Assembly: GCF_029960785.1 (NCBI RefSeq)
Contig: NZ_JASBQE010000028.1
Coordinates: 62,001 to 126,000 of the forward strand
Reading direction: 5' to 3'
Length of the DNA: 64,000 bases
From: Polyangium sp. 15x6
GTDB lineage: Bacteria; Myxococcota_A; Polyangia; Polyangiales; Polyangiaceae
The notes below the pieces were generated by a model. It was given only the letters and a program-made list of their open reading frames with translations, had not been told where the DNA came from and made no database searches. How positions within the stretch are numbered: the stretch's first letter is position 1; every line of letters begins with the position of its first letter. Of this stretch, positions 1-64,000 are shown piece after piece. The position numbers and the translations under genes are program-made.

Positions 1-1694
1 AGAAGGCGAACGGGCAATGGGAAGCCACCGTCCCGATCCCCTACAACCAGCCCGTCCAGTACAAGTTCGTCATCGACGGGAGCAACTGGATCAACGATCC
101 GGGCAACCCGAACACGATCGATGACGGGTTTGGCGGGAAAAATAGCCTCGTCTCGCCGACGACCTGCGATCCCTGGACGTGCGACGATCCGCCGGAGGAC
201 AGCCCCGTCGAGGCCTGGCGCGACGCGGTCCTTTATTTCGTCTTCGTGGACCGCTTCCTCGACGGCGACGCCTCGAACAACGGCGCGCCGGTGCCGAACG
301 TCCCGCAGGCGTCCAATTACCAGGGCGGCGACTGGCAGGGCGTCATCAACAAGATCAAGGACGGTTATTTCACGAAGCTCGGCGTGAACTCGCTCTGGCT
401 CACGGTCCCGATCGACAACACCGACCTCGCTGGATTCGGCAACGACGGCAAGAACTACAGCGCCTACCACGGCTACTGGCCGACGGATTTCTACAAGGCC
501 GAGGAGCGTTTCGGCACGATGGCGAAGCTCAAGGAGCTCGTCGACGAGGCGCACAAGGTGAACATCACCGTCCTCATCGATTACGCAGCGAACCACGCGC
601 ACGACTCGGCCCAGGTCTACAAGGACAACGCGAGCTGGTTCTGGCCGAACACGAACGGCAGCGGCGGCAACTGCGTCTGCGGCGAGGGCTGCTCCTGGGA
701 CGACCCCGCGACCACCGAGAAATGCTGGTTCACGCCGTACCTGCCGGATTTCAATTACGAGAATGCGGCGGCGCGTAAGTACAGCATCGACAACATGGTC
801 TGGTGGTGGCAGCAGACGGGCATCGACGGCTTCCGCCTCGACGCGCTCAAGCACATGCACATGTCGTGGCTGACGGAGCTCCGCTCGCGCGTGACGGCCG
901 AGATCGACTCGGTCACGGGCAAGCATTTTTACATGGTCGGCGAGACGTACACGGGCAACAAGTCGCTCATCAAGAAATACGTCAATCCGTCCACCATGCT
1001 CGACGGACAGTTCGATTTCCCGCTCCGCGCCGAGATCTGCTCGAAGGTCCTCATGCGCCAGGGCACGATGCAAGACCTCGAAGGCTTCCTGAACGGCAAC
1101 GACGACGCCTATGGCAATGGCGTCATGAGCACGTTCATCGGCAATCACGACCTGCCCCGCGTCATTCACCTGGCCCAGCAAACCCCGCTCTGGAGCGACG
1201 CCTGGGACGGCGGCAAGAACATGAACTGGCAAAACCAGCCGGGTTTGCCCTCCGGGACGGACGCATTCGAGCGCATGGCGAACGGGTTCACGCTCATCAT
1301 GACCACGCGCGGCGTGCCGCTCATCTATTACGGCGACGAGATCGGCCTGCCCGGCGCGGGTGACCCGGACAACCGGCGTTTCATGCAATGGAACGGCTAC
1401 TCCGCCGGTCAAACCCTGCTACGCACGCACCTCGAAAAGCTCGGGCAGATCCGAAAGGATCACATCGCGCTCCGTCGAGGCAAGCGCTCGTCGCTCTGGG
1501 CCTCGGCCGATACGATGGCCTACAAGATGGTGCACGCCACCGAGACGGTCTACATCGCCATCAACCGCGGGGACATGCAGGGCTCCGTCGGGAACCTGCC
1601 GAGCGGCAACCTCACGAACCTGCTGACGGGTCAGAGCGTGAGTGGTCCCACTGTAAACCTTCCGCCACGCAGCTCGATGATTCTCGTGCAGTAA
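1..1694 (+). CDS. GH13 alpha-amylase family protein (5' end missing)
   Basis: Hydrolase or transferase acting on alpha-1,4-glucans. The gene enters from the left edge: the reading frame is open from base 3, and the first 60 codons look like a CBM48-type glycogen-binding domain (QYKFVIDGSNWINDPGNP). The GH13 barrel follows. The nucleophile Asp sits in GIDGFRLDA (near base 838), the acid/base Glu in MVGETYTG (near 940) and the third acid in FIGNHDLPR (near 1145), so all three catalytic acids are present. A short C-terminal beta domain ends in SSMILVQ. The cysteine pattern CVCGEGCSW and the family suggest secretion, but the signal region lies outside the window. Substrate specificity (amylase, maltogenic or neopullulanase-like) cannot be set from the sequence alone. 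Confidence 0.9.
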   Translation, partial: KANGQWEATVPIPYNQPVQYKFVIDGSNWINDPGNPNTIDDGFGGKNSLVSPTTCDPWTCDDPPEDSPVEAWRDAVLYFVFVDRFLDGDASNNGAPVPNVPQASNYQGGDWQGVINKIKDGYFTKLGVNSLWLTVPIDNTDLAGFGNDGKNYSAYHGYWPTDFYKAEERFGTMAKLKELVDEAHKVNITVLIDYAANHAHDSAQVYKDNASWFWPNTNGSGGNCVCGEGCSWDDPATTEKCWFTPYLPDFNYENAAARKYSIDNMVWWWQQTGIDGFRLDALKHMHMSWLTELRSRVTAEIDSVTGKHFYMVGETYTGNKSLIKKYVNPSTMLDGQFDFPLRAEICSKVLMRQGTMQDLEGFLNGNDDAYGNGVMSTFIGNHDLPRVIHLAQQTPLWSDAWDGGKNMNWQNQPGLPSGTDAFERMANGFTLIMTTRGVPLIYYGDEIGLPGAGDPDNRRFMQWNGYSAGQTLLRTHLEKLGQIRKDHIALRRGKRSSLWASADTMAYKMVHATETVYIAINRGDMQGSVGNLPSGNLTNLLTGQSVSGPTVNLPPRSSMILVQ

Positions 1695-1728
1695 CGTTCC
1701 ACGTCCGTCAGGCGCGTCATGGCGTGCT

Positions 1729-2967
1729 ATGAATACGCCCATGACGACGACGCTCCCTGCTCTGCGTTACGATCCGATGGATCCTTCCTACGTGAAGGAT
1801 CCGTACCCCTTGCTCACCCGCTTTCGCGAAGAGGCTCCCGTATACTACTGGGAGCAGGGAGGCGGGCCGGTCTTTTTCCGCTACAAGGATTGCATTGCCC
1901 TGTTGAGGGACGCGCGGCTGGGACACGATCCCACCGTCGGGGCCGGCTTTCCGCCGGAAATGAAGGCCGCCTATCCCGACTTCGTGACGCTGCGCGAAAA
2001 TGATCTCTTCATGGTCCCTGCGGAGTCGCACGCGCGCCTGCGCAGGCTCCTGAACCCCACGTTCGGCCCGCGCGCGGTCGAGGTGCACCGCCCGAAGGTG
2101 AAGGCCATCATCGAGGGACTGCTCGAAAAGTTTCCTCTCGAGGGGGTGATCGACGTCTCCTCGGATTACACGCGGCAATACCCCGTCCGCGTGATCGCCA
2201 GCGTTCTCAACATCCCCCCGAACCACGAGCCGGAGTTCATCTCCTTCGCGGAGAGCCTCATCGCCACGATCATCCCGGGGCTCCCCCCCGAGCGATTCGC
2301 GGCTTGCATGCCGCCGGTCTCGCGCGGCATGGCGCTCGTGCGCGAGATCATCGCCGACCGCCGGGCTCATCCGATGGAAGACGACCTCATGACCCAGCTC
2401 ATCAACGCGTGTGACGAGCAGGATCGGCTGAGCGACCCCGAGCTCGTCTCGCTCGTCGCGGGGCTTTTGGTCGGCGGCACCGACACCACGTACCACGGGA
2501 CGAACCAGACGATTCTCTCGCTGCTCCAGAACCCGGAGCAGCTCGCGATCCTGCGCGCGGAGCCGAGCCTCGCGCGCAACGCATTCGACGAGACGCTCCG
2601 GTACAACATGTTCGGCCGCATGCCGTTCCCCCGGTACGCGACCGAGTCGTTCGAATTCGCGAACGTCCCCATCAAGCGCGGCCAGCCCGTGTTCATGTTC
2701 CTGATGTCCGCGTTCCGGGACCCCGAATATCTCCCCGACGCGAACGTGTACGACATTCGTCGCCAGCACACGGGGACCCACTGGTTCGGCCTCGGCCCCC
2801 ATTTCTGCCTCGGCGCCTCGCTCGCCCGCATGGAGGCCGAGATCGCGCTCCAGAGCCTCCTCGCGCGGTACCCGAAGATCGAGCTCGCGGGCGAGCCGGT
2901 CTGGGGGAATCACCCGATCATGCGCACGATGGATAAATTCCCCCTCCGCGTCAGCGCCTCGGCCTGA
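1729..2967 (+). CDS. cytochrome P450
   Basis: Soluble bacterial haem monooxygenase of 412 residues, a normal length for class I P450s. The I-helix oxygen motif GGTDTT, the K-helix ExxR (ETLR) and the haem-binding loop FGLGPHFCLGASLAR with the ligand Cys near residue 360 are all intact, so it should be active. It follows the amylase by 34 bases, but the two need not be related. No redox partner is adjacent. The start is uncertain: there is no clear Shine-Dalgarno, and a second ATG lies four codons downstream at 1741. The stop is three bases from the stop of the convergent lipoprotein gene. The substrate is unknown; the short N-terminus without a membrane anchor fits CYP107/CYP109-like enzymes. 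Confidence 0.9.
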   Translation: MNTPMTTTLPALRYDPMDPSYVKDPYPLLTRFREEAPVYYWEQGGGPVFFRYKDCIALLRDARLGHDPTVGAGFPPEMKAAYPDFVTLRENDLFMVPAESHARLRRLLNPTFGPRAVEVHRPKVKAIIEGLLEKFPLEGVIDVSSDYTRQYPVRVIASVLNIPPNHEPEFISFAESLIATIIPGLPPERFAACMPPVSRGMALVREIIADRRAHPMEDDLMTQLINACDEQDRLSDPELVSLVAGLLVGGTDTTYHGTNQTILSLLQNPEQLAILRAEPSLARNAFDETLRYNMFGRMPFPRYATESFEFANVPIKRGQPVFMFLMSAFRDPEYLPDANVYDIRRQHTGTHWFGLGPHFCLGASLARMEAEIALQSLLARYPKIELAGEPVWGNHPIMRTMDKFPLRVSASA

Positions 2968-2970
2968 CCG

Positions 2971-5154
2971 TCATTCCGGACAAACCGTCCGCTCTGCGAT
3001 CGTCTGCCCGTCGATCCCGAAGACCGCGATGTCCTTGCCGGTCATGGCGGCGCCGATCGCCCCGTACCCATAACTCGACAGGAGCTTTCGTTCGGGCCGA
3101 CGCACCTCGCCGGTCGATCCGAGCTCGATCGTGATCACCTCGCGGGCAAAAGGCCCGGTCGCCGCGATCAAGAAGCCCTCGGCCGTGCCGAGCACGAACG
3201 GATCCCGGAGGAGCGCGTTCGGGGCCGACGCGAGCGAGGGCGCGCCGCTCGTCTTTCCTGCGTCGTCGAGGCGCAGCACGCGGATCACGCTGGTCTCGGT
3301 CCGCTCGGTGCCGGTCACGCACGCGAGGAGCAGCCCCTTCGGGCCATGGCCGAGCGCGCAATCGCCGGGCTGGAACGGCATTCGCGCCGCCGGGGCGGGC
3401 TGCGAGACGATACGCGCGGCGCCGTCGAGCAGCGCCGTCACGACCGCGCCCCCGCGCGCATAGGCCACCACGAGGCCCTTGCTCGTCCAGGCGAGCCCGG
3501 GCTTCCTCGTCATCGGGTCCCCGGGAAGGCGCGTCGTTTTTCGCATTGCGCCGGCCTCGTCGAGCCGCCCGACCTCGACCGCGCCATTCTCGTCGATCCA
3601 CGCCGCCGCGAATCCCCCGGGGACACGCGCGATCGTGGGCTCGCGCCGCCCGGTCGCCGCGGCAAGGACGGCGCGCGTGATGGTTTTCCCGTCGCGATCG
3701 ACACGCACGAAGATGGCTTCGTCCTTCTCGAGGACGAGCGCCGCCCATCCGCCGTCGTCGAGCTGCAGGACGGAGGCCTCGACCGCGCGCGCAGGCAGGC
3801 GCAAGGCCTCGGGCGCGGGGCGCGTGCGCGCGTCGCACGGGCCTTTCGGGGTCACCTCGCTCGGCGCCGGCCCCTCGCGACAGGCGAGGCGGGCCGCCAC
3901 GATCTCCGGGGTTTTCCCTTGTTGCAATCGATCCCGATTGTACACGGCGAGCCATTCCTTCCCGGTCCACAGGACGGCCGGCATTTCCCCGGCGGAATCC
4001 TCGTCGTGCAGGGGGAGCGGCGGGGCGGCGGCGCCGTTCGGATCCACGACCGTGATCAGGGCCTCCGGAGCCCGCGCGACGAGGACCGACGCGTGGAAAT
4101 GCGCCTCGTAAGCCACCGCGAGCCGCGCGCCGTCCCAGCCGAGCATGGGCTTGCGCGGCGACGCGACGGGATCGGGGTGCGTCGCGACGATCCGCGGCGA
4201 GAGCTTGGGATTCCCCGCGCCGTCGAGGATCGCGAGCCATATCTTGCGGTCCTGATCCCAGGCGACGGCGAGGCCTACCCGCGTGGGCAAAAGGACAGGA
4301 TTGAGCCCGCCCTGGAGCGTCGCGCCCACGCCCGTGAGCCCTTCCCCCGTGAGCCGGCGGATCTCGATGTTGCCGCGCGTCTCGCGCGAATGCCAGCCGA
4401 CCCAGTACGCCTCGCCGTCCCACACGATCGAGGGAACGCCGGGATTTTCGCCCGCGGAGAGCTCGAAGGTGCGCTTGACCTTGCCCGTCTTCGCGTCGAC
4501 GAGCGCGACGCGCACCGATTCGTGCATCGGGTAGGGGCCACGCGTCCAGGCGACGGCGATGTCGTCTCGGCCCCACGCGAGCGCGGGCGTGCCGTCGAGC
4601 AGCGGCGAGGGATCGATCCGGGCCGACCAGATCGGGCGATCCTGCGCATCGAGCCGCACGAGCTCGATATCGGCCTCCTGCTGGGCGTGATACACGACCG
4701 ACCCGACCACGACGTCGCTCCCCCGGAACGCCCCCACGACGTGCGAGCGCTCGTGTTTGTCGGGGAACACGATCTCGTGGACGCTTTTCGCCGTGCCCGA
4801 CGAATCGAGCCGCGCCACGAAGGCCTTCTGCGTGTCGTGATCGAGGTACACGTACCCCGCGCCGGAATCGAGCCGGCCGAGCGAAGGCCGGTCCTCGTAG
4901 AAATAGGCCACGGAGCCGCTCGCGACATCGACGGAGACGCGCTCCTCGAGCCCGTGCGCGCACGAGGCCGGCGGCGGCGCCTCGGCGCCCGGGGCCGACT
5001 GCGCGGGGCCCTGGCCTTGTCCGGGCGTCGTCGGCGCCGGGGCCGGTTCGCTCTTCATGGGCACGACGCCGGGGGTGCCACATCCGAGCCAGAGACCCAT
5101 GAGCGCGGCCGGGAGGCCGAGGGAAAGGCGTTTGCCTCGTGAAATCGTCATCAT
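2971..5154 (-). CDS. large lipoprotein, beta-propeller-like repeats
   Basis: Predicted outer or inner membrane lipoprotein of 727 residues. The start MMTISRGKR is chosen because it gives a type II signal ending in GLWLGC; the reading frame is open further upstream but lacks coding character. After the Cys comes a Pro/Ala-rich linker (about residues 28-60). The rest repeats short strands of the type LAVAW or WLAVY with D-x-G turns, as in WD/kelch-like propeller proteins that are common and uncharacterised in Polyangia. No catalytic motif was seen. It is transcribed alone, convergent with the P450. Function unknown. Confidence 0.75.
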   Translation of the reverse strand: MMTISRGKRLSLGLPAALMGLWLGCGTPGVVPMKSEPAPAPTTPGQGQGPAQSAPGAEAPPPASCAHGLEERVSVDVASGSVAYFYEDRPSLGRLDSGAGYVYLDHDTQKAFVARLDSSGTAKSVHEIVFPDKHERSHVVGAFRGSDVVVGSVVYHAQQEADIELVRLDAQDRPIWSARIDPSPLLDGTPALAWGRDDIAVAWTRGPYPMHESVRVALVDAKTGKVKRTFELSAGENPGVPSIVWDGEAYWVGWHSRETRGNIEIRRLTGEGLTGVGATLQGGLNPVLLPTRVGLAVAWDQDRKIWLAILDGAGNPKLSPRIVATHPDPVASPRKPMLGWDGARLAVAYEAHFHASVLVARAPEALITVVDPNGAAAPPLPLHDEDSAGEMPAVLWTGKEWLAVYNRDRLQQGKTPEIVAARLACREGPAPSEVTPKGPCDARTRPAPEALRLPARAVEASVLQLDDGGWAALVLEKDEAIFVRVDRDGKTITRAVLAAATGRREPTIARVPGGFAAAWIDENGAVEVGRLDEAGAMRKTTRLPGDPMTRKPGLAWTSKGLVVAYARGGAVVTALLDGAARIVSQPAPAARMPFQPGDCALGHGPKGLLLACVTGTERTETSVIRVLRLDDAGKTSGAPSLASAPNALLRDPFVLGTAEGFLIAATGPFAREVITIELGSTGEVRRPERKLLSSYGYGAIGAAMTGKDIAVFGIDGQTIAERTVCPE

Positions 5155-5368
5155 CGTGCTCTCCGGATCTGGCGACGGGCAGGCTGAGCCTAACGCGCGG
5201 TGCGCGACCCGTCCACGGTCCTCGCGCCGCGCCCGCCGCCCCGAGCCTGGGTTTTGTTCGAATTCGGAATGCGGGACGATTCCATGTTCCGGGACGCTGG
5301 AAAAGTGGAATGCGTGGTCCAGCCTGGTCGGCCCGGGTCTTGCCGCGCACCTCGCCCCGGGGGGAATC

Positions 5369-5926
5369 ATGAAGACGTTTTCCCGGAAGAACGTGCTCGG
5401 CTGGGCTCTCGTGGCGATCGTTTCGTGCACGGCCCTCGGTGACGCCTCGGCCAGGGAAGGGGCGGAACGTCCGCCGCGGGCTCCGAACCCGGGCGAGATC
5501 GCCCTGCCTTTCTCGGAGCTGGAAGTCCGCGCCTCCGGCCGACCGCGCGGCGAGCTCCGGACCCTCTTGACGTCGCCGCGGATGTACCAGACCTTCGTCG
5601 GCAGCCCGCCGCCGGAATACCTCGATTTCCAGCGAGAATGGGTGATCCTGTATGCAGCCGGCACGATGCCGACCGGCGGCTACACGGCGGATATCTCGTA
5701 CATCGGGCGCTCGACGGACGGGCGCACGCTCACGATCGAGACCCGGCTCATCGAGCCGGGCCCTCATTGCTTCGTGACGCAGGCGCTCACGAATCCGTAC
5801 GTGCTCGTGCGCTTCCAGCATCCCGGCAACGCACAGCGCGTGGTGTTCACCCACGTCACGGAGGTGCGGGACTGCGCGTCGGAGTCGACGCTCGCGCGCC
5901 CGGACGTCGAGGCCGAGGCCGAGTGA
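5369..5926 (+). CDS. secreted protein with PrcB-like C-terminal domain
   Basis: 185 residues with an N-terminal signal (MKTFSRKNVLGWALVAIVSC). The mature part carries the pattern WVILYAAGTMPTGGYTADI followed by paired beta strands, typical of the C-terminal domain of PrcB, a binding partner of a periplasmic protease in spirochaetes. The start at 5369 has a GGGGG-rich Shine-Dalgarno about seven bases upstream. A longer open frame to 5057 is antisense to the lipoprotein gene and was rejected. No protease gene is adjacent, so the role is inferred only as a small protein-binding exported domain. A strong hairpin follows the stop. Confidence 0.7.
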   Translation: MKTFSRKNVLGWALVAIVSCTALGDASAREGAERPPRAPNPGEIALPFSELEVRASGRPRGELRTLLTSPRMYQTFVGSPPPEYLDFQREWVILYAAGTMPTGGYTADISYIGRSTDGRTLTIETRLIEPGPHCFVTQALTNPYVLVRFQHPGNAQRVVFTHVTEVRDCASESTLARPDVEAEAE

Positions 5927-5951
5927 ACGCGTGAAGATGTGATCGAAGCGC

Positions 5952-5986
5952 GCACGCCCGCGGCCCTGTGCGAGCCGCGGGCGTGC
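5952..5986. terminator. 13-bp perfect hairpin between convergent genes
   Basis: GCACGCCCGCGGC pairs perfectly with GCCGCGGGCGTGC around a nine-base loop. It lies 25 bases after the stop of the PrcB-like gene and 33 bases before the stop of the convergent lipoprotein gene. Without a clear T tract on either side it is a probable bidirectional or Rho-assisted terminator. Confidence 0.6.
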
Positions 5987-6018
5987 AGAGAATGGTGTGT
6001 CCGAACGTTACGATTCGA

Positions 6019-8259
6019 TCACTGCGCCATCTTGATGAGGACCACGTCCTCCTGGCCGTTGTTCACCGTGAAGTTCCCGTCGCCGAAGAGCACGTTGTTG
6101 CTCCGGTAGCTGCCACCGAGCCACACGGCGGCGTTGTTGTCCGCGGCGATGGTCTCGCCCGACTCGGTCTGGGCGCCGCCGAACTTCTTGGTCCAGGCGG
6201 CCGTGCCGGCGGGGTTGTACTTCGCGACGAAGATGTCGTGCTCGCCGTTCGACTGGATGTTGCCCTTGCCGAAATCGGTGCTGGCCCAGAATTGACCGGT
6301 GACGAGCACGTTGTTGAACGCGTCGACCGCGATGTCCTTGCCGCGCTGCGTGCTCACGCCGCCCATGGCCTTGCTCCACATGTGGAAGCCGGAGGGGCTG
6401 TACTTCGCGATGAACACGTCCTCCGCGCCGCCGCTCGTGACCGTGCCGTTGCCGATGTCCATCGAGCCGTTGTACTCGCCGGTCACGAGCACGTTGCCCG
6501 CGCTGTCGAACGTCACGGCGTTCGCGCGCTGCAGCTCGCCGTCGCCCGCGCCGAGCACGAAGACGGGGTTGCCCATCGTGTCGAGCTTCGCGACGAAGAT
6601 GTCGTAACCACCGGCGCTCGTGAGCGTCTTGCCGCCGCCGAAATCGATGCTGGTCTGGAACGCGCCGGCGAGCGCGATGTCGCCCGCGGGCGAGACCGCG
6701 AGGTCGTACGCGTATTGCGTCGCCGGGCCGGTGATCGCCTTCGCCCAGAGCGGCGTGCCGCTCTTGTTCAGCTTCGCGACGAACACCTCGAGGCCGCCCC
6801 CCGCGATCGGCGAGATGACGTTCGCGCCGATCGTGAGGTTGCTCGAGAACGTGCCGGAGACGTAGACGTTGTCCGCCGCGTCCACCGCGACGCTCGCCTC
6901 CTCCTGCGTGTATGCGTTCGCGATTGCCTGGCTCCAGACGTGATCACCCGTGGCCGCGGCGAGCTTCGCCACGAAGATGTCGCGCGAACCATTGTTGCTC
7001 GTCAGCGCCGTTCCGCCGAAATTGATGGTGCCGAGGAACTCGCCCGCGATGAGCACGTCGCCCGCGCTGTCGATCGCGACGCTGCCCACGTCCTGCCCGG
7101 CCGCATCGCCGTACTTCTTCGCCCACACGACGGTGCCCGTCGAATTGTATTTGATGACGAAGATGTTGTCGTTGCCCGTGGCGGTCAGCGTGCCGATCGG
7201 CGCGGGGAGGGTGATCGCCCCCGAGAACCTGCCGACGATGACGCCATTGCCCTGCGCGTCGGTCGCCACGGCCAGCCCGATCTGGTTCTGGTTGTTGCCG
7301 AAGGTCCGCACCCAGGTCGTGTCGCCGGTGCACGCGGGCGCCTGGCCATTGCAATCGTCGTCGCCCGTGGTCGCGCAGTTCTCCGGCGTCGGAACGACCT
7401 CGCCCGTGCACGGACCGTATCCGGAGCCGTCCGGCGCGCACGTCTCGACGCCCGACTTGCAGAGGCCGACGCCCGACGTGCCCATCGGGCCCGTGTAACA
7501 GGCCTTCGTCGAGTTCGGCGCGCACGCGCAGTTCGCGCCGTCGTCCACGAAGCTGTCGCAATCGTCGTCCACGGCATTGCAGGCCTCGGCCTGCGGCAGG
7601 ACCTGGCCCGCGCACGCGCCGTACGAGAGGCCGTCGGGCGCGCACGTCGCGAGGCCTTCCTTGCAAATGCCGACGTTCTTCGTGCCCGCCGGGCCCGTGT
7701 AGCAGGGCATCGAGTTGCCCGGCGTGCACAAGCAGCCCGCGCCGTCGCCGACCACGCCATTGCAGTCCTCGTCGGTCAGGCCGCACGTCTGGACGCCGGG
7801 CACGACCTCGCCCACGCACGGGCCATACGAGAGGCCGTCGGGGTTGCACGTCTGGACGCCGGCCTTGCAGGCGCCGACGCCCATCGTGCCATCCGGGCCC
7901 GTGTAACAGGCCTGCGTGCTGCCCGGCATGCAGCAACCTTCGTCCGTCTGGCCGTCGCAGTCGTTGTCGACGTTATCGCCGCACACCTCGGTCACGGGCT
8001 CGCACATCATGCCGCCGGCGCCGGCGGTACCGCCCGTGCCGCCGCCCACGCCGCCCACGCCGCCGGTGCCGCCCACGCCGCCCACACCGCCGGTGCCGCC
8101 CGTCCCGCCGCCGCCCTGTCCACCGGCGCCGCCCGTCGAGCTGCTCGACCCCAAGCTGGTGGCCGGGGGCAGGTCGTCGCTGCAGCCCGCGAGGCCCGCG
8201 CCGACGATCAGCGCGAGGGACGAAAATGTGAACGAAGCAAGGTGACGCCGATGCAACAT
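6019..8259 (-). CDS. lipoprotein with MopE-type motifs and SBBP beta-propeller repeats
   Basis: Surface-type lipoprotein of 746 residues. The start MLHRRHLASF is preceded by AGGTTCG and gives a signal ending LIVGAGLAGC. Next comes a Gly/Val/Thr low-complexity linker (GGTGGVGG repeats). Three to four Cys-rich units of about 60 residues follow, with the acidic motif VDNDCDGQTDEGC or close variants and the partner CYTGPxGTxxVGxC, as in MopE copper-binding and related myxobacterial proteins. From about residue 290, six to seven SBBP-type repeats (VYVSGTFSSNLTIG, IFVAKLD) form a likely propeller. Metal binding is an inference from the acidic motifs. It is separated from the upstream lipoprotein gene on the same strand by about 130 bases that probably hold its promoter. 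Confidence 0.8.
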   Translation of the reverse strand: MLHRRHLASFTFSSLALIVGAGLAGCSDDLPPATSLGSSSSTGGAGGQGGGGTGGTGGVGGVGGTGGVGGVGGGTGGTAGAGGMMCEPVTEVCGDNVDNDCDGQTDEGCCMPGSTQACYTGPDGTMGVGACKAGVQTCNPDGLSYGPCVGEVVPGVQTCGLTDEDCNGVVGDGAGCLCTPGNSMPCYTGPAGTKNVGICKEGLATCAPDGLSYGACAGQVLPQAEACNAVDDDCDSFVDDGANCACAPNSTKACYTGPMGTSGVGLCKSGVETCAPDGSGYGPCTGEVVPTPENCATTGDDDCNGQAPACTGDTTWVRTFGNNQNQIGLAVATDAQGNGVIVGRFSGAITLPAPIGTLTATGNDNIFVIKYNSTGTVVWAKKYGDAAGQDVGSVAIDSAGDVLIAGEFLGTINFGGTALTSNNGSRDIFVAKLAAATGDHVWSQAIANAYTQEEASVAVDAADNVYVSGTFSSNLTIGANVISPIAGGGLEVFVAKLNKSGTPLWAKAITGPATQYAYDLAVSPAGDIALAGAFQTSIDFGGGKTLTSAGGYDIFVAKLDTMGNPVFVLGAGDGELQRANAVTFDSAGNVLVTGEYNGSMDIGNGTVTSGGAEDVFIAKYSPSGFHMWSKAMGGVSTQRGKDIAVDAFNNVLVTGQFWASTDFGKGNIQSNGEHDIFVAKYNPAGTAAWTKKFGGAQTESGETIAADNNAAVWLGGSYRSNNVLFGDGNFTVNNGQEDVVLIKMAQ

Positions 8260-8391
8260 GGAACGAACCTCCGGAATGGAAGTGGCTGCAAGCCAAATGC
8301 AGCGCATCATCCACGAAATAGGGCCCCCCGCACAATAGGCCAGGCAAGAAATGCGCGCCCCGCACGGAGGGGGTTGGGGATGTGGCCTGTG

Positions 8392-9342
8392 TTACTGCCC
8401 CGTCTTCGGGAAGATCAGCACGAACGAGCCCTTTGCGGGCCGAAAGACGGTGGTCTTCGTGGGATGGGCGTCGCGCTTGAAATGCGGCATCCAGGGCAGC
8501 GCCTTCCACGCGTCGTTGTCCTGAATGAACTCGGGCACCACGAGATCGAGCTCGACGTACCGGTCCGCGGTGGCGGCCGCGAGATCCGGCCCGAACGTCC
8601 ACTTCTCGCGTCCGGGGCGCGCGGTGAGGTCGTTGTGAATGGCTCCGCCGTACGTGAGGACCATCTTCCCCGCGCCGGCGTTCGCGTTGCGCGAGGCGAG
8701 GGTCTTGGCCTTTTCATCCATGAGCCGCGCGATCATCTCCAGCATGACGATGACCGAATCCGGCCCCGCCTTCACGATCGCATCGTAATCGGCGCAGCTC
8801 GCGCGCAGGATATGGGGCTTCACGCCGAGCGCGTACGCCGCGTCGCCGAGCGTGACGAACTCGTTCTGGTTCGTCTTGGCCTGGCCCTGCGTGACGGGCT
8901 TCTGCTGCTCGGCGACTTGCGCCTCTTTTTCCTTCCCGCATTTCCCTTCGGACACCCAGATTTCGAGCACGATGTCGCTCGCTTTGCCCGCGAGCATGGG
9001 CAAAAACGTCTCGGTGAAGCGCTTCGTGGCCGTGGGGATGCCCTCCTTGCCCTTCTGCGCGTGCGACTCGCCGATGCCGAGGATGAGCGGGTTTTCCGCG
9101 AGGATCGCGGCAAACGCGTCCTTGGGTGTGTCGTAGAGCAGGCAGCCCATCTCGCCGCAAGGCTCGGGCGGGGCCGCGGGGCCGGGCGCTTGGGCGCTCG
9201 CAGAAGGCGCGGGGGCGGGCGCGGCGCTCGGGGGCGGCGCCGCGGAGGCCGTCGCGGGCGGCGGAGGCGAAGCGCTGTCGGGCGTGCGGCACGCGGCGAC
9301 GGAGGCGAGGCAAAGGAGCGGGAGGAGGCGAGCGCTCAGCAT
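8392..9342 (-). CDS. lipoprotein, possible Tiki/ChaN-like domain
   Basis: 316 residues. The start MLSARLLPLLCLASVAAC gives a lipobox ending in AAC; an in-frame start 16 codons upstream would bury the signal. A Pro/Ala/Ser linker runs to about residue 65. The domain then opens with the motif ILGIGESHAQ and later shows MVLTYGGAIHND, the spaced GE..H and G..H elements expected in the Tiki/ChaN/erythromycin-esterase fold. It may bind haem or act as a hydrolase, but the assignment is tentative. It is the upstream minus-strand neighbour of the MopE/SBBP lipoprotein. Confidence 0.6.
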   Translation of the reverse strand: MLSARLLPLLCLASVAACRTPDSASPPPPATASAAPPPSAAPAPAPSASAQAPGPAAPPEPCGEMGCLLYDTPKDAFAAILAENPLILGIGESHAQKGKEGIPTATKRFTETFLPMLAGKASDIVLEIWVSEGKCGKEKEAQVAEQQKPVTQGQAKTNQNEFVTLGDAAYALGVKPHILRASCADYDAIVKAGPDSVIVMLEMIARLMDEKAKTLASRNANAGAGKMVLTYGGAIHNDLTARPGREKWTFGPDLAAATADRYVELDLVVPEFIQDNDAWKALPWMPHFKRDAHPTKTTVFRPAKGSFVLIFPKTGQ

Positions 9343-9403
9343 GGCGATGAGGAGTGACGCGAGGACACGGAAGTTCCTCGGCCCTGTCAAGCGGCTCGGC
9401 GGT

Positions 9404-9859
9404 TCAGCGGTGCCCGTCGATTCGTTCGAGCTGCATCTGGTACGATTTCGAGAGCTTCGACTCGTCGACGCGCGGCCGGAGCGCCTTCAGCGCCGAGCGC
9501 GTCGCCACGTCCACGTCGGCGCCGAGCCGCGCCGCTTCGAGGTGGAGCTCGAGGGCGCGCTTGTAGCCCGCCTGCGCCTTCCAGACCTCGCCGCGCAGAT
9601 CATCGAGCTCGGCCCGGTGCTGGGTGAGCATTGCGCACGCCGAGACCTTCTCGCGGCTGCCGAGCATCATCGCCGCGCTCGAAGCGTCGTGCCGCGTCAG
9701 CGTCTCCCACATGGGGCCGAACAGATGGAGCGCCGTCGTCTGGACGAGCTCCACCGCCTCGTCGAGCCTTCCCGCGCGCTTCAAGCCGACGACGCGGCCG
9801 AAGACGTCGGCGAGCTGTTGGACCATGCGGACCTTCAGGTCCTTGTGCGTGCTCGACAT
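9404..9859 (-). CDS. small helical protein, DUF6483-like
   Basis: 151 residues, no signal peptide or membrane segment. The start MSSTHKDLKV has GGGGAAG at Shine-Dalgarno distance; an alternative lies at 9922. The text VFGRVVGLKRAGRLDEAVELV and GYKRALELHLEAARLG reads as paired TPR-like helices, resembling the small DUF6483 family by eye. Function unknown. It is divergent from the next gene with 125 bases between starts. Confidence 0.6.
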   Translation of the reverse strand: MSSTHKDLKVRMVQQLADVFGRVVGLKRAGRLDEAVELVQTTALHLFGPMWETLTRHDASSAAMMLGSREKVSACAMLTQHRAELDDLRGEVWKAQAGYKRALELHLEAARLGADVDVATRSALKALRPRVDESKLSKSYQMQLERIDGHR

Positions 9860-9984
9860 GCGCTTCCCCGCATCCCCTGGCGGAATGTGCACGTTACCAA
9901 ACGGAGGCCCGGGGGTCGACATTCCGGCGACGGTTGACGACGCGGCGCCCGTGCATGGTAGCTTCGCGGTGCAGGGAGGAGCGT

Positions 9985-10674
9985 ATGGCCACACATCTCC
10001 GCGAAGACATGGCGGCGCAGACCGCTGCCGACATCTGCGGCGCGATCACGAGCGCGCTCGATAGTGATCCGGTCACGCGGCCGCTTGCGTCGTTATGGGA
10101 TGCGCTGGCGCAGAAGGGCGACGGGCTCGCCGCGCAGCGCCGCGCGCTGGAGCGTACGCTCGTGCGGGCGAGGGCGCGGCTCTCCGTGGCCGACGCGCGC
10201 TGGGACGCGGAGACGGCGAGCTTCGGTCGATATGTCGTCAACGAGTCGGAAGGGCGGCGCGATCGGCCGCCCTACACGCGGTTCTTCGTGGGCGTGACCC
10301 CGTCGGACGCGCAGGCGTTCGGGGTCGATCGGGAGGTGAAGCAGGGGCGCGCGTGGATCGAGGAGCTCGGGCGGGAGCCGGGTTCGGCGCTCGCGGAGAA
10401 GTGGACGCCTCGGCTGACGAGCGCCACGGACACGCTGGAGACGAACAGCAAGGAGCGCGAGGCGGCGATGTCCGCGCTCGCGATGCAGGGGACGTCGGAG
10501 CTTTTGTACATCGGGGAGATCAACGTGGAGATCGACAAGCTGGAGGGCGCGCTGCTCCAGCTCTTCCCCGGGCAGCCGAAGCGGGTGGCGTCGTTCCTCA
10601 CGGCGACGAAGCCGCGCCGGAAGCGGAAGGACGACGACGGCGAGGACGAGGGACCGGGGGGCGGGGAGGGCTGA
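9985..10674 (+). CDS. hypothetical helical protein with charged tail
   Basis: 229 residues, cytoplasmic, not recognised. The start has a strong GGGAGGA Shine-Dalgarno six bases upstream. The middle is helical (LAAQRRALERTLVRARARL; TLETNSKEREAAMSALAMQ), and the C-terminus is a Lys/Arg stretch (RRKRKDDDGEDEG) followed by an acidic/Gly tail, which could bind nucleic acid or a partner. No enzyme motif was seen. Confidence 0.6.
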   Translation: MATHLREDMAAQTAADICGAITSALDSDPVTRPLASLWDALAQKGDGLAAQRRALERTLVRARARLSVADARWDAETASFGRYVVNESEGRRDRPPYTRFFVGVTPSDAQAFGVDREVKQGRAWIEELGREPGSALAEKWTPRLTSATDTLETNSKEREAAMSALAMQGTSELLYIGEINVEIDKLEGALLQLFPGQPKRVASFLTATKPRRKRKDDDGEDEGPGGGEG

Positions 10675-10756
10675 TGGACGGCGAGAGGGCGTCGCTCGAA
10701 GGAGGGATCGAGCGACGTGGCTCACGCAAGAGGGGGGATCGACGCGGGGAGGAGGG

Positions 10757-10930
10757 ATCTTGCGTGGCGCACGGGGGGTGCTGGGCGCGAGGAGGGTAGG
10801 GGCGTGCGTGACGCACGGAGGTCACTCGGGGCGTCGAGGGACCCTCTTGCGTGAGGCGCGGGGGTGGATGCTTACGTCGAGGAGGGGGCGTGCGTGACGC
10901 GCGAGGGGCAGGGGAGGCGGCGAGGGATGG
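10757..10930. repeat. imperfect ~87-bp tandem duplication in a G-rich intergenic region
   Basis: The gene-free stretch 10675-10978 lies between two convergent genes. It is strongly G-rich on the plus strand. The elements CTTGCGTG (10759 and 10846) and GGCGTGCGTGACGC (10801 and 10887) recur with an offset of 86-87 bases, so about 87 bases are duplicated in tandem with divergence. No coding signal or simple terminator was seen. Confidence 0.55.
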
Positions 10931-10978
10931 CCGTGCGTGTCGGCGGGGGCGAGGCACGGGCTCGGGGGGGTGTCAAGG

Positions 10979-12586
10979 TTACGAGGCGTCGAGATCCTGG
11001 TCGCGTTGGGCTTCGACCTCGGCGGCTTCGAGGTGGCGACCCTGGGCGCGGAGGGCGGAGGCGAGCTCGTTCCAGAGTTCTTTGCGGTTCTCTGGGGATA
11101 GCTCGATACGATGGGTGCCTTGCACGAAGGCAAGCAGATTGTCGCGGCCACTGAGGCCCAGGAATCGAGGTTCGAGGTCCCCTTCGACCGGGAGCCCGAG
11201 CAGCCGGCGGAGCAAGACCTCCGCGTCCGCCGCGCGTCCCGAGCGATTGAGACTGAGGGCGAGGCCGAGAAGGAAGGAAAAGAGCCTTGGGATGTGCTTG
11301 GCCAGCCACTGCTTTTCCGCCCATCGACGGGCGGTCGAGCTCTCCTCCAGCTCGAGCGCCCGGATCTCCCACGTGTGCGCAACATCGAAGTGACCCTGGT
11401 CGTATGCGAGCTGTGAGAGCTCGCTCCAGCGCTCCGGCGTCCGCTCGCCCTGGCAGAGGAGGAACTCGATCCGGGACGCGTGGCCTCGGAGCAGAGGAAA
11501 TTCGCCGCCATCGTCCGAAGACATCCACGCACTGACCTGTCGGGCGGGGCGGCGCGATCGTCGCCAGAGGCCAATACGTTTGCCGAGGTGACGCTGGACG
11601 GGCGGAGTGATGAAATCCCCCTGCACGGGGACTCGCGCGAGGCCGGCATTCAGGATCCTTTCCCCGAGCCCCGCGCCCGGGTCCGCGGAGCGGAGCATGG
11701 CCGCGAAGAGCTCGTCTTCGGGGTAACCCCTCCGCAAAAGTTCGATCAGGGATGCGATGAGGTCGTCCTCCAGCCCGGAGACTGCCGCGAGCCTGCCCGG
11801 GTGCCTCGCGCCCGCATTCGTAAGCAATTTGATGACGACTCCAAGGCGATCCCAGACATCGTCGGAGATGTTCCAGAATCGATCCTCATGATAATATGGA
11901 ACAAGCAGGATCGCCCTCGTCTTGCGCCGGGCCTCCGCGAGCGCCCAGCGGAACCGCTCGACTTGCGCGGAGCTCACAGTGTCGCAAGCGACCCACGCAC
12001 GGCCCGCCGTCTCGATTTCGTGCACGATCCTGGCATAAGGCTCGTTGGCTTCGATCCACCGAATCGTTCGCCCCGGCAAAGCCTCGCGGAAAACTCGCTC
12101 GAACCGCTCGATTCGCGCCTGCCGCTCCAGCGGGTGTCGATTCTTGTACCCATACGCAAACAAGATCCCCGGCGCCCGACACCGCAGCGCCTGCCGAATC
12201 CCGAACACCGCATGCTCCGCCACGCCCGGCGGGCACTCGTGCCGCTGCGCGATCCAATCGTAAAAATCGGGCGCCTCCCGGGCCAGCACCTCCGTGACCT
12301 CGCGCCGGCAGAAGAGCACGACCTTCAGCGACTTTCGCGCGAAGACCGGCCGGTTCATGTTGAGCCAAAACGCGTCCTCCGCCTCGGGGACGAGCACCAC
12401 GACCGAGCCGTCGGGCAGATCCATCAGCCCGCTCGGCCTCGCCAGTACTTCGAGATCGGGATGATCGGCGAGGAGCGCGCGCGCGAGACCGCCGAGCCGC
12501 TCCGGCACCGCGTGGTCCACCAGGATGAGGACGCCTCGCGGGCTCAGCCGGAGCCCCAGACGGATCTCTTCGATCCAGTCGCTCAC
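10979..12586 (-). CDS. NTPase partner with TPR-like C-terminus
   Basis: 535 residues starting with GTG. The GTGA sequence at 12583-12586 is both its start and the stop of the upstream NTPase, so the two are translationally coupled. Residues 1-60 form an alpha/beta unit (GVLILVDHAVPERLGGLARA). Residues about 85-135 carry WLNMNRPVFARKSLKVVLFC and REAPDFYDWIAQRHECP, a pattern seen next to NB-ARC/STAND ATPases with TPRs. The C-terminal third has three TPR-like hairpins (FLLGLALSLNRSGRAADAEV; LWNELASALRAQGRHLEAAE). It probably senses or scaffolds for the NTPase. The reading frame continues upstream antisense to nothing meaningful; that part was discarded. Confidence 0.75.
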   Translation of the reverse strand: MSDWIEEIRLGLRLSPRGVLILVDHAVPERLGGLARALLADHPDLEVLARPSGLMDLPDGSVVVLVPEAEDAFWLNMNRPVFARKSLKVVLFCRREVTEVLAREAPDFYDWIAQRHECPPGVAEHAVFGIRQALRCRAPGILFAYGYKNRHPLERQARIERFERVFREALPGRTIRWIEANEPYARIVHEIETAGRAWVACDTVSSAQVERFRWALAEARRKTRAILLVPYYHEDRFWNISDDVWDRLGVVIKLLTNAGARHPGRLAAVSGLEDDLIASLIELLRRGYPEDELFAAMLRSADPGAGLGERILNAGLARVPVQGDFITPPVQRHLGKRIGLWRRSRRPARQVSAWMSSDDGGEFPLLRGHASRIEFLLCQGERTPERWSELSQLAYDQGHFDVAHTWEIRALELEESSTARRWAEKQWLAKHIPRLFSFLLGLALSLNRSGRAADAEVLLRRLLGLPVEGDLEPRFLGLSGRDNLLAFVQGTHRIELSPENRKELWNELASALRAQGRHLEAAEVEAQRDQDLDAS

Positions 12587-13914
12587 AATTTGATCATGTG
12601 GCGGAGGAGGAGCGGATGCGGGAAATACCACTCCGAGTCGTTCGGATACGGCAAGAGCGTGCCGTAGGTGAGGAGCTCCTGCGCCAGGTTGCCCTCGGGG
12701 AGCCGATGGTCCGGATCCTTGGCGATCTCCTCCAGCGTCCGGATGTGGCCCTTGTTGAGCCCCGTCTCTCGTTTCCGCCGGAACTCGTCGAGCACGCGCT
12801 CCACGAGCGCGTCCGTCGCCTGCGCGAGATCGTCCAGCGAGGCGAGCCCGGCCGCGCGGTAGATGAACGCGACGAACTCCCGCGCTCGACCACCCGAATA
12901 ATAGGCGAGCTCGTCGATTTGCTCCGCGGTGAAGAGCGACGGCCCGTCCGGCAAGTCGGACACGCGCCTCGTATAGAGGTCCCGGAAGAAATCGATGCCG
13001 GGCCCTCTCTTCTGGGGTTCGGCCTTCAGGAGGACAGGCTCGTTCACCAGCGAGGGCACGTCGTGGAAGCCCCGGATCGCCGCGGTCGCCGGGTGGTGCC
13101 GGAGCGCGAATGGCCCGCAGATCACCATGGGGCAGGCGAGCTGCGAGATGAGCACCGAGTCGAGGAAGAGCGCCTTCGCGCGGTTGAAATCGCGGATCCG
13201 ATCGAGCCCGTCGATGATGAAGAGAATGCGGGAGCCGCGCTGCTGGACCAGGCCGATCAGCGTGTTGACGCAATCGAGCAGGGCCTGGACGTCCGACTCC
13301 TGGTCCGCGAGCGCTTTCTGCGTCTTGCCAAAAGGCGCCGTCCATTTCACGGACTCGGTGCCAGCCTTGAGGAGCTGGAGCCCCGCGCCCACGGCCGCGG
13401 GCGCGCCGGTGGCGGCGGAGGACGCCAGCACGACCATCGATTTCGCGAGCGCTGCAATGTCGATCTGCGGCGGCGCATCCGCGTTCGTCCTCTTCGCGAG
13501 CGCCGCCCACCGTTTCTCCAGGTCTTTGCGGTGCTCCTCGGGGAGGTGGTAAGCGAGCCGCTCCTCGGCCGCGCGAAGAAGCGCGACGCCCATGAGAAAA
13601 CACACCTCCCACGGGCTCACGCGCTCGATCGCCTGCGCGTCGTGCACGACCTCGGAGCAATGGCGCTCGAGGTCGACGAAGACGACGAACTCCTTGCCCG
13701 CTCGCTCCTCCGCGATGCGCTGGAGCTCGGTGGTCTTGCCCGTCCCGATCGTCCCCGTCACGAGCAGCCGCGGGATACCCCGCGGAATATCGAGCCACTC
13801 GCAGATCGTCCCTGCCGGGCTACGGCTCCGCGGCGTGCGCCACGCGGGGTTTCGTGGCGAGAGCTCCGGGTCGAAACGATCGATCACCGTGAGCCATGTG
13901 TCGCGCCGGGACAT
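12583..13914 (-). CDS. P-loop NTPase (STAND/AAA-like)
   Basis: 443 residues. The start MSRRDTWLTV is chosen because GGAGGAG lies ten bases upstream. The Walker A motif GTIGTGKTT is at residues 54-62, and Walker B (ILFIIDGLDRI) is near residue 230-240. A hydrophobic segment at about 155-185 (ALAKSMVVLASSAATGAPAA) could be a membrane hairpin or core helix. Downstream of Walker B are helical regions typical of STAND ATPases (FTAEQIDELAYYSGGRAREF). It overlaps the partner gene by four bases. It likely acts as a nucleotide-driven switch controlling the partner; the role (signalling, defence or regulation) is inferred, not shown. Confidence 0.8.
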   Translation of the reverse strand: MSRRDTWLTVIDRFDPELSPRNPAWRTPRSRSPAGTICEWLDIPRGIPRLLVTGTIGTGKTTELQRIAEERAGKEFVVFVDLERHCSEVVHDAQAIERVSPWEVCFLMGVALLRAAEERLAYHLPEEHRKDLEKRWAALAKRTNADAPPQIDIAALAKSMVVLASSAATGAPAAVGAGLQLLKAGTESVKWTAPFGKTQKALADQESDVQALLDCVNTLIGLVQQRGSRILFIIDGLDRIRDFNRAKALFLDSVLISQLACPMVICGPFALRHHPATAAIRGFHDVPSLVNEPVLLKAEPQKRGPGIDFFRDLYTRRVSDLPDGPSLFTAEQIDELAYYSGGRAREFVAFIYRAAGLASLDDLAQATDALVERVLDEFRRKRETGLNKGHIRTLEEIAKDPDHRLPEGNLAQELLTYGTLLPYPNDSEWYFPHPLLLRHMIKL

Positions 13915-14055
13915 GCGTGGAAGGGCTCCTCCGACGCGCACTTCTGCACGAAGGCCCGCCGGACGTCAAGCAAGCGGCAGAGCGCGCTCGGCCTTCGCAT
14001 CCGCTCCGAACTCGTGCCATGCTCGCGTCCGTCCACGGCGCCGCGACCTCTCCGA

Positions 14056-15141
14056 ATGATCCACACGATCCGCTACGGCAGGCTCTTCGACGATTTCGTT
14101 CCCGGGGCGATCTACGCCCATCCTTGGGAAGTGACGGTCGACGAGGGCATGCTCGCCTTCTTCGCCGCCTCGTTCCAGGACGTGATCCCGACCTACGCGA
14201 GCCGGCGTGCCGCGCGGGAGCTCGGCCTTCGCGACAGGCCCGTCCACCCGCTCTTGCTCCTGAACCTCGGCTTGTCTTTCAGCGTGCACGACGTGAGCGA
14301 GCAGGCGATCGCCCACCTCGCGTACATGGACGTGCGCTTCCCGAACGCGTGTTACCCGGGTGATACCGTGGTCGCCGCGTCGCGGGTCATCGGCACGCGG
14401 CCCGTCTCCACCGGCGACAAGGGCGTGGTGCACGTGCGCACCGAGGTCTCGAACCAGGACGGCGAGGTCGTCTGTTCGTTCGAACGCAAAGTGCTCGTGC
14501 GCGTGGGCAAGGTCGCGGGGCGCGCCGCGATCGCGCCGCAAAGCTCCGTGGATGAGCGCCCCGCCGCGCCCATGCCCCGCGCGCCCGCCTCGCTCCTCGG
14601 GGACCTCGCGCCGCCGCGCCGCGCCGCGTTTCCCACGTTCTGGGACGATTTCGAGGTCGGCGACGTCTACGCGCACGAGGCCGGGCGCACCGTGAGCGAG
14701 GCCGAGCACATGCAGCTCACGACGCTGTTCCGGAACTCGCATCCGATGCACGTCGACGAGCGGTATTGCCAGAAGAGCTCGTTCGCGAAGACGCGCGTCG
14801 TCTTCGGCGGCCTCGTGCTCGCCTGGGTGCTCTCGCTGTCGAGCCGCGACACCGCGGGCAACGCCGTCTGGGACCTCGGCCTCGACGACGGCGCGCATCC
14901 GAGCGGTGTGCTCGCCGGCGACACGCTCTACGCCGCGTCGTCGGTCGTGGCCAAGGAAGAGCGCGGCAAGGATTCGGGGATCGTGGTCCTGCGCGTGATC
15001 GGGCTCAAGAATACGCCGGCGCGGGTCCTGCTCGAGAAGGGGGCGGACCTGTTCACGCCCGAGCTCGGCAAGACGGACGGCCGCGTGCCCGAGAAGGCCG
15101 TCGAGATCACCCGCACGCTCCTCGTGCGGCGTCGCACGTGA
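14056..15141 (+). CDS. tandem hotdog (MaoC) hydratase, mesaconyl-CoA hydratase-like
   Basis: 361 residues with two MaoC/hotdog halves. The N-terminal half has VHPLLLLNLGLSFSVHDVSE, and the C-terminal half has EAEHMQLTTLFRNSHPMHVD, the hydratase-2 type catalytic segment. The length and two-domain layout match mesaconyl-CoA (2-methylfumaryl-CoA) hydratase of the ethylmalonyl-CoA pathway. The next gene encodes methylmalonyl-CoA epimerase, another enzyme of that route. The start ATG follows a 141-base divergent region shared with the NTPase operon. A generic MaoC dehydratase for other acyl-CoAs cannot be excluded. Confidence 0.75.
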   Translation: MIHTIRYGRLFDDFVPGAIYAHPWEVTVDEGMLAFFAASFQDVIPTYASRRAARELGLRDRPVHPLLLLNLGLSFSVHDVSEQAIAHLAYMDVRFPNACYPGDTVVAASRVIGTRPVSTGDKGVVHVRTEVSNQDGEVVCSFERKVLVRVGKVAGRAAIAPQSSVDERPAAPMPRAPASLLGDLAPPRRAAFPTFWDDFEVGDVYAHEAGRTVSEAEHMQLTTLFRNSHPMHVDERYCQKSSFAKTRVVFGGLVLAWVLSLSSRDTAGNAVWDLGLDDGAHPSGVLAGDTLYAASSVVAKEERGKDSGIVVLRVIGLKNTPARVLLEKGADLFTPELGKTDGRVPEKAVEITRTLLVRRRT

Positions 15142-15173
15142 ATTGCATTCCTCTCACTGGCCCGGAGAGCAAC

Positions 15174-15587
15174 ATGATCAAGATCAAGCGCATCGATCAC
15201 GTCGCCATCGCCGTCGACAACATCGATCACGCGCTCGCGAAGTGGCAACAGGCGCTCGGCCTCGAGGCCGGCGTGCGGGAGCTCGTCTCCTCGCAGAAGA
15301 CCGAAGTCGTGCTCCTGCCCGTGGGCGAAAGCAACGTCGAGCTGATCGAGCCCAAGGGCAACGAGGGGCTGCAAAAGTTCCTCGAGAAAAAAGGCCCCGG
15401 TCTGCACCACATCGCCGTGGAGGTCGAGGGCATCGAGGCGGCGCTCGCGCTCCTGAAATCACTCCACGTCCCGCTCATCGACGAGACCCCGCGTGTCGGC
15501 GCGCGGGGCCACAAGGTGGCGTTCCTGCACCCGCGCGCGACGGGCGGCGTGCTCGTCGAGCTCGTCGAGCCCGAACCGTCGCATTGA
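15174..15587 (+). CDS. mce: methylmalonyl-CoA epimerase
   Basis: 137-residue vicinal-oxygen-chelate protein, which interconverts (2R)- and (2S)-methylmalonyl-CoA. The metal ligands are visible: His in IDHVAIAVDNID near the N-terminus, Glu in VELIEPKG, His in GPGLHHIAVEV, and a C-terminal Glu in LVELVEPEPSH. Length and motif order match the family. It starts 32 bases after the hydratase with GGAGAG as Shine-Dalgarno, so the two are probably cotranscribed. Confidence 0.9.
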   Translation: MIKIKRIDHVAIAVDNIDHALAKWQQALGLEAGVRELVSSQKTEVVLLPVGESNVELIEPKGNEGLQKFLEKKGPGLHHIAVEVEGIEAALALLKSLHVPLIDETPRVGARGHKVAFLHPRATGGVLVELVEPEPSH

Positions 15588-15597
15588 CGAGCGAACG

Positions 15598-15912
15598 ATG
15601 ACGATCACACCGATCCAGCTCCAGGATGCGCTCCGCGGCGAGGGCGAGCGCGAGGTCCGCACCGTCCTTTCCGACGAGCGCCGCAAGCTCGTGCTCATCG
15701 CGCTGCGCGAGGGCGCGGTGCTCGCGGCGCACCACGCGATCCACCCGATCACCATCCATTGCCTCGAAGGCCAGGGCGAGCTCCGCGTGGGCGAGGAGGT
15801 CGTCCCGATGTCGCCGGGCGTCGTCGTCCCGCTCGACGCCCACGTCGTGCACGAGGTCGAGGGAAAGCCTGCGCTCGTGCTGCTCGTGACGATGTTCCGC
15901 GACAAGAAGTGA
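15598..15912 (+). CDS. small cupin-domain protein
   Basis: 104 residues, a single cupin barrel: HHAIHPITIHCLEGQGELRV is the first motif and PLDAHVVHEVEGKPALVLLV the second. It lies ten bases after mce and probably belongs to the same transcript. Cupins of this size bind a metal or small ligand and act as regulators or isomerases; which applies here is not known. A hairpin follows its stop directly. Confidence 0.75.
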   Translation: MTITPIQLQDALRGEGEREVRTVLSDERRKLVLIALREGAVLAAHHAIHPITIHCLEGQGELRVGEEVVPMSPGVVVPLDAHVVHEVEGKPALVLLVTMFRDKK

Positions 15913-15916
15913 CAGG

Positions 15917-15957
15917 CGCGGTTCGTCGGGCCGAGCGCATTGCCCGGACGAACCGCG
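15917..15957. terminator. 11-bp hairpin with T-rich tail
   Basis: CGCGGTTCGTC (15917-15927) pairs with GACGAACCGCG (15947-15957), with further GGG/CCC pairing inside the loop, followed by TTTGTCCCTC. It begins five bases after the cupin gene and ends 26 bases before the convergent gene's stop, so it fits a terminator for both directions. Confidence 0.7.
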
Positions 15958-15983
15958 TTTGTCCCTCACGACGATTGTCTCCG

Positions 15984-16409
15984 CTACTCGCGCCCCTCGG
16001 CGGCGGACACGGCGGCGACGACCTCGGAAAAGTCCCACTTGTCGGTCGCCGCGTCCGCGCTGCTCGGCGGCGGCGGGAACACGCTTTTCCGGGTGACGGC
16101 GGCGATGATCTGCCCGAGCGTGACCTCGCACTCGCGCGGGCTGCCCGCGATCCCGAGCTTCGCGCCCACGTCCTTCGCCACCATGTCGAATGCCTCGGGG
16201 TCGAAGTCGTAGAGCTCGGCGTCCACGAGGAGCACGAGCGGCCGATACTTCGCCGAGTCGCTGCGTAGATCGAGGAGGTTCGTCTCCCGGAGGCCCACGC
16301 CCGAGGGCCCGAGCACCACGCCCGCCCGCGAAAGGGTGTCGGGGGGCAGGCCCACGGCGAGGACCATCGGGGCATGGAAGCTCACGGGGGTCGGGCGATC
16401 GAGGGCCAT
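15984..16409 (-). CDS. hypothetical protein, conserved-looking
   Basis: 141 residues, not recognised. The N-terminal half alternates strands and helices (FHAPMVLAVGLPPDTLS; LLDLRSDSAKYRPLVLLVDA) in a way that recalls a receiver or ligand-binding alpha/beta fold, but no phosphoacceptor pattern could be fixed. A proline-rich break (FPPPPSS) precedes the tail. The start MALDRPTPVS is the first Met after the divergent intergenic region; a longer frame to 17432 is antisense to qor and was rejected. Confidence 0.55.
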   Translation of the reverse strand: MALDRPTPVSFHAPMVLAVGLPPDTLSRAGVVLGPSGVGLRETNLLDLRSDSAKYRPLVLLVDAELYDFDPEAFDMVAKDVGAKLGIAGSPRECEVTLGQIIAAVTRKSVFPPPPSSADAATDKWDFSEVVAAVSAAEGRE

Positions 16410-16514
16410 GGCTCCCCGCAATAGCAGAATCCGATCGGCTTTGGAACGCGGCCGCTCGTTCCCGTCCACCCATGGGCCCTTGACGCTCGGGCCTACCTCG
16501 GCGAATTGCCGTGT

Positions 16515-17483
16515 ATGCGCGCCATCGCCGTTTCCACGCCGGGCGGCCGGGAGGTCCTCTCCCTCGCCGAGTTCGACACCCCCACACCGGGCCCCGGTCA
16601 GGCCCTCGTTCGCGTCGAAGCCGCGGGCGTGAACTACATCGACGTCTATCAGCGCACCGGTCTCTACAAGCTGCCCCTGCCCGGTCGTCTCGGCCTCGAA
16701 GGCGCCGGCGTGGTCGAGGCGGTGGGCCCCGAGGTCACGTCGATCGCACCCGGACAGCGCGTCGCCTGGGCCTCCGTGCCCGGTTCGTATGCGAGCCACG
16801 TGGTCGCGCCGGTCGACAAGCTCGTCGTCGTGCCCGACGGCGTCGATCCGAAGACGGCCGCGGCCGTGATGCTGCAAGGCATGACCGCGCAATACCTCGC
16901 GACCTCGACGTACCCGCTCGGCCCCGGCGATACGTGCATCGTGCACGCAGCCGCGGGCGGCGTGGGCCTGCTTCTGTGCCAGCTCGCCGATCACGCGGGC
17001 GCATTCGTGTTCGGTACGGTCTCGACGGCCGAGAAGGCGGCCCTCGCGCGCGCGGCGGGCGCCGACGAGGTGATCCTTTACCGCGAGGTCGATTTCGCCG
17101 CCGAGGCGCGGCGCCACACGGACGGCGCGGGCGTCGACGTCGTGTACGACTCCGTCGGCAAAGACACCTTCGATCGCAGCCTCGGGGCCCTCAAGCGCCG
17201 CGGCATGCTCGTGCTCTTCGGCCAATCGAGCGGCCCGGTCGCGCCCGTCGATCCGCAGCGCCTCTCGGCGGGGGGCTCGCTCTTCCTGACGAGGCCGAGC
17301 CTCGTCGACTACACGGCCACGCGCGAGGAGCTCGCCTCCCGCGCCGCGCAGCTCTTCGCGCGGATCGCCGAGGGCGCGCTTTCCGTCCGCATCCATGCCG
17401 AGCTGCCGCTCGCGGACGCGGGCGAGGCCCACCGCCGCCTCGAAGGCCGCGAGACGACGGGCAAGCTCCTCCTGATCCCGTAG
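16515..17483 (+). CDS. qor: quinone oxidoreductase (MDR superfamily)
   Basis: 322 residues. The N-terminal GroES-like part has AGVNYIDVYQRTGLY, the hallmark of NADPH:quinone reductases. The nucleotide-binding part has HAAAGGVGLLLCQLA. The structural and catalytic zinc ligands of alcohol dehydrogenases are absent, as expected for Qor. It probably reduces quinones or small enones in the cytoplasm. The ATG at 16515 is chosen over an in-frame TTG three codons upstream. Confidence 0.88.
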   Translation: MRAIAVSTPGGREVLSLAEFDTPTPGPGQALVRVEAAGVNYIDVYQRTGLYKLPLPGRLGLEGAGVVEAVGPEVTSIAPGQRVAWASVPGSYASHVVAPVDKLVVVPDGVDPKTAAAVMLQGMTAQYLATSTYPLGPGDTCIVHAAAGGVGLLLCQLADHAGAFVFGTVSTAEKAALARAAGADEVILYREVDFAAEARRHTDGAGVDVVYDSVGKDTFDRSLGALKRRGMLVLFGQSSGPVAPVDPQRLSAGGSLFLTRPSLVDYTATREELASRAAQLFARIAEGALSVRIHAELPLADAGEAHRRLEGRETTGKLLLIP

Positions 17484-17527
17484 CGCCTCGCCGCCCCATT
17501 CTCCGGCTGTCGTGGTAAAGCGGGGGC

Positions 17528-19207
17528 ATGTCGACCCGCCAATCTGGTCCCCGTCCCGTCCGCGCGCCCCGCGGTTCCACCCTTTCGTGCAAGGGCTGGG
17601 TGCAGGAGGCCGCGCTGCGCATGCTCCACAACAACCTCGACGCCGAGGTCGCCGAGCGGCCGGACGATCTCGTCGTCTACGGCGGCACGGGCAAGGCCGC
17701 GCGCTCGTGGGAGGCGTTCGACGTCATCGTGCGCGAGCTCCAGGATCTCGCGGACGACGAGACCTTGCTCGTGCAGTCGGGCAAGGCCGTGGGCCGGTTC
17801 CGCACGCACCCCGACGCGCCGCGCGTGCTCATCGCGAACAGTAACCTCGTCGGTCGCTGGGCGAACTGGGACGAGTTCCGCAAGCTCGAGCAGCTCGGCC
17901 TGACGATGTACGGCCAGATGACGGCGGGCTCGTGGATCTACATCGGCACGCAGGGCATCTTGCAGGGCACGTACGAGACGTTCGTCGCGGCGCGCAAGGC
18001 GCACGAGGCGCGCTCGGGCCGCGCGGGCGGGCGCTGGGTGCTCACGGCGGGGCTCGGCGGCATGGGCGGCGCGCAGCCGCTCGCCGCGACGATGGCCGGC
18101 ATGTCCTGCCTCGCGGTCGAGATCGATCCGCATCGCATCGAGCGCCGTTTGGAGACGCGTTACGTCGATCAGCGCATCGACGACCTCGGAAAGGCGCTCG
18201 CCGCGATCGAGGCGGCCGTCGAGAAGAACCAGCCCACGTCGATCGCGATCTGCGGGAACGCGGCCGACATCTTCCCCGAGCTCGTGCGGCGCGGCGTGGT
18301 GCCGGATCTCGTCACCGAGCAGACGGCCGCGCACGATCCGCTCATCGGCTACATCCCCGAGGGCCTCTCGCTCGCGGAGGCGGCCGCGCTCCGGGCCTCG
18401 AACCCGAAGGAGTACGTGACGCGGGCGAAGCGCTCCATGCGGCTCGAAGTCGAGGCCATGCTGGAGATGGCGCAATGCGGCTCGGAGGTCTTCGACTACG
18501 GCAACAACATCCGGACGTGCGCGCAGGAGGCGGGCTGCGAGCGCGCCTTCGACATCCCGGGCTTCGTGCCGGCGTACATTCGCGAGCTCTTTTGCCAGGG
18601 CAAGGGCCCGTTCCGCTGGGTCGCGCTCTCGGGCGATCCGGAGGACATCCTGGCCACGGACCGCGCGGTGCTCGAAGCCGTGCCGAACGACCCGGACCTC
18701 GCGCGGTGGATCAAGCTCGCCGAGGAGCGCGTGAAGTTCCAGGGGCTGCCCGCGCGCATCTGCTGGCTCGGCTATGGCGATCGCGCGAAGGTCGGCCTCG
18801 CGTTCAACGAGCTGGTTCGTCAGGGCAAAGTGAAGGCGCCGATCGTGATCGGCCGCGACCACCTCGATTGCGGGTCGGTGGCGAGCCCGTTCCGCGAGAC
18901 GGAGGCCATGAAGGACGGCTCGGACGCCATTGCGGACTGGGCGATCCTGAACGCGCTCGCGAACACGGCGGGCGGCGCGTCCTGGGTGAGCTTCCATCAC
19001 GGCGGCGGCGTGGGCATCGGCAATTCGCTGCACGCGGGGATGGTCATCGTCGCGGATGGAACGGACGCGGCGGCGCGGCGGCTCGAGCGGGTGTTGACGA
19101 TCGACCCGGGCATGGGCGTGATTCGTCACGCGGACGCGGGGTACGAGACGGCGGCGCGTATCGCCGAGGAAAAGGGCGTCCGGGTGCCACACCGGACGAA
19201 AGGCTGA
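17528..19207 (+). CDS. hutU: urocanate hydratase
   Basis: 559 residues, the normal length of urocanase, which converts urocanate to imidazolone propionate in histidine degradation. The text reads as the family throughout: [17 protein letters not shown], the NAD-binding [19 protein letters not shown], and the active-site segment [17 protein letters not shown] with its Cys. The C-terminal [18 protein letters not shown] is also intact. Other hut genes (hutH, hutI) are not in the window, so it stands alone, 44 bases after qor. Confidence 0.97.
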
Positions 19208-19214
19208 GGTCGTC

Positions 19215-19640
19215 GTGAGGGTGGGGGCGCATGACATCGAAGTAGAAACACCGGATCTCGTGGTCCTTTGTATCCGCGGTGAGGTCCTCACCGCGGATGC
19301 GCAGGCCTTCGGCACGGCGATGAAGGCGCACGCCAGGGGCGGGACCGCCTTCATGCTCAGCATCATCGAGGGCGAGATCGCGATGTCCTCGACGAGCCGG
19401 AAGGCGCTCATCGAGGCGATGCGCGGCTTACCTCGCCTCGTCAACGCCGTGGTCGGCGCGAGTTTCGGCTCCCGCGTACTCGCGCAGCTCGTCGCGACCG
19501 CCGCGCGCGTGCTCGCGCGGACCGGGTTCGACCTTGCATTCTTCGACGACGAGCCGAGCGCCCGGGCGTGGCTGCGCGCCCGGGGGTGCGTCGCGTGCGG
19601 GGCGCCCTCCGGACCTGACAGCTCCTCCGGTTTGTCGTAA
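19215..19640 (+). CDS. hypothetical protein, STAS/SpoIIAA-like
   Basis: 141 residues starting with GTG seven bases after hutU stops. The order strand-helix (PDLVVLCIRGEVLTADAQAF), helix (SSTSRKALIEAMRGLPRL) and strand (FDLAFFDDEPSARAWL) resembles the SpoIIAA/STAS-like fold used by small regulators. The C-terminus has a short Cys-x-x-Cys (CVACG). Function unknown. Confidence 0.55.
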   Translation: MRVGAHDIEVETPDLVVLCIRGEVLTADAQAFGTAMKAHARGGTAFMLSIIEGEIAMSSTSRKALIEAMRGLPRLVNAVVGASFGSRVLAQLVATAARVLARTGFDLAFFDDEPSARAWLRARGCVACGAPSGPDSSSGLS

Positions 19641-19703
19641 TCTGCGCTCGGGACGGAGCCCCGAGGTGCCGCACGACGAAGGGATCGCGGGTGAGCTCGT
19701 CGT

Positions 19704-21410
19704 GTGGATGCATCGATGGCGCGACCGCACCCTGACGCTCCTCTGGTCACGACGGTTTCCGACGAGCTCATCGAAGGTCTGCGGCACCTCGGGGCGCGGT
19801 TCGCGTTCGGCGTGGCCGGCGGCGCGCTGGTTCCCTTCTACGGCGCGCTGATGCGCTCCTCGCTCGAGGTCGTCCATTGCCGTCACGAGAGCGGCGCGGT
19901 GTATGCGGCGATCGAGGCCTCCCTTTTGGCCGACGCGCCGGCGATTGTGTTCACGACGACCGGCCCGGGGCTCACGAATGCGATCACCGGCGTGGTCACG
20001 GCCCGCTGGGAAGGGGCGAAGATCCTGCTCGTGTCGGGCGCGACGGGCGGCGAGCTCCGGGGGCGTTTTGCCTTGCAGGAGAGCAATACACGGATGCTGC
20101 CGGGCGACCTCTACGAGCCTTCCACGCTCTTCGATGATGCCGTCGCGCTCGAACACGAGGCCGAGCTGCCGCACGTGATGCGGACCCTCGCGCGTGGGTT
20201 TGCGAGCCGGCGTGGGTTCGTCGCCCATGTCGCCATGCCCCTTGCTTTGCAGGCCAAGCAAGCTCCGCGCGTGCCGCTCACCGTCCCCGCCGCGGACGTC
20301 GCGGCGAACGAGGCGACCGTGACGCGGGTGCTGGAATGCTTGCGCGAGCCCTTTGCCTTGTGGGTCGGTCATGGAGCGCGGCATGCCGCCGTCGAGGTGC
20401 GGGAGCTCGTCGCGCGCACCGGCGCGCCGGTGATCTCCACGCCGCGAGGCAAGGGGATCGTCTCCGAGGACGACGCGCATTACCTCGGGGTCAGCGGCGC
20501 GTTCGGCAGCGATCCCGATCTCGCGGAGCGATTGAAAGCGAGCCACGTCCATCGCACGCTTGTGCTCGGATCCCGGCTCGGCGAGTTCAGCACGGCTTTT
20601 CTGCAAGGCCTGATTCCCTCGCGCGGGTTGATTCACGTCGACCTCGACCCCGACGTGCCCGGCAGCGCATTTCCCCAGGCCGAGACGCTCGCCGTGCAGG
20701 CGGAGATCGGGGTATTTTTGCGCGCGCTGCTCGCTCGCATGGACGCCCGCCCGCGCAGGGTTTTTCCTGTGCCCCGATCCCGACCGCCACGCCTCGATCC
20801 ACGCGAGACGCCCGCGCGGGTTCGCCCGCAATATCTCATGCAATGCTTGCAGGAGCGGGTGATCGAAGGCTCGTCCGGTGTGCTCCTGGCCGAGGCGGGC
20901 AATGCGTTTGCCTGGACCACCCGATACCTGCGTTTCGCGTCGCCCCATCGGTATCGCCAGTCGGGCCTGTTTTGCCCGATGGGGCACATCAGCGCCGGGG
21001 CCATCGGCGCGGCGCTCGCGACGCGAAAGCGGGCCGTCGCGGTGGTCGGCGACGGCGCCCTCCTCATGCAGAACGAAATCAACACGGCTGCGAAGCTCGG
21101 CGCCGACGTGACCTGGATCGTGCTCAACGACGCGCGGTACGGCATGGTCGATCAAGGCCTCCGCGCGCTCGGCCATTCGAGGCCGGAGGTCGATTTCCCC
21201 GAGGTCGACTTCGCCATGCTCGCCCGTTCCCTGGGCGTCGAGGGCGCCCGCGTGCGGGGCGAGATGCAAGCTTTCGAAGCGCTCGATCAGGCAATGCGTG
21301 CCCGCGGCCCGTTCGTGCTCGACGTGCCCATCGACCTCGACGAACCGGCGCCCTTCGGCGACCGCCTGCGCAGCATCGACCACCAGACGCAAGGAAGCTC
21401 CTCCGCATGA
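19704..21410 (+). CDS. ThDP-dependent enzyme, acetolactate synthase-like
   Basis: 568 residues with the three-domain layout of acetohydroxyacid synthase and its relatives. The catalytic Glu lies in CRHESGAVYAA, the PYR-domain signature in TTTGPGLTNAITGVV, and the ThDP/Mg motif is GDGALLMQNEIN to IVLNDARYG. It should ligate or decarboxylate 2-oxo acids. It starts with GTG at 19704; an ATG four codons later (19716) is equally possible. Its stop overlaps the start of the KAS III-like gene (ATGA), so the two are coupled. That pairing, with a P450 beyond, suggests a dedicated biosynthetic function rather than branched-chain amino-acid synthesis. Confidence 0.85.
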   Translation: MDASMARPHPDAPLVTTVSDELIEGLRHLGARFAFGVAGGALVPFYGALMRSSLEVVHCRHESGAVYAAIEASLLADAPAIVFTTTGPGLTNAITGVVTARWEGAKILLVSGATGGELRGRFALQESNTRMLPGDLYEPSTLFDDAVALEHEAELPHVMRTLARGFASRRGFVAHVAMPLALQAKQAPRVPLTVPAADVAANEATVTRVLECLREPFALWVGHGARHAAVEVRELVARTGAPVISTPRGKGIVSEDDAHYLGVSGAFGSDPDLAERLKASHVHRTLVLGSRLGEFSTAFLQGLIPSRGLIHVDLDPDVPGSAFPQAETLAVQAEIGVFLRALLARMDARPRRVFPVPRSRPPRLDPRETPARVRPQYLMQCLQERVIEGSSGVLLAEAGNAFAWTTRYLRFASPHRYRQSGLFCPMGHISAGAIGAALATRKRAVAVVGDGALLMQNEINTAAKLGADVTWIVLNDARYGMVDQGLRALGHSRPEVDFPEVDFAMLARSLGVEGARVRGEMQAFEALDQAMRARGPFVLDVPIDLDEPAPFGDRLRSIDHQTQGSSSA

Positions 21411-22492
21411 CGAACCCTCCCGGCACGATCACCGCCCTCGGCGTCGCGTTTCCCCGGCAGATCAGGACGAACGACTGGTGGGAAGCGCGTCATCCGGAGC
21501 TGATCGCGAACGCGCGCGAGGCCACCCTGGCCAAGGTCTGGGCCGATTTCGAGGACACGCAGCCGAGCCATTACGATCGCGCGATCGCCCGATACCTCGC
21601 CGATCCGTTCCGCGGCACGGTCGAGCGCCGGGTCATGCCCCCGGACATGCGCGCGCAGGACCTCGAACGCGCGGCGGCCCGCGCGGCGCTGGAGGCCTGT
21701 GCGATCGATCCCGCGAGTGTCGATCTCCTCCTGGTGCACGCCTTGCGGCCCGATAGCCATGTGGTCGGCGATGCGGCGTACGTGGTCCGCGACCTCGGGC
21801 TGCGCGCACCGGCGATCAGCTTCGAGACCGCTTGCTCGTCGGCGCTCGTCGGGTTTCACCTGGCCAGTGATCTGATCCGCGCAGGCCGTTATCGCCGGAT
21901 CCTCGTCATCGTGTGCTGCACGTACACCCGCGACGTCGACCAGGCCGACTCCTTTTCCTGGTTTCTTGGCGACGGCGCCGCGGCCTTCGTGGTCGAGCCG
22001 GCCCCGGCCGGCATGGGCGTGCTCGGAGCGCACACCGTGCCCACGATCGAGACCTGCGGCGCGTTCGCGTATGAATTGACGGTCCTCGGCGGCGCCCCGG
22101 CGCTGCAACTCCAGGCGAACAAGCACATCGCCGGCAAGAGCATCCGCGACGCGTCCGAGGGCTACCTCCGCGATTGTGTCGACGGCGCGCTCCGCGAGGC
22201 GAAGCTCGCATTGAAGGACGTGAATTTCTTGATCTGCAACACGCCCACGGCCTGGTATGCGGAGTTCTGCGCCGCCGCCCTCGGGCTCGGCATGGATCGC
22301 ACCGTCGATACCTATCCGCGTTATGCGAATTGTGGCCCGACGCTCTGGCCGAACAATTTGCGCACGGCGCTCGAGGAGAAGCGGATCCGGCCCGGGGACG
22401 TCGTGCTCGGGTTTTCCGTGGGCAGCGTCAGCACGGCCTCGGCCGTGGTGTTCCGGATCGGGGAGGTCGGGCTCCGGAGCGTCGAGTTATGA
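21407..22492 (+). CDS. KAS III-like ketosynthase/acyltransferase, altered triad
   Basis: 361 residues of the beta-ketoacyl-ACP synthase III fold. The nucleophile Cys143 is present in FETACSSALVG. In the position of the usual HQAN motif the protein has LICNTPTAWYAEF, so the catalytic His appears replaced by Asn. The Asn loop is present in altered form (YANCGPTLWPNN). Such changes occur in KAS III-like acyltransferases that make esters or amides instead of extending chains by decarboxylation. Coupled by ATGA to the ThDP enzyme; its 3' end overlaps the convergent P450 by six bases. Substrate unknown. Confidence 0.8.
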   Translation: MTNPPGTITALGVAFPRQIRTNDWWEARHPELIANAREATLAKVWADFEDTQPSHYDRAIARYLADPFRGTVERRVMPPDMRAQDLERAAARAALEACAIDPASVDLLLVHALRPDSHVVGDAAYVVRDLGLRAPAISFETACSSALVGFHLASDLIRAGRYRRILVIVCCTYTRDVDQADSFSWFLGDGAAAFVVEPAPAGMGVLGAHTVPTIETCGAFAYELTVLGGAPALQLQANKHIAGKSIRDASEGYLRDCVDGALREAKLALKDVNFLICNTPTAWYAEFCAAALGLGMDRTVDTYPRYANCGPTLWPNNLRTALEEKRIRPGDVVLGFSVGSVSTASAVVFRIGEVGLRSVEL

Positions 22493-23788
22493 GCGCCGGC
22501 CCTCGACGTGCATTCGCACCCCGGGGCTCGGGCAGAGCGCGATTCCCTCGCGTCGCCACGCGGGCGCGCGCGCCTCGTCGAGCCCGAGGCGGTATTCGCG
22601 CAAGATCGTCCCGAGGATGATCGCGCTCTCGACCTTGGAGAGGCTCGCCCCAATGCAACGATGACTGCCTCCGCCGAACGGGAGGTACACGAACGGGCCC
22701 GGCCGCGAGCCGTTCGAAAAACGCGCCGGATCGAAGCGCGAAGGCTCCGGCCACAGGTCCTCGCGGTGGTGGATCGTGCTGATCGCGGGCGAGACGATCA
22801 CCCCCGCGGGCAAGCGAAGCGGCCCGAGATCGAGCGGCTCGACGAGCATCCGGAAGCACTGGCCCGCCGGCGGCCTTATCCGCATCACCTCGTCGACGAT
22901 CGCGTCGAGCAAGGGCGCGCGCAGGAGCCCCTCCGTATCGGCGATCGCGTCGATCTCGGCCCGCGCCCGCGCGAGGAGCGCGGGATCCCGGTGCAGATAG
23001 TAGAGCGCCCACGCGAGCACCGACGACGTCGTCTCGTGGCCTCCGACGAGCATCGTGCGCAGCTCGTCGCGGATCGCCTCGTCGCCCGCGGGGCCTTCTG
23101 GATACGCCGCGAGCAAGAGCGCGAGGAGGCTCCCGTCCTGCTCGCCGCGCGCTCGTCCCTCGGCGATCCGGCCGTAGAGCAGCCGGTCGAAGGCCCGCGA
23201 CGCCGTCATGAAGCGACCGAAGCGCGTGCGGCCGAAGCCCTCGATTTGCAGCGCCCGCGCCACGAGGAAGCTCGGCCGCACGTGGACCATCATGTCGAGC
23301 GTCGCGCGGCGCAGCGCGGGCTCTTTCGGATCCTCGGGTCCGAACAGGATCTGCGAGATGCTCGCGAGCGTCACCTCCCGCATGCGTTCGAGCGCGACGA
23401 AGGACTGCCGCGGTGCGAGCCCCGCGAACGCGCCGCGCGTCGCGTCCGCGATCGCCCCGAGCCACGCCGGCAGCGCGGCCCGGCAGAGCGGACCGAGCAA
23501 GAGCTTGCGCTCGGCCTGGTGCTCGGGCCCCGACAGGAGCAGGAGCGATCGCCGCCCGAGGATCACGTCGAAGCTCTCGGGCGCCACGGCCCCGAACACG
23601 CCCACGTCGCGCACCGCGAAGATCGCCTTCACGAGCGCCGGATCACTCGTGACGACCGTGGTGGCCGACCAATCACGCACCGTGAAGGTATCGCCGTACC
23701 GATCGCGCCAGCGCGAAAGCGCCGTGACCGGATCGGTGATGTAGCTCCAAGTATTCCACGTGCGTGAACCGGGGCCGGGGGGCAGCAT
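22487..23788 (-). CDS. cytochrome P450, CYP110-like
   Basis: 433 residues from the start MLPPGPGSRTW, which matches the LPPGP beginning usual in this type; an in-frame GTG at 23893 would add 35 residues. The I-helix motif VGGHETTSS, the K-helix DEVMRIRPP and the haem loop FGGGSHRCIGASLSK are intact. CYP110-type enzymes hydroxylate fatty acids or terpenes. It converges with the KAS III-like gene and may oxidise the product of the ThDP/KAS pair. No redox partner gene is close by. Confidence 0.88.
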   Translation of the reverse strand: MLPPGPGSRTWNTWSYITDPVTALSRWRDRYGDTFTVRDWSATTVVTSDPALVKAIFAVRDVGVFGAVAPESFDVILGRRSLLLLSGPEHQAERKLLLGPLCRAALPAWLGAIADATRGAFAGLAPRQSFVALERMREVTLASISQILFGPEDPKEPALRRATLDMMVHVRPSFLVARALQIEGFGRTRFGRFMTASRAFDRLLYGRIAEGRARGEQDGSLLALLLAAYPEGPAGDEAIRDELRTMLVGGHETTSSVLAWALYYLHRDPALLARARAEIDAIADTEGLLRAPLLDAIVDEVMRIRPPAGQCFRMLVEPLDLGPLRLPAGVIVSPAISTIHHREDLWPEPSRFDPARFSNGSRPGPFVYLPFGGGSHRCIGASLSKVESAIILGTILREYRLGLDEARAPAWRREGIALCPSPGVRMHVEGRRS

Positions 23789-23940
23789 AGGGCTCTCGTG
23801 GGCGTAGACGGGCAAGGGAGAGAAAAGGTCGGCGAGCCTCTCGTCCTTACGGAGCGCGTCCCATCGCGCAACCCGAGGGCGCGGTATGCGCACATCGACA
23901 CCTGACAGATCGCCTCGTCCGTCGTAACCTCGCCCCCGAC

Positions 23941-26151
23941 ATGACCTTGGTCCGTTCGTTTGCGGCGCTCGCGCCCCTCGCGCTCCTCCTCACCGCCTGC
24001 CCCGGCACCTCGCCGGTCACCGGCCCGAAGGACAAGGCCGGCCCCTCCTCGTCGGCGTCCGCGTCCGTCGAGGCGCCCGGCCCCACGCTCGATCCGCCCC
24101 CGCCCACGCCCAAAAAGCCCGTGTTCAAGGAATATCACGGCGAGAGCGTCGCCGACGATTACCAGTGGCTCGAAGACGGCGCGAACTCCGACGTCAAGAG
24201 CTGGGTCGGCGACCACAACCGGCGGACGCGGGCCTTCCTGGACATCCTGCCGGGCCGTCAGGCGCTCTACACGAGCGTGCGCAAGTTCGTCGAATACGGC
24301 TCGCCCGCGTTTTACGCGCTCCAGCACAAGGGCAACGTGCTCTTCTCGATGCGCTGGCGGCCGCCGAAGCAGCAGCCGTTCCTGGTCACGCTCACGCCCG
24401 TCGACAAGCCGAACGCCGAGAAGGTCCTCGTCGACCCGACCACGATCGACCCCTCGGGCAATACCTCGATCGATTATTACGTCGCCTCGCCGGACGGCGG
24501 GAAGATCGCGGTCTCGCTGTCGAAGGGCGGCAGCGAGGGCGGCTCGATCCGCGTCTTCGACGTGGGCTCGGGCCGCGAGATGGCCGAGGTCGTCCCGCAG
24601 GGCGCCGGCCGATACAAGGGCAAGAGCATTGCCTGGAATGCCGGCGGCACCGGATTTTTCTACACGCGTTATCCCGCCGAGGGCGAGGGCAAACCCGAGG
24701 ACCGAGGGTTTTACCAGAAGGTCTATTTCCACAAGCTCCACACGCCCGTGAAGGACGACGCGCCGGCCATCGACAAACTGCCGCGCCTCGCGCAGATCGA
24801 CCTCGAGACGAGCGGCGACGGCAAATTCGTCACGGCGCGTGTCGAGAGCGGCTACGGCGGGCCGAAAGAGCACCACGTCTTCCGCCAGGGCGGGGGTTTT
24901 ACCAAGGTCGCGGACGCCGTCGACGAGGTCGAGCGCATGGTCGCGGGTCCCGACGGCGACCTCTACATCATCTCGAAGAAGGACGCGCCGCGCGGCAAGC
25001 TCCTGCGCACCTCGGCGTGGAAGCCCCAGCTCGCGAAGGCCGCGGTCGTCGTGCCCGAAGGCGAGTCGGTGCTGCGCGACGTGCTGCCCACGCTGCAGCG
25101 GATCTACGTGCGCTCGAGCGCGGGCGGGCCCACCGAGATGCGCTGGTTCGACATCAAGGGCAAGCCCGGCGGCGTCGTGCCGATCCTGCCCGTCTCCGGG
25201 GTGCACGAGGTCGTCTTGCTCCAGGACGACGACCTCTACTTCGAGAACGAGAGCTTCACCGAGGCCTCGGCCTGGTATCGCTTCCGCGCGTCGAGCGGCA
25301 AGGTCGAGAAGACCGCGATGGCCCAGCCCGCGACGGCCGATTTCAGCGACGCGACCGTGGTACGCGAGACGTGCACGTCGAAGGACGGCACGAAGATCCC
25401 GCTCAGCATCCTGCGCAGGAAGGACGCGAAGCTCGACGGGCAGAACCCCACGATCCTCACGGGGCAGGGCGGCTTCGGCGTGGTCGTCGCGCCGGACTAC
25501 GACCCCACGCGGCGCGCCTGGCTCGACGTCGGCGGCATCGTCGCGGTGGCGAACGTGCGCGGCGGCGGCGAGGGCGGCGACGCCTGGCACAAGGCGGGCA
25601 TGCTCACGCAGAAGCAGACCGTGTTCGACGATTTCTTCGCCTGCGCCGAGCGATTGTTCGAGCTCAAAGTGACGAAGAGCGACAAGCTCGCCCTCCTCGG
25701 CGCCCCGCAGTCGCCGCTGCTCATGGGCGCGGCGCTCACGCAGCGGCCCGACATGTTCCGCGCCGTCGTCGCGCGCGGCGGCATCTACGACATGCTCCGG
25801 CTCGAAGGCACGCCGAACGGCGCCTACGACGTCCCCGAGTACGGCTCGATCGCCGACGAGAAGCAGTTCAAGGCGCTCTACGGCTACTCGCCGTACCACC
25901 GCGTCGAGGACGGCAAGCCCTACCCGGCGACGCTCTTGCTCACCGGTGAAAACGACCCGCGCGGCGATCCTTCGCACGCCCGCAAGATGGCGGCGCGCCT
26001 CCTCGCGGCGACGAGCGCGAAGGCGCCGATCCTCCTGCGTTCGAGCGGTGACACGGGCCGCGGCGTCGGCACGCCGCTCGACCACGCGGTGCTCGAAGCC
26101 GTGGACGTCTACACATTTCTATTTCACGTGCTCGGCATCAAGAAGCCGTGA
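23941..26151 (+). CDS. prolyl oligopeptidase (S9A) homologue, catalytic Ser and His missing
   Basis: 736-residue lipoprotein (signal ending LALLLTAC, then a Ser/Pro-rich linker) with the whole S9A layout: an N-terminal strand EYHGESVADDYQWLED, a seven-bladed propeller, and an alpha/beta hydrolase C-terminus. The nucleophile site GGSNGG is GAPQSP at 587-592, so Ser is Pro589. The His loop AGHGAG is TGRGVG, so His is Arg707. Asp672 (TGENDPRGDP) and the oxyanion-side text VANVRGGGEGGDAWHKAG remain. It should therefore fold but not cleave peptides by this triad. No frameshift is seen, so it is a kept pseudo-enzyme, perhaps a binding or scaffold protein. Confidence 0.88.
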   Translation: MTLVRSFAALAPLALLLTACPGTSPVTGPKDKAGPSSSASASVEAPGPTLDPPPPTPKKPVFKEYHGESVADDYQWLEDGANSDVKSWVGDHNRRTRAFLDILPGRQALYTSVRKFVEYGSPAFYALQHKGNVLFSMRWRPPKQQPFLVTLTPVDKPNAEKVLVDPTTIDPSGNTSIDYYVASPDGGKIAVSLSKGGSEGGSIRVFDVGSGREMAEVVPQGAGRYKGKSIAWNAGGTGFFYTRYPAEGEGKPEDRGFYQKVYFHKLHTPVKDDAPAIDKLPRLAQIDLETSGDGKFVTARVESGYGGPKEHHVFRQGGGFTKVADAVDEVERMVAGPDGDLYIISKKDAPRGKLLRTSAWKPQLAKAAVVVPEGESVLRDVLPTLQRIYVRSSAGGPTEMRWFDIKGKPGGVVPILPVSGVHEVVLLQDDDLYFENESFTEASAWYRFRASSGKVEKTAMAQPATADFSDATVVRETCTSKDGTKIPLSILRRKDAKLDGQNPTILTGQGGFGVVVAPDYDPTRRAWLDVGGIVAVANVRGGGEGGDAWHKAGMLTQKQTVFDDFFACAERLFELKVTKSDKLALLGAPQSPLLMGAALTQRPDMFRAVVARGGIYDMLRLEGTPNGAYDVPEYGSIADEKQFKALYGYSPYHRVEDGKPYPATLLLTGENDPRGDPSHARKMAARLLAATSAKAPILLRSSGDTGRGVGTPLDHAVLEAVDVYTFLFHVLGIKKP

Positions 26152-26250
26152 TCGCGGTGCGAATGTGGATTCGCGCTACGTCGAGCTTGACTTGATCGGC
26201 TAGGGACCCGAAATCCTCTCCCTCTCACGGGGGGGAACGAGGCGAATTCC

Positions 26251-29200
26251 ATGAGCGAGACGGAGATGAACGGGGGTTTGGGAGCGCAGCCCGGCACCGC
26301 CGGGCAGAGCCCCCAAACGATGAACGGCGCGAACATCACCCCGCTGCTCCCTTCGCGCGTCCTCTCCGGCAAGCGGCTGGTGGTCGTCGGCGGGACGGGC
26401 TTCCTCGGCAAGGTCTGGGTCTCGATGCTGCTGCATCGGTTCCCCGAGATCGGCCATCTCTACCTGCTCGTCCGGCCCAAGGCGGGCCAGTCCGCCGAGG
26501 AGCGGTTCTGGTCGCAGATCGCCACCTCGGCCGCCTTCGACCCGATCCGCGAGGCGCACCCGGGCGCCGAGTTCGAGACGTGGATCGCCTCGAAGATCAC
26601 CGCGATCGCCGGCGACATCGTCCACCACGAGTGTGGCCTCGACAAGGACCTGCTCGCGCGCATCGACGGCACGATCGACGCGGTCGTCAACGTCGCGGGC
26701 GTCGTCGACTTCAACCCGCCGCTCGACGAGGCGCTGGAGGTCAACGCGTTCGGCGTGACGAACCTCGTCTCGCTCGCGAGGCGCCTCGGGGCGCCGGTCC
26801 TGCACACGAGCACGTGTTACGTCGCCGGGTATCGCTCCGGCCTCATCGAGGAGGTCGACCCGCGCGAGGTGCCGTTCCCGCGCGCCGAGGGCGAGACCTG
26901 GTTCGGCGCGGGCATCGCCGAGCGCACGCTCGATCGCTCGCACTGGGATCCGCAGCGCGAGATCGACGAGTGCCTCGACCTCGTCAAGCAAGCGCGGCAC
27001 CGCTGCGAGGACGCGTTCCGGCAGAGCGCGTTCCTCGACGAGGCCAAGGAGAACCTCCAGGCGCGCGGCGAGCCTTGCCGCGGCACGGCGCTCGATGCCG
27101 AGCTCGCCAAGGTGAAGCGCCGCTTCATCGAGAACCAGCTCATCGAGGCCGGCACCGAGCGCGCGCATTTCTGGGGCTGGACGAACATCTACACGTACAC
27201 GAAGAGCATCGGCGAGCAGGTCCTCGCGGCGAGCGGCGTGCCCTACACGATCGTTCGTCCGGCCGTCATCGAGTCCTCGTGCGTGTTTCCGTTCCCCGGC
27301 TGGAACGAGGGCATCAACACGAGCGCGCCGTTCATCTACATGGCCATGCAGGGCCAGGTGCAGATCCCCGGCGACCACCGGGTCCACCTCGACATCATCC
27401 CCTGCGACATGGTCACGAGCGGCATGATCGCCTCGCTCTGCGAGCTGCTCGAGGGCAAGGCGGCCGTCGTCTACCAGTACGGCACGACGGACACGAACGG
27501 CTGCCGCATGACGCGGTACTACGAGCTCATGGGCCTCTACAAGCGCAAGCTCGCGTACGAGGGCAAGCGGAGCGCGCTCTTCGACTGGGTCAAGGCGTAC
27601 TTCGAGCCGGTCGGCCTCACGAAGAAGCAATACGAGCAGCACGGCTCGCACCAGATCGCGAAGGCGATGAACACGCTCGGCGGCGTGCTCGGCAAGCTCG
27701 CGGGCGGGCCGGTGCGGCCGCTGCTCAAGCCTGCGTCGGACATGCTCCTCAGCGCGGCGAAGGCCGAGGAGAAGATGGCCGGCGTGATGGACATCTTCCT
27801 CCCGTTCGTCGCGGAGGCGGACTGGGTGTTCTCCTGCGCGAACACGCGCGCGGCGATGGCGCGCATGCCCGAGGACGAGCGCGCGAAGTTCTACTGGGAG
27901 CCCGAGAAGCTCGATTGGCGCTGGTTCATGTGGGAGATCCACATCCCGGGCCTCGAAAAGTGGGTCTTCCCGCTCATCGACGAGAAGCAGAACAAACAGC
28001 TCAAGGCCCTGCGCAAGTACGACCACCTCATCGACCTCATCGAGGAGATGGCCGAGCGGCACGACCACGCCGTCGCGCTGCAGCTCCTCACGGAAGAGGG
28101 CCTCACGCGCACCACGTTCCGCGAGCTCCGGGACGGCATGCTCGCCACGGCCGCGCGCCTCGCGGCGGTCGGGGTTCGGCCGGGCGATCGCGTGGTCCTC
28201 ACGGGCGAGAACCAGCCTGCGTGGCCCGTCGCGTACTTCGGCATCTTGCGGGCCGGCGCGATCGCGGTGCCCGTCGATCCCGCGCTGGAGGAGCGCCAGC
28301 TCGCGAACATCATCCGCTCCTCGGGGGCGCGCGTCGCGCTCTGGGATTCGTTCGTCGAGGGCAAGGGCGGCAAGGCCGCGCGCGCCTCGCTCCCCGAGCT
28401 TCGCGTCTACGACCTCGCGAGCTTCGCGGACCCCGACGCGCACGAAGAACTCTCGGCGCCCGAGGTCACGGTCAAGGGCGAGGACATCGCGAGCATCATC
28501 TACACGAGCGGCACGACGGGCGATCCGAAGGGCGTCATGCTCTCGCACGACAACTTCACGGCGCTGCTCGCCGCGCTCGCGCCGATCTTCCCGCTCGCCC
28601 AGCACGACCGCATCCTGAGCGTCTTGCCGCTGCACCACACGTTCGAGTTCACGTGTGGGCTCCTGCTTCCGATCTCGCGCGGCACGCGCATCATCTACAT
28701 CGGCGAGCTCAGCGGCGAGCGCGTCTCGAAGGGCCTCAAGGAGGGTCGCATCACGGCGATGGTCGGCGTGCCCGCGCTCTGGCAGATGCTCGAGCGCCGC
28801 GTGACCTCGCGCGTGAAGGAGCAGGGTCCTGCCGCCGCGGCGGCCTTCGACTGGGCCCTCGAGCTCAACCGTTTGCTCGGCGAAAAGGCCGGCTTGAACC
28901 TCGGCCGCGTCTTCTTCGGCACGGTGCACAAGGCGCTCGGCGGCAACGTTCGTTTCCTGATCTCGGGCGGCGCCGCGCTCCCGAAGGACACGGCGAACGT
29001 CTTCCGCGGCCTCGGTTTGCCGCTCAGCGAGGGCTACGGTTTGACCGAGGCGGCGCCCGTGCTCACCGTGGCCAAGGCCTCGCCGAGCCTGAAGCCGGGC
29101 ACGGTCGGCAAGCCCATCCCGAACGTCGAGATCAAGATCGACAAACCCGACGCGGGCGGCGTCGGCGAGGTCCTCGCGCGCGGGCCCAACGTGATGCTCG

Positions 29201-31038
29201 GCTACGCGGGCAACGAGGAGGCCACGAGCGCCGCGATCGACGAAGGCGGCTGGCTGCACACGGGCGATCTCGGCAAGCTCGACAAGAAGGGCCGCCTCGT
29301 CATCGTCGGCCGCAAGAAGGACGTCATCGTCACGGCGAGCGGCGAGAACGTGTACCCGGACGACGTCGAGAACATCCTCGGCGGCACCCCGCACGTCCGC
29401 GAGATCGCGATCGTGGGCATCGACGACGGTCAGGGCGGCGAGCGCGTCGCGTGCCTCGCCGTGCCCGAGCGTGACGAGGGCGAGCCCGAGGAGGGCGAGA
29501 AGCGTCCTTCCCGCGCCGAGCGCCACGAGAAGGCGATGAAGGCGCTGCGCGAGGCGTTCCAGAAGCTGCCGAAGGTCGCGCAGCCGTCGGTCGTGCACCT
29601 CTGGGACCACGACCTGCCGCGCACCGCGACGCGCAAGGTCAAGCGCAGCGAGGTGAAGAGCGTGCTCGCGAAGCTCGCGAGCGCGTCGGCGATGCCCGCG
29701 GGCGAGGGCGGGCAAGCGACGAGCGCGTCGGCGCGGCACGCGATCGCCACGATCGCGAACAAGAAGTCGGCCGATCTCACGCCGGGGATGAGCCTCCGGG
29801 GGGATCTCCGGTTCGACTCGCTCATGGCGATGGAGCTCGCGGCGGCGCTCGAAGCGCAGACGGGCCGGGCGATCGACACCGACCGGCTCTCGCGTTGCGA
29901 CACGGTGGGCGACGTGGAGGCGCTCGTCGTCGAGATCGGCGGCGAGGCGGCGCACGAGGTCGAGCTCGCGGAGGTCGAGGACGGCGAGGACGAGCCGATC
30001 AAGCTCCCGAGGCCGTTCGCCGACATGGCCAAGCAGCTCCTCGGCAAGGCCCAGATGAACTTCTACGACCGGGTGATGCACCCCAAGGTCTACGGAAGGG
30101 CCTACATCCCGCACAACCGGAACACGATCGTCGCCTCGAACCACGCGAGCCACCTCGACATGGGGTTCGTCAAGTACGCCCTCGGCGCGTACGGCGACGA
30201 GCTCGTCTCGCTCGCGGCGCAGGACTATTTCTTCGAGTCGGGGAAATGGCGCCGCGCGTATTTCGAGAACCTGACGAACCTCGCGCCCTTCGATCGCAAG
30301 GGCGGCCTCCGGCAGGCGCTCCGCCAGGCGGGGGATCTGATCGATCAGGGCAACACGATCCTGATCTTCCCGGAGGGCACGCGCAGCACCGACGGCCAGG
30401 TTCACGAGTTTGGCGCGGCGATCGGCCACCTCGCGTTGCACCACGAGGTGGACATCCTCCCGGTTTGGCTGGGCGGAACCTACGAGGCGTTGCCCAAGGG
30501 CGCGAATTTTCCGAAGAAGCGCTCTCTCGTGGCGCGGATCGGCCCGCCGCTCGAAGTGCGCGAGCTCAAGCGCCTGACGGCGGGCATGAAGACGACCGTG
30601 GCGTGCCGCAAGGTCGCGGAATTGACGCGGCAGGCGGTGGTCCTCCTCAAGGAGGGCAAGGTGCTCGACATCCGGCAGATCGACCGGATCGAGGAAGCGG
30701 CGCCGAAGCAGGAGCACCCGCTCGTCGTCCTGTTCCGCGACCTCGAGACGAAGTTCGTCCCGGGCCGCGTGACCGCGCCGGTCACGTATTACTTCACGCT
30801 CGGCAACGAAAACGAGGCGAAGTGGACGCTGCGCGTCGAGCCGAACAAGTGCGAGGCGAAGATGGGCAAGCCCGAGGGCGCCGCGGCCGATTGCGTGCTC
30901 AAGACGTCGCCGGAGATCTTCCTCAAGATCGTGCGTGAGGCTTACACGCCGAGCCCGATGGAGTTCATGTCGGGCGCCGTGAAATCGAACGACATCTCCC
31001 TGCTCTTGACCTTCCAGAAGGTATTCGATCTCGTATGA
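26251..31038 (+). CDS. five-domain fusion: acyl reductase, AMP ligase, ACP, PlsC acyltransferase, SCP2 (ElbD-like)
   Basis: 1595 residues. Domains in order: (1) fatty acyl-CoA/thioester reductase, Rossmann GGTGFLG at 47-53 and Y314-x3-K318; (2) AMP-binding acyl ligase, YTSGTTGDPK at 751-760; (3) acyl carrier domain with the pantetheine Ser1190 in FDSLMAME; (4) PlsC-type acyltransferase, HX4D at 1298-1303 and FPEGTRS at 1373-1379; (5) SCP2 lipid-binding domain from about 1490. All key residues are intact. The order resembles Myxococcus ElbD, which is needed for ether-lipid synthesis. It probably activates, loads, reduces and transfers fatty acyl chains at the membrane. The stop overlaps the next SDR (ATGA). 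Confidence 0.85.
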   Translation: MSETEMNGGLGAQPGTAGQSPQTMNGANITPLLPSRVLSGKRLVVVGGTGFLGKVWVSMLLHRFPEIGHLYLLVRPKAGQSAEERFWSQIATSAAFDPIREAHPGAEFETWIASKITAIAGDIVHHECGLDKDLLARIDGTIDAVVNVAGVVDFNPPLDEALEVNAFGVTNLVSLARRLGAPVLHTSTCYVAGYRSGLIEEVDPREVPFPRAEGETWFGAGIAERTLDRSHWDPQREIDECLDLVKQARHRCEDAFRQSAFLDEAKENLQARGEPCRGTALDAELAKVKRRFIENQLIEAGTERAHFWGWTNIYTYTKSIGEQVLAASGVPYTIVRPAVIESSCVFPFPGWNEGINTSAPFIYMAMQGQVQIPGDHRVHLDIIPCDMVTSGMIASLCELLEGKAAVVYQYGTTDTNGCRMTRYYELMGLYKRKLAYEGKRSALFDWVKAYFEPVGLTKKQYEQHGSHQIAKAMNTLGGVLGKLAGGPVRPLLKPASDMLLSAAKAEEKMAGVMDIFLPFVAEADWVFSCANTRAAMARMPEDERAKFYWEPEKLDWRWFMWEIHIPGLEKWVFPLIDEKQNKQLKALRKYDHLIDLIEEMAERHDHAVALQLLTEEGLTRTTFRELRDGMLATAARLAAVGVRPGDRVVLTGENQPAWPVAYFGILRAGAIAVPVDPALEERQLANIIRSSGARVALWDSFVEGKGGKAARASLPELRVYDLASFADPDAHEELSAPEVTVKGEDIASIIYTSGTTGDPKGVMLSHDNFTALLAALAPIFPLAQHDRILSVLPLHHTFEFTCGLLLPISRGTRIIYIGELSGERVSKGLKEGRITAMVGVPALWQMLERRVTSRVKEQGPAAAAAFDWALELNRLLGEKAGLNLGRVFFGTVHKALGGNVRFLISGGAALPKDTANVFRGLGLPLSEGYGLTEAAPVLTVAKASPSLKPGTVGKPIPNVEIKIDKPDAGGVGEVLARGPNVMLGYAGNEEATSAAIDEGGWLHTGDLGKLDKKGRLVIVGRKKDVIVTASGENVYPDDVENILGGTPHVREIAIVGIDDGQGGERVACLAVPERDEGEPEEGEKRPSRAERHEKAMKALREAFQKLPKVAQPSVVHLWDHDLPRTATRKVKRSEVKSVLAKLASASAMPAGEGGQATSASARHAIATIANKKSADLTPGMSLRGDLRFDSLMAMELAAALEAQTGRAIDTDRLSRCDTVGDVEALVVEIGGEAAHEVELAEVEDGEDEPIKLPRPFADMAKQLLGKAQMNFYDRVMHPKVYGRAYIPHNRNTIVASNHASHLDMGFVKYALGAYGDELVSLAAQDYFFESGKWRRAYFENLTNLAPFDRKGGLRQALRQAGDLIDQGNTILIFPEGTRSTDGQVHEFGAAIGHLALHHEVDILPVWLGGTYEALPKGANFPKKRSLVARIGPPLEVRELKRLTAGMKTTVACRKVAELTRQAVVLLKEGKVLDIRQIDRIEEAAPKQEHPLVVLFRDLETKFVPGRVTAPVTYYFTLGNENEAKWTLRVEPNKCEAKMGKPEGAAADCVLKTSPEIFLKIVREAYTPSPMEFMSGAVKSNDISLLLTFQKVFDLV

Positions 31039-32036
31039 GCCGCTATCTCGTCACGGGTGCTACGGGGTTTCTCGGACGTCACCTCGTCTCGGTGCTGCTC
31101 TCGGGCGGTCACCAGGTGGTGGCGCTTTGCCGCAAGGAGCCCACGGACTTCGCTGGAAAAGAGGGTTTTTCCGTGGCGCGCGGCGACGTGCTCGATGCGG
31201 AGAGCGTCAAGCGCGCGGCCGAGGGCTGCGAAGGGCTCTTCCATTGCGCGGGCCGGGTCTCGCGGCGGCCGGAGGACGCGGAGGCGCTCTTCCGGGTGCA
31301 CGTCGAGGGCACGAAGATCACGCTCGACGCGGCGCGGGCCGCGGGCGTGCGGCGCGTCGTCCTTGCGAGCACGAGCGGCACGATTGCCGTGAGCCGCGAG
31401 GCCAAGGTCATCGACGAGACGGCCTTGCCGCCGCAGGACGTGATCGCGCGCTGGCCGTATTACCGGTCGAAGCTGTATGCCGAGCGCGCGGGGCTCGATC
31501 GCAGCGGCCCCGGGTTCGAGGTCGTGTCGGTCAATCCCTCGCTCCTGCTCGGCCCCGGGGACGTGCTCGGCTCGTCGACGGGCGACGTCGTGAAGTTCAT
31601 GGAAAAGCGCGTGCCGATGATCCCGAGCGGCGGCCTCTCGTTCGTGGACGCGCGGGACGCGGCCGTGGCGATGGTCGCGGCGATGGAGAAGGGCCGGGCG
31701 GGCGAAAAATATCTGCTTGGCGCGAAAAACCTGACGTTCGAGGTATTCTTCGGGATGCTCGAGCGCGTGACGGGCGTGAAGGGCCCGACCATGAAGGCGC
31801 CGAAGAGCCTGCTTCTGGCGCAAGCGGGCGCCGAGATCATGGAGCGGATCGCCAAGCGGATGAACACGGAGAACCCGCTCGACCGGGTGAGCGCGGAGAT
31901 GAGCCAGCATTACTGGTACCTCGACGCGAAGAAGGCGGCGCGGGAGCTCGGTTTCTCGCCGCGCGACGCGATCGAGACGCTCTCCGATACGGTGAAGGAT
32001 CTGCGCGAGCGCGGGGTCGTCTGGCCGAAGGTGTAG
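31035..32036 (+). CDS. extended SDR (NAD-dependent epimerase/dihydroflavonol reductase type)
   Basis: 333 residues. The Rossmann motif GATGFLGRHL is at the N-terminus and the catalytic YxxxK lies in WPYYRSKLYAER; NPSLLLGPGD is the usual extended-SDR segment. It starts inside the stop of the five-domain gene (ATGA), so the two are translationally coupled and probably work on the same lipid intermediate, for example reducing a keto or aldehyde product. The exact substrate is unknown. Confidence 0.85.
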   Translation: MSRYLVTGATGFLGRHLVSVLLSGGHQVVALCRKEPTDFAGKEGFSVARGDVLDAESVKRAAEGCEGLFHCAGRVSRRPEDAEALFRVHVEGTKITLDAARAAGVRRVVLASTSGTIAVSREAKVIDETALPPQDVIARWPYYRSKLYAERAGLDRSGPGFEVVSVNPSLLLGPGDVLGSSTGDVVKFMEKRVPMIPSGGLSFVDARDAAVAMVAAMEKGRAGEKYLLGAKNLTFEVFFGMLERVTGVKGPTMKAPKSLLLAQAGAEIMERIAKRMNTENPLDRVSAEMSQHYWYLDAKKAARELGFSPRDAIETLSDTVKDLRERGVVWPKV

Positions 32037-32100
32037 GTCGAGGACGGCCCCTCGGGGCCATTGCGATGCGCACCACCCTCGACTAGGGTCCGCGGGCGAG

Positions 32101-33144
32101 ATGTCCTACCCGAAGCTCGTTTCTCCCGCGATTCTCGCGACACTCGTCCTCACGGTTGCCGCCTGCGGCGGCTCCTCCGCGGAAAACCCGCCTCCGGCGG
32201 ACCCGGCGAAGGCGACCGCGACCACGCCGACCGCCGTTCCCTCGGCCGCTCCGACGGCGACGCCGACCGCGGCTCCCGAGGCCAAGCCCGCGGCCGAGCC
32301 CGAGAAGCCGAAGGAGCTCGTCCACGACGTCGATGGCCCCGATGGCATTCGCCGCTGGGCGCTCTGGGATGGGCCGAAGACGGGAGCGGCCATCACCACG
32401 CCGAAGGCGTGGGTCGTCGCGCCCAACATGGGCCGCCTCGGGGAGACGAAGGACTCGTTCGGCGCGGTCCGGATCAAGCTCGTCACCGTCCTGAAGGCCG
32501 ACGCGAACGAGGTCGTCTACGAGGAGCGGGGGAACAAGTACGCGGTGCCGGCGGCGCTCGCGCGGCCCGCGGTGGCGCCGAAGGGGCTCAAGAAGGGCGC
32601 GTTCGCGATTTGCAATTTCGGGCAAAGCCACTGGGTCGGGCGCATCGAGGCCGTGGACGCGAAATCGGCGACGTGCGCGCTTCGGTTCATGAAGAAGCTG
32701 CGGAAGGAAAAACTCCCGCTGGAGGAGGTGCTCGCGTTCGAGACGCCGCTCGGCATGGGGAGTTATGTGATGGTGCGCTTCGCGGACGGTGGCCCGGACC
32801 CCGATACGTCGTACGCCGGGCAGGTCTTCGCGGTGAGCGGCGAGGACGCCTGGGTCACGGTCGAGACGCAATTCGGCAATGGATACGGGGCGCGCGAGGG
32901 GCGGCGCGTGCACAAGGTCAAGACCGCGAACCTGACGCCCATCGACGTCTCGAAGCCCCTCGCGGTGGGCGCGCCTTGCCTCACCGAGGATGTCGTGCGC
33001 TTCGGGGCGTGCACGGTCAAACAGGTGTTCGACGGTGGCCTCGGGTATGTGCTGACCTTCAAGGATAACCCCTCGCCGGTGCAAGAGGAATGGGACCTCG
33101 GCACCGTGGCGCCGCTCCCGAAGGAGGCGAAGCCGGCCAAGTAA
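32101..33144 (+). CDS. hypothetical lipoprotein
   Basis: 347 residues with a type II signal (LATLVLTVAACGG) and a long Ala/Pro/Thr linker to about residue 70. The mature part has two similar beta-rich stretches (GAFAICNFGQSHWVGRIEAV; SYAGQVFAVSGEDAWVTVE) that look like small Tudor/SH3-like barrels. It is not recognised as a named family. It begins 64 bases after the SDR and ends 21 bases before the CvfB-like gene. Confidence 0.65.
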   Translation: MSYPKLVSPAILATLVLTVAACGGSSAENPPPADPAKATATTPTAVPSAAPTATPTAAPEAKPAAEPEKPKELVHDVDGPDGIRRWALWDGPKTGAAITTPKAWVVAPNMGRLGETKDSFGAVRIKLVTVLKADANEVVYEERGNKYAVPAALARPAVAPKGLKKGAFAICNFGQSHWVGRIEAVDAKSATCALRFMKKLRKEKLPLEEVLAFETPLGMGSYVMVRFADGGPDPDTSYAGQVFAVSGEDAWVTVETQFGNGYGAREGRRVHKVKTANLTPIDVSKPLAVGAPCLTEDVVRFGACTVKQVFDGGLGYVLTFKDNPSPVQEEWDLGTVAPLPKEAKPAK

Positions 33145-33165
33145 AGGCCGTTCGCGACGAACCGC

Positions 33166-34023
33166 ATGCCCTACGACGATCTCCTCGGCCGATTCGTGAA
33201 CCTGCCCGTGCGGCGCCTGGGGCCGCCGGGCGCGTTTCTCTCCGTCGATTCGAGGGACCTGCGGCCGAATGCCGAGGTCGTGCTGCTGCCGCGGGGCGAG
33301 GTCCCCGAGGGCACGAAGGAGGGGGACGAGCTCGACGTTTTCGTCTACCTCGATTCGGAAGGGCGGCCCGTCGCGACGTTACGCACGCCGAAGGTCACGC
33401 TCGACGAGGTCGCCTTCCTGAAGGTGACGGACGTCAATCGGTACGGCGCGTTCTTCGATTGGGGCCTGCCGAAGGAGCTGCTCGTGCCGTATGGCGAGCA
33501 GACGCGCGACGTGCACGTGGGCGAGCGGCACCCGATTGGTTTGTTTCTCGACGATCGGGGGCGGCTCGCCGGGACGATGCGCGTGAGCGAGCTTTTGCGT
33601 GACCAGGGCGATTACGAACTCGATGACTGGATCGACGGAGAGGCGTGGCGGAACGACCCCGACATCGGGCTGTTCGTCATTCTGGAACGGCGTGTCGTCG
33701 GGTTGGTCCCGGCGTACGAGCCGCACCGGCTTTCGCGCGGGGAGACGGCGCGTTTCCGCGTGGCGAACATCCTGCCCGACGGCAAGGTCGAGCTCTCGCT
33801 CCGCGGGCACGCGCACGAGGAAATCGAGAACGACGCGGCGCGCGTGCTCGCGGTGATCGAGCGTCCCGGCGCGCCGCGCGTCGGCGATCGGTCGAGCCCG
33901 GACCAGATCCGCTCGATGTTTCAGCTCAGCAAGAAGGCCTTCAAGCGGGCCGTGGGGCACCTCTTGAAGCAGCGCGTGGTTTCGCTGGACCCGCAAGGGT
34001 TCATCGTGCCAAACCGGCGTTAG
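33166..34023 (+). CDS. CvfB-like S1 RNA-binding protein
   Basis: 285 residues. The order of S1-like barrels and the ending match CvfB/YitL: VAFLKVTDVNRYGAFFDWGL is an S1 strand set, VPAYEPHRLSRGETARFRVA opens the last S1 unit, and the C-terminal winged helix contains IRSMFQLSKKAFKRAVGHLL. CvfB binds RNA and influences gene expression. It ends 68 bases before the convergent mutL. Confidence 0.85.
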   Translation: MPYDDLLGRFVNLPVRRLGPPGAFLSVDSRDLRPNAEVVLLPRGEVPEGTKEGDELDVFVYLDSEGRPVATLRTPKVTLDEVAFLKVTDVNRYGAFFDWGLPKELLVPYGEQTRDVHVGERHPIGLFLDDRGRLAGTMRVSELLRDQGDYELDDWIDGEAWRNDPDIGLFVILERRVVGLVPAYEPHRLSRGETARFRVANILPDGKVELSLRGHAHEEIENDAARVLAVIERPGAPRVGDRSSPDQIRSMFQLSKKAFKRAVGHLLKQRVVSLDPQGFIVPNRR

Positions 34024-34091
34024 CGCGGCGTCAAAGCGACGGGGTCACGGCGCAGACATCGGCGAACTTGGTCGCGGGGAGCTCGACCCGG

Positions 34092-36119
34092 TCAACGCCG
34101 CCCGACCTTCTGTTCGAGCTCCGACCATCGGATCCGCATGACCACGGGGCGGCCGTGCGGGCAATGGCCGGCGAAATCGACCTCGTCGAGCGCGCGGAAG
34201 AGCGCCTCGGCTTCTTCCTTGGAGACGGCGTCGCCGGCCCGGATCGAGCCGTGACAGGCCATCGTGGCGAGGGCGAGGTCGATCGCGCCGGAGAACGCGC
34301 GCTCGCCGACGCGCGAGAGCTCGGCGAGCAAGTCGCGCAGGAGGACGGCGGGCGTGGCGCGAGCGGAGAGGATCTGCGGGACGGCCGTGATCGCCGCGTC
34401 GCGCATGCCTCGCAGCGAGACGTCGAGACCCGTGCGGCTGATCGCGTCCTGCGCTTCCTCGATGATCGCTGCTTCCTCGGCCGTGACCGTGACCATTTCG
34501 GGGATCAGGAGCCGCTGCGAGGCGACGGCGCGGGTCTCGTAGGCGCGGCGGAGCCGCTCGAATGTGACGCGCTCGGCCGCCGCGTGCTGGTCGAGGACGA
34601 AGAGCCCGTCTTGCCCCTCGCAGACGAGGAACGTGCGCCGGACCTGAGCGACGAACGAGAGCCCGCTGAAGGCGCCCGGTCGCTCGGCCGTCTGCGCGCG
34701 CTCCTCCGCCGTCGGATATGGCATCGGGCGTGGGGGAGCGGCGATCGGCGGCGGCGTCTGCGGCGCCTCCGCCGGGAACGGGGACGCAGGAGGAGGCGCC
34801 TCCGCGGCGAGCCCCCACGGGTCCGGCTCCGGCTCCGAAGGAATGGTTTGTCCCGAATGACCATTCCAATGTTCCGTCGGAGGCAGCTCCCCCGAGCCAT
34901 TCCACGTCGTGAGCGGCGGCGTGGCCTCGTCGACCGGCTTCTGTTTTCGCTGGCCGAAGGGAGCCGGGCCCGAGGCATCGGCGGGCGCGGGGCCCTTGCC
35001 GAAGATCCCGGGCAGATAGGCCGTCGGCGGCGGCGGGGGCGCGGCGGGTTCGGGCGGGAGGCTGCGCTCTTCGGCGCGATTCTTGTGGTAATGCGCCCAC
35101 GGCGAGGCGCCGGGCGCGGGCAAACCGAAGGCGCGGGCCAGGGGCGCCGCGATGATCTTGTAGAGCGCGTCCTGGATCGCGCGGCCGTCGGCGAAGCGGA
35201 CCTCCGCCTTCTGCGGGTGCACGTTCACGTCGACGAGCTCGGGCGGCAGGTCGAGGTGGACGACGCCGACGGGATAACGGCCCGGTTCGAGCACGCTGCC
35301 GTAGGCATTCGCGACCATGCGCGCGAGCGTGCGGTCCTTGACGGGACGGCCGTTCACGAAAAACAGAAGCCGCGTCGCGCCTGCGCGTGCTCGCTCGGGT
35401 CGCGACAGGAAGGCCTCGACGTTCATGGGGCCCCGCTCGCCTCGGCATGCGGCGAGGGGCTCGTCGTCGAACACGTCGCGCGCGCGCTCCTCGCGGCTCT
35501 GCGTGCGCAGCCACTCGCGCGCGACGCGCCCATCACGCGCGAGCACGAGCGTGACGTCGGGACGGCAGAGCGCCGCGGACTCGACGACCTCGGTGACGTG
35601 CGCGCTCTCCGTGCTCACCGCGCGCAGGAACTTGCGCCGCGCCGGGACGTTGAAGAAGAGGTCGCGCACCTCGATGCTCGTGCCCACCGCGACGCCGCAC
35701 GGGCCGACGTCGGCGGGGCTTCCACCTTCGATGCGGACGAGCGTGCCCTCGTCGTCCTCGTGCTTGCGCGTGCGCATCGCGAAGCGGCTGACGCTGGCGA
35801 TGCTCGGCAGCGCCTCGCCGCGGAAGCCGAAGCTCTGGATGCGGCGCAGGTCGTCGATCGATCCGATCTTGCTCGTGGCGTGGCGGAGCACGGCGAGCGT
35901 CGCGTCCTTGCGATCCATGCCGCTGCCGTCGTCGGTGACGCGCACGAGCGTGACGCCGCCGCCCTCGATGTCGACGCGGATCCTCCGCGCGCGGGCGTCG
36001 AGCGCGTTCTCGACGAGCTCCTTCACCACGCTCGCGGGGCGCTCGACGACCTCGCCGGCGGCGATCTGGTTGGCGAGGTCGTCCGGAAGGACGTGGACAC
36101 GCCCGGGCAGCTCGGTCAC
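34092..36119 (-). CDS. mutL: DNA mismatch repair protein MutL
   Basis: 675 residues. The N-terminal GHKL ATPase is complete (IAAGEVVERPASVVKELVEN, DDGSGMD, GFRGEALPSIASV). A Pro-rich linker (about 350-460) precedes the dimerisation domain. That domain keeps DQHAAAERVTFE, which fits the DQHA(x2)E(x4)E metal site of nicking MutL proteins, and GHCPHGRP near the end. It should therefore cut DNA itself in methyl-independent repair. The start is GTG at 36119, overlapping the upstream membrane gene's stop (GTGA). The frame upstream of that is a shadow. Confidence 0.96.
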   Translation of the reverse strand: MTELPGRVHVLPDDLANQIAAGEVVERPASVVKELVENALDARARRIRVDIEGGGVTLVRVTDDGSGMDRKDATLAVLRHATSKIGSIDDLRRIQSFGFRGEALPSIASVSRFAMRTRKHEDDEGTLVRIEGGSPADVGPCGVAVGTSIEVRDLFFNVPARRKFLRAVSTESAHVTEVVESAALCRPDVTLVLARDGRVAREWLRTQSREERARDVFDDEPLAACRGERGPMNVEAFLSRPERARAGATRLLFFVNGRPVKDRTLARMVANAYGSVLEPGRYPVGVVHLDLPPELVDVNVHPQKAEVRFADGRAIQDALYKIIAAPLARAFGLPAPGASPWAHYHKNRAEERSLPPEPAAPPPPPTAYLPGIFGKGPAPADASGPAPFGQRKQKPVDEATPPLTTWNGSGELPPTEHWNGHSGQTIPSEPEPDPWGLAAEAPPPASPFPAEAPQTPPPIAAPPRPMPYPTAEERAQTAERPGAFSGLSFVAQVRRTFLVCEGQDGLFVLDQHAAAERVTFERLRRAYETRAVASQRLLIPEMVTVTAEEAAIIEEAQDAISRTGLDVSLRGMRDAAITAVPQILSARATPAVLLRDLLAELSRVGERAFSGAIDLALATMACHGSIRAGDAVSKEEAEALFRALDEVDFAGHCPHGRPVVMRIRWSELEQKVGRR

Positions 36120-36802
36120 GAGTCCTCGGTCTGCTCTTGGGCGGCCGCGACCGCTTCGAAATAGGCCTTCGTGCGCGGGCTCGTGAGCGTGATCGTCGCG
36201 AGCACGAGCGCCCCCACGTCGAACAGGATGAGCCGGATGCGCGGCAGCCAGAGCCAGAGGCGCCGGTCGAGGAGCAGCGGCCACGCTTCGCGTTGATCCG
36301 CGGGCGCGGCCTGGGGCAGCGCCGGCAGGACGTCCCCGACGCGCACGACGGCGTCGACCCACGCATACCGCGCGTCACGCAAGAGCCAGAACGTCAAGGT
36401 CGCGAGCGCGGCGTTCGCGAGCAGCGCCTGGATGGCGAGCATGCGCGCCCCGGGCCTGCCGCTCATGGCCATGCCGCTCGCGACGACGAGCAGCACGGAG
36501 AGCAAGAAGCGGCCCGCGAAGAGCGGGAAGGCGAGGGGGCCCATCTCGCCGAGCGTGCGCAGACGCGCGGCTTCCTGGAGGACCATGAGCGCCTCGATCG
36601 GCTCGGCGGCGTCCTTCATGGACGCGGTCAAGGCAGCGACATCGGGCAGGTTGCCCTCGCGCAGGTACACGAGCGTCGCGAACGCCTCGGAGAGCCCCTG
36701 CACACCGATGAGCCATGCGAGGATCATCGCTGCAACGAGGTACCAGGGCCGAAGCGTGCGCTTGCGCGCGGACGGGGGCGGAGGCGGCGCGGAAGTGCTC
36801 AC
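36116..36802 (-). CDS. hypothetical membrane protein
   Basis: 228 residues with four likely membrane segments: YLVAAMILAWLIGVQGL, FLLSVLLVVASGMAM, MLAIQALLANAALATLTFWL and LILFDVGALVLATITL. The N-terminus is a Pro-rich cytoplasmic stub. No family was recognised. It is upstream of and coupled to mutL by a four-base overlap, which fixes its stop. Confidence 0.65.
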   Translation of the reverse strand: MSTSAPPPPPSARKRTLRPWYLVAAMILAWLIGVQGLSEAFATLVYLREGNLPDVAALTASMKDAAEPIEALMVLQEAARLRTLGEMGPLAFPLFAGRFLLSVLLVVASGMAMSGRPGARMLAIQALLANAALATLTFWLLRDARYAWVDAVVRVGDVLPALPQAAPADQREAWPLLLDRRLWLWLPRIRLILFDVGALVLATITLTSPRTKAYFEAVAAAQEQTEDS

Positions 36803-36898
36803 GCAAGGGGGGCTCTAGCACGTTCCGGCGGGGCCGCGAACCACAGGTGGCGCGAGGTAGGCCACGTGTACTAAGAAATTGCCCGCAAGAGGTACCGG

Positions 36899-38068
36899 GT
36901 GGCCACCAAGAAGACCGAGCCGGGTAAGAAGACGACAAAAGCCTCGGCGGGCGGGGCGACCAAGCGAGGCAAGCGAGGCGAGGCATCCGCCGCGGCGAAA
37001 GCCGAGCGGCGAGCCGCCGCGACGAGCGCCGAGCCGGGTCAGGCCGCCGAAGGCGCGGGGGAGGACGAAGACCACGCGGCCGAGCACGAGGGCGCGGACG
37101 CCGAGGTGGTCGAGGCCGACTTCGAGGTCGTCGACGAGGACGCGGACGCGGGATCCCTGGACAAACTCCCCCTCGCGGAGCGCAAGGGCGCGGCGAAGGG
37201 CGGCGACGGCGCGCTCTCGCGCACCGATCCGCTGCAGGCCTACCTGCGCGAGGTGCAGCGCCATCCGCTGCTCACGCCCGAGGAGGAGCAGAAGCTCACG
37301 CGGCACTACGCCGAGACGCAGGACGTCAAGACGGCCGCGCGCCTGGTGACGGCGAACCTCCGGCTCGTGGTGAAGCTCGCGTACGAGTATCGCCGCGCCT
37401 ACAAGAACATCATGGACCTCATCCAGGAGGGCAACATCGGCCTGATGCAGGCCGTGAAGCGCTACGATCCGTATCGCGGCGTGAAGCTCTCCTCGTACGC
37501 GGCGTGGTGGATCCGCGCGTACATCCTCCGGTTCATCCTGAACAACTGGCGGCTCGTCAAGCTCGGCACGACGCAGGCCCAGCGCAAGCTCTTCTTCAAC
37601 CTGAACAAGGAGAAGGCGCGGCTCTCGGCGATGGGCATCGAGCCCACGGCGGGCGAGATCGCGCGGCGCCTCTCGGTGGACGAGAGCGAGGTCGTCGACA
37701 TGGATCGGCGCCTGTCGAGCGGCGAGGCGTCGCTCGACGCGCCCGTCGGCGACAGCGAAGGTCGCTCCGTGTCGCGGATCGATCTCATGCCCTCGTACAC
37801 GACCGGCCCGGACGCCGCGTTCGAGTCGCACGAGATGGACGTGATGGTGCGCGAGCGTCTCGCGAAGTTCCGCGAGACGCTGAAGGGCAAGGACGTCATC
37901 ATCTTCGACAAGCGCATGGCGGCCGAGGAGCCGCTCACGCTCCAGGAGCTCGGCGACGAGTTCGGCATCTCGCGCGAGCGCGTGCGGCAGCTCGAAGCGC
38001 GGCTGACCACGAAGCTGCGCGAGTACCTGCGCGAGGAGCTCGGCGACGCCGTCGGCGGCGCGAGCTAG
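36899..38068 (+). CDS. RNA polymerase sigma factor, RpoH/sigma-32 type
   Basis: 389 residues. Region 1.2-2 reads TDPLQAYLREVQRHPLLTPE and NLRLVVKLAYEYRR; the RpoH-box-like text QRKLFFNLNKEK follows region 2, marking the sigma-32 group; region 4 ends GISRERVRQLEARL. The first ~105 residues are an unusual extension: a Lys/Ala-rich head, then an acidic stretch (AEGAGEDEDHAAEHEGADAE). The start GTG has AAGAGG eight bases upstream. Myxobacteria hold several RpoH paralogues used in development and stress; which one this is cannot be told here. Confidence 0.88.
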   Translation: MATKKTEPGKKTTKASAGGATKRGKRGEASAAAKAERRAAATSAEPGQAAEGAGEDEDHAAEHEGADAEVVEADFEVVDEDADAGSLDKLPLAERKGAAKGGDGALSRTDPLQAYLREVQRHPLLTPEEEQKLTRHYAETQDVKTAARLVTANLRLVVKLAYEYRRAYKNIMDLIQEGNIGLMQAVKRYDPYRGVKLSSYAAWWIRAYILRFILNNWRLVKLGTTQAQRKLFFNLNKEKARLSAMGIEPTAGEIARRLSVDESEVVDMDRRLSSGEASLDAPVGDSEGRSVSRIDLMPSYTTGPDAAFESHEMDVMVRERLAKFRETLKGKDVIIFDKRMAAEEPLTLQELGDEFGISRERVRQLEARLTTKLREYLREELGDAVGGAS

Positions 38069-38071
38069 GCC

Positions 38072-38932
38072 GTGAGCGACGCGCCCGAGCGAGGGGTGCT
38101 CTACGTGGTGGCGACGCCGATCGGCCACCTCGGCGATCTGTCGCCACGTGCGGCGGAGACGCTCCGGAACGCGGCGCGCGTCGCCGCCGAGGACACGCGG
38201 CGGACACGCGGGCTGCTCACGCACCTCGGGATCACGGGGAAGCCGATCGACAGGCTCGATGCGCATGCGTCGGCGCATGACGTCGCGCGTGTGGTCGATC
38301 GGCTCGTCGCGGGGGAAGACGTCGCGCTCGTGACCGACGCGGGCACGCCCGTCGTGAGTGATCCGGGAACGGACCTCGTGCGCGCGGCGGCCGAGGCCGG
38401 CGTGCGCGTCGTGCCGATCCCGGGGCCGAGCGCGGTGATGGCGGCGCTCTCGGCGTCGGGGCTTTGCACGGGCGCGTTTCGGTTCCTCGGCTTTCTGCCG
38501 CGCAAAGGTCCCGAGCGGCGCGATGCGCTCGAGCTCGTGCGCGCGACGCCCGAGTCGGTCGTGCTCTTCGAGTCGCCGGAGCGCACGGCCGAGACGCTCG
38601 CCGATCTCGCGACGAGCTTGCCGAACCGATCCGGCGCGGTCGCGCGCGAGCTGACGAAGATGCACGAGGAGATCCTGCGCGGCACGTTGCCCGAGCTCGC
38701 GCGTATCGCGGCCGAGCGCGAGACACTCGGCGAGGTGACGATCGTGATCGGTCCGGGCGAGGCGCCGAAGGGGCCGCTCGTCGGCGAGGAGGAGCTCGAT
38801 CGGCTCATCGACGAGCACCTCGCGCGCGGGCGTCGGCCGAAGGACATCGCCGACGAGCTCGCGCTCGTGTCGGGCCGGCCGCGTCGCGAGCTCTACACGC
38901 GTGTGCTCGCGCGGAAGAGGGACGAGCGGTGA
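38072..38932 (+). CDS. rsmI: 16S rRNA (cytidine-2'-O)-methyltransferase
   Basis: 286 residues of the SAM-binding tetrapyrrole-methylase fold. VATPIGHLGDLSPRA, AEDTRRTRGLLTHLGI, TDAGTPVVSDPG and PGPSAVMAALSASGL are the classic RsmI motifs. It methylates C1402 of 16S rRNA. GTG start three bases after the sigma factor stop; its own stop overlaps the next gene (GTGA), so the three genes form an operon. Confidence 0.94.
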   Translation: MSDAPERGVLYVVATPIGHLGDLSPRAAETLRNAARVAAEDTRRTRGLLTHLGITGKPIDRLDAHASAHDVARVVDRLVAGEDVALVTDAGTPVVSDPGTDLVRAAAEAGVRVVPIPGPSAVMAALSASGLCTGAFRFLGFLPRKGPERRDALELVRATPESVVLFESPERTAETLADLATSLPNRSGAVARELTKMHEEILRGTLPELARIAAERETLGEVTIVIGPGEAPKGPLVGEEELDRLIDEHLARGRRPKDIADELALVSGRPRRELYTRVLARKRDER

Positions 38933-39816
38933 CGGACATCCACGCGGTGGTGTCGCGGCCGGGCCCGGTCGAGTCGGAGATCCTCGCGGCGCTCGGCGAT
39001 TCGTTTGAGGTCAAGCGAAGGGCGCTGCCACCGGTCACGCTGCGGACGCTGGAAGGCGGTCGGGGCGCGCCGGTGCTGTTTCTGCACGGGCGGGGGTCCG
39101 CGGGGACGATCTGGGCGCCGGTGCTCGCGGAGGTCGCGCGATCACGTCGCGTGATCGCGGTGGATTTGCCGGGGTTCGGTCACTCGTCGTCGCCGCCGTT
39201 CCAGGGCGACGATCGCGACGCGGCGGCGCGTTTCTTCGTCGATCCGATCGCCGCGCTCGTGCGTGAGCTCGGCCTCGCGGAGGCTTCGATCGTGGGGCAT
39301 TCGCTGGGCGGGCTCGTCGCGCTGGAGCTCGTGCTCGGAGGCCACGTGCGGCCGCCGAAGCTCGCGCTCGTCGCCTCGATGGGGCTCGGTCCCTGGGCGA
39401 GCCTGCGATCACGCGCGCTGTTTCGGCTCGGGCCGGAGCGGATCGCGCGGACGCTCGGGGCCCTCGGTTTGCCGCGGGACGCGCGTGGTGGAGATGCGTG
39501 GGAAGAGCGCCTCGCGCGCCTCGAAGTCGAGCTCTTCTCCGTGCTCGGAGGGAAGGCGCCGCCGGTGCGGGCGTTCGACGCGCTCATGCCGCTCGTCGGC
39601 CCCGCGTACGAGCGAGCGTCGGAGCTCCAGCGGATCGACGCCGAGACGCTACTCGTGTGGGGCGAGCGTGATCCCGTCTTGCCCGCGCCGATCGCGATCG
39701 GGGCTGCGGCCGCGATGCCACGCGCGCGGCTCGTGATGCTGCCGGGGCTCGGGCACACGCCGCACATCGAGGGCGCGGCGCGTGTCACCGAGCTGCTTTC
39801 GTCGTTCCTCGCGTAG
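38929..39816 (+). CDS. alpha/beta hydrolase
   Basis: 295 residues starting with GTG inside the rsmI stop. The oxyanion-hole motif LFLHGRGSAG, the nucleophile elbow GHSLGG, the Asp in WGERDPVLP and the His in LGHTPHIEG form a complete triad. The substrate is not evident; the family includes esterases and C-C hydrolases. The cap region (about 160-225) is Arg-rich. It ends seven bases before the convergent 89-residue gene. Confidence 0.87.
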   Translation: MTDIHAVVSRPGPVESEILAALGDSFEVKRRALPPVTLRTLEGGRGAPVLFLHGRGSAGTIWAPVLAEVARSRRVIAVDLPGFGHSSSPPFQGDDRDAAARFFVDPIAALVRELGLAEASIVGHSLGGLVALELVLGGHVRPPKLALVASMGLGPWASLRSRALFRLGPERIARTLGALGLPRDARGGDAWEERLARLEVELFSVLGGKAPPVRAFDALMPLVGPAYERASELQRIDAETLLVWGERDPVLPAPIAIGAAAAMPRARLVMLPGLGHTPHIEGAARVTELLSSFLA

Positions 39817-39822
39817 CGCGCT

Positions 39823-40092
39823 TCAGGCGAGGTTGACGTCGACCTCGTGGAACCCCGCGACGTGATCGTGGGCCTCGATCTGACGGCGGACCCACGGCGC
39901 GTCACGGCGGGCGACCACGATGATGTTCACCTCCTGGCCGGGCTTCGGCGTGATCCCGGACGTGGAGAAGCCCATCTTGCCGGCGTCCTCGAGCGACATC
40001 ACGACGGCTTGCGTATCGCGCTTGGTCTCTTCCGAGAGGAGCGTGTCGGCGTCGGAGCCCTTCACCATGTGCACCACGAAGGCAACGTGCAT
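39823..40092 (-). CDS. small hypothetical protein
   Basis: 89 residues, no signal or membrane segment: a mixed alpha/beta small fold (MHVAFVVHMVKGS start; QEVNIIVVARRDAPWVRRQI end). Not recognised. It follows rsgA by 54 bases on the same strand. Confidence 0.6.
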   Translation of the reverse strand: MHVAFVVHMVKGSDADTLLSEETKRDTQAVVMSLEDAGKMGFSTSGITPKPGQEVNIIVVARRDAPWVRRQIEAHDHVAGFHEVDVNLA

Positions 40093-40146
40093 GGGCGGTA
40101 TGGTCGCCTCGATCGTGGGGCGAGCGCAAGGGGCAGCGAATGAGGC

Positions 40147-41232
40147 TCAGCCGCGCTTTTTCTGAAGGTGCGCACGCAATGCGCGCGCCTGCACGCGATT
40201 CTTGCGAATCTCCTCCGAGCGCGCCCGCGGGTCGCTGGCCATTTCGATCCGATCGCCCTCTTTTTGAAGATTCTTGTAACTCGCGAGCCGCTCCGCCGAG
40301 AGCGCGCCCTCGGTGATGGCCCTCTGGACGGCGCATCCAGGCTCTTTTTCGTGCCGGCAATCGGAGAACCGGCAGCTCGCCGCGAGCACCGCGACGTCGT
40401 CGAAGGCCTCGTCGAGGCCCGCGCTCGCTTCCCAGAGGCCGATCTCGCGCATGCCCGGCGTGTCGATCATGATGCCGCCCGTCGGCAGCACCACGAGCTC
40501 GCGCCGCACCGTGGTGTGGCGGCCCGTGTCGTCGTCGTCGCGGATGGGCGAGGTGGCGAACCGCGTTTCGCCGAGCAAATGGTTGATCAGCGTGGACTTG
40601 CCGACCCCGGAGGAGCCGAGCAGGATGCCGGTCCTGTTGTCGCGCAGGTAGTCACGCACGATCTCGATGCCCTCGCCCGTCTGGGAGCTCGACGCATGAA
40701 TGGGCACGCCGCGCGCAATGGCCGAGGCCGCCTCGATCGCGGGGCCGGGATCGGCGAGGTCGGCTTTGCTGAGCAGGATGACCGGATCGGCGCCGCTCTC
40801 GCGGGCGAGCGCGAGGTAACGCTCGAGCCTACGCGGGCTGAAATCACGGTTGAGCGAGCTCACAAGGAAGACCCGATCGACGTTCGCCGCGACGACCTGC
40901 GGCTTCTTGTCGAGGCCCGCCGCGCGGCGAACGAAGGCCGTGCGGCGTTGCAAGATCGCCTGGATGACGGCGCGCCCTTCGGTATCGGCCGTCTCGTCGA
41001 GGACGACCCAGTCGCCGACCGCGGGCATGTCGAGCGGGCTCTCGGCCTCGTGGCGGAGCCGGCCCGCGATCACGGCCCAGCGCTCGATCGTTCCATCGTG
41101 CACGCGATAGGCGCCCCGGTGCTCGGTGATGACGCGGGCAGGCAGCCGCGAGGTCGAATGCTCGGCGGCGTGCGCGGCGAAATGGCCGGCGAAATGAGGG
41201 GTGAATCCGAGTCGGACGAGGTCGGGGTTCAT
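40147..41232 (-). CDS. rsgA: ribosome small-subunit biogenesis GTPase RsgA
   Basis: 361 residues with the circularly permuted GTPase order: G4 (LLSKADL) comes before G1 (GSSGVGKSTL) and G3 (DTPGMRE). An OB domain precedes it and the zinc site C-x5-C-x-H-x5-C (CRFSDCRHEKEPGC) follows. It helps late 30S assembly. The start MNPDLVRLGF is the first Met after a 52-base gap from glyS. Confidence 0.95.
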   Translation of the reverse strand: MNPDLVRLGFTPHFAGHFAAHAAEHSTSRLPARVITEHRGAYRVHDGTIERWAVIAGRLRHEAESPLDMPAVGDWVVLDETADTEGRAVIQAILQRRTAFVRRAAGLDKKPQVVAANVDRVFLVSSLNRDFSPRRLERYLALARESGADPVILLSKADLADPGPAIEAASAIARGVPIHASSSQTGEGIEIVRDYLRDNRTGILLGSSGVGKSTLINHLLGETRFATSPIRDDDDTGRHTTVRRELVVLPTGGIMIDTPGMREIGLWEASAGLDEAFDDVAVLAASCRFSDCRHEKEPGCAVQRAITEGALSAERLASYKNLQKEGDRIEMASDPRARSEEIRKNRVQARALRAHLQKKRG

Positions 41233-41284
41233 GCGGGAGGGGTGGCCTCCCGCGAACCATAGCAGAGGAACGGACGGCCTTCCG

Positions 41285-43369
41285 TCAGGCTTCTTTCCGT
41301 TCGCCGAGCAGCTCCAGCCGCGCGAGCGTCGCGCACGTCTCGCTGATCGCCCGCATGAGGCGCAGGCGATTCTCGCGGACGGGGATGTCGTCCGTCATGA
41401 CGTACACGTCGAGGAAGTAGCGGTGAAGCAGCGGCGCGAAGCTCGCGACCTCGCGCAGCGCGCCCGCGTAGTCGCCCGCGCGGCGCAGATCGACGAGCTT
41501 CGACGCGAGCGCGAGGTAGCCGTCGTGCACGGCCTTCTCGCTCGCGTGATCCTCGACCCGCGGCGGGGTCGGCTCGCCGGCCGGAGCGCCGCTCGCGATG
41601 TTCGTGGCGCGCTTGAAGACTTCCCCTACCCGCGCGCGCGTGTCCGCGTCGAGGCCCGCGAGCGCCGTCGCCCGCGCCCGCGCGTCGAGCGGCCGCTCGG
41701 CCGCGACGGGCAGCGCGGCCGCGACCGCGTCGCTCGGCAGCTTCGCTTCCAGCAGACCGCGCAGACGCTCGGTGAAGAAGTCGCCGAGCTTGTCCGTGAG
41801 CTCGCCCGGCCCGAGGTCGAGCGAGACGCCGCCGTAGCCGTCGTACGCCGCGCGGAACGCGTCCGAGATGCGCAGGTCGAAGCCTCGATCGAGCACGGTG
41901 CGCAGGATGCCGAGGCACGCGCGACGCAGGCCGTACGGATCGGCCGCGCCTGTCGGCGTGAGGCCGATGGCGAAGCAGCCGACGATCGTGTCGAGCCGAT
42001 CCGCGATCGACACGAGCGCGCCCGCGTCCGAGGGCGGCGTCGCTTCCTGCGCGCCCTTCGGCTGGTAATGCTCGCGGATCACGTCGGCGACCTCGGGGCT
42101 CGTGCCTTGCGCGAGCGCGTACGCGCGCCCCATCTCGCCTTCGAGCTCGGGGAACTCGCCGACCATGAGCGAGACGAGGTCACTCTTCGCGATGTGCGCG
42201 CCGCTCGCCGCGGCCATGATCGCAGGCTCCGGGAGCTGGAGCAGGAGGCCGAGCTCGCGCGCGAGCCGCTCGACGCGCTCGGCCTTGCCGAGCATGGTGC
42301 CGAGCCGCTTCTGGAACACGATGCCGGCGAGCTTCGTACGCCGATCGGCGAGGGGAATCTTGACGTCCTCGCGGTAGAAGAAGCGCGCGTCCGAGAGCCG
42401 CGCCCGCATGACGTTGTCGTTGCCGCGCCGGATGTTCGCGGGGTTCTCGGCCGTGTTCACGACCGAGAGGTATTTCGGCAGGAGCTTGCCGTCCTGCGCG
42501 CGCATGCCGAAGTAGCGCTGGTGGCCCTTGGCGACGGCGAGGATCACGCGCTCGGGCAGCTCGAGGAACTCGTCGCCGAAGCCGCCCACGATCACGTGCG
42601 GCTCCTCGACGAGCGAGAGGTTCTCCTCGATGAGGAAGTCGTCCTCGATGAGCGTGCCGCCCGCGGACGCGGCCGCCTCGAGGAGCCGCTCGCGCATCAC
42701 GCGCGCGCGCTCCTCGGGATCGACGAGCACGTGCGCGGCGCGGAGCGCGTCGACGTACATCGCGGCCGAGGTGATCGTGATCGCGCCCGGCGCGAGGAAG
42801 CGATGGCCGTAGGTGGTGCGGCCGCTCTTGGCGCCGGCGATCTCGACGTCGAGCAGGTCCTCGCCGAAGAGCGCGATGACCCAGTGGATCGGCCGGCCGA
42901 ACGCGTAATCGCCCGCGCCCCAGCGCATCGATTTGCGGAAGGGGATCGCGGTCGCGACCTGTGCGAGCGCCTCGGGCAGGAGCGCGGAGGCGAGCTTGCC
43001 GGCTTCGCGCCGCGTGCCGACGAGGTACTCGCCTTTCGGCGTCTCGACGCGGCGCAGATCGGCCACGGAGCCGCCGATCTTCGACGCGAACGCCTCGGCG
43101 GCCTTCGTGGGCACGCCGTCCTTGAACGCGGCTTTGACGGGCGGACCCGTGACCTCTTCTTCGAGATCGGGCTGGCGCTCGGCGACGCCGGAGACGAGTA
43201 CGGCGAGCCTTCGCGGCGTACCGAGCGCGCGGATCGCGCCGTGCGTGATGCGCAGATCCGAGAAGCGTTTCTTCAAAAGATCGGGGAGCGCGCGGAGCGC
43301 GGCGTCGACGAACGAAGCGGGCAGCTCCTCGCAGCCGATTTCGAGCAGGAGGTCGCGGGTCTGGGACAT
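41285..43369 (-). CDS. glyS: glycyl-tRNA synthetase beta subunit
   Basis: 694 residues, full length. MSQTRDLLLEIGCEELPASF opens the protein as in other GlyS, the middle keeps SLVEEPHVIVGGFG and LPERVILAVAKGHQRYFG, and a C-terminal anticodon-binding domain follows. The gene for the alpha subunit (glyQ), usually just upstream, is absent here; an accessory island begins 73 bases upstream. The first 33 coding bases and 26 bases before them recur at 50674-50732 as the beginning of another gene. Confidence 0.95.
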   Translation of the reverse strand: MSQTRDLLLEIGCEELPASFVDAALRALPDLLKKRFSDLRITHGAIRALGTPRRLAVLVSGVAERQPDLEEEVTGPPVKAAFKDGVPTKAAEAFASKIGGSVADLRRVETPKGEYLVGTRREAGKLASALLPEALAQVATAIPFRKSMRWGAGDYAFGRPIHWVIALFGEDLLDVEIAGAKSGRTTYGHRFLAPGAITITSAAMYVDALRAAHVLVDPEERARVMRERLLEAAASAGGTLIEDDFLIEENLSLVEEPHVIVGGFGDEFLELPERVILAVAKGHQRYFGMRAQDGKLLPKYLSVVNTAENPANIRRGNDNVMRARLSDARFFYREDVKIPLADRRTKLAGIVFQKRLGTMLGKAERVERLARELGLLLQLPEPAIMAAASGAHIAKSDLVSLMVGEFPELEGEMGRAYALAQGTSPEVADVIREHYQPKGAQEATPPSDAGALVSIADRLDTIVGCFAIGLTPTGAADPYGLRRACLGILRTVLDRGFDLRISDAFRAAYDGYGGVSLDLGPGELTDKLGDFFTERLRGLLEAKLPSDAVAAALPVAAERPLDARARATALAGLDADTRARVGEVFKRATNIASGAPAGEPTPPRVEDHASEKAVHDGYLALASKLVDLRRAGDYAGALREVASFAPLLHRYFLDVYVMTDDIPVRENRLRLMRAISETCATLARLELLGERKEA

Positions 43370-43394
43370 GGGGCGCGCAAGGTAGCGCAAACGG
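43336..43394. repeat. 59-bp exact repeat, original copy at glyS start
   Basis: This segment covers the glyS start codon, its first eleven codons and 25 upstream bases. It is identical to 50674-50732. Both lie in the same orientation, 7.3 kb apart, and bracket the HTTM operon and its neighbours. Confidence 0.9.
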
Positions 43395-43466
43395 ACGGCT
43401 TGGGGCAGGGGAAGCGTGGGGGACGTCCCGCCGTGGGCTCGCGGGTACGTCCTCGGCGCGAGCGGC

Positions 43467-43892
43467 CTACTGCGACAGGCGCTCGAGCGTCCCCTCGGCC
43501 GTCAGGTCGCAGGTCGCCGTCGTGGCTCCGGCGAGGGTCACCGTGAGATCCAGCTCCACGCGCAGCGCCGTGTCGCTCAGCCTGAGGGTGCCGCCTTCGA
43601 TCGTGGTGCTCTGGGTCGTCCCGTTGACCGTCTCGGCCGGGCAACTGGATTGACGCAACCTCGCGACCTCGCCGTCCACGTCGGCGATGACCGTCGTGCC
43701 ACACGCGGCGTCCCACGATACGGTATCGCCGTTGTCGTACAACGTCAGCTCGATGTCCGCCTCCGTCACCGGGACGGACGAACCATCGGAGCAATCGCCG
43801 CTCTGCGAGAGCTCCCCGGCGAACGTGCCATTCCAATCGGGGCCACAAGCGACGAGGCACAGGGCGAAAACCGAACATACAATTTGTTTCAT
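43467..43892 (-). CDS. small lipoprotein, last gene of HTTM operon
   Basis: 141 residues. MKQIVCSVFALCLVACG is a clear lipoprotein signal, and GGAGG lies nine bases before the ATG. The mature part is beta-rich and Thr-rich with four Cys (GDCSDGS, AACGTT, SSCPAE, TCDLTA), probably two disulphides. It lies 17 bases after the HTTM-like gene and so ends the operon. It could be a substrate or exported partner of the membrane proteins; this is inference from position only. Confidence 0.7.
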   Translation of the reverse strand: MKQIVCSVFALCLVACGPDWNGTFAGELSQSGDCSDGSSVPVTEADIELTLYDNGDTVSWDAACGTTVIADVDGEVARLRQSSCPAETVNGTTQSTTIEGGTLRLSDTALRVELDLTVTLAGATTATCDLTAEGTLERLSQ

Positions 43893-43909
43893 GATGATAA
43901 CCTCCGAGC

Positions 43910-44794
43910 TCAGCGGCCGAGCAGCACGACGACCCCAGTGAGGGCGAGCAGAGCAGCAGGGTACGTCCACCGTGCCAGCTCCGGGAAGAACGAAAGGAGG
44001 CACGCCACGGTCGTGAACCCGAAGCTCGTTTCGCCGGATAGCACGAGGATGAAGCTCTCCAGGAACAGCAACCCGATCGCGGCCCAGGCTCGACTCGCCT
44101 TGTGCAGCGCGAGCACCGGCAGCCCCATTTCGGCGATCCACACGCCGTTCGAGAGCCCCCGGAGGACGCTCCACGTCCACGCTGGGAGCGAGACTTCGGC
44201 GCCAGCGATGAAGCTCGGCCGCGGGAGCGGGAGCGGCGGCAAAGGAGCGAGCCCGCCGAGCTGCGCCGTCCCTTCGAGCATCCAGCGTAGCCGTCGGCCC
44301 ATGTCTCCCTCGTCGAAGAGCACGCGCAGCGCGAGGAACTCTCCGTTCACGTAATGACCGTGCGCGAGCTTCTGAACCCCTGCTTGAAAGAAGACGAGAA
44401 GGATACCGACCTGCGCCACGCGCGCCGGCTGCGGGACCTCCGATTCGCGGTCCGACAGCAGCAATGCGAGGAGAAGCGCGCATTCGAAGAACGCGTGATT
44501 GATGGTGTAGGGGAAGGATAGGACGACGTCCGTGGTCCGAAGCAGGAAGAAGACGAAGATGCCCAAGCGCTCGAAGTGTCGTGTCTCGGCGAGCAGGAGC
44601 GCCGTGCTCATGATAAGGACTCGCGCGAGCGCGAGCCCTTCCGCATTTCGCGCAGCCATCACGCCGAGGCACTCGAGGAGCAGCGTCTTCCCGAGGAAGA
44701 ACCGGTGGAACCACGCGGCGACGTCCGGCGCGACGGGCGCGCAGAACTCGCGTCCGAGCCCGTTCGTCACCTCGCGCAAGGAGAGCGGATTCAT
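43910..44794 (-). CDS. HTTM-type multipass membrane protein (copy A)
   Basis: 294 residues with about six membrane segments. The part VGILLVFFQAGVQKLAHGHY followed by VNGEFLALRVLF matches the HTTM core found in vitamin-K carboxylase and SdpB (hydrophobic helix, K-L, aromatic, N/D-G). The start ATG overlaps the upstream partner's stop (ATGA). The other HTTM protein of this operon is at 47142-48110. The role of HTTM proteins outside the carboxylase is not settled; SdpB helps mature a secreted toxin peptide. Confidence 0.7.
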   Translation of the reverse strand: MNPLSLREVTNGLGREFCAPVAPDVAAWFHRFFLGKTLLLECLGVMAARNAEGLALARVLIMSTALLLAETRHFERLGIFVFFLLRTTDVVLSFPYTINHAFFECALLLALLLSDRESEVPQPARVAQVGILLVFFQAGVQKLAHGHYVNGEFLALRVLFDEGDMGRRLRWMLEGTAQLGGLAPLPPLPLPRPSFIAGAEVSLPAWTWSVLRGLSNGVWIAEMGLPVLALHKASRAWAAIGLLFLESFILVLSGETSFGFTTVACLLSFFPELARWTYPAALLALTGVVVLLGR

Positions 44795-45375
44795 GGGCAG
44801 GCGGAGAGGCGCGCCGTCAGGACATCGAGGGCGCTGGTACCCGATGCCTCTCCGACGGACGACCAACGGCCTCGCTCGCGAAGGAAACCAAAAACGTCGG
44901 CGTACGCCGCTCCCTTCACGGTATCGAGGCGAGGCGTGGATACGAGGACAGCGATGACTGGCGGGGACTCGCCTTTCGCCGCGCCCCTGGCATCGATCCA
45001 CCGGCCGAGCTGCTCGAAATCGCTGGGGCGGCTCAGGGAGCGGATGTCCCTCGTCAAGCTCGACAAGGCCCGTTGTTCGTCTGATGAAAGCTCGGGGAGA
45101 GCCATCAGGTCCGCCCGACCGGCGCGGACGCGGTAAATGAAACCGGGAGGAGCCTTCGTCGTCGTCGGAGCGACCTCTGTCGCGTTCCGAGCGCTGCAGT
45201 CCTGGATGAAGACGTAGACCTCCCGTTCGCCGCCGTCGGGCGCTGCGTACATGCCAAAGCCGCCGTAGCGCCAGGTCGAGAAGTGGTAATGGCGCGCGAG
45301 GAGGATGTGGACCGGGGGCCAGAGGACGAGGAGCGCGAGGATGGTCCAGGGGACGAGGGCGCGGATGCGGCGCAC
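44791..45375 (-). CDS. single-pass membrane partner of HTTM protein (copy A)
   Basis: 194 residues. One N-terminal membrane helix (LVPWTILALLVLWPPVHILL) is followed by a soluble domain with WRYGGFGMYAAPDGGEREVY. This layout, a helix then W-R..(F)GMYAAPD, parallels the partner at 48100-48771 (SWRLFAPDPGGTD). It starts with GTG four bases after the hydrolase stop and overlaps the HTTM gene downstream, so it is expressed with both. It is probably an SdpA/DUF5819-like accessory protein. Confidence 0.65.
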   Translation of the reverse strand: MRRIRALVPWTILALLVLWPPVHILLARHYHFSTWRYGGFGMYAAPDGGEREVYVFIQDCSARNATEVAPTTTKAPPGFIYRVRAGRADLMALPELSSDEQRALSSLTRDIRSLSRPSDFEQLGRWIDARGAAKGESPPVIAVLVSTPRLDTVKGAAYADVFGFLRERGRWSSVGEASGTSALDVLTARLSACP

Positions 45376-45419
45376 GGAGCTACCGGCGGCGGTCTTCGAC
45401 GAGGCCGCGGGAGACGGCG
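45294..45419. repeat. 126-bp repeat, copy 1 (hydrolase end/partner start)
   Basis: Spans the 3' end of the hydrolase and the 5' end of the partner gene. 49559-49685 repeats it with four substitutions and one inserted G. Confidence 0.85.
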
Positions 45420-46456
45420 TACTTGGCAAGCGTCTTGAACATGCGGTCATCCATGTCGACGAGCGCGTTCGTCAGCGCTACGAGCCCGACGCCAACGGTG
45501 GGCTCGAACGCGCAAAAGGCAGCGTACCCCATCGGAAGTCCACCATTGTGCCAAACGATTTCCCCGAGGGGCGAATCTGCCTTGATCGACCAGCCGAGTC
45601 CCTTTCCGCGTCGTCCGATACGGTGGAGACCGCCGACGCGGTGCGACTCACGCACCGTGGCACGCCGCAGCGGTCGCGCAGGATCAGGATCATCCCGTGG
45701 CGGCCAGGCTGCGAGCTGGAATGAGATCCAGCGGATGACGTCGCGGGTGGACGCGTAAAGACCACCGACAGGCGTGTATGCGGCATGCTCCCATAGTCTA
45801 TTGGGACCGAGCACCCCATCGCGGTTCTTGTGGGGTGTGGCGAGATGCTCACCAAGCACTTCGGGCGCGAATGTCGACGTCGTCATTCCGAGGGGATCGA
45901 GGATCCTCTCCTTGATGAAGGAGGCATAGGGCTGCCCGCTGCGACGCGCGACGACGATACCGAGAAGAGCAAAGCCGAGGTTGGAGTATTCATCATCGAC
46001 TCCCGGCGCGCGCGCCATCCTCACGGACGCGAGGTGCGCCAGCAGCTCGTCGTCATTGGGCTCGCGGTGAAGCTCGCCCCGCAAATCGCGGACGCCGCGG
46101 GGAAGGCCCGAGGTATGGGTGAGTAAATGACGCAGCGTAATTGGCGCGCTATCCTTCGTCGGATACCGAAGCGCGGCAGCTTCTGGGATGCTCTCGACCA
46201 GCGGCTCGTCGAGCTTGAGGATGCCATCGTCCCGGAGCGCCAGGATGGCTGCGGCTGTGAACGTTTTTGTTATTGAGCCGGTGCCGAATGGCGTGTCGAG
46301 GTCGACGGGTACCGATCTTTCTGCGTCAGCGTGGCCCCGCGCGTGATGCCAGAGGATCCCGTTTCGGCCGCAGATGGCGACGGCGAGCCCCGGCGCTTCG
46401 ACCTCACCGATAAGCTCGTGGAGTACTCGGTCTTTCGCGTCATCCGTGTCGAACAT
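45380..46456 (-). CDS. serine beta-lactamase-fold hydrolase (copy 1)
   Basis: 358 residues, class C beta-lactamase/DD-peptidase-like fold (beta-lactamase-related serine hydrolase). SxxK is SITKTFTA, YxN is YSNLGFALL, and the third motif is HNGG near the C-terminus, so the active site is complete. No signal peptide is visible, which suggests a cytoplasmic esterase or peptidase and not a drug-resistance enzyme. The start MFDTDDAKDR has AGGA upstream. It lies between the two HTTM modules, 14 bases after the coiled-coil gene and four before the partner. A paralogue sits at 49646-50707. Confidence 0.82.
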   Translation of the reverse strand: MFDTDDAKDRVLHELIGEVEAPGLAVAICGRNGILWHHARGHADAERSVPVDLDTPFGTGSITKTFTAAAILALRDDGILKLDEPLVESIPEAAALRYPTKDSAPITLRHLLTHTSGLPRGVRDLRGELHREPNDDELLAHLASVRMARAPGVDDEYSNLGFALLGIVVARRSGQPYASFIKERILDPLGMTTSTFAPEVLGEHLATPHKNRDGVLGPNRLWEHAAYTPVGGLYASTRDVIRWISFQLAAWPPRDDPDPARPLRRATVRESHRVGGLHRIGRRGKGLGWSIKADSPLGEIVWHNGGLPMGYAAFCAFEPTVGVGLVALTNALVDMDDRMFKTLAKYAVSRGLVEDRRR

Positions 46457-46470
46457 GCGGTCCTCTAGGT

Positions 46471-47145
46471 TCAGTGAGCGCTCGCGAGGACGTCGACGCG
46501 CACGCCATGCGTCGCGCCCCGCACCCAAGCACACGATGTGGGGCAGCGGTGGATATGCGTAGCGGCCCGTGGGTTATCAAAGTAAAACCCGCCCTCGGGG
46601 GAGCACGATGCGATAGCAGCAACTTCGGCGAGGTGGCGAATCTCGGCGTTCGATCCATCCGCAGCAAGCGCCGTCGTGCGCAGCGAAAACTTCGTGTGTG
46701 GCATCGCCTCGTTGGGCGGCGGAAGCTGGATCGGGTGCACGCATGGATCGGGCGCCACACCAGATGCCGGATCTCGGGTGCTGATCACCTCGATGTGCGC
46801 GAGCAGCATGGAGTGCGGACGCGGGGAACGCGAAGTCGACAACCCTGACTCCTCCTCGGCCTCTTCCCGTAGCTCCTCTTGCTCCTCTCGCGCCTCTTCC
46901 GCGCGCTGGGCCAACATGCCCACTTCGTCCTCCTCGTCGAGCCACCTCGCCGACAGCGGAGCGTCTTGCCGCGACCGCGGCGTTCCCTCGCCTGTGCTAC
47001 CGCTGTTCGTCTCGTGGGTCATCGCAACCCGCAGAGGCTCCTCGGGCATCGACGAGTAGGATCGCACGAGCGCGAGCGCGCAGAGAACGACGAGCGCTCC
47101 CGCCACGGCCGGCACAGCGTACGAAAATCTTGACAACGTACTCAT
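46471..47145 (-). CDS. single-pass membrane protein with coiled coil
   Basis: 224 residues. An N-terminal helix (YAVPAVAGALVVLCALALV) anchors it. A Glu/Arg coiled coil follows (AQRAEEAREEQEELREEAEE, about residues 75-95), then a Cys-containing C-terminal part. Its ATG overlaps the HTTM gene stop (ATGA). Not recognised; probably a periplasmic or outer-face component of the operon. Confidence 0.6.
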   Translation of the reverse strand: MSTLSRFSYAVPAVAGALVVLCALALVRSYSSMPEEPLRVAMTHETNSGSTGEGTPRSRQDAPLSARWLDEEDEVGMLAQRAEEAREEQEELREEAEEESGLSTSRSPRPHSMLLAHIEVISTRDPASGVAPDPCVHPIQLPPPNEAMPHTKFSLRTTALAADGSNAEIRHLAEVAAIASCSPEGGFYFDNPRAATHIHRCPTSCAWVRGATHGVRVDVLASAH

Positions 47146-48110
47146 CCCCCTGCTCCCGCGTTGGGTGGCTCGCCTTGGCGCCGGTCTCGATGCTGCATGC
47201 GCACGCTAAGCCAGCCGCGTAGCCGCTTCAACCCCCGGCCGATCCGCGCAAAATCCTCCTCCGGCACGAACAGCAAATCCGCGGCGATCATGAAAGCCGC
47301 GAACGTCACGAGCCCCATGAACATCGCGACGCCGAGGTGAAACCCGATCGCCATCACGAGCACCACTCTTCTGGCTCGCGCATGGAGCGCGACGCAGAAC
47401 GGAAACGCGATCTGAAACGCCACCGTCACGTACGACAGCGCCGTCACCACGAACGCGCTCGCGTAGACCTTCTCGCTCCATCCCGGCCACGCGAACTCGG
47501 CCTTGCGTAGCGCGAAGTAGATCGCCGTCCCATCGCGCCACGTCTCGCCCTGCACCTTCGTCGCTCCCGCAACCGCGTACACGAGGCAGACCTGCGCGAG
47601 CATCGCGAGGAGCGCGGTGTTGTGCACCATCGCGGTGCACTTCTGCAGGAGCGTGCAGGGCGCGCTTTCGGGCCGTCTTCGCGTATCAACCGACCACCGC
47701 CCGGAGACATCCGCGAAGCATGCGTACAGCATCAGGAGATGCGCGAGGTTGTCCCCTCCGTCGGCCAGCACGGGATTGCGCGCTGCGAGCGACCTCCAGA
47801 GCACGTACAGGATCGGCGTCACGAAGCGCGTCCGCCAACCGGCGACCCAGAGCAGAGCCAGCACGATACCCGCGTGATAGATGGCTTCGAACCAAACGTA
47901 GGAACGGCTCCACGCGAGGAGCGGAAACGCGCCGCCGAGGAGGTCTCGCGGATACACCCCATTCGGCCCGAACAGGAACCGTCGCTGTGCGTGGTTGACG
48001 AGGTACTGATAAAGGATCGTGCTCCCCGCGACGATACGAAACGCCGCAAGCCCAGCCAGACCATGGGGTCGTGAGAAGCGGTCGAGGAAGCCCTCGGGCT
48101 CAATAGCCAT
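47142..48110 (-). CDS. HTTM-domain membrane protein (copy B)
   Basis: 322 residues with about seven membrane segments. LAQVCLVYAVAGATKVQGET followed by WRDGTAIYFAL is the typical HTTM core (Y..AG..K..G..W..G.A). FRIVAGSTILYQYLVNHAQR opens the domain. It overlaps the partner upstream by 11 bases and the coiled-coil gene downstream by four. This is the better of the two HTTM matches. Similar pairs occur in actinobacteria and as SdpA-SdpB in Bacillus. Confidence 0.82.
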   Translation of the reverse strand: MAIEPEGFLDRFSRPHGLAGLAAFRIVAGSTILYQYLVNHAQRRFLFGPNGVYPRDLLGGAFPLLAWSRSYVWFEAIYHAGIVLALLWVAGWRTRFVTPILYVLWRSLAARNPVLADGGDNLAHLLMLYACFADVSGRWSVDTRRRPESAPCTLLQKCTAMVHNTALLAMLAQVCLVYAVAGATKVQGETWRDGTAIYFALRKAEFAWPGWSEKVYASAFVVTALSYVTVAFQIAFPFCVALHARARRVVLVMAIGFHLGVAMFMGLVTFAAFMIAADLLFVPEEDFARIGRGLKRLRGWLSVRMQHRDRRQGEPPNAGAGG

Positions 48111-48771
48111 CCACGACCTCGTACGGCGCCCAGGGCAGCTCCAGCGTGTACGTGTCTTCCTGCGTTGGCGCGCCCTCCCGCATCCCGAAGGGTGGCACCT
48201 TCCGCAAGACCAACTGCGCGCTCACCTGCGCCGTACGGCCCACACCGAAGCGCCGATCGCATGCAGCGGAGGCGATGCGGTTCGCGTGCGCGCGCCCGCT
48301 CTCGAACTGCCTGCGCGCTTCCGCAGCCAGCGCTTCGCGAGCGGCTTCGATCGTAGGGTTCGGTAACCCATAGCGGCGAATCGCCTCGTTCATCGGATCG
48401 GCGCGCAGAAGCAAGCGTGGCTCCTGCGCGCGGGCGAGGAGGAGCGCAGGCGAGAATCGACGCCGGTACCGGTGCTCGTGAAGGGGTGTCGTGATGTCGA
48501 ACCAGTCCGACTCGACCATCACGCTACCTTCGCGCACATTGCAGTTGACAAGCAGGAGCGAGTCGGTCCCGCCCGGATCGGGCGCGAAGAGGCGCCACGA
48601 CTGGTAGAAGTACGGATGCATGTACCGCATGAGCGGCGCATGCAGCGCGATCCGGATCGGATTCGGTGGGGTGAGATAGAGCAGCGTGCAGGCGAAATGA
48701 ACGCCGAGGAGGCCGAGCAAAAGAGCCGCGACGAGCGACAGAACGAAACGCTCCCCGCGGCTCCTCGTCAC
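48100..48771 (-). CDS. single-pass HTTM partner, DUF5819-like (copy B)
   Basis: 223 residues, GTG start six bases after the preceding stop. One membrane helix (LSLVAALLLGLLGVHFACTL) is followed by YMHPYFYQSWRLFAPDPGGT, the hallmark of DUF5819-type proteins that stand beside HTTM proteins. The rest is a soluble beta-rich domain. A piece of this gene recurs, internally deleted, at 52538-52671. Confidence 0.75.
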   Translation of the reverse strand: MTRSRGERFVLSLVAALLLGLLGVHFACTLLYLTPPNPIRIALHAPLMRYMHPYFYQSWRLFAPDPGGTDSLLLVNCNVREGSVMVESDWFDITTPLHEHRYRRRFSPALLLARAQEPRLLLRADPMNEAIRRYGLPNPTIEAAREALAAEARRQFESGRAHANRIASAACDRRFGVGRTAQVSAQLVLRKVPPFGMREGAPTQEDTYTLELPWAPYEVVDGY

Positions 48772-48776
48772 GGGCG

Positions 48777-48860
48777 TCAACCCTCGCCCGGCCCACCCTT
48801 CTTCTTCCGCGGCTTCGCGAAGCGGCTGAAATACGACTCCACCCGCGCCGCGTCGTGCGG
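48777..48860. repeat. 84-bp repeat, original copy
   Basis: The 3' end of the helical-protein gene; nearly identical (two substitutions) to 52000-52083. Confidence 0.85.
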
Positions 48861-49454
48861 GAACTTCTTCGTCAGCTCGGCGTGCAGCTTGATTCGCTCT
48901 TCCACCCAGCGGCGCTTCACCTCGGGGATCGTCTTTTCCTTCAGGAACGCGAGCTCCTCCTCGACCTTCGTGCACGCGGCGTCCGCCAATTCGACCGCCT
49001 CCACGGCGCCGAGCAGCTTGGCGAAATACTCCTCGTGGAGCGGCTTCATGCCGGGCTTGTTCTTGTCCTCGTCGAGGGCCTTGACGATGTCGCGCACCAT
49101 CTTGGGCTCGACCTCGCGCGCGTCGGCCTCCGTCACCGCGCGCAGGCCTTCGGCGAAATAACGACGATATCGCGGGTCGTCCCGATTCTTTTCGCACAGA
49201 TCGAGCAGGCGCAGCTCGAAGGAGCGGACGATCCGATCGACGACGCGGTCGCAGCAGGAGATCACGGCCTCGTGCTCCTCGACCGCCTCTTCCAGATCCT
49301 CTTGCTCGCGGTCCCTGGCCTTCAGCTCGACGTGCACCGCCGCGAAGGCGGCCTCCATTCCCTGCGTCTCGGCGTCCGCCCGGATGCCGGAGATCGTGAA
49401 GGCGCCGCTCTTGCGGTACTGTTTGGTGGGAGTGTCATCCCGGGGGTTGTCCAT
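48777..49454 (-). CDS. hypothetical helical protein, first gene of HTTM operon
   Basis: 225 residues, charged and helical throughout (LKARDREQEDLEEAVEEHEA; VEEELAFLKEKTIPEVKRRW), ending in a Lys-rich tail FAKPRKKKGGPGEG. No signal. AGG precedes the ATG. It lies five bases before the DUF5819-like gene. Not recognised. The last 84 bases of the gene are repeated at 52000-52083. Confidence 0.65.
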   Translation of the reverse strand: MDNPRDDTPTKQYRKSGAFTISGIRADAETQGMEAAFAAVHVELKARDREQEDLEEAVEEHEAVISCCDRVVDRIVRSFELRLLDLCEKNRDDPRYRRYFAEGLRAVTEADAREVEPKMVRDIVKALDEDKNKPGMKPLHEEYFAKLLGAVEAVELADAACTKVEEELAFLKEKTIPEVKRRWVEERIKLHAELTKKFPHDAARVESYFSRFAKPRKKKGGPGEG

Positions 49455-49526
49455 CCTCACAGAGTACGTCCGCCCGCTACGCTCGGGCAAGGCCGTTGAC
49501 GTGTGCAGCCCCACGGACGCATCGGG

Positions 49527-49640
49527 TCAGAGCCTGAGCAAGGTAACGGCTGCCGCCAGCGCGAGGAGGACGTGGACCGGCGGCCAGAGGACGAGGAGCG
49601 CGAGGATGGTCCAGGGGACGAGGGCGCGGACGCGGCGCAC
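49527..49640 (-). pseudogene. truncated HTTM partner, 37-residue membrane peptide
   Basis: Starts with GTG five bases after the second hydrolase, exactly as the full partner starts after the first. It keeps the helix ALVPWTILALLVLWPPVH, then diverges (VLLALAAAVTLLRL) and stops. It is the duplicated 5' end of the 194-residue partner gene, fused to unrelated sequence. It could still be translated as a tiny membrane peptide. Confidence 0.7.
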
Positions 49641-49685
49641 GGGAGCTACCGGCGGCGATCTTCGACGAGGCCGCGGGAGACGGCG
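49559..49685. repeat. 127-bp repeat, copy 2
   Basis: Second copy of 45294-45419, with four substitutions and one extra G next to the partner start. Confidence 0.85.
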
Positions 49686-50707
49686 AAAGCGTGGAGCAAT
49701 CTGACGAGGGATGCCTCCAGGCCAACGTCGGCATTGGCCAGTCCTACGATACCGACGCCGACGTTGGGCTCGAAGCCTGCGAACGAGGAGTATCCGATCG
49801 GGGATCCGCCGCTATGATGCACGACATGCCCCAGGCCTCCGCGTTCGATGGCCCATCCGAGGCCGCTACCATTGCGCCCAGCGCGTTGCAGTCCGCCGAT
49901 GCGGTGCGACTCGCGCACGGTCGATCGGCGAAGCGGCCTGGCAGGATCGAGATCGTCGCGAGGGGGCCACGCCGAAAGCTGATACTGAACCCAATGGACG
50001 AGCGCGCGCGCGGATGCGTAAAGGCCGCCGACGGGGACGTAGGCACCGTGTTTCCATAGCGCCTGTGGGAAAAAGCCGCCGTCGCGCATGTCATGTGGAG
50101 TCGCGTGAGTCGCGCTATGATTCTCGGGATCGAATGTCGCTTCTGTAATTCCCAGAGGGGCGAAGATCTGTTCCTCGACGTACGAGGTATAGGATTTTCC
50201 ACTCCGACGAGCGACGGCAATGCCGAGCAAAGCGTACCCGAGGTTCGAATAGGACCGCTCCTCATGCGGTGCGCGTTCCAGAGTCACGTTGGAGAGATGT
50301 TCCAACAGTTCGCGCTCATCTGGCTCGCGTCGGAGTACACCGCGTAAGTCTCGGATGCCCCGGGGAAGGCCGGAGGTATGTGTTAACAGGTGGCGTAGCG
50401 TGATCGGTGAGCAGTCCGTCGTGGGATAGCGAAGAGCCGACGCCTCCGGGACGCTCTCGTGCAGCGGTTCGTCTAGGGCAAGAAGCCCGGCGTCACGGAG
50501 CATGAGGATCGCAGTAGCCGTGAAGGTCTTCGTGATCGAGCAAGCGCTGAAGAGGGTATCCAGGTCTGCCGACGACCGAGCTTCGCGATCGGCATGACCG
50601 CGAGTGTGGTGCCAGAGGATCTCACGTCGGTCACAAACGGCGACGACGAGCCCGGGGGCCTCGATCTCGCTCACGATTTCGAGCAGGAGGTCGCGGGTCT
50701 GGGACAT
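49646..50707 (-). CDS. serine beta-lactamase-fold hydrolase (copy 2), glyS-derived start
   Basis: 353 residues, closely similar to copy 1 along its length (both end VSRGLVEDRRR). SxxK (SITKTFTA), YxN (YSNLGYALL) and HSGG are intact. The first eleven residues MSQTRDLLLEI are identical to the start of GlyS and come with 25 identical upstream bases; the similarity to copy 1 begins immediately after (SEIEAPGLVVAV versus GEVEAPGLAVAI). So the gene took its start region from glyS. Probably expressed, since the frame is open. Confidence 0.82.
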   Translation of the reverse strand: MSQTRDLLLEIVSEIEAPGLVVAVCDRREILWHHTRGHADREARSSADLDTLFSACSITKTFTATAILMLRDAGLLALDEPLHESVPEASALRYPTTDCSPITLRHLLTHTSGLPRGIRDLRGVLRREPDERELLEHLSNVTLERAPHEERSYSNLGYALLGIAVARRSGKSYTSYVEEQIFAPLGITEATFDPENHSATHATPHDMRDGGFFPQALWKHGAYVPVGGLYASARALVHWVQYQLSAWPPRDDLDPARPLRRSTVRESHRIGGLQRAGRNGSGLGWAIERGGLGHVVHHSGGSPIGYSSFAGFEPNVGVGIVGLANADVGLEASLVRLLHAFAVSRGLVEDRRR

Positions 50708-50732
50708 GGGGCGCGCAAGGTAGCGCAAACGG
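50674..50732. repeat. 59-bp exact repeat, second copy (hydrolase start)
   Basis: Identical to 43336-43394 at the glyS start, same orientation. It supplies the start codon and leader of the second hydrolase. Confidence 0.9.
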
Positions 50733-50799
50733 GGGGGTGTGGGAGGGGATCGAGGAGGGAGAAGGACGGGCAAGAGGTTGGCCGTGGGCACCTGTCGGC

Positions 50800-51948
50800 T
50801 CACGACTTGCGACGATTCAGCTCTTCCACGAGGTCGGGGGCCGGTTCCTTCCAGTCGGTGCGCATCAGGTGTCGCGTGAAGTCGAGGGCCACTTCCTCAG
50901 CGAGTCTGTCCAGGACTTCAGCCGGGATGGGGGCGCCTTCCTCGAGACCGGCGAAAGCCTTCGCCATGGCTCTGTCAGTAATGTCGTGGAGCAGTTGCTG
51001 GTTTTGTCGCTCCAGCCCAGTCTTGACGATAGCTGTTACAGCCTGGCGCGTTGATTCGATGACCTCGTCAGTTATGTAACGAGGCGGTGCCGCGAGGGCT
51101 CCAGACCAGGTGTCATGGTCCTGTTCCTCTCCGGTCATTGGATCCACGGCATACCCGAAGCGGCAGTCCGTGCAGGCTGCGCCCCTGATCTCGACGCCCA
51201 CTGATATGCCACCAAAAAAGCGAACCTCCGCCCGTACGTCTCGGGTTGACGAATCGCCATGAACCGTAATTGCATGGTACATTTTACCCAGGCGCTCGGA
51301 CGGGCTCCAAAGCGGCTGAGCCGGCGCCAAGCATGTATGAACGCCAGACTCGTCGCCGGATGCACCGGCGACGTAGCGCCAAGCACCTGCATCAAGGATC
51401 TGAGAATCGGTCACGCCACGCACAATGAGGAGCGATAGAATGCTCTTGACGCAACTCCGATAGAAATCCTCTCCTCCGATGGAGAAGTTGACGTTGACCA
51501 TATCGGAGAACGAACTCGTGGTCCATGCCTCATTTACTCGATAGTTTGCACCAGGGTTTTTGCGTCGTTGCGCTTCAACGAACCTGCGTGCCGCCGCCGG
51601 AGATGCTACTCGGTAGGTCTTGGACCCGTCTGCATTTTCACTGAGGAGTTGAGGCGCATGATCCATGGGTCGGGGTTTGCCGCCCGACTCCAAAATGAGA
51701 CCGCCAAGCTTGGGATCTTGCCCCCGTACGTTGGCCGCCTGGCCCCGGTCCCCTCTGATGTCGAGTAGCATACGAGCGAAGTCAAATGCCTTGATGAGCT
51801 CCGCGTCGATACCTCTACCGGATTCGCTGTTGCATTTCGTGCAGAGGATGCCCTTTACCTGGAGCGTTCCGCCAAGCGCGCTCGGGATTACGTGCTCCAA
51901 CGACATCGCATCTTGCTTCTTGCACAACTTGCAAATCGACATGGGCAC
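50800..51948 (-). CDS. HNH endonuclease-like protein
   Basis: 382 residues. The N-terminus has a compact HNH/zinc finger: ICKLCKK, then LEHVIPSALGG, then LCTKCNSESG (C-x2-C, E-H, C-x2-C). The rest, about 320 residues, is not recognised; it holds another Cys pair (GAACTDCRFG) at about 275. The codon use looks less GC-biased than that of its neighbours, consistent with recent transfer. Two Met starts lie two codons apart. It may be a mobile or defence-related nuclease. Confidence 0.7.
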   Translation of the reverse strand: MPMSICKLCKKQDAMSLEHVIPSALGGTLQVKGILCTKCNSESGRGIDAELIKAFDFARMLLDIRGDRGQAANVRGQDPKLGGLILESGGKPRPMDHAPQLLSENADGSKTYRVASPAAARRFVEAQRRKNPGANYRVNEAWTTSSFSDMVNVNFSIGGEDFYRSCVKSILSLLIVRGVTDSQILDAGAWRYVAGASGDESGVHTCLAPAQPLWSPSERLGKMYHAITVHGDSSTRDVRAEVRFFGGISVGVEIRGAACTDCRFGYAVDPMTGEEQDHDTWSGALAAPPRYITDEVIESTRQAVTAIVKTGLERQNQQLLHDITDRAMAKAFAGLEEGAPIPAEVLDRLAEEVALDFTRHLMRTDWKEPAPDLVEELNRRKS

Positions 51949-51999
51949 TGAACGTGGGCTTGCGACGCCCGCCTGTCAAGCGAGCATCCGTCACGGCTA

Positions 52000-52083
52000 T
52001 CAACCCTCGCCCGGACCACCCTTCTTCTTTCGCGGCTTCGCGAAGCGGCTGAAATACGACTCCACCCGCGCCGCGTCGTGCGG
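52000..52083 (-). pseudogene. fragment: 3' end of helical-protein gene
   Basis: 84 bases matching 48777-48860; in the minus direction they would encode the end of that protein (VESYFSRFAKPRKKKGG). Only the terminal 28 codons, stop included, are present. The rest of the 51949-52160 gap holds no gene I can see. Confidence 0.8.
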
Positions 52084-52160
52084 TCCTCGGGCTTCAGCTC
52101 AGTCATCCAGGTCTCCCCAGCGTGGCGGTTTCTCTTCGCGTCTCCGGCGCGGTGAAGCTC

Positions 52161-52511
52161 CTAGCCCGGGACCTCAACCAGCTTGAAGATGAGGTCGATC
52201 CCCGCGCCCTTGAACATGGATCTGGCATAGTCAAGGAAATCCTCGCCTTCGCGTGTGGTCGCATATTTGGCAAGAATGTATACCTTGATGGGTGTGGAAT
52301 GCTCCACTTCACGCCCGACGTCCTCGGCGAGGCGCTGGAACACCTCCCCACTCTCGATGAACGCGAGATACGTGTTCAGTTTTTCTTGCAGCAACAGAAG
52401 GTGTCGCCGTTCGTCTACCCAATCGAGATCGTCGATGACGGTGAGTCTTACATGACCTGTGCCCTTCTCGATCCCAAGCCAATCCACGACTCTGCTTTGT
52501 TCGATGGTCAT
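52161..52511 (-). CDS. DUF6572-like protein
   Basis: 116 residues. MTIEQSRVVDWLGIEKGTGH and LTVIDDLDWVDERRHLLLLQ are the opening of the small DUF6572 family as I know it, followed by EKLNTYLAFIESGEVFQR. The family has no known function and often sits in variable regions beside toxin or immunity genes. The frame runs on upstream through the chimeric fragment, but the ATG at 52511 matches the family start. Confidence 0.7.
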   Translation of the reverse strand: MTIEQSRVVDWLGIEKGTGHVRLTVIDDLDWVDERRHLLLLQEKLNTYLAFIESGEVFQRLAEDVGREVEHSTPIKVYILAKYATTREGEDFLDYARSMFKGAGIDLIFKLVEVPG

Positions 52512-52537
52512 GGTCGCCTCACTTCCAGTTTGGTCCG

Positions 52538-52671
52538 GCGCGAAGAGGCGCCACGACTGGTAAAATACGGGTGCAAAAGAGCCGCGACGAGCGACAGAAC
52601 GAAACGCTCCCCGCGGCTCCTCGTCATGGGCATCAACCCTCGCCTGGCCCACCATTCTTCTTCCGCGGCTC
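52538..52671 (-). pseudogene. chimeric remnant of DUF5819-like gene and its upstream neighbour
   Basis: 52538-52575 matches 48581-48620 (coding FYQSWRLFAPD), and 52576-52671 matches 48719-48814, the start of the DUF5819-like gene and the end of the helical-protein gene. About 98 bases between them are deleted. This is a decayed copy of the operon junction. Confidence 0.75.
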
Positions 52672-52752
52672 TTCATGGGCCTTTTCGATCATCGCAGGCT
52701 ACGTCCGCTCAGTACGCTCTGCAAGCCGCCTCACGATCCACGCGACACGGAA

Positions 52753-52920
52753 CGCGCCAAGGGCGTTCGGACGCCGCCCTGTCGTGCCGGGACGCGCACC
52801 GAAGGCCCTTGGCGCGGTCCGCGTCATGCAGCGGCGTGCACCGAAGGCCCTTGGTGCAGTCCGCGTCATGCAAGGAACGCGCACGAACGGGCTTCGGTGC
52901 ACGTCCCTGCATGCAGCGAT
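52753..52920. repeat. 42-43-bp degenerate tandem repeat with an inverted unit
   Basis: Units begin GCAC at 52796, 52838 and 52881 (period 42-43; core CCGAAGGCCCTTGG, then TCCGCGTCATGCA). Just upstream CGCGCCAAGGGCGTTCGG (52753-52770) is the inverted form of 52799-52816 with one mismatch in 18, so a hairpin with a 28-base loop can form. The gap 52512-53034 holds this, the chimeric remnant and no other gene. Confidence 0.7.
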
Positions 52921-53034
52921 CGACCCGGAAGGCGGTTCGTGTCGCTCCCCGCCTGCAGAGGAAGCATCCAAACACCCGAAGTGCACGGCGTAGCATGCCT
53001 TGACACCCCCGGATCGCGTTCGCAGCGTTCCCCG

Positions 53035-53868
53035 GTGCGCTCCCGCCTCTCCCTCCTCCTCGCGCTGCTGGCCACGGCCTGCCATTCGGCATCGGCTCCC
53101 ATTCCCGCCAACCCGGAACCTCCGCCCGCCGTCTGCCCATCCCTTTCGAAAAACCCCGAGCGCATCGCCGTCCCGGAGCCCATTCCCGGCGAGGTACACG
53201 AGGTCTTCGATCTCCCGGACGAGCCTGTCCTCTGGGCGCCCGCCCCGCGCGACCCGGAGCGCGACCAGTATCATGCGGCCCTCCTGGCCAAGGTCGGCAG
53301 CGAGGCGGGGCTCTCGCAACGCGCCTTGCTCGAACGCGCGCGCCAGGTGATGACCGGCACCTCGGGATACCGCGAGATCGACAACGTCAACGTCATCCTC
53401 GACGGCAAAGCGGGCTCCGTGAGCCCCATCGATTGCCTGGAATGGCGCCTCTTCCAGCGCCAGGCGCGCAGGTATCCCATGGTCGAACATCCCACCGAGT
53501 TCGGCGCGTACATTCTCCGGGGCAATGGCCGCGTCCGGGTCTACTTTTCGGGAGCGGATCGGGTCGGCGGCAAGTTACGCGGCGAGGTCAAGGAGCGCGT
53601 CCTCGCGGACCTCGGCCGCGGCTTTCAGCCCGTCGCGCATTTGCACAACCACCCTTTCCTGTTCGACCGCATTCCCGGCGATCGCATGTGGACGACCGAG
53701 GAGACGAAGAACAACTACGAGGGCGGCGTCGCCCCGAGCCTCACGGACGTGCAAGCGTACCGCGCGATGCGCGAGCATTTCGGATTGCAGGGGGCGTGGG
53801 TGACGAATGGGCTCGATACGGCCCATTTCACGGGCGCGGAGTTCGACGTGCTCTCCGCGCGGGAATGA
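53035..53868 (+). CDS. lipoprotein with JAMM/JAB-like metalloprotease motif
   Basis: 277 residues from a GTG start giving a signal LSLLLALLATAC. The C-terminal domain contains HLHNHPF followed by GGVAPSLTDVQAYR, matching the JAMM pattern H-x-H-P..PS..D; a candidate Glu lies upstream in VEHPTEFGAYI. JAMM enzymes cut isopeptide or peptide bonds or deconjugate ubiquitin-like proteins. A secreted, lipid-anchored form is unusual. The last 98 bases recur at 54739-54836. It converges with the ankyrin gene (seven bases between stops). Confidence 0.65.
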   Translation: MRSRLSLLLALLATACHSASAPIPANPEPPPAVCPSLSKNPERIAVPEPIPGEVHEVFDLPDEPVLWAPAPRDPERDQYHAALLAKVGSEAGLSQRALLERARQVMTGTSGYREIDNVNVILDGKAGSVSPIDCLEWRLFQRQARRYPMVEHPTEFGAYILRGNGRVRVYFSGADRVGGKLRGEVKERVLADLGRGFQPVAHLHNHPFLFDRIPGDRMWTTEETKNNYEGGVAPSLTDVQAYRAMREHFGLQGAWVTNGLDTAHFTGAEFDVLSARE

Positions 53869-53875
53869 CGGCCCC

Positions 53876-54553
53876 TCACGGCACCGCGGCGCCGTGGCGA
53901 CGCAGAAGCTCGACCCCGTCGAGGCACCCTGCTTTCGAGGCGATGTGCAGCAGGGAATCATAGCCGGCGGGCGGCTCGATGTCGGCGCCGAACGCAGCGA
54001 GCAGGAGGTCGAGGACGGCGAGTTCTTTTTTGCCTTTTCGCGTGACGAATTCGGCCGTCAGGAAGAAGCAGGCCTCATGCGCGGGCGGCTGGGCGAGGAG
54101 CGCCTTGACCGCCTGGGTGCGGCCGAGCTCACAGGCGACCTGGAGCGGCGTGAAACACGTGGGGGGGCTTTCGCGGACGGTGTTCGGGTTGGCCCCGGCG
54201 TCGAGGAGCGCCTTGATGACGGGCGGCCCCGCGTTCGCCGCGGCGAGGTGGAGCGGCGTGCCGCTCGGCGAGGGGAGGTTCACGTCGCCGCCCGCGCGTA
54301 GGAGCGTGCGGACCGTTTTCGCGTCCCGGACGAGGTGGAGCCCGGCCAAACCATCGACGCGGGTCTCGTTGGCCGAAGAGCCTCGCGAGAGGAGCAGATC
54401 GAGCGACCGGTGGGCCTTCGCCAACACCGCCATCGGCACGAGGGGCGGGCTATCGAGAGGAGCGGCCGCGAGGAGCGCGGCGAGGGCGCTCGTATCATCA
54501 TGACGAAGGGCGGTGGCGAGGGCCTGGGCGAAGCCGGCGGGCGTGATCGTCAT
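53876..54553 (-). CDS. ankyrin-repeat protein
   Basis: 225 residues with four to five ankyrin repeats (SGTPLHLAAANAGPPVIKAL, then LDAGANPNTV; FTPLQVACELGRTQAVKALL; LLHIASKAGCLDGVELLRRH). No signal peptide. It is a protein-binding module, function unknown. Its ATG overlaps the stop of an open frame that looks like a methyltransferase remnant (ATGA). Confidence 0.82.
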   Translation of the reverse strand: MTITPAGFAQALATALRHDDTSALAALLAAAPLDSPPLVPMAVLAKAHRSLDLLLSRGSSANETRVDGLAGLHLVRDAKTVRTLLRAGGDVNLPSPSGTPLHLAAANAGPPVIKALLDAGANPNTVRESPPTCFTPLQVACELGRTQAVKALLAQPPAHEACFFLTAEFVTRKGKKELAVLDLLLAAFGADIEPPAGYDSLLHIASKAGCLDGVELLRRHGAAVP

Positions 54554-54738
54554 GACGTCACCGAACCATCGGTGGCCCCGGGCGTCAACGATGCATTCGT
54601 GCGAACGGCGATCGCAGAATTGCGCTCCCGTCGTCCCTGCGCACAGTCCATCACAGCTTGGCGCTGCTCGTCGGTGGGGCTTTCAGGCCAAACGAAGTTG
54701 TCATGCACCAGGGTATTCGAGTAGCTGACGTCTGACTT
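54550..54738 (-). pseudogene. remnant of a DNA methyltransferase C-terminus
   Basis: Open frame of 62 codons plus stop with no start at its head. SYSNTLVHDNFVWPESPTDE followed by QRQAVMDCAQGRRER matches by eye the C-terminal text of class I DNA methyltransferases of restriction or BREX-type systems (NNFPWPENPT..Q..AI..AAQ..LDAR). After about 35 codons the similarity stops. The left part has no start; the sequence switches abruptly to the JAMM-gene fragment at 54739. Confidence 0.55.
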
Positions 54739-54836
54739 GCGAGCATTTCGGATTGCAGGGGGTGTGGGTGACGAATGGGCTCGATACGGCCCATTTCACG
54801 GGCGCGGAGTTCGAAGTGCTCGCCGCGAGAGAATGA
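54739..54836 (+). pseudogene. fragment: 3' end of JAMM-like lipoprotein gene
   Basis: Matches 53771-53868 with five substitutions, in frame to the stop. The changes are conservative (A to V, D to E, S to A), as if from a diverged paralogue. Nothing of the rest of the gene is present. Between it and the tRNA (54837-54947) I see no gene. Confidence 0.75.
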
Positions 54837-54947
54837 CGGCCTCTCCGACGGGGTTCCACAGGACCCTCGAAGGCAGGAGCAGAGCGAACGTCAAGGGCGG
54901 CCAGCTCGTCATGGTGGGCTTCTCGTGGTACTGTGCTCGAGCCCTGT

Positions 54948-55022
54948 GGGGTCGCAGCTCAAGTGGTAGAGCGGTCGGATTACGAATCCGACAGGAAGCC
55001 GGTTCGACTCCGGCCGGCCCCG
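54948..55022 (+). tRNA. tRNA-Arg (anticodon ACG)
   Basis: Cloverleaf by eye: acceptor GGGGTCG/CGGCCCC (one T-G pair), D-stem GCTC/GAGC, anticodon stem TCGGA/TCCGA with loop TTACGAA giving ACG, T-stem GCCGG/CCGGC with TTCGACT, discriminator G. CCA is not encoded. It marks the right edge of the accessory island. Confidence 0.93.
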
Positions 55023-55052
55023 CAGGGCCTTCGTTTGGGTGAGGGCTGATCC

Positions 55053-56288
55053 GTGGCGAAAGACAACGCGCCCATCGAGGGGGTCGACGCGGCGGCGTGG
55101 GAGACCTGCCTGCGTGTGCTGCGCGCCGCGATCGAGCGGCCGGCGGCGATGCCGGACCGAGAGGCGCTGGAGCGGCTCGCAGCGCGCATCTACAAGCGCG
55201 CCCGGAAGGAGCGACGCAAGGTCGATGCGGCCGGGCGGCGCGAGCACGATCGCGGGCTGCTCGAAGAGGTGCTCGTCGCACGCGAGAACGGCCGCGCGCT
55301 CGAGGTGAGCGGGGGCGATACGGTTCCGCTCCTGGCGGGCTCGCGGCGCTGTTACGTGTGCAGCGCACTGTTTCGCGAGCTGCACCGGCGCTACCACCTC
55401 TTGTGCCCGACATGCGCGGCGTTCCACGAGAGCAAGCGCGCGGAGCGGCTCGATCTGCGCGGGCGGCGCGCGCTGATCACGGGCGCGCGCGTGAAGATCG
55501 GGCACGCCACGGCGCTCCGGATGTTGCGGAGCGGGGCCGAGCTCATCGCCACGTCACGTTTCGCCGCCGCTGCGAGGCGCGTGTTCGAGCGAGCGCCCGA
55601 CTTCGAGGAGTGGCGCGATCGAGTCCACGTCCTCAGCGCCGATTTCCGCGATCCGCGTCAGGCCGAGCGCCTCGCAGCCGAGGTGACGGCGCGCTTCGGC
55701 TCGCTCGATATCCTCGTGAACAACGCGGCGCAGACGGTCCTACGGCCGGAGGAAGGGCGGCTCGCCGCGGGGGACGTCGAGAGCGTCGCGGAGGAGGATC
55801 GGCGCGAGGTGAACGGCTGGACGCTGCATCTCGAGGACGTGTCCGCCGAGGAAATCCTGGACGTCATGCATGTAAATGCCGCCGCACCACTCTTGCTCAC
55901 GGCGCGGCTCTTGCCGGCGCTGCGCGCGTCGCGCCACCACGACCGATACGTCGTCAACGTCGTCGGCCTCGATGGGCAGCTCGAGCGGCCAATGAAACTC
56001 GCGCGGCACCCGCACGTGAACGCCGGCAAGGCTGCGCTCAACATGCTCACGCGCACGTGCTCCGAAGAGCTTTCAGGGCTCGGCATCTTCATGAACAGCG
56101 TCGACGTCGGTTGGGTGACGCACGAGGGGGCGTGGTCCGTGCGGCACAGAATGCGCGCGCAAGGGTTCGCCCCTCCGCTCGATACGGAAGACGCGGCCGC
56201 GCGGATCTGCGACCCGATCGCGCGCGGGCTCGCCGGTGCACCGGTGTTCGGGCGGGTGTGGAAGGATTTTCACGAGGGCACCTGGTGA
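55053..56288 (+). CDS. SDR-fold protein with N-terminal Cys4 finger and altered active site
   Basis: 411 residues, GTG start. Residues 1-95 are helical and charged; then CYVCSALFRELHRRYH with LLCPTC form a likely zinc knuckle (C-x2-C..C-x2-C, about 100-125). From about 138 an SDR domain begins (LITGARVKIGHATALRML), with NNAAQTV. The Ser strand reads VVNVVGLDGQ and the YxxxK site reads HVNAGKAAL, so the usual Ser and Tyr appear missing while Lys stays. It may be a NAD(P)-binding regulator rather than a dehydrogenase. It follows the tRNA by 30 bases. Confidence 0.72.
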   Translation: MAKDNAPIEGVDAAAWETCLRVLRAAIERPAAMPDREALERLAARIYKRARKERRKVDAAGRREHDRGLLEEVLVARENGRALEVSGGDTVPLLAGSRRCYVCSALFRELHRRYHLLCPTCAAFHESKRAERLDLRGRRALITGARVKIGHATALRMLRSGAELIATSRFAAAARRVFERAPDFEEWRDRVHVLSADFRDPRQAERLAAEVTARFGSLDILVNNAAQTVLRPEEGRLAAGDVESVAEEDRREVNGWTLHLEDVSAEEILDVMHVNAAAPLLLTARLLPALRASRHHDRYVVNVVGLDGQLERPMKLARHPHVNAGKAALNMLTRTCSEELSGLGIFMNSVDVGWVTHEGAWSVRHRMRAQGFAPPLDTEDAAARICDPIARGLAGAPVFGRVWKDFHEGTW

Positions 56289-56309
56289 TGAATCGTCTAT
56301 TCTTGGAGC

Positions 56310-56633
56310 ATGCCGCTCTGGCGTCAGGGTGATGTGCTGATCGAAACCGTGGACGCACTGCCGGAGGGAGCCGTGCGCATCAAGAGCCTCGTTCTCGCCG
56401 CGGGCGAGGTGACGGGTCACCGGCACCGCATTGCAAGCAAGCGCGCCGCGTGCCTGTTCCTATGGCAGGGCGGACCGTCACGGACGCCGCTGTTGTTCAT
56501 GGAAGTCCTGCGCGATACGGCCGATGTGATTCACCCGGAGCACGACACGATCACGCTGCCGCGTGGCTTTTATCGCGTGTGGCAGCAGCGCGAGCTTTCT
56601 TCGGGCGGCGGATGGCACACGATGGCCGACTGA
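56310..56633 (+). CDS. small hypothetical protein upstream of LRR-DUF6745 gene
   Basis: 107 residues: RQGDVLIETVDALPEGAVRI and AGEVTGHRHRIASKR suggest a small beta-barrel with His-rich turn (HRHR). No signal. Proteins of this look are often found directly before DUF6745 genes; the pair is repeated here. Function unknown. Confidence 0.7.
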   Translation: MPLWRQGDVLIETVDALPEGAVRIKSLVLAAGEVTGHRHRIASKRAACLFLWQGGPSRTPLLFMEVLRDTADVIHPEHDTITLPRGFYRVWQQRELSSGGGWHTMAD

Positions 56634-56656
56634 CGGCCGCAAAGGACACCTGCGAA

Positions 56657-58108
56657 ATGGATGCCGCCGCGTTCCTCGCGCTCCTCAAGACCGGGCGCCC
56701 GCCCGCGAACGTCCACGTGTGGCAGTCGCTGTCGCTCGCGGGCAGCCGCGTGCGACGCCTGCCCGAGGGGCTCGCCGTTCATGGTGACCTGGATCTGCGG
56801 CAGTGCGAGCGGCTCCGCTTCATCGGCGATGGCCTGTGCGTGGAGCGCGATCTGCGGATCGGCGGCGCGTGCGCCGAATCGGAGATCTCCGCGGGCGCTC
56901 CGGTGCTGGGCACGAGCAGGGACAAGCACTCGCCGCTCGCCGCGCTGCCAGACAAGCTCTTGGTCGGCGGCTCGCTCTCGCTCCAAAACTGCACCCATCT
57001 GCGGGCGTTCCCCGCGCACGCCGCGATCGGCGGGTCGATCTTCCTCAGCGGCTGCACGTCGCTCGCAGAGCTCCCCCGGGGCCTGCGCGTTGCCGGTGAT
57101 CTCACGATCATCGGCGGGCCCTCGCTGACTGCGCTGCCGGAAGGCCTGCACGTCAAGGGCGACCTGCGCATCGTCGGCACGCAGATCACCGCGCTGCCGG
57201 CTGATCTGCGCGTGGGCGGAGACATCACGCTCGTCGGCTGCCGGAGGCTCGCTTCGCTCGAGGGGCTCATGGTGTGTGGCTCCCTCGAGGTGCACCACTT
57301 CCCCGGGGATACGCTGCCGCAAGGCTTCTCGGTCCTGGGGGATCTGCGCCTCATCCGGCCCCGCGCGCTGGTCGAGACGCCCAACGATCTCGACGCCGGC
57401 CGCAGCATCGAGCTGCGGGACGCGCCGAGGCTCACGACGGTGCGCTCCGGGATCAAGGTGGGCAAGGACCTGCTCCTCCGGCGCTGCGAGGCGCTCACGC
57501 AGCTCCCGGCGGGGCTCACGGTGCCGGGGCGCCTGAGCCTGGCCGGGTGCACCGCGCTCGCGGAGTTGCCGCGCAAGCTGCGCGTCGAGCGTCTCGATCT
57601 CGCGGACTGCACGGCCCTCGCGACCGTGCCCGACGACCTCCGGGTGACCGCTCCCATCGAAGTCGCGGGGACGTCGCTGCGCACCTGGCCCAAGGCGCTC
57701 TCGGCGAAGACGAGGTCGGTCGCATGGCGCGGCGTACCCGTCGAGCCCGAGGTGGTGTTCGCGCCGGAGACGCTCTCGCCGGAGAGGATCTTGCGGGAGC
57801 GCAATGCGGAGCTGCGCCGCGTGATGCTGGAGCGTGCGGGCGTGGAGAAGGTGCTCGCGCGAGCGAAGCTCGAGGTGGTCGACGAGGACCACGACCCGGG
57901 CGGCGAGCGGAGGCTCGTGCGGTTGCAGCTCCCGGCGATGTGGGGCAGCGGGGACGTGTCCGAGATGTTCCTTGCGTGCGCCTGTCCGTCGACCGGGCGA
58001 CGCTATCTGCTGCGCGTTCCATTGGCCATGACGACATGTCACGCAGCCGCGGCGTGGCTCGCCGGGTTCGATGATCCGAGCCGGTACCGGCCGATCAAGG
58101 AGACGTGA
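56657..58108 (+). CDS. leucine-rich-repeat protein with C-terminal DUF6745-like domain
   Basis: 483 residues. About twelve repeats of the form LP.GL.V.GDL.L..C span residues 20-370 (LPEGLAVHGDLDLRQC; LPEGLHVKGDLRIVG; LPRGLRVAGDLTIIGG), a regular beta-solenoid. The tail (about 390-483) reads RVMLERAGVEKVLARAKLEV and CPSTGRRYLLRVP, typical of DUF6745. No signal peptide is visible. The start ATG 56657 is 23 bases after the small gene. Function unknown; the combination suggests ligand or protein binding. Confidence 0.8.
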   Translation: MDAAAFLALLKTGRPPANVHVWQSLSLAGSRVRRLPEGLAVHGDLDLRQCERLRFIGDGLCVERDLRIGGACAESEISAGAPVLGTSRDKHSPLAALPDKLLVGGSLSLQNCTHLRAFPAHAAIGGSIFLSGCTSLAELPRGLRVAGDLTIIGGPSLTALPEGLHVKGDLRIVGTQITALPADLRVGGDITLVGCRRLASLEGLMVCGSLEVHHFPGDTLPQGFSVLGDLRLIRPRALVETPNDLDAGRSIELRDAPRLTTVRSGIKVGKDLLLRRCEALTQLPAGLTVPGRLSLAGCTALAELPRKLRVERLDLADCTALATVPDDLRVTAPIEVAGTSLRTWPKALSAKTRSVAWRGVPVEPEVVFAPETLSPERILRERNAELRRVMLERAGVEKVLARAKLEVVDEDHDPGGERRLVRLQLPAMWGSGDVSEMFLACACPSTGRRYLLRVPLAMTTCHAAAAWLAGFDDPSRYRPIKET

Positions 58109-58156
58109 GCGCCGGATTCGTTTCGCGCAATGGGTCCTCCGTGCTCGTAGCGATTC

Positions 58157-59287
58157 TCAGAGCAGATTCGCCGCCGCGAGCGAGAACATCGGGCCGTCCG
58201 CGCCGGTCGCTCCGCTCGTGCTCTCCAGCCCTTTGACGAAGAGCGTCCCGGTGCCGACCGCCACGGGATACTTGTAGACGACGCTGTTGTCACGCGCGTC
58301 GAGCAAGAGCGGCGTCACCGTCTCGCTTTCGAGGTCGTAGGCGAAGATCCCGAAGTTGCCCTCGTAGACGACCTTGTTCTTGAATTTGCACCACGTCATG
58401 TCGTGGCCCGGGTGATGCGCCTCGGCGAACGTCTTGTTCATCGAGTAGCTGGCCTTGATCTTGTCCGTGATGTTCTCGCGCGTGTCCGTGGCCTTGTCGT
58501 AGCGGAAGAACTCGCGGTCCTGCGAGTAGACGGCCCCGCCGGGATAAAAATCCGCGCCGCCGGCGCGCTTGTCGTTCTGCACCCATTTCGCCTTCGCATC
58601 GGTGAGCTCCGCGAGCCAGAGGCGGCCCCCTTCGGCGAACATGAGCGTCGTGCCATTGACGGCGAAATTGGTGAACTCGCCCATCACGTTGGGCGCGATG
58701 AGGTCGTCGAGCACGAGCACGTCCGTCGCGCTCGCCTGGCCGGGCGTCCACTTTTGAAGGACGTACTTGCCGGTGTCGCCGTTGATCACGGTGACGTAGA
58801 GATCGTCGCCCGTCACCGAGTAGGCCCACCATTTCTGGCCGAAGGGCGGGGCGGGCAGGTCGAGCTTTCCGCGCGGCATCTCGGGCGTCCCGGCCGCGTA
58901 GGTGTTCGCGCCGTCGAGCACGTTCATCGAGGCGACCATGGTGCTCGACGCGGCGAAATTGATGTTGTCCACCGGGTTCGGGCTCGAGACGCCCGTGAGG
59001 TAGACCTTGAAGGTGTAATCGGTGCGCTGCTTCTTCGCATCGTCGAAGCTGCGGAGGAGCGGGTTTCCGCTGCCGACCTCGACCCAGTAGAGGGTATTTT
59101 CGGTGGCGAAGAAGTCCTGCGCCGGCGTCTCGATGAAGACCGCGCGTTTCCCCTCGAGCTCTTCGCGCATCGACTCGAACTCGGCGAGGTCCTCCTCCTG
59201 CGTTTGCTCTTTTGCGCCATCGGCGCCGCAGCCAGCGAGGAGGAAGAACGCCGTGAGGCAGGCGGCGGCCATTCGAACATCATTCAT
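58157..59287 (-). CDS. hypothetical lipoprotein, propeller-like
   Basis: 376 residues. AAACLTAFFLLAGC is a clear type II signal, and AAGGAG precedes the ATG at 59287. The mature part has recurring strands with W/Y and G-D turns (LYWVEVGSGNPLLRSFDD; WWAYSVTGDDLYVTVINGDT; LMFAEGGRLWLAELTDAK), as in six- or seven-bladed propellers. Not assigned. Convergent with the LRR gene with 48 bases between stops. Confidence 0.68.
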   Translation of the reverse strand: MNDVRMAAACLTAFFLLAGCGADGAKEQTQEEDLAEFESMREELEGKRAVFIETPAQDFFATENTLYWVEVGSGNPLLRSFDDAKKQRTDYTFKVYLTGVSSPNPVDNINFAASSTMVASMNVLDGANTYAAGTPEMPRGKLDLPAPPFGQKWWAYSVTGDDLYVTVINGDTGKYVLQKWTPGQASATDVLVLDDLIAPNVMGEFTNFAVNGTTLMFAEGGRLWLAELTDAKAKWVQNDKRAGGADFYPGGAVYSQDREFFRYDKATDTRENITDKIKASYSMNKTFAEAHHPGHDMTWCKFKNKVVYEGNFGIFAYDLESETVTPLLLDARDNSVVYKYPVAVGTGTLFVKGLESTSGATGADGPMFSLAAANLL

Positions 59288-59428
59288 GCAAGACTCCTTC
59301 GTCGCGTCGTTCGGGGGGGAGGATATGGAATCCCCCCTCGACGTCAAGGCAGTCTCGTCCCCGGAAGGGATGAACAATGTCCGACGCTTCCGGCCAAGAT
59401 TTTTTGCGGAATGGTGGCTCGACGCCGA

Positions 59429-60211
59429 TTATCCCAGGACGTCGGCCATCGAATATCGCCCCGCCGGCTTTCCGAACAGATACCGCGCCGCGCGCAAGGC
59501 GCCCCGGGCAAACAGGTCCCGGTTCGTCGCCCGGTGCGTCAATTCGAGCCGCTCGCCCGGGCCGAGGAGGTGCACCGTGTGATCCCCGATCACGTCGCCG
59601 CCGCGCATCGCGAAGACGCCGATCTCGTCCGCCGCGCGGGGACCCACGTTGCCCTCGCGCCCGGTCACGGTCCGCAATCCTTTTCGCGCGTCGCGCACTG
59701 CGTCCGCGAGCCGCGTCGCCGTCCCGCTCGGCGAATCCACCTTCGCCTTGTGGTGCGTCTCGACGATCTCGACGTCGAACCCGGGCCCGAGCCGGCGCGC
59801 CGCCTCCGCCACGATCTCGGCGAGCACCTGCACGCCGAGGCTCGTGTTCGGAGCCCAGAGCACGGGGATCGTCGCGGACGCCTCGTCGAGCTTCTTTTCG
59901 GTGTCCACGTCGAGCCGCGTCGTGCCACTCACGACGGCGATCTTTTGTCGTCGCGCGGCCGTGAGCACGCGGTTCAGAGCTTCGGGGCGGGAAAAGTCGA
60001 TCACCACGTCCGCGCCGAGGAGGCCCGCCGAGACGTCGTCGCTGATCGCCACGCCGAGGGTCCCCGCGCCGGCCACGTCGCCGACGTCGCGCCCGAGGTG
60101 GGGCGATTGCGGCGAGGCAATGGCCCCGACGATGGAAAATCCTTCCTGTGCGGCGAGGCGGACGATGCTTTGCCCCATGCGCCCCGTGGCGCCTGCGACC
60201 GCGAGCTTCAC
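59429..60211 (-). CDS. dapB: 4-hydroxy-tetrahydrodipicolinate reductase
   Basis: 260 residues. GATGRMGQSIVRLA is the nucleotide-binding start and ETHHKAKVDSPSGTA the substrate loop with the catalytic His and Lys; both are intact. It catalyses the second step of the dap/lysine branch and peptidoglycan supply. GTG start overlaps the dapA stop (GTGA). Confidence 0.97.
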   Translation of the reverse strand: MKLAVAGATGRMGQSIVRLAAQEGFSIVGAIASPQSPHLGRDVGDVAGAGTLGVAISDDVSAGLLGADVVIDFSRPEALNRVLTAARRQKIAVVSGTTRLDVDTEKKLDEASATIPVLWAPNTSLGVQVLAEIVAEAARRLGPGFDVEIVETHHKAKVDSPSGTATRLADAVRDARKGLRTVTGREGNVGPRAADEIGVFAMRGGDVIGDHTVHLLGPGERLELTHRATNRDLFARGALRAARYLFGKPAGRYSMADVLG

Positions 60212-61119
60212 GACGCGGCCTTCGGGAAATGCGCGTCGAGGTGCGCGAGCGCGTCAGCGACCTTGCGCTGCGTCGCATCGCTCGCCGGCAGGAGCGGCTG
60301 CCGCACCGCGGGCGTCATGCGCCCCATCGCCGCGAGCGCCGCCTTCGCCGGCGCCGGGTTCGGCTCGAGGAACATCGCGTTGTGGAGCTCGACGAGCGCG
60401 AAATGGCAGGCCTGCGCCCGCGCGAAATCGTTCGCCAGGAGGGCGCGGGTCACCTCGCTGACCTCACGCGGCTTCACGTTCGAGCTCACGCTGATGACCC
60501 CGCTCGCGCCGACGGCGCCGAAGGCCAGCGTGAGCGCGTCGTCGCCCGAGAGGACCGTGAGCCGGTCGCCGAGCTTGCGCTTGAGCTCCTGGCAGCGGAG
60601 CACGTTGCCGGTCGCGTCCTTCAGCGCGACCACGTTCGGCGCGCGCTCGCAGATCTGCGCCGTCGTCTCCGCCGAGAGGTCGACCACGCACCGGCCCGGG
60701 ATGTTGTAGAGCACGACGGGGGAGGGGACCGCGCGCGCGACGGCGAGCACGTGCTCGCGCATGCCGTCCTGCGAGGGCTTGTTGTAGTACGGCATCACGA
60801 TCATCACGGCATCGGCGCCCGCGGCGAGCGCCGCCTTCGACGCGCTGATCGTCTTCTTCGTGGAGAACGTTCCCGTCCCGGCCACGACCGGCACGCGTCC
60901 CTTCGCGACCTCGACGACACGCTTGATCACGAGGACCTGCTCCTCGTCCGAGAGCGTGGGCGACTCGCCCGTGGTGCCACAAGGCACGAGGCCCGAGACG
61001 CCACCCTCGATCTGCGCCTCCACGAGGGCGTCGAGCGCGGCGAGATCGACGGCGTCGCCATCGGCGGTGAACGGCGTGACGAGCGCGGTGAACGTGCCTG
61101 AGAACGTGAGGGCTTGCAT
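60208..61119 (-). CDS. dapA: 4-hydroxy-tetrahydrodipicolinate synthase
   Basis: 303 residues. TALVTPFTADGDAVDLAALD opens the TIM barrel, CGTTGES is the pyruvate site, YNIPGR holds the catalytic Tyr, and NVVALKDATGN carries the Schiff-base Lys. It condenses pyruvate with aspartate semialdehyde. The start MQALTFSG is the first Met; a longer frame upstream is antisense. It forms an operon with dapB. Confidence 0.97.
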   Translation of the reverse strand: MQALTFSGTFTALVTPFTADGDAVDLAALDALVEAQIEGGVSGLVPCGTTGESPTLSDEEQVLVIKRVVEVAKGRVPVVAGTGTFSTKKTISASKAALAAGADAVMIVMPYYNKPSQDGMREHVLAVARAVPSPVVLYNIPGRCVVDLSAETTAQICERAPNVVALKDATGNVLRCQELKRKLGDRLTVLSGDDALTLAFGAVGASGVISVSSNVKPREVSEVTRALLANDFARAQACHFALVELHNAMFLEPNPAPAKAALAAMGRMTPAVRQPLLPASDATQRKVADALAHLDAHFPKAAS

Positions 61120-61374
61120 CAGCGCGCGACCTTGGATGGCTTCGCGGAGCACGTCAAGTTTCCGCGGCCCCGGCCGCACGTCGCGACGAGGACGGACGGG
61201 GGAACGAGGAGAAAACGCGGGCAGGGAAGCGGGTTCGGCGAAGGATCGAGGCCGGATCGAGCACGCGAGGGGCGAGGGTTCCGAGGCCTCGCGCGGCGAC
61301 GCGCTGGATGGGCCCCGCGCTCGGGGCGCGGACGCGACCTTGCCAAGCGCGGGGCATGGACGCACGTTCCGGCC

Positions 61375-61623
61375 ATGCAGTCGCTCATGGACAAAGCTCT
61401 GATGGGATACGTCGAGCTCCAGGTGGGCTCGCTCAAGGTCGAGATCCCGATCCGCGCGGCTGGGGAGGCTTCCTCGGCCGAGCCGGCCGCGAGGTTCGAG
61501 ATGGAGGGAGATTCCTGCGCGATCGTCGTGCGAGGGGACGCGACGTCGAAGCAGGTCGAGCGCGCGATGCACAGGGCGGCGCGGGAGGCGGTGCGCCAGC
61601 TGTCGCGAAAGCTGCTCAACTAA
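61375..61623 (+). CDS. small hypothetical protein
   Basis: 82 residues from MQSLMDKALM; a second Met is four codons on. The pattern ELQVGSLKVEIPIR, FEMEGDSCAIVVRG, KQVERAMHRAAREAVRQLS is beta-beta-beta-helix and looks coding. The divergent start to dapA leaves 255 bases (61120-61374), which are open but low in coding signal. Not recognised. Confidence 0.5.
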   Translation: MQSLMDKALMGYVELQVGSLKVEIPIRAAGEASSAEPAARFEMEGDSCAIVVRGDATSKQVERAMHRAAREAVRQLSRKLLN

Positions 61624-61626
61624 CGA

Positions 61627-61728
61627 GAGCATCGGACGATGCTCGGAAGATCGCGAAGCGATCTTCCCTCGGGGGGTGAATCGGCCGGGCTCTGCCTGGC
61701 CGAGAGGGGGACGCGAGGCGTCCCCCTC
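61627..61728. repeat. array of four consecutive hairpins
   Basis: Four stem-loops follow one another: 61627-61644 (7 bp, GAGCATC/GATGCTC), 61645-61667 (10 bp, GGAAGATCGC-GAA-GCGATCTTCC), 61681-61703 (10 bp with one G-T, triloop TCT), 61704-61728 (11 bp, GAGGGGGACGC-GAG-reverse). Three have three-base loops and all pair nearly perfectly. They start four bases after the small gene's stop and could be a terminator cluster or a REP/MITE-like element. Confidence 0.75.
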
Positions 61729-61821
61729 GGGACGAGCGCACGAGCGTTTCGAATACCATGCTAGGCTCGCGCACCGGATGAGCTAGCTGCCCGGCCCTCC
61801 GGCGGACGGGCGCGGGAGAGC

Positions 61822-62463
61822 ATGGCTTTGGGTCGTACGGCACGAAGGGGTGTGGGGTCTCTGCCCCACGGTCGGTCCAGGATCAGTGCGTGGGCCTGCG
61901 CGGCGGCGCTGGGGGTCGCAACGCTCACGGGGCAGCCGAGCGAAGCCCGAGCCGAGCCGGTCGTCGGGACCGGGAAGGGGATCGTGGGCGGCGCCTTGCT
62001 CGGCGGCGAGATCGTCGCGATCACCATGGGTGCAGTCGGCGTGAGCAAGGGCTGGCCGTACCTCGTCTTTCCGCCGCTCGCCGCGGTGGGCGGCGGGATC
62101 GGCGGATACTTCATCGAGCAGGCAGCCCCGCCGGCCGAGGTGCCGCTCTACATGCTGGCCGGCGGGATGGCGCTGGTGATCCCGACGATCATCGTGACGC
62201 TGAACGCCACGCTCTACAAAGCGCCGGAGAACTACCCGAACGAGCCGGTGCAGAACCAGCCCGCGGGAGAGCCGGCGTTGCCGAGGACGAGCAAGCGGCC
62301 GGTGCATGTGCCGATGTCGTTCGTGGACATGCACGAAGGACGGCTCGCGCTCGGTGTGCCCGCGGTGGAGATCCGCCCGCTGTACACGCAGGAGGAGATC
62401 GCGAAGTTCGGGGTCACGCAGGCGCGCGAGGTGAAGATCCCGGTCTTTCAGGCGAGCTTCTAA
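61822..62463 (+). CDS. hypothetical membrane/secreted protein
   Basis: 213 residues. An N-terminal signal-like helix (ACAAALGVATLTG) ends near AEP. Three hydrophobic segments follow (GIVGGALLGGEIVAITMGAV; YLVFPPLAAVGGGIGGYFI; YMLAGGMALVIPTIIVTL), then a soluble Pro-rich tail ending in KIPVFQASF. Function unknown. Confidence 0.65.
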   Translation: MALGRTARRGVGSLPHGRSRISAWACAAALGVATLTGQPSEARAEPVVGTGKGIVGGALLGGEIVAITMGAVGVSKGWPYLVFPPLAAVGGGIGGYFIEQAAPPAEVPLYMLAGGMALVIPTIIVTLNATLYKAPENYPNEPVQNQPAGEPALPRTSKRPVHVPMSFVDMHEGRLALGVPAVEIRPLYTQEEIAKFGVTQAREVKIPVFQASF

Positions 62464-62568
62464 GAACGGCGCAGCGCCCCGGACGTGTCTCGGCGGCACG
62501 TTGCGCGGGAGCGTCGAGGCGGGGACACTGAGGCAGGCGGGCACGCGCGGCGCGGGCCCGAAACCGCC

Positions 62569-63357
62569 ATGTCCCGCATCTATCCGGTCGAAGCTTACTC
62601 GTACGCGTCGCGCTTCAACCTGCGCGAGGTGGAGGCCTGGTTGCCGCCCGATCGCGGCATCCGCTCGACGAAGACGCAGCTCGTCGTGTCGCTCGACGGC
62701 GACAGGCTCGCGTACCTTTTCGACTTCGGCGCGATCGTGTTCGTGAACGTGCCCGATGCCGAGCGCGAGAGCATCGTCGGCACCTTCAACAAGAAGCTGC
62801 CGCAGGAGCCGCATCCGCCGCTGCGCGAGAGCTTCCTCGTCGAGGTGCGTTCGGGATCCGCGGTCGAGGTGCGCTTCGATCGGGTCGTCGTGCCCGATGT
62901 CGATCCGATCACGCTCGACGTCATCGCCACGGTGCTCGCGCAGTCCGTGGCCATCGACTACTACGACGAGGACGTGCAGGCGATCCTGGATCGCGTGGGC
63001 GCGGTGGCCGGCGATGTCGCGCGGGAAGGCCGAACGCTCGGCCGGACGCGAGATTTCGTGCGGTTCGTGGGCACGGCGATGGCGTCGCAGGTCGAGATCA
63101 TCACGGCGATCTCGCTGCTCGACAAACCCGACCTCACCTGGGAGAACGAGGCCGCCGATCGGCTGCACGACAAGCTGCGGAACAACCTCGAGATCCAGGA
63201 GCGGCACAAGGCGCTGGAGATCAAGCTGTCGACGATCCGCGAGACCTTGCAGACCTTGATCGAGTTCAGCCAGACGCGCCGCATGGTCTTCCTCGAAGCA
63301 GCGATCGTGGCGCTCATCGTGTTCGAGATCGTGCTGAGTCTGCTGAAGCTCAACTGA
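62569..63357 (+). CDS. RMD1/DUF155 family membrane protein
   Basis: 262 residues. AYSYASRFNLREVEAWLPP and LVVSLDGDRLAYLFDFGAIV are typical of DUF155 (yeast Rmd1, human RMND1, bacterial YagE). The C-terminal helix (VFLEAAIVALIVFEIVLSLL) anchors it after a coiled stretch (HKALEIKLSTIRETLQTLIE). Function in bacteria unknown; mitochondrial homologues support translation. Confidence 0.85.
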   Translation: MSRIYPVEAYSYASRFNLREVEAWLPPDRGIRSTKTQLVVSLDGDRLAYLFDFGAIVFVNVPDAERESIVGTFNKKLPQEPHPPLRESFLVEVRSGSAVEVRFDRVVVPDVDPITLDVIATVLAQSVAIDYYDEDVQAILDRVGAVAGDVAREGRTLGRTRDFVRFVGTAMASQVEIITAISLLDKPDLTWENEAADRLHDKLRNNLEIQERHKALEIKLSTIRETLQTLIEFSQTRRMVFLEAAIVALIVFEIVLSLLKLN

Positions 63358-63825
63358 TCAGAACCGAGCGCGCATGGCCACGAGGGTGCCGATGACGCAC
63401 GCGGCGAGCGCGAAGAACGCCGAGGCCACGTAGCCCGTGCGCGAGGCGCGGCGCAGGGCGCGCGAGGGTGCGTCGTGGCTGGTCGCGCCCGCGGCGAAGA
63501 GGGCCGCGAGCGCGAGGCCGGCGAAGACGAGCACGCCGAAGGAGAGGTGCAGCTTGCGCTCGAAGAGAAAGCCGAGCGAGCGCGAGGCGAGGAAGAGGCG
63601 CTGGCGGAGGTGGGTGCGGTAGGGGAGGTCGAGCCAGACGCCCGTTGCGAAGGAGGCCACGGCGAGGGAGGTCGTCGCCGCGGAAGCGAGGCGGATCCAG
63701 CGGGAGATGCGGGCGTCGTCGCGGAGGCGTACGAGGGCCGCGGCGAGCGCGACGAGGGCGACGGCCGAGATCCAGGCGAGGACGCCGTGGACGAGCGCGA
63801 CACGGCGGAGGAGCTCGGGCGTCAC
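63358..63825 (-). CDS. hypothetical membrane protein
   Basis: 155 residues, four hydrophobic segments (VALVHGVLAWISAVALVALA; LASAATTSLAVASFATGVWL; LSFGVLVFAGLALAALFAAG; YVASAFFALAACVIGTLVAM). GTG start overlaps the stop of the next upstream gene (GTGA). His residues in the loops (VHG, THLRQ, LHLS) recall small haem-bearing membrane proteins, but this is a guess. Its stop abuts that of the RMD1 gene. Confidence 0.65.
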   Translation of the reverse strand: MTPELLRRVALVHGVLAWISAVALVALAAALVRLRDDARISRWIRLASAATTSLAVASFATGVWLDLPYRTHLRQRLFLASRSLGFLFERKLHLSFGVLVFAGLALAALFAAGATSHDAPSRALRRASRTGYVASAFFALAACVIGTLVAMRARF

Positions 63826-64000
63826 GGGACGAGCGCTCCTTGAAGAGCGAGCGCGAGCGCGGCGGCGAAAGTGGCGCGGCCGAGCCAGACGGCGGCAGCC
63901 TCGATCGAGCGCGTCGCGAGCGCGTGGCCGCCGAAGGTCGCCGCGCCGCCGGCATACGCCGCGAGGAGCGCGCGCCACACGAAGCGGCTTCGATCCGACC
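63822..64000 (-). CDS. membrane protein (5' end missing)
   Basis: The last 58 codons of a gene running in from the right edge: RALLAAYAGGAATFGGHALA, then TRSIEAAAVWLGRATFAAAL, ending LQGALVP. Hydrophobic; the FGGHAL part faintly recalls DUF423 proteins. It overlaps the downstream membrane gene by four bases. Confidence 0.55.
   Translation of the reverse strand, partial: SDRSRFVWRALLAAYAGGAATFGGHALATRSIEAAAVWLGRATFAAALALALQGALVP

Follow-up and report, generated by a model that had tools for sequence, protein, structure and literature searches.

A chimeric hydrolase gene with a glyS start in a variable interval of a Polyangium genome

The locus and its chimeric gene

The window analysed here is a stretch of 64,000 nucleotides from the genome of Polyangium sp. 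15x6. Within it, the interval between glyS (identified by TIGR00211, 2.8e-207) and the gene after 59429, which we take to be dapB from its sequence, harbors the genes and gene fragments listed in Table 1. This interval (the hotspot) is variable in all five of the congeners that were compared (G001 to G005). The backbone pieces shared with them are glyS with the adjoining gene G, gene A, and the 52675-53868 gene and/or the ankyrin gene, though not all of these in all five genomes; between the pieces lie differing blocks, and the backbone resumes from approximately 58156 or 59430 in the congener comparison. G002 carries a remnant of the start of gene B at the same place, such that at least B was once present there too.

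Table 1. Features of the locus, with positions in the window
Feature	Position	Strand	Remarks
Resident glyS start	43336..43394	-	59 bases same as at H2; ATG begins at 43369
H1, paralogous hydrolase	45380..46456	-	PF00144, 1.8e-65; own start
Gene A	48777..49454	-	Full length in G001, G002, G003 and G005; fragment only in G004
Second border of H2 (40 terminal bases of H2 and ~27 initial codons of gene E)	49559..49685	-	97% to 45294-45419
H2, chimeric PF00144-fold hydrolase gene	49646..50707	-	ATG at 50707; codons 1-11 derive from a glyS start
Flank past the 59 bases at H2	50733..50749	-	Like the G004 glyS upstream sequence, unlike own glyS
HNH_5-domain gene just upstream of H2	50800..51948	-	PF14279, 1.1e-12
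Fragment: 3' end of A and first bases of B	51989..52083	-	95% to 48766-48860
Fragment: internal B piece beside B start and A end	52534..52670	-	
Fragment: 3' end of the 52675-53868 gene, beyond the ankyrin gene	54739..54845	+	94% to 53771-53877

The gene at the center of this study, H2, is an uninterrupted frame of 353 codons. Its translation opens with MSQTRDLLLEI; the remainder is that of a PF00144 hydrolase and aligns with H1, to which H2 is 63% identical. The match to PF00144 (4.8e-63; 213.8 bits against a cut-off of 27) spans residues 16-330 and thus most of the domain. This confirms the initial annotation, which had described a hydrolase with a GlyS-like beginning as a paralogue of the gene at 45380-46456. 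By eye, the translation of this putative hydrolase holds SITK, YSN and HSGG, which correspond to the SxxK, YxN and HxG-type motifs of PF00144 serine hydrolases. As a class C beta-lactamase (NCBIfam), H2 scores 86 bits, which is below the curated cut-off of 415. H1 lies 14 bases behind gene D and has an AGAGGA Shine-Dalgarno-like box.

In 183 genomes of the order (own genome included; E <= 1e-55), the best match to H2 elsewhere than in the own genome has 44% identity, and an unfused H2 was not found; a scan of genome contigs for the unfused form, which reaches close relatives only, returned one locus at 27%. In a search of eight genomes, neither the HNH_5 gene (E <= 1e-10) nor the SDR gene (E <= 1e-50) had relatives outside the own genome. 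H2 is a real chimeric gene, in which the start and the first 11 codons of a glyS allele are joined to the body of a divergent H-family hydrolase.

With respect to the other genes of the interval, the HTTM gene C, which lies behind a DUF5819 gene (the pair at 47142-48110 and 48100-48774), resembles the SdpB family TIGR04033 (1.6e-26), though its 93.5 bits are below the cut-off of 178.4; the two genes are possibly an SDP-like toxin-maturation pair. Gene D had no family match. Defence-system models run on ten proteins of the hotspot gave no match besides the ankyrin gene (PDC-M72A, 2.6e-11; 'Ankyrin', 9e-05), and this match was taken to reflect shared ankyrin repeats.

The copied glyS start and its flanks

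The stretches 43336-43394 and 50674-50732 are identical in all 59 bases, as was initially claimed and as a self-comparison of the window and an exact check now bear out. Under a simple base-frequency model, the expected number of such 59-mer pairs in 64 kb is approximately 1e-24. With the weaker likeness around the repeat included, the similarity extends to 85 bases (89%). The repeat had been said to hold the start codon, eleven codons and 25 upstream bases. The 25 bases upstream of the ATG are as described, but the 34 coding bases make up eleven codons only when the ATG is counted among them, and one further base. At E <= 0.001, the glyS start has two matches in the own genome and one in each of the five congeners. 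The exact identity, together with the intact frame of H2, supports the view that recombination fused the start of glyS in frame to an accessory hydrolase.

The fusion had furthermore been called recent, and this part of the claim is not supported. The 59 bases are unchanged in the glyS of three of the five congeners (G002, G003 and G004), and they differ at one upstream base in G005 and at three bases in G001, one of them upstream and two coding. Since the glyS genes of congeners carry the same bases, identity within the window tells little about the age of the event, and an old event could look alike; we have therefore dropped it as proof of recency.

The sequence past the 59 bases bears on the question of which glyS the copy came from. 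Over 83-85 bases, the copy at H2 is 95.2% identical to the glyS start of G004 (three mismatches and one gap), whereas it is 89.4% identical to the own glyS and does not exceed 90.6% with any of the remaining four congeners (7-9 mismatches). The own glyS start, over the same length, is 98.8% identical to those of G003 and G002 (one mismatch each), followed by G005 (97.6%, two mismatches), G004 (92.9%, six mismatches) and G001 (90.5%, eight mismatches). With a G004-like flank at H2 and a G003/G002-like flank at the own glyS, the copy at H2 thus bears another glyS upstream haplotype than the resident gene, a difference that rests on approximately 17 G-rich flank bases and for this reason is not strong. 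Given this mismatch in the flank, we no longer consider the H2 start a plain present-day copy of the own glyS, and the original proposal of a capture from the glyS at 43336 in its current form is not supported.

The glyS coding sequence (96.5%, support 98) and a backbone stretch of 7.2 kb (93.1%, support 100) both place the genome of the window as the sister of G004. A candidate change of ancestry at the anchor is seen over the flank bases mentioned above, whereas the tree of gene G, which was consulted to decide between a replacement in the own genome and one in G004, has a support of 45 and shows G004 on a long branch (0.43). The own copy of gene G is 69.0% identical to that of G004, as compared to 80-82% for G002, G003 and G005 and 75% for G001. 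Since gene G is thus odd in G004, it may be G004, and not the genome of the window, in which a replacement took place.

Copied gene edges across the interval

The glyS start is one of five copied gene edges in the interval, which lie at 50666 (the glyS start), 49559, 51989, 52573 and 54739. Of these, the initial annotation described the glyS start only. The edge at 49559 forms the second border of H2. Here, the H2/E border matches the H1/E border with 122 identities, four mismatches and one gap, the short intergenic gap included, and from this 97% the identity drops abruptly to approximately 65% (in 40-base steps) in the body of H2 and H1. With the copy of a glyS start at one end and a 97% copy of the H1 end at the other, H2 has a copied gene edge at either border. 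In the composite fragment at 52534, the internal B piece is 91% identical to 48578-48620, and the B start with the A end, from 52573, is 96% identical to 48717-48814. All of the gene-edge repeats are direct. For the fragments at 51989, 52573 and 54739, the copies in the own genome are the nearest (94-96%), ahead of those in the congeners over comparable lengths. When the region is divided into units, a division that is our own and was made after the data were seen, each of the four joins restarts to the left of the end of the previous unit, which fits a head-to-tail joining of partial versions of one interval.

For comparison, repeat pairs were counted in 20-kb tiles by a rule that was kept constant (length 40-200 bp, identity of 85% or higher, more than 300 bp apart, same strand), whereby the E/H border was left out of the count because it merges into a longer match. 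The hotspot tile holds six pairs, one of which is between two fragments already counted, and the hotspot stretches of the congeners hold one pair each (G003 and G005) or none (G001, G002 and G004). Among 82 control tiles (40 from the own genome, 40 from G005 and two of the window), 26 pairs were found in 11 tiles; 17 of them were inside coding repeats and nine were not, the latter amounting to at most three per tile. The two highest control tiles held eight and five pairs, all inside coding repeats. Since one control tile thus surpasses the hotspot, we do not use repeat density alone as an argument.

Other repeats were seen as well. A 42-bp tandem unit is present at 52781-52864, with similar repeats in the hotspot stretches of G005 and G003, and dispersed repeats of 120-160 bp in L132 (10150-16766) and L084 (5976-8238) are seemingly intergenic and palindrome-rich (REP-like by eye).

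Origin and possible significance of the fusion

Our best reading of the locus is that short-junction recombination in the variable glyS-dapB interval, be it an insertion or a duplication followed by deletion, gave rise to the chimeric gene with a promoter that is probably its own. The analysis shows the fusion itself, its intact frame, the edge fragments, the mismatch of the flanks and a similar shared start in congeners, whereas the direction and order of the events, the activity of the promoter and the function of H2 are matters that we infer. For the event itself, we prefer a one-sided insertion of related-strain DNA at the glyS start, and give this reading an about even chance of being correct. 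DNA of a related strain containing this interval would have been added at the glyS start, with homology joining one of its ends and a short illegitimate junction the other (in a one-sided, HFIR-like manner, or through the single crossover of a circle, which would leave the same trace as HFIR). One copy of the start would have stayed on glyS, and the other would have landed on the hydrolase body along with the flank of another haplotype. Repeated additions of this kind could have left the head-to-tail gene-edge fragments over 49559-54845. With an insertion, a single event suffices to account for the difference between the flanks. The homologous anchor is doubled at the insertion edge, in the form of the repeat of 59-85 bases, but a duplication would leave the same sign. 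Furthermore, the adjacent part to the right lacks gene G, such that the insertion would require at least one further deletion. The failure to find an unfused H2 in the genomes searched, the scarcity of repeat pairs in the hotspots of the congeners and the rarity of HFIR in the papers cited below also weigh against it.

The proximity of three fragments (51989, 52573 and 54739) to the own genome's copies, which are closer than those of the congeners, speaks against the insertion and fits a local duplication. A short-junction tandem duplication within one genome could have doubled a segment from inside H2 to codon 11 of glyS, creating a glyS'-H2 fusion beside the intact glyS; subsequently, most of the second copy would have been deleted, and the flank of one copy would have changed. 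The direct and local nature of the repeats agrees with this, and such a duplication has the closest experimental precedent in nusG'-sigH, which in the excerpted text of PMC3486894 has the same geometry, i.e., an intact downstream gene that is kept and an in-frame fusion, placed a number of codons into that gene, that uses its promoter and start. However, a complete tandem copy with identical flanks was not found at H2: the flanks differ, where a duplication should have given both copies the same glyS-upstream sequence, and the self-comparison of the window revealed no second G or rest of the unit beside the H2 start. The bases ATCG, which glyS, H2 and H1 have in common at the join, are a candidate for a junction repeat. 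We therefore regard the tandem duplication as possible, but rather unlikely. It is improbable that H2 was fused in another, G004-like strain and arrived later as a finished gene with its borders. Such an import would agree with the G004-like flank and with the fact that none of the five congeners yielded a close relative of H2, the HNH gene or the SDR gene at the thresholds applied, but no such gene turned up elsewhere among the 183 genomes of the order that were searched, the own one included, and the fusion event would merely be shifted elsewhere. As the genome is a draft of 275 contigs, one might also suspect that a short repeat wrongly joined two places in the assembly. This we consider extremely unlikely, because the two copies differ in their flanks, contig C193 (128,877 bp) continues past both of them, and G005, with a main contig of 13.2 Mb, has a comparable shared start at this locus; moreover, the reading frame is kept across the fusion and the hydrolase has its full length.

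The locus can be compared to several known systems, of which the nusG'-sigH fusions are a close precedent. According to the excerpted text of PMC3486894, the nusG'-sigH and rplK'-sigH chimeras of Staphylococcus aureus arose by short-junction tandem duplication, with copies of 1210 and 1888 bp and junction repeats of 8 and 7 bp; they stem from laboratory selection and are reversible. H2 is like them in that the promoter, start and first codons of a housekeeping gene are fused in frame while the original is kept. Unlike nusG'-sigH with its complete tandem copies, it lies in a natural mosaic locus with edge fragments only and with the flank of another haplotype. In the T6SS clusters of Vibrio cholerae, for which the portion of PMC5361080 drawn on here proposes a mechanism akin to HFIR, effector-immunity modules are stacked. 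Each incoming module would be anchored there through a single conserved edge, with older modules being displaced, which resembles the situation proposed for H2. In contrast to these modules, the repeated edge here includes the start of a housekeeping gene, and the family searches run at the locus named no secretion-system gene. HFIR is described as rare in the same portion of PMC5361080, and true HFIR likewise in that of PMC3240628. The latter reports, for the integration of a plasmid at lacZ during E. coli conjugation, that the target was partially duplicated in most of the recombinants (109-950 bp, 14 sequenced clones), which its authors ascribe to single crossovers of the circular plasmid. 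The partial duplication of a homologous target is similar to our case, whereas the setting is a laboratory assay. Finally, wrinkly spreaders of Pseudomonas fluorescens carry promoter-capture fusions, in frame with a gene nearby, and transcription rose strongly in two of the three, but, in the excerpts of PMC4395868, these were formed by deletion, unlike the duplication or insertion considered here. Under either mechanism, the kind of event is already known; the interest of H2 lies in the fact that such an event took place in nature, and probably repeatedly at a single locus.

With respect to expression, the starts of glyS and H2 have a -10-like TACCTT with a gap of 9 nt to the ATG, located in a conserved upstream block. 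Gene A has TACTCT with a gap of 6 nt, and the glyS genes of two other genera have TAGCTT and TAGCGT, 8 and 10 nt ahead of the ATG. In ORFs picked for high GC3, and with a range that was set after the peak was seen, TANNNT occurs 6-10 nt ahead of 12 of 179 first ATGs as opposed to 7 of 1404 internal ATGs, an enrichment that points to a class of leaderless starts in the genus. A scan with the sigma-70 consensus found no promoter at the H2 start. Judging from these motifs, the 59-base piece plausibly carries the expression signals of glyS, and what was copied is probably a compact leaderless promoter-start module, such that H2 can probably be transcribed from its own promoter, independently of a gene order like that around H1. 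The locus suggests that leaderless starts facilitate such fusions. One may go further and regard the leaderless modules of glyS and gene A in this genus as portable 'start cassettes', where promoter, start and first codons lie within approximately 60-130 bp and any gene joined in frame just inside would be expressed at once; the hotspot beside glyS would then keep yielding chimeric accessory genes with borrowed N-termini. We find this extension doubtful.

H2 provides a natural example of a newly placed gene that possibly gained expression via promoter and start codon sequences taken from a neighbouring housekeeping gene. The takeover of another gene's start is a recognised route to a new 'on switch', and it has occurred here at a spot that is prone to rearrangement. 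The locus offers a set of species in which start takeover can be examined directly.

A similar case is found at the start of gene A in G003 and G005. There, 26 codons are common to A and a gene that we labelled lipoprotein-like by eye, once in G005 and twice in G003, and the shared stretch extends upstream over 51 bases in G005 and over 15 and approximately 600 bases in the two G003 copies. The lipoprotein-like translations open with MDDPRED..., as compared to MDNPRED... in A, and then diverge from A. We infer that A was the donor, because it is more widely present, G001, G002 and the window included. If so, the locus would have seen start capture a second time. In G003, the two copies of the lipoprotein-like gene (L047, 3034-3801 and 4679-5446) are 95% identical over 768 bp.
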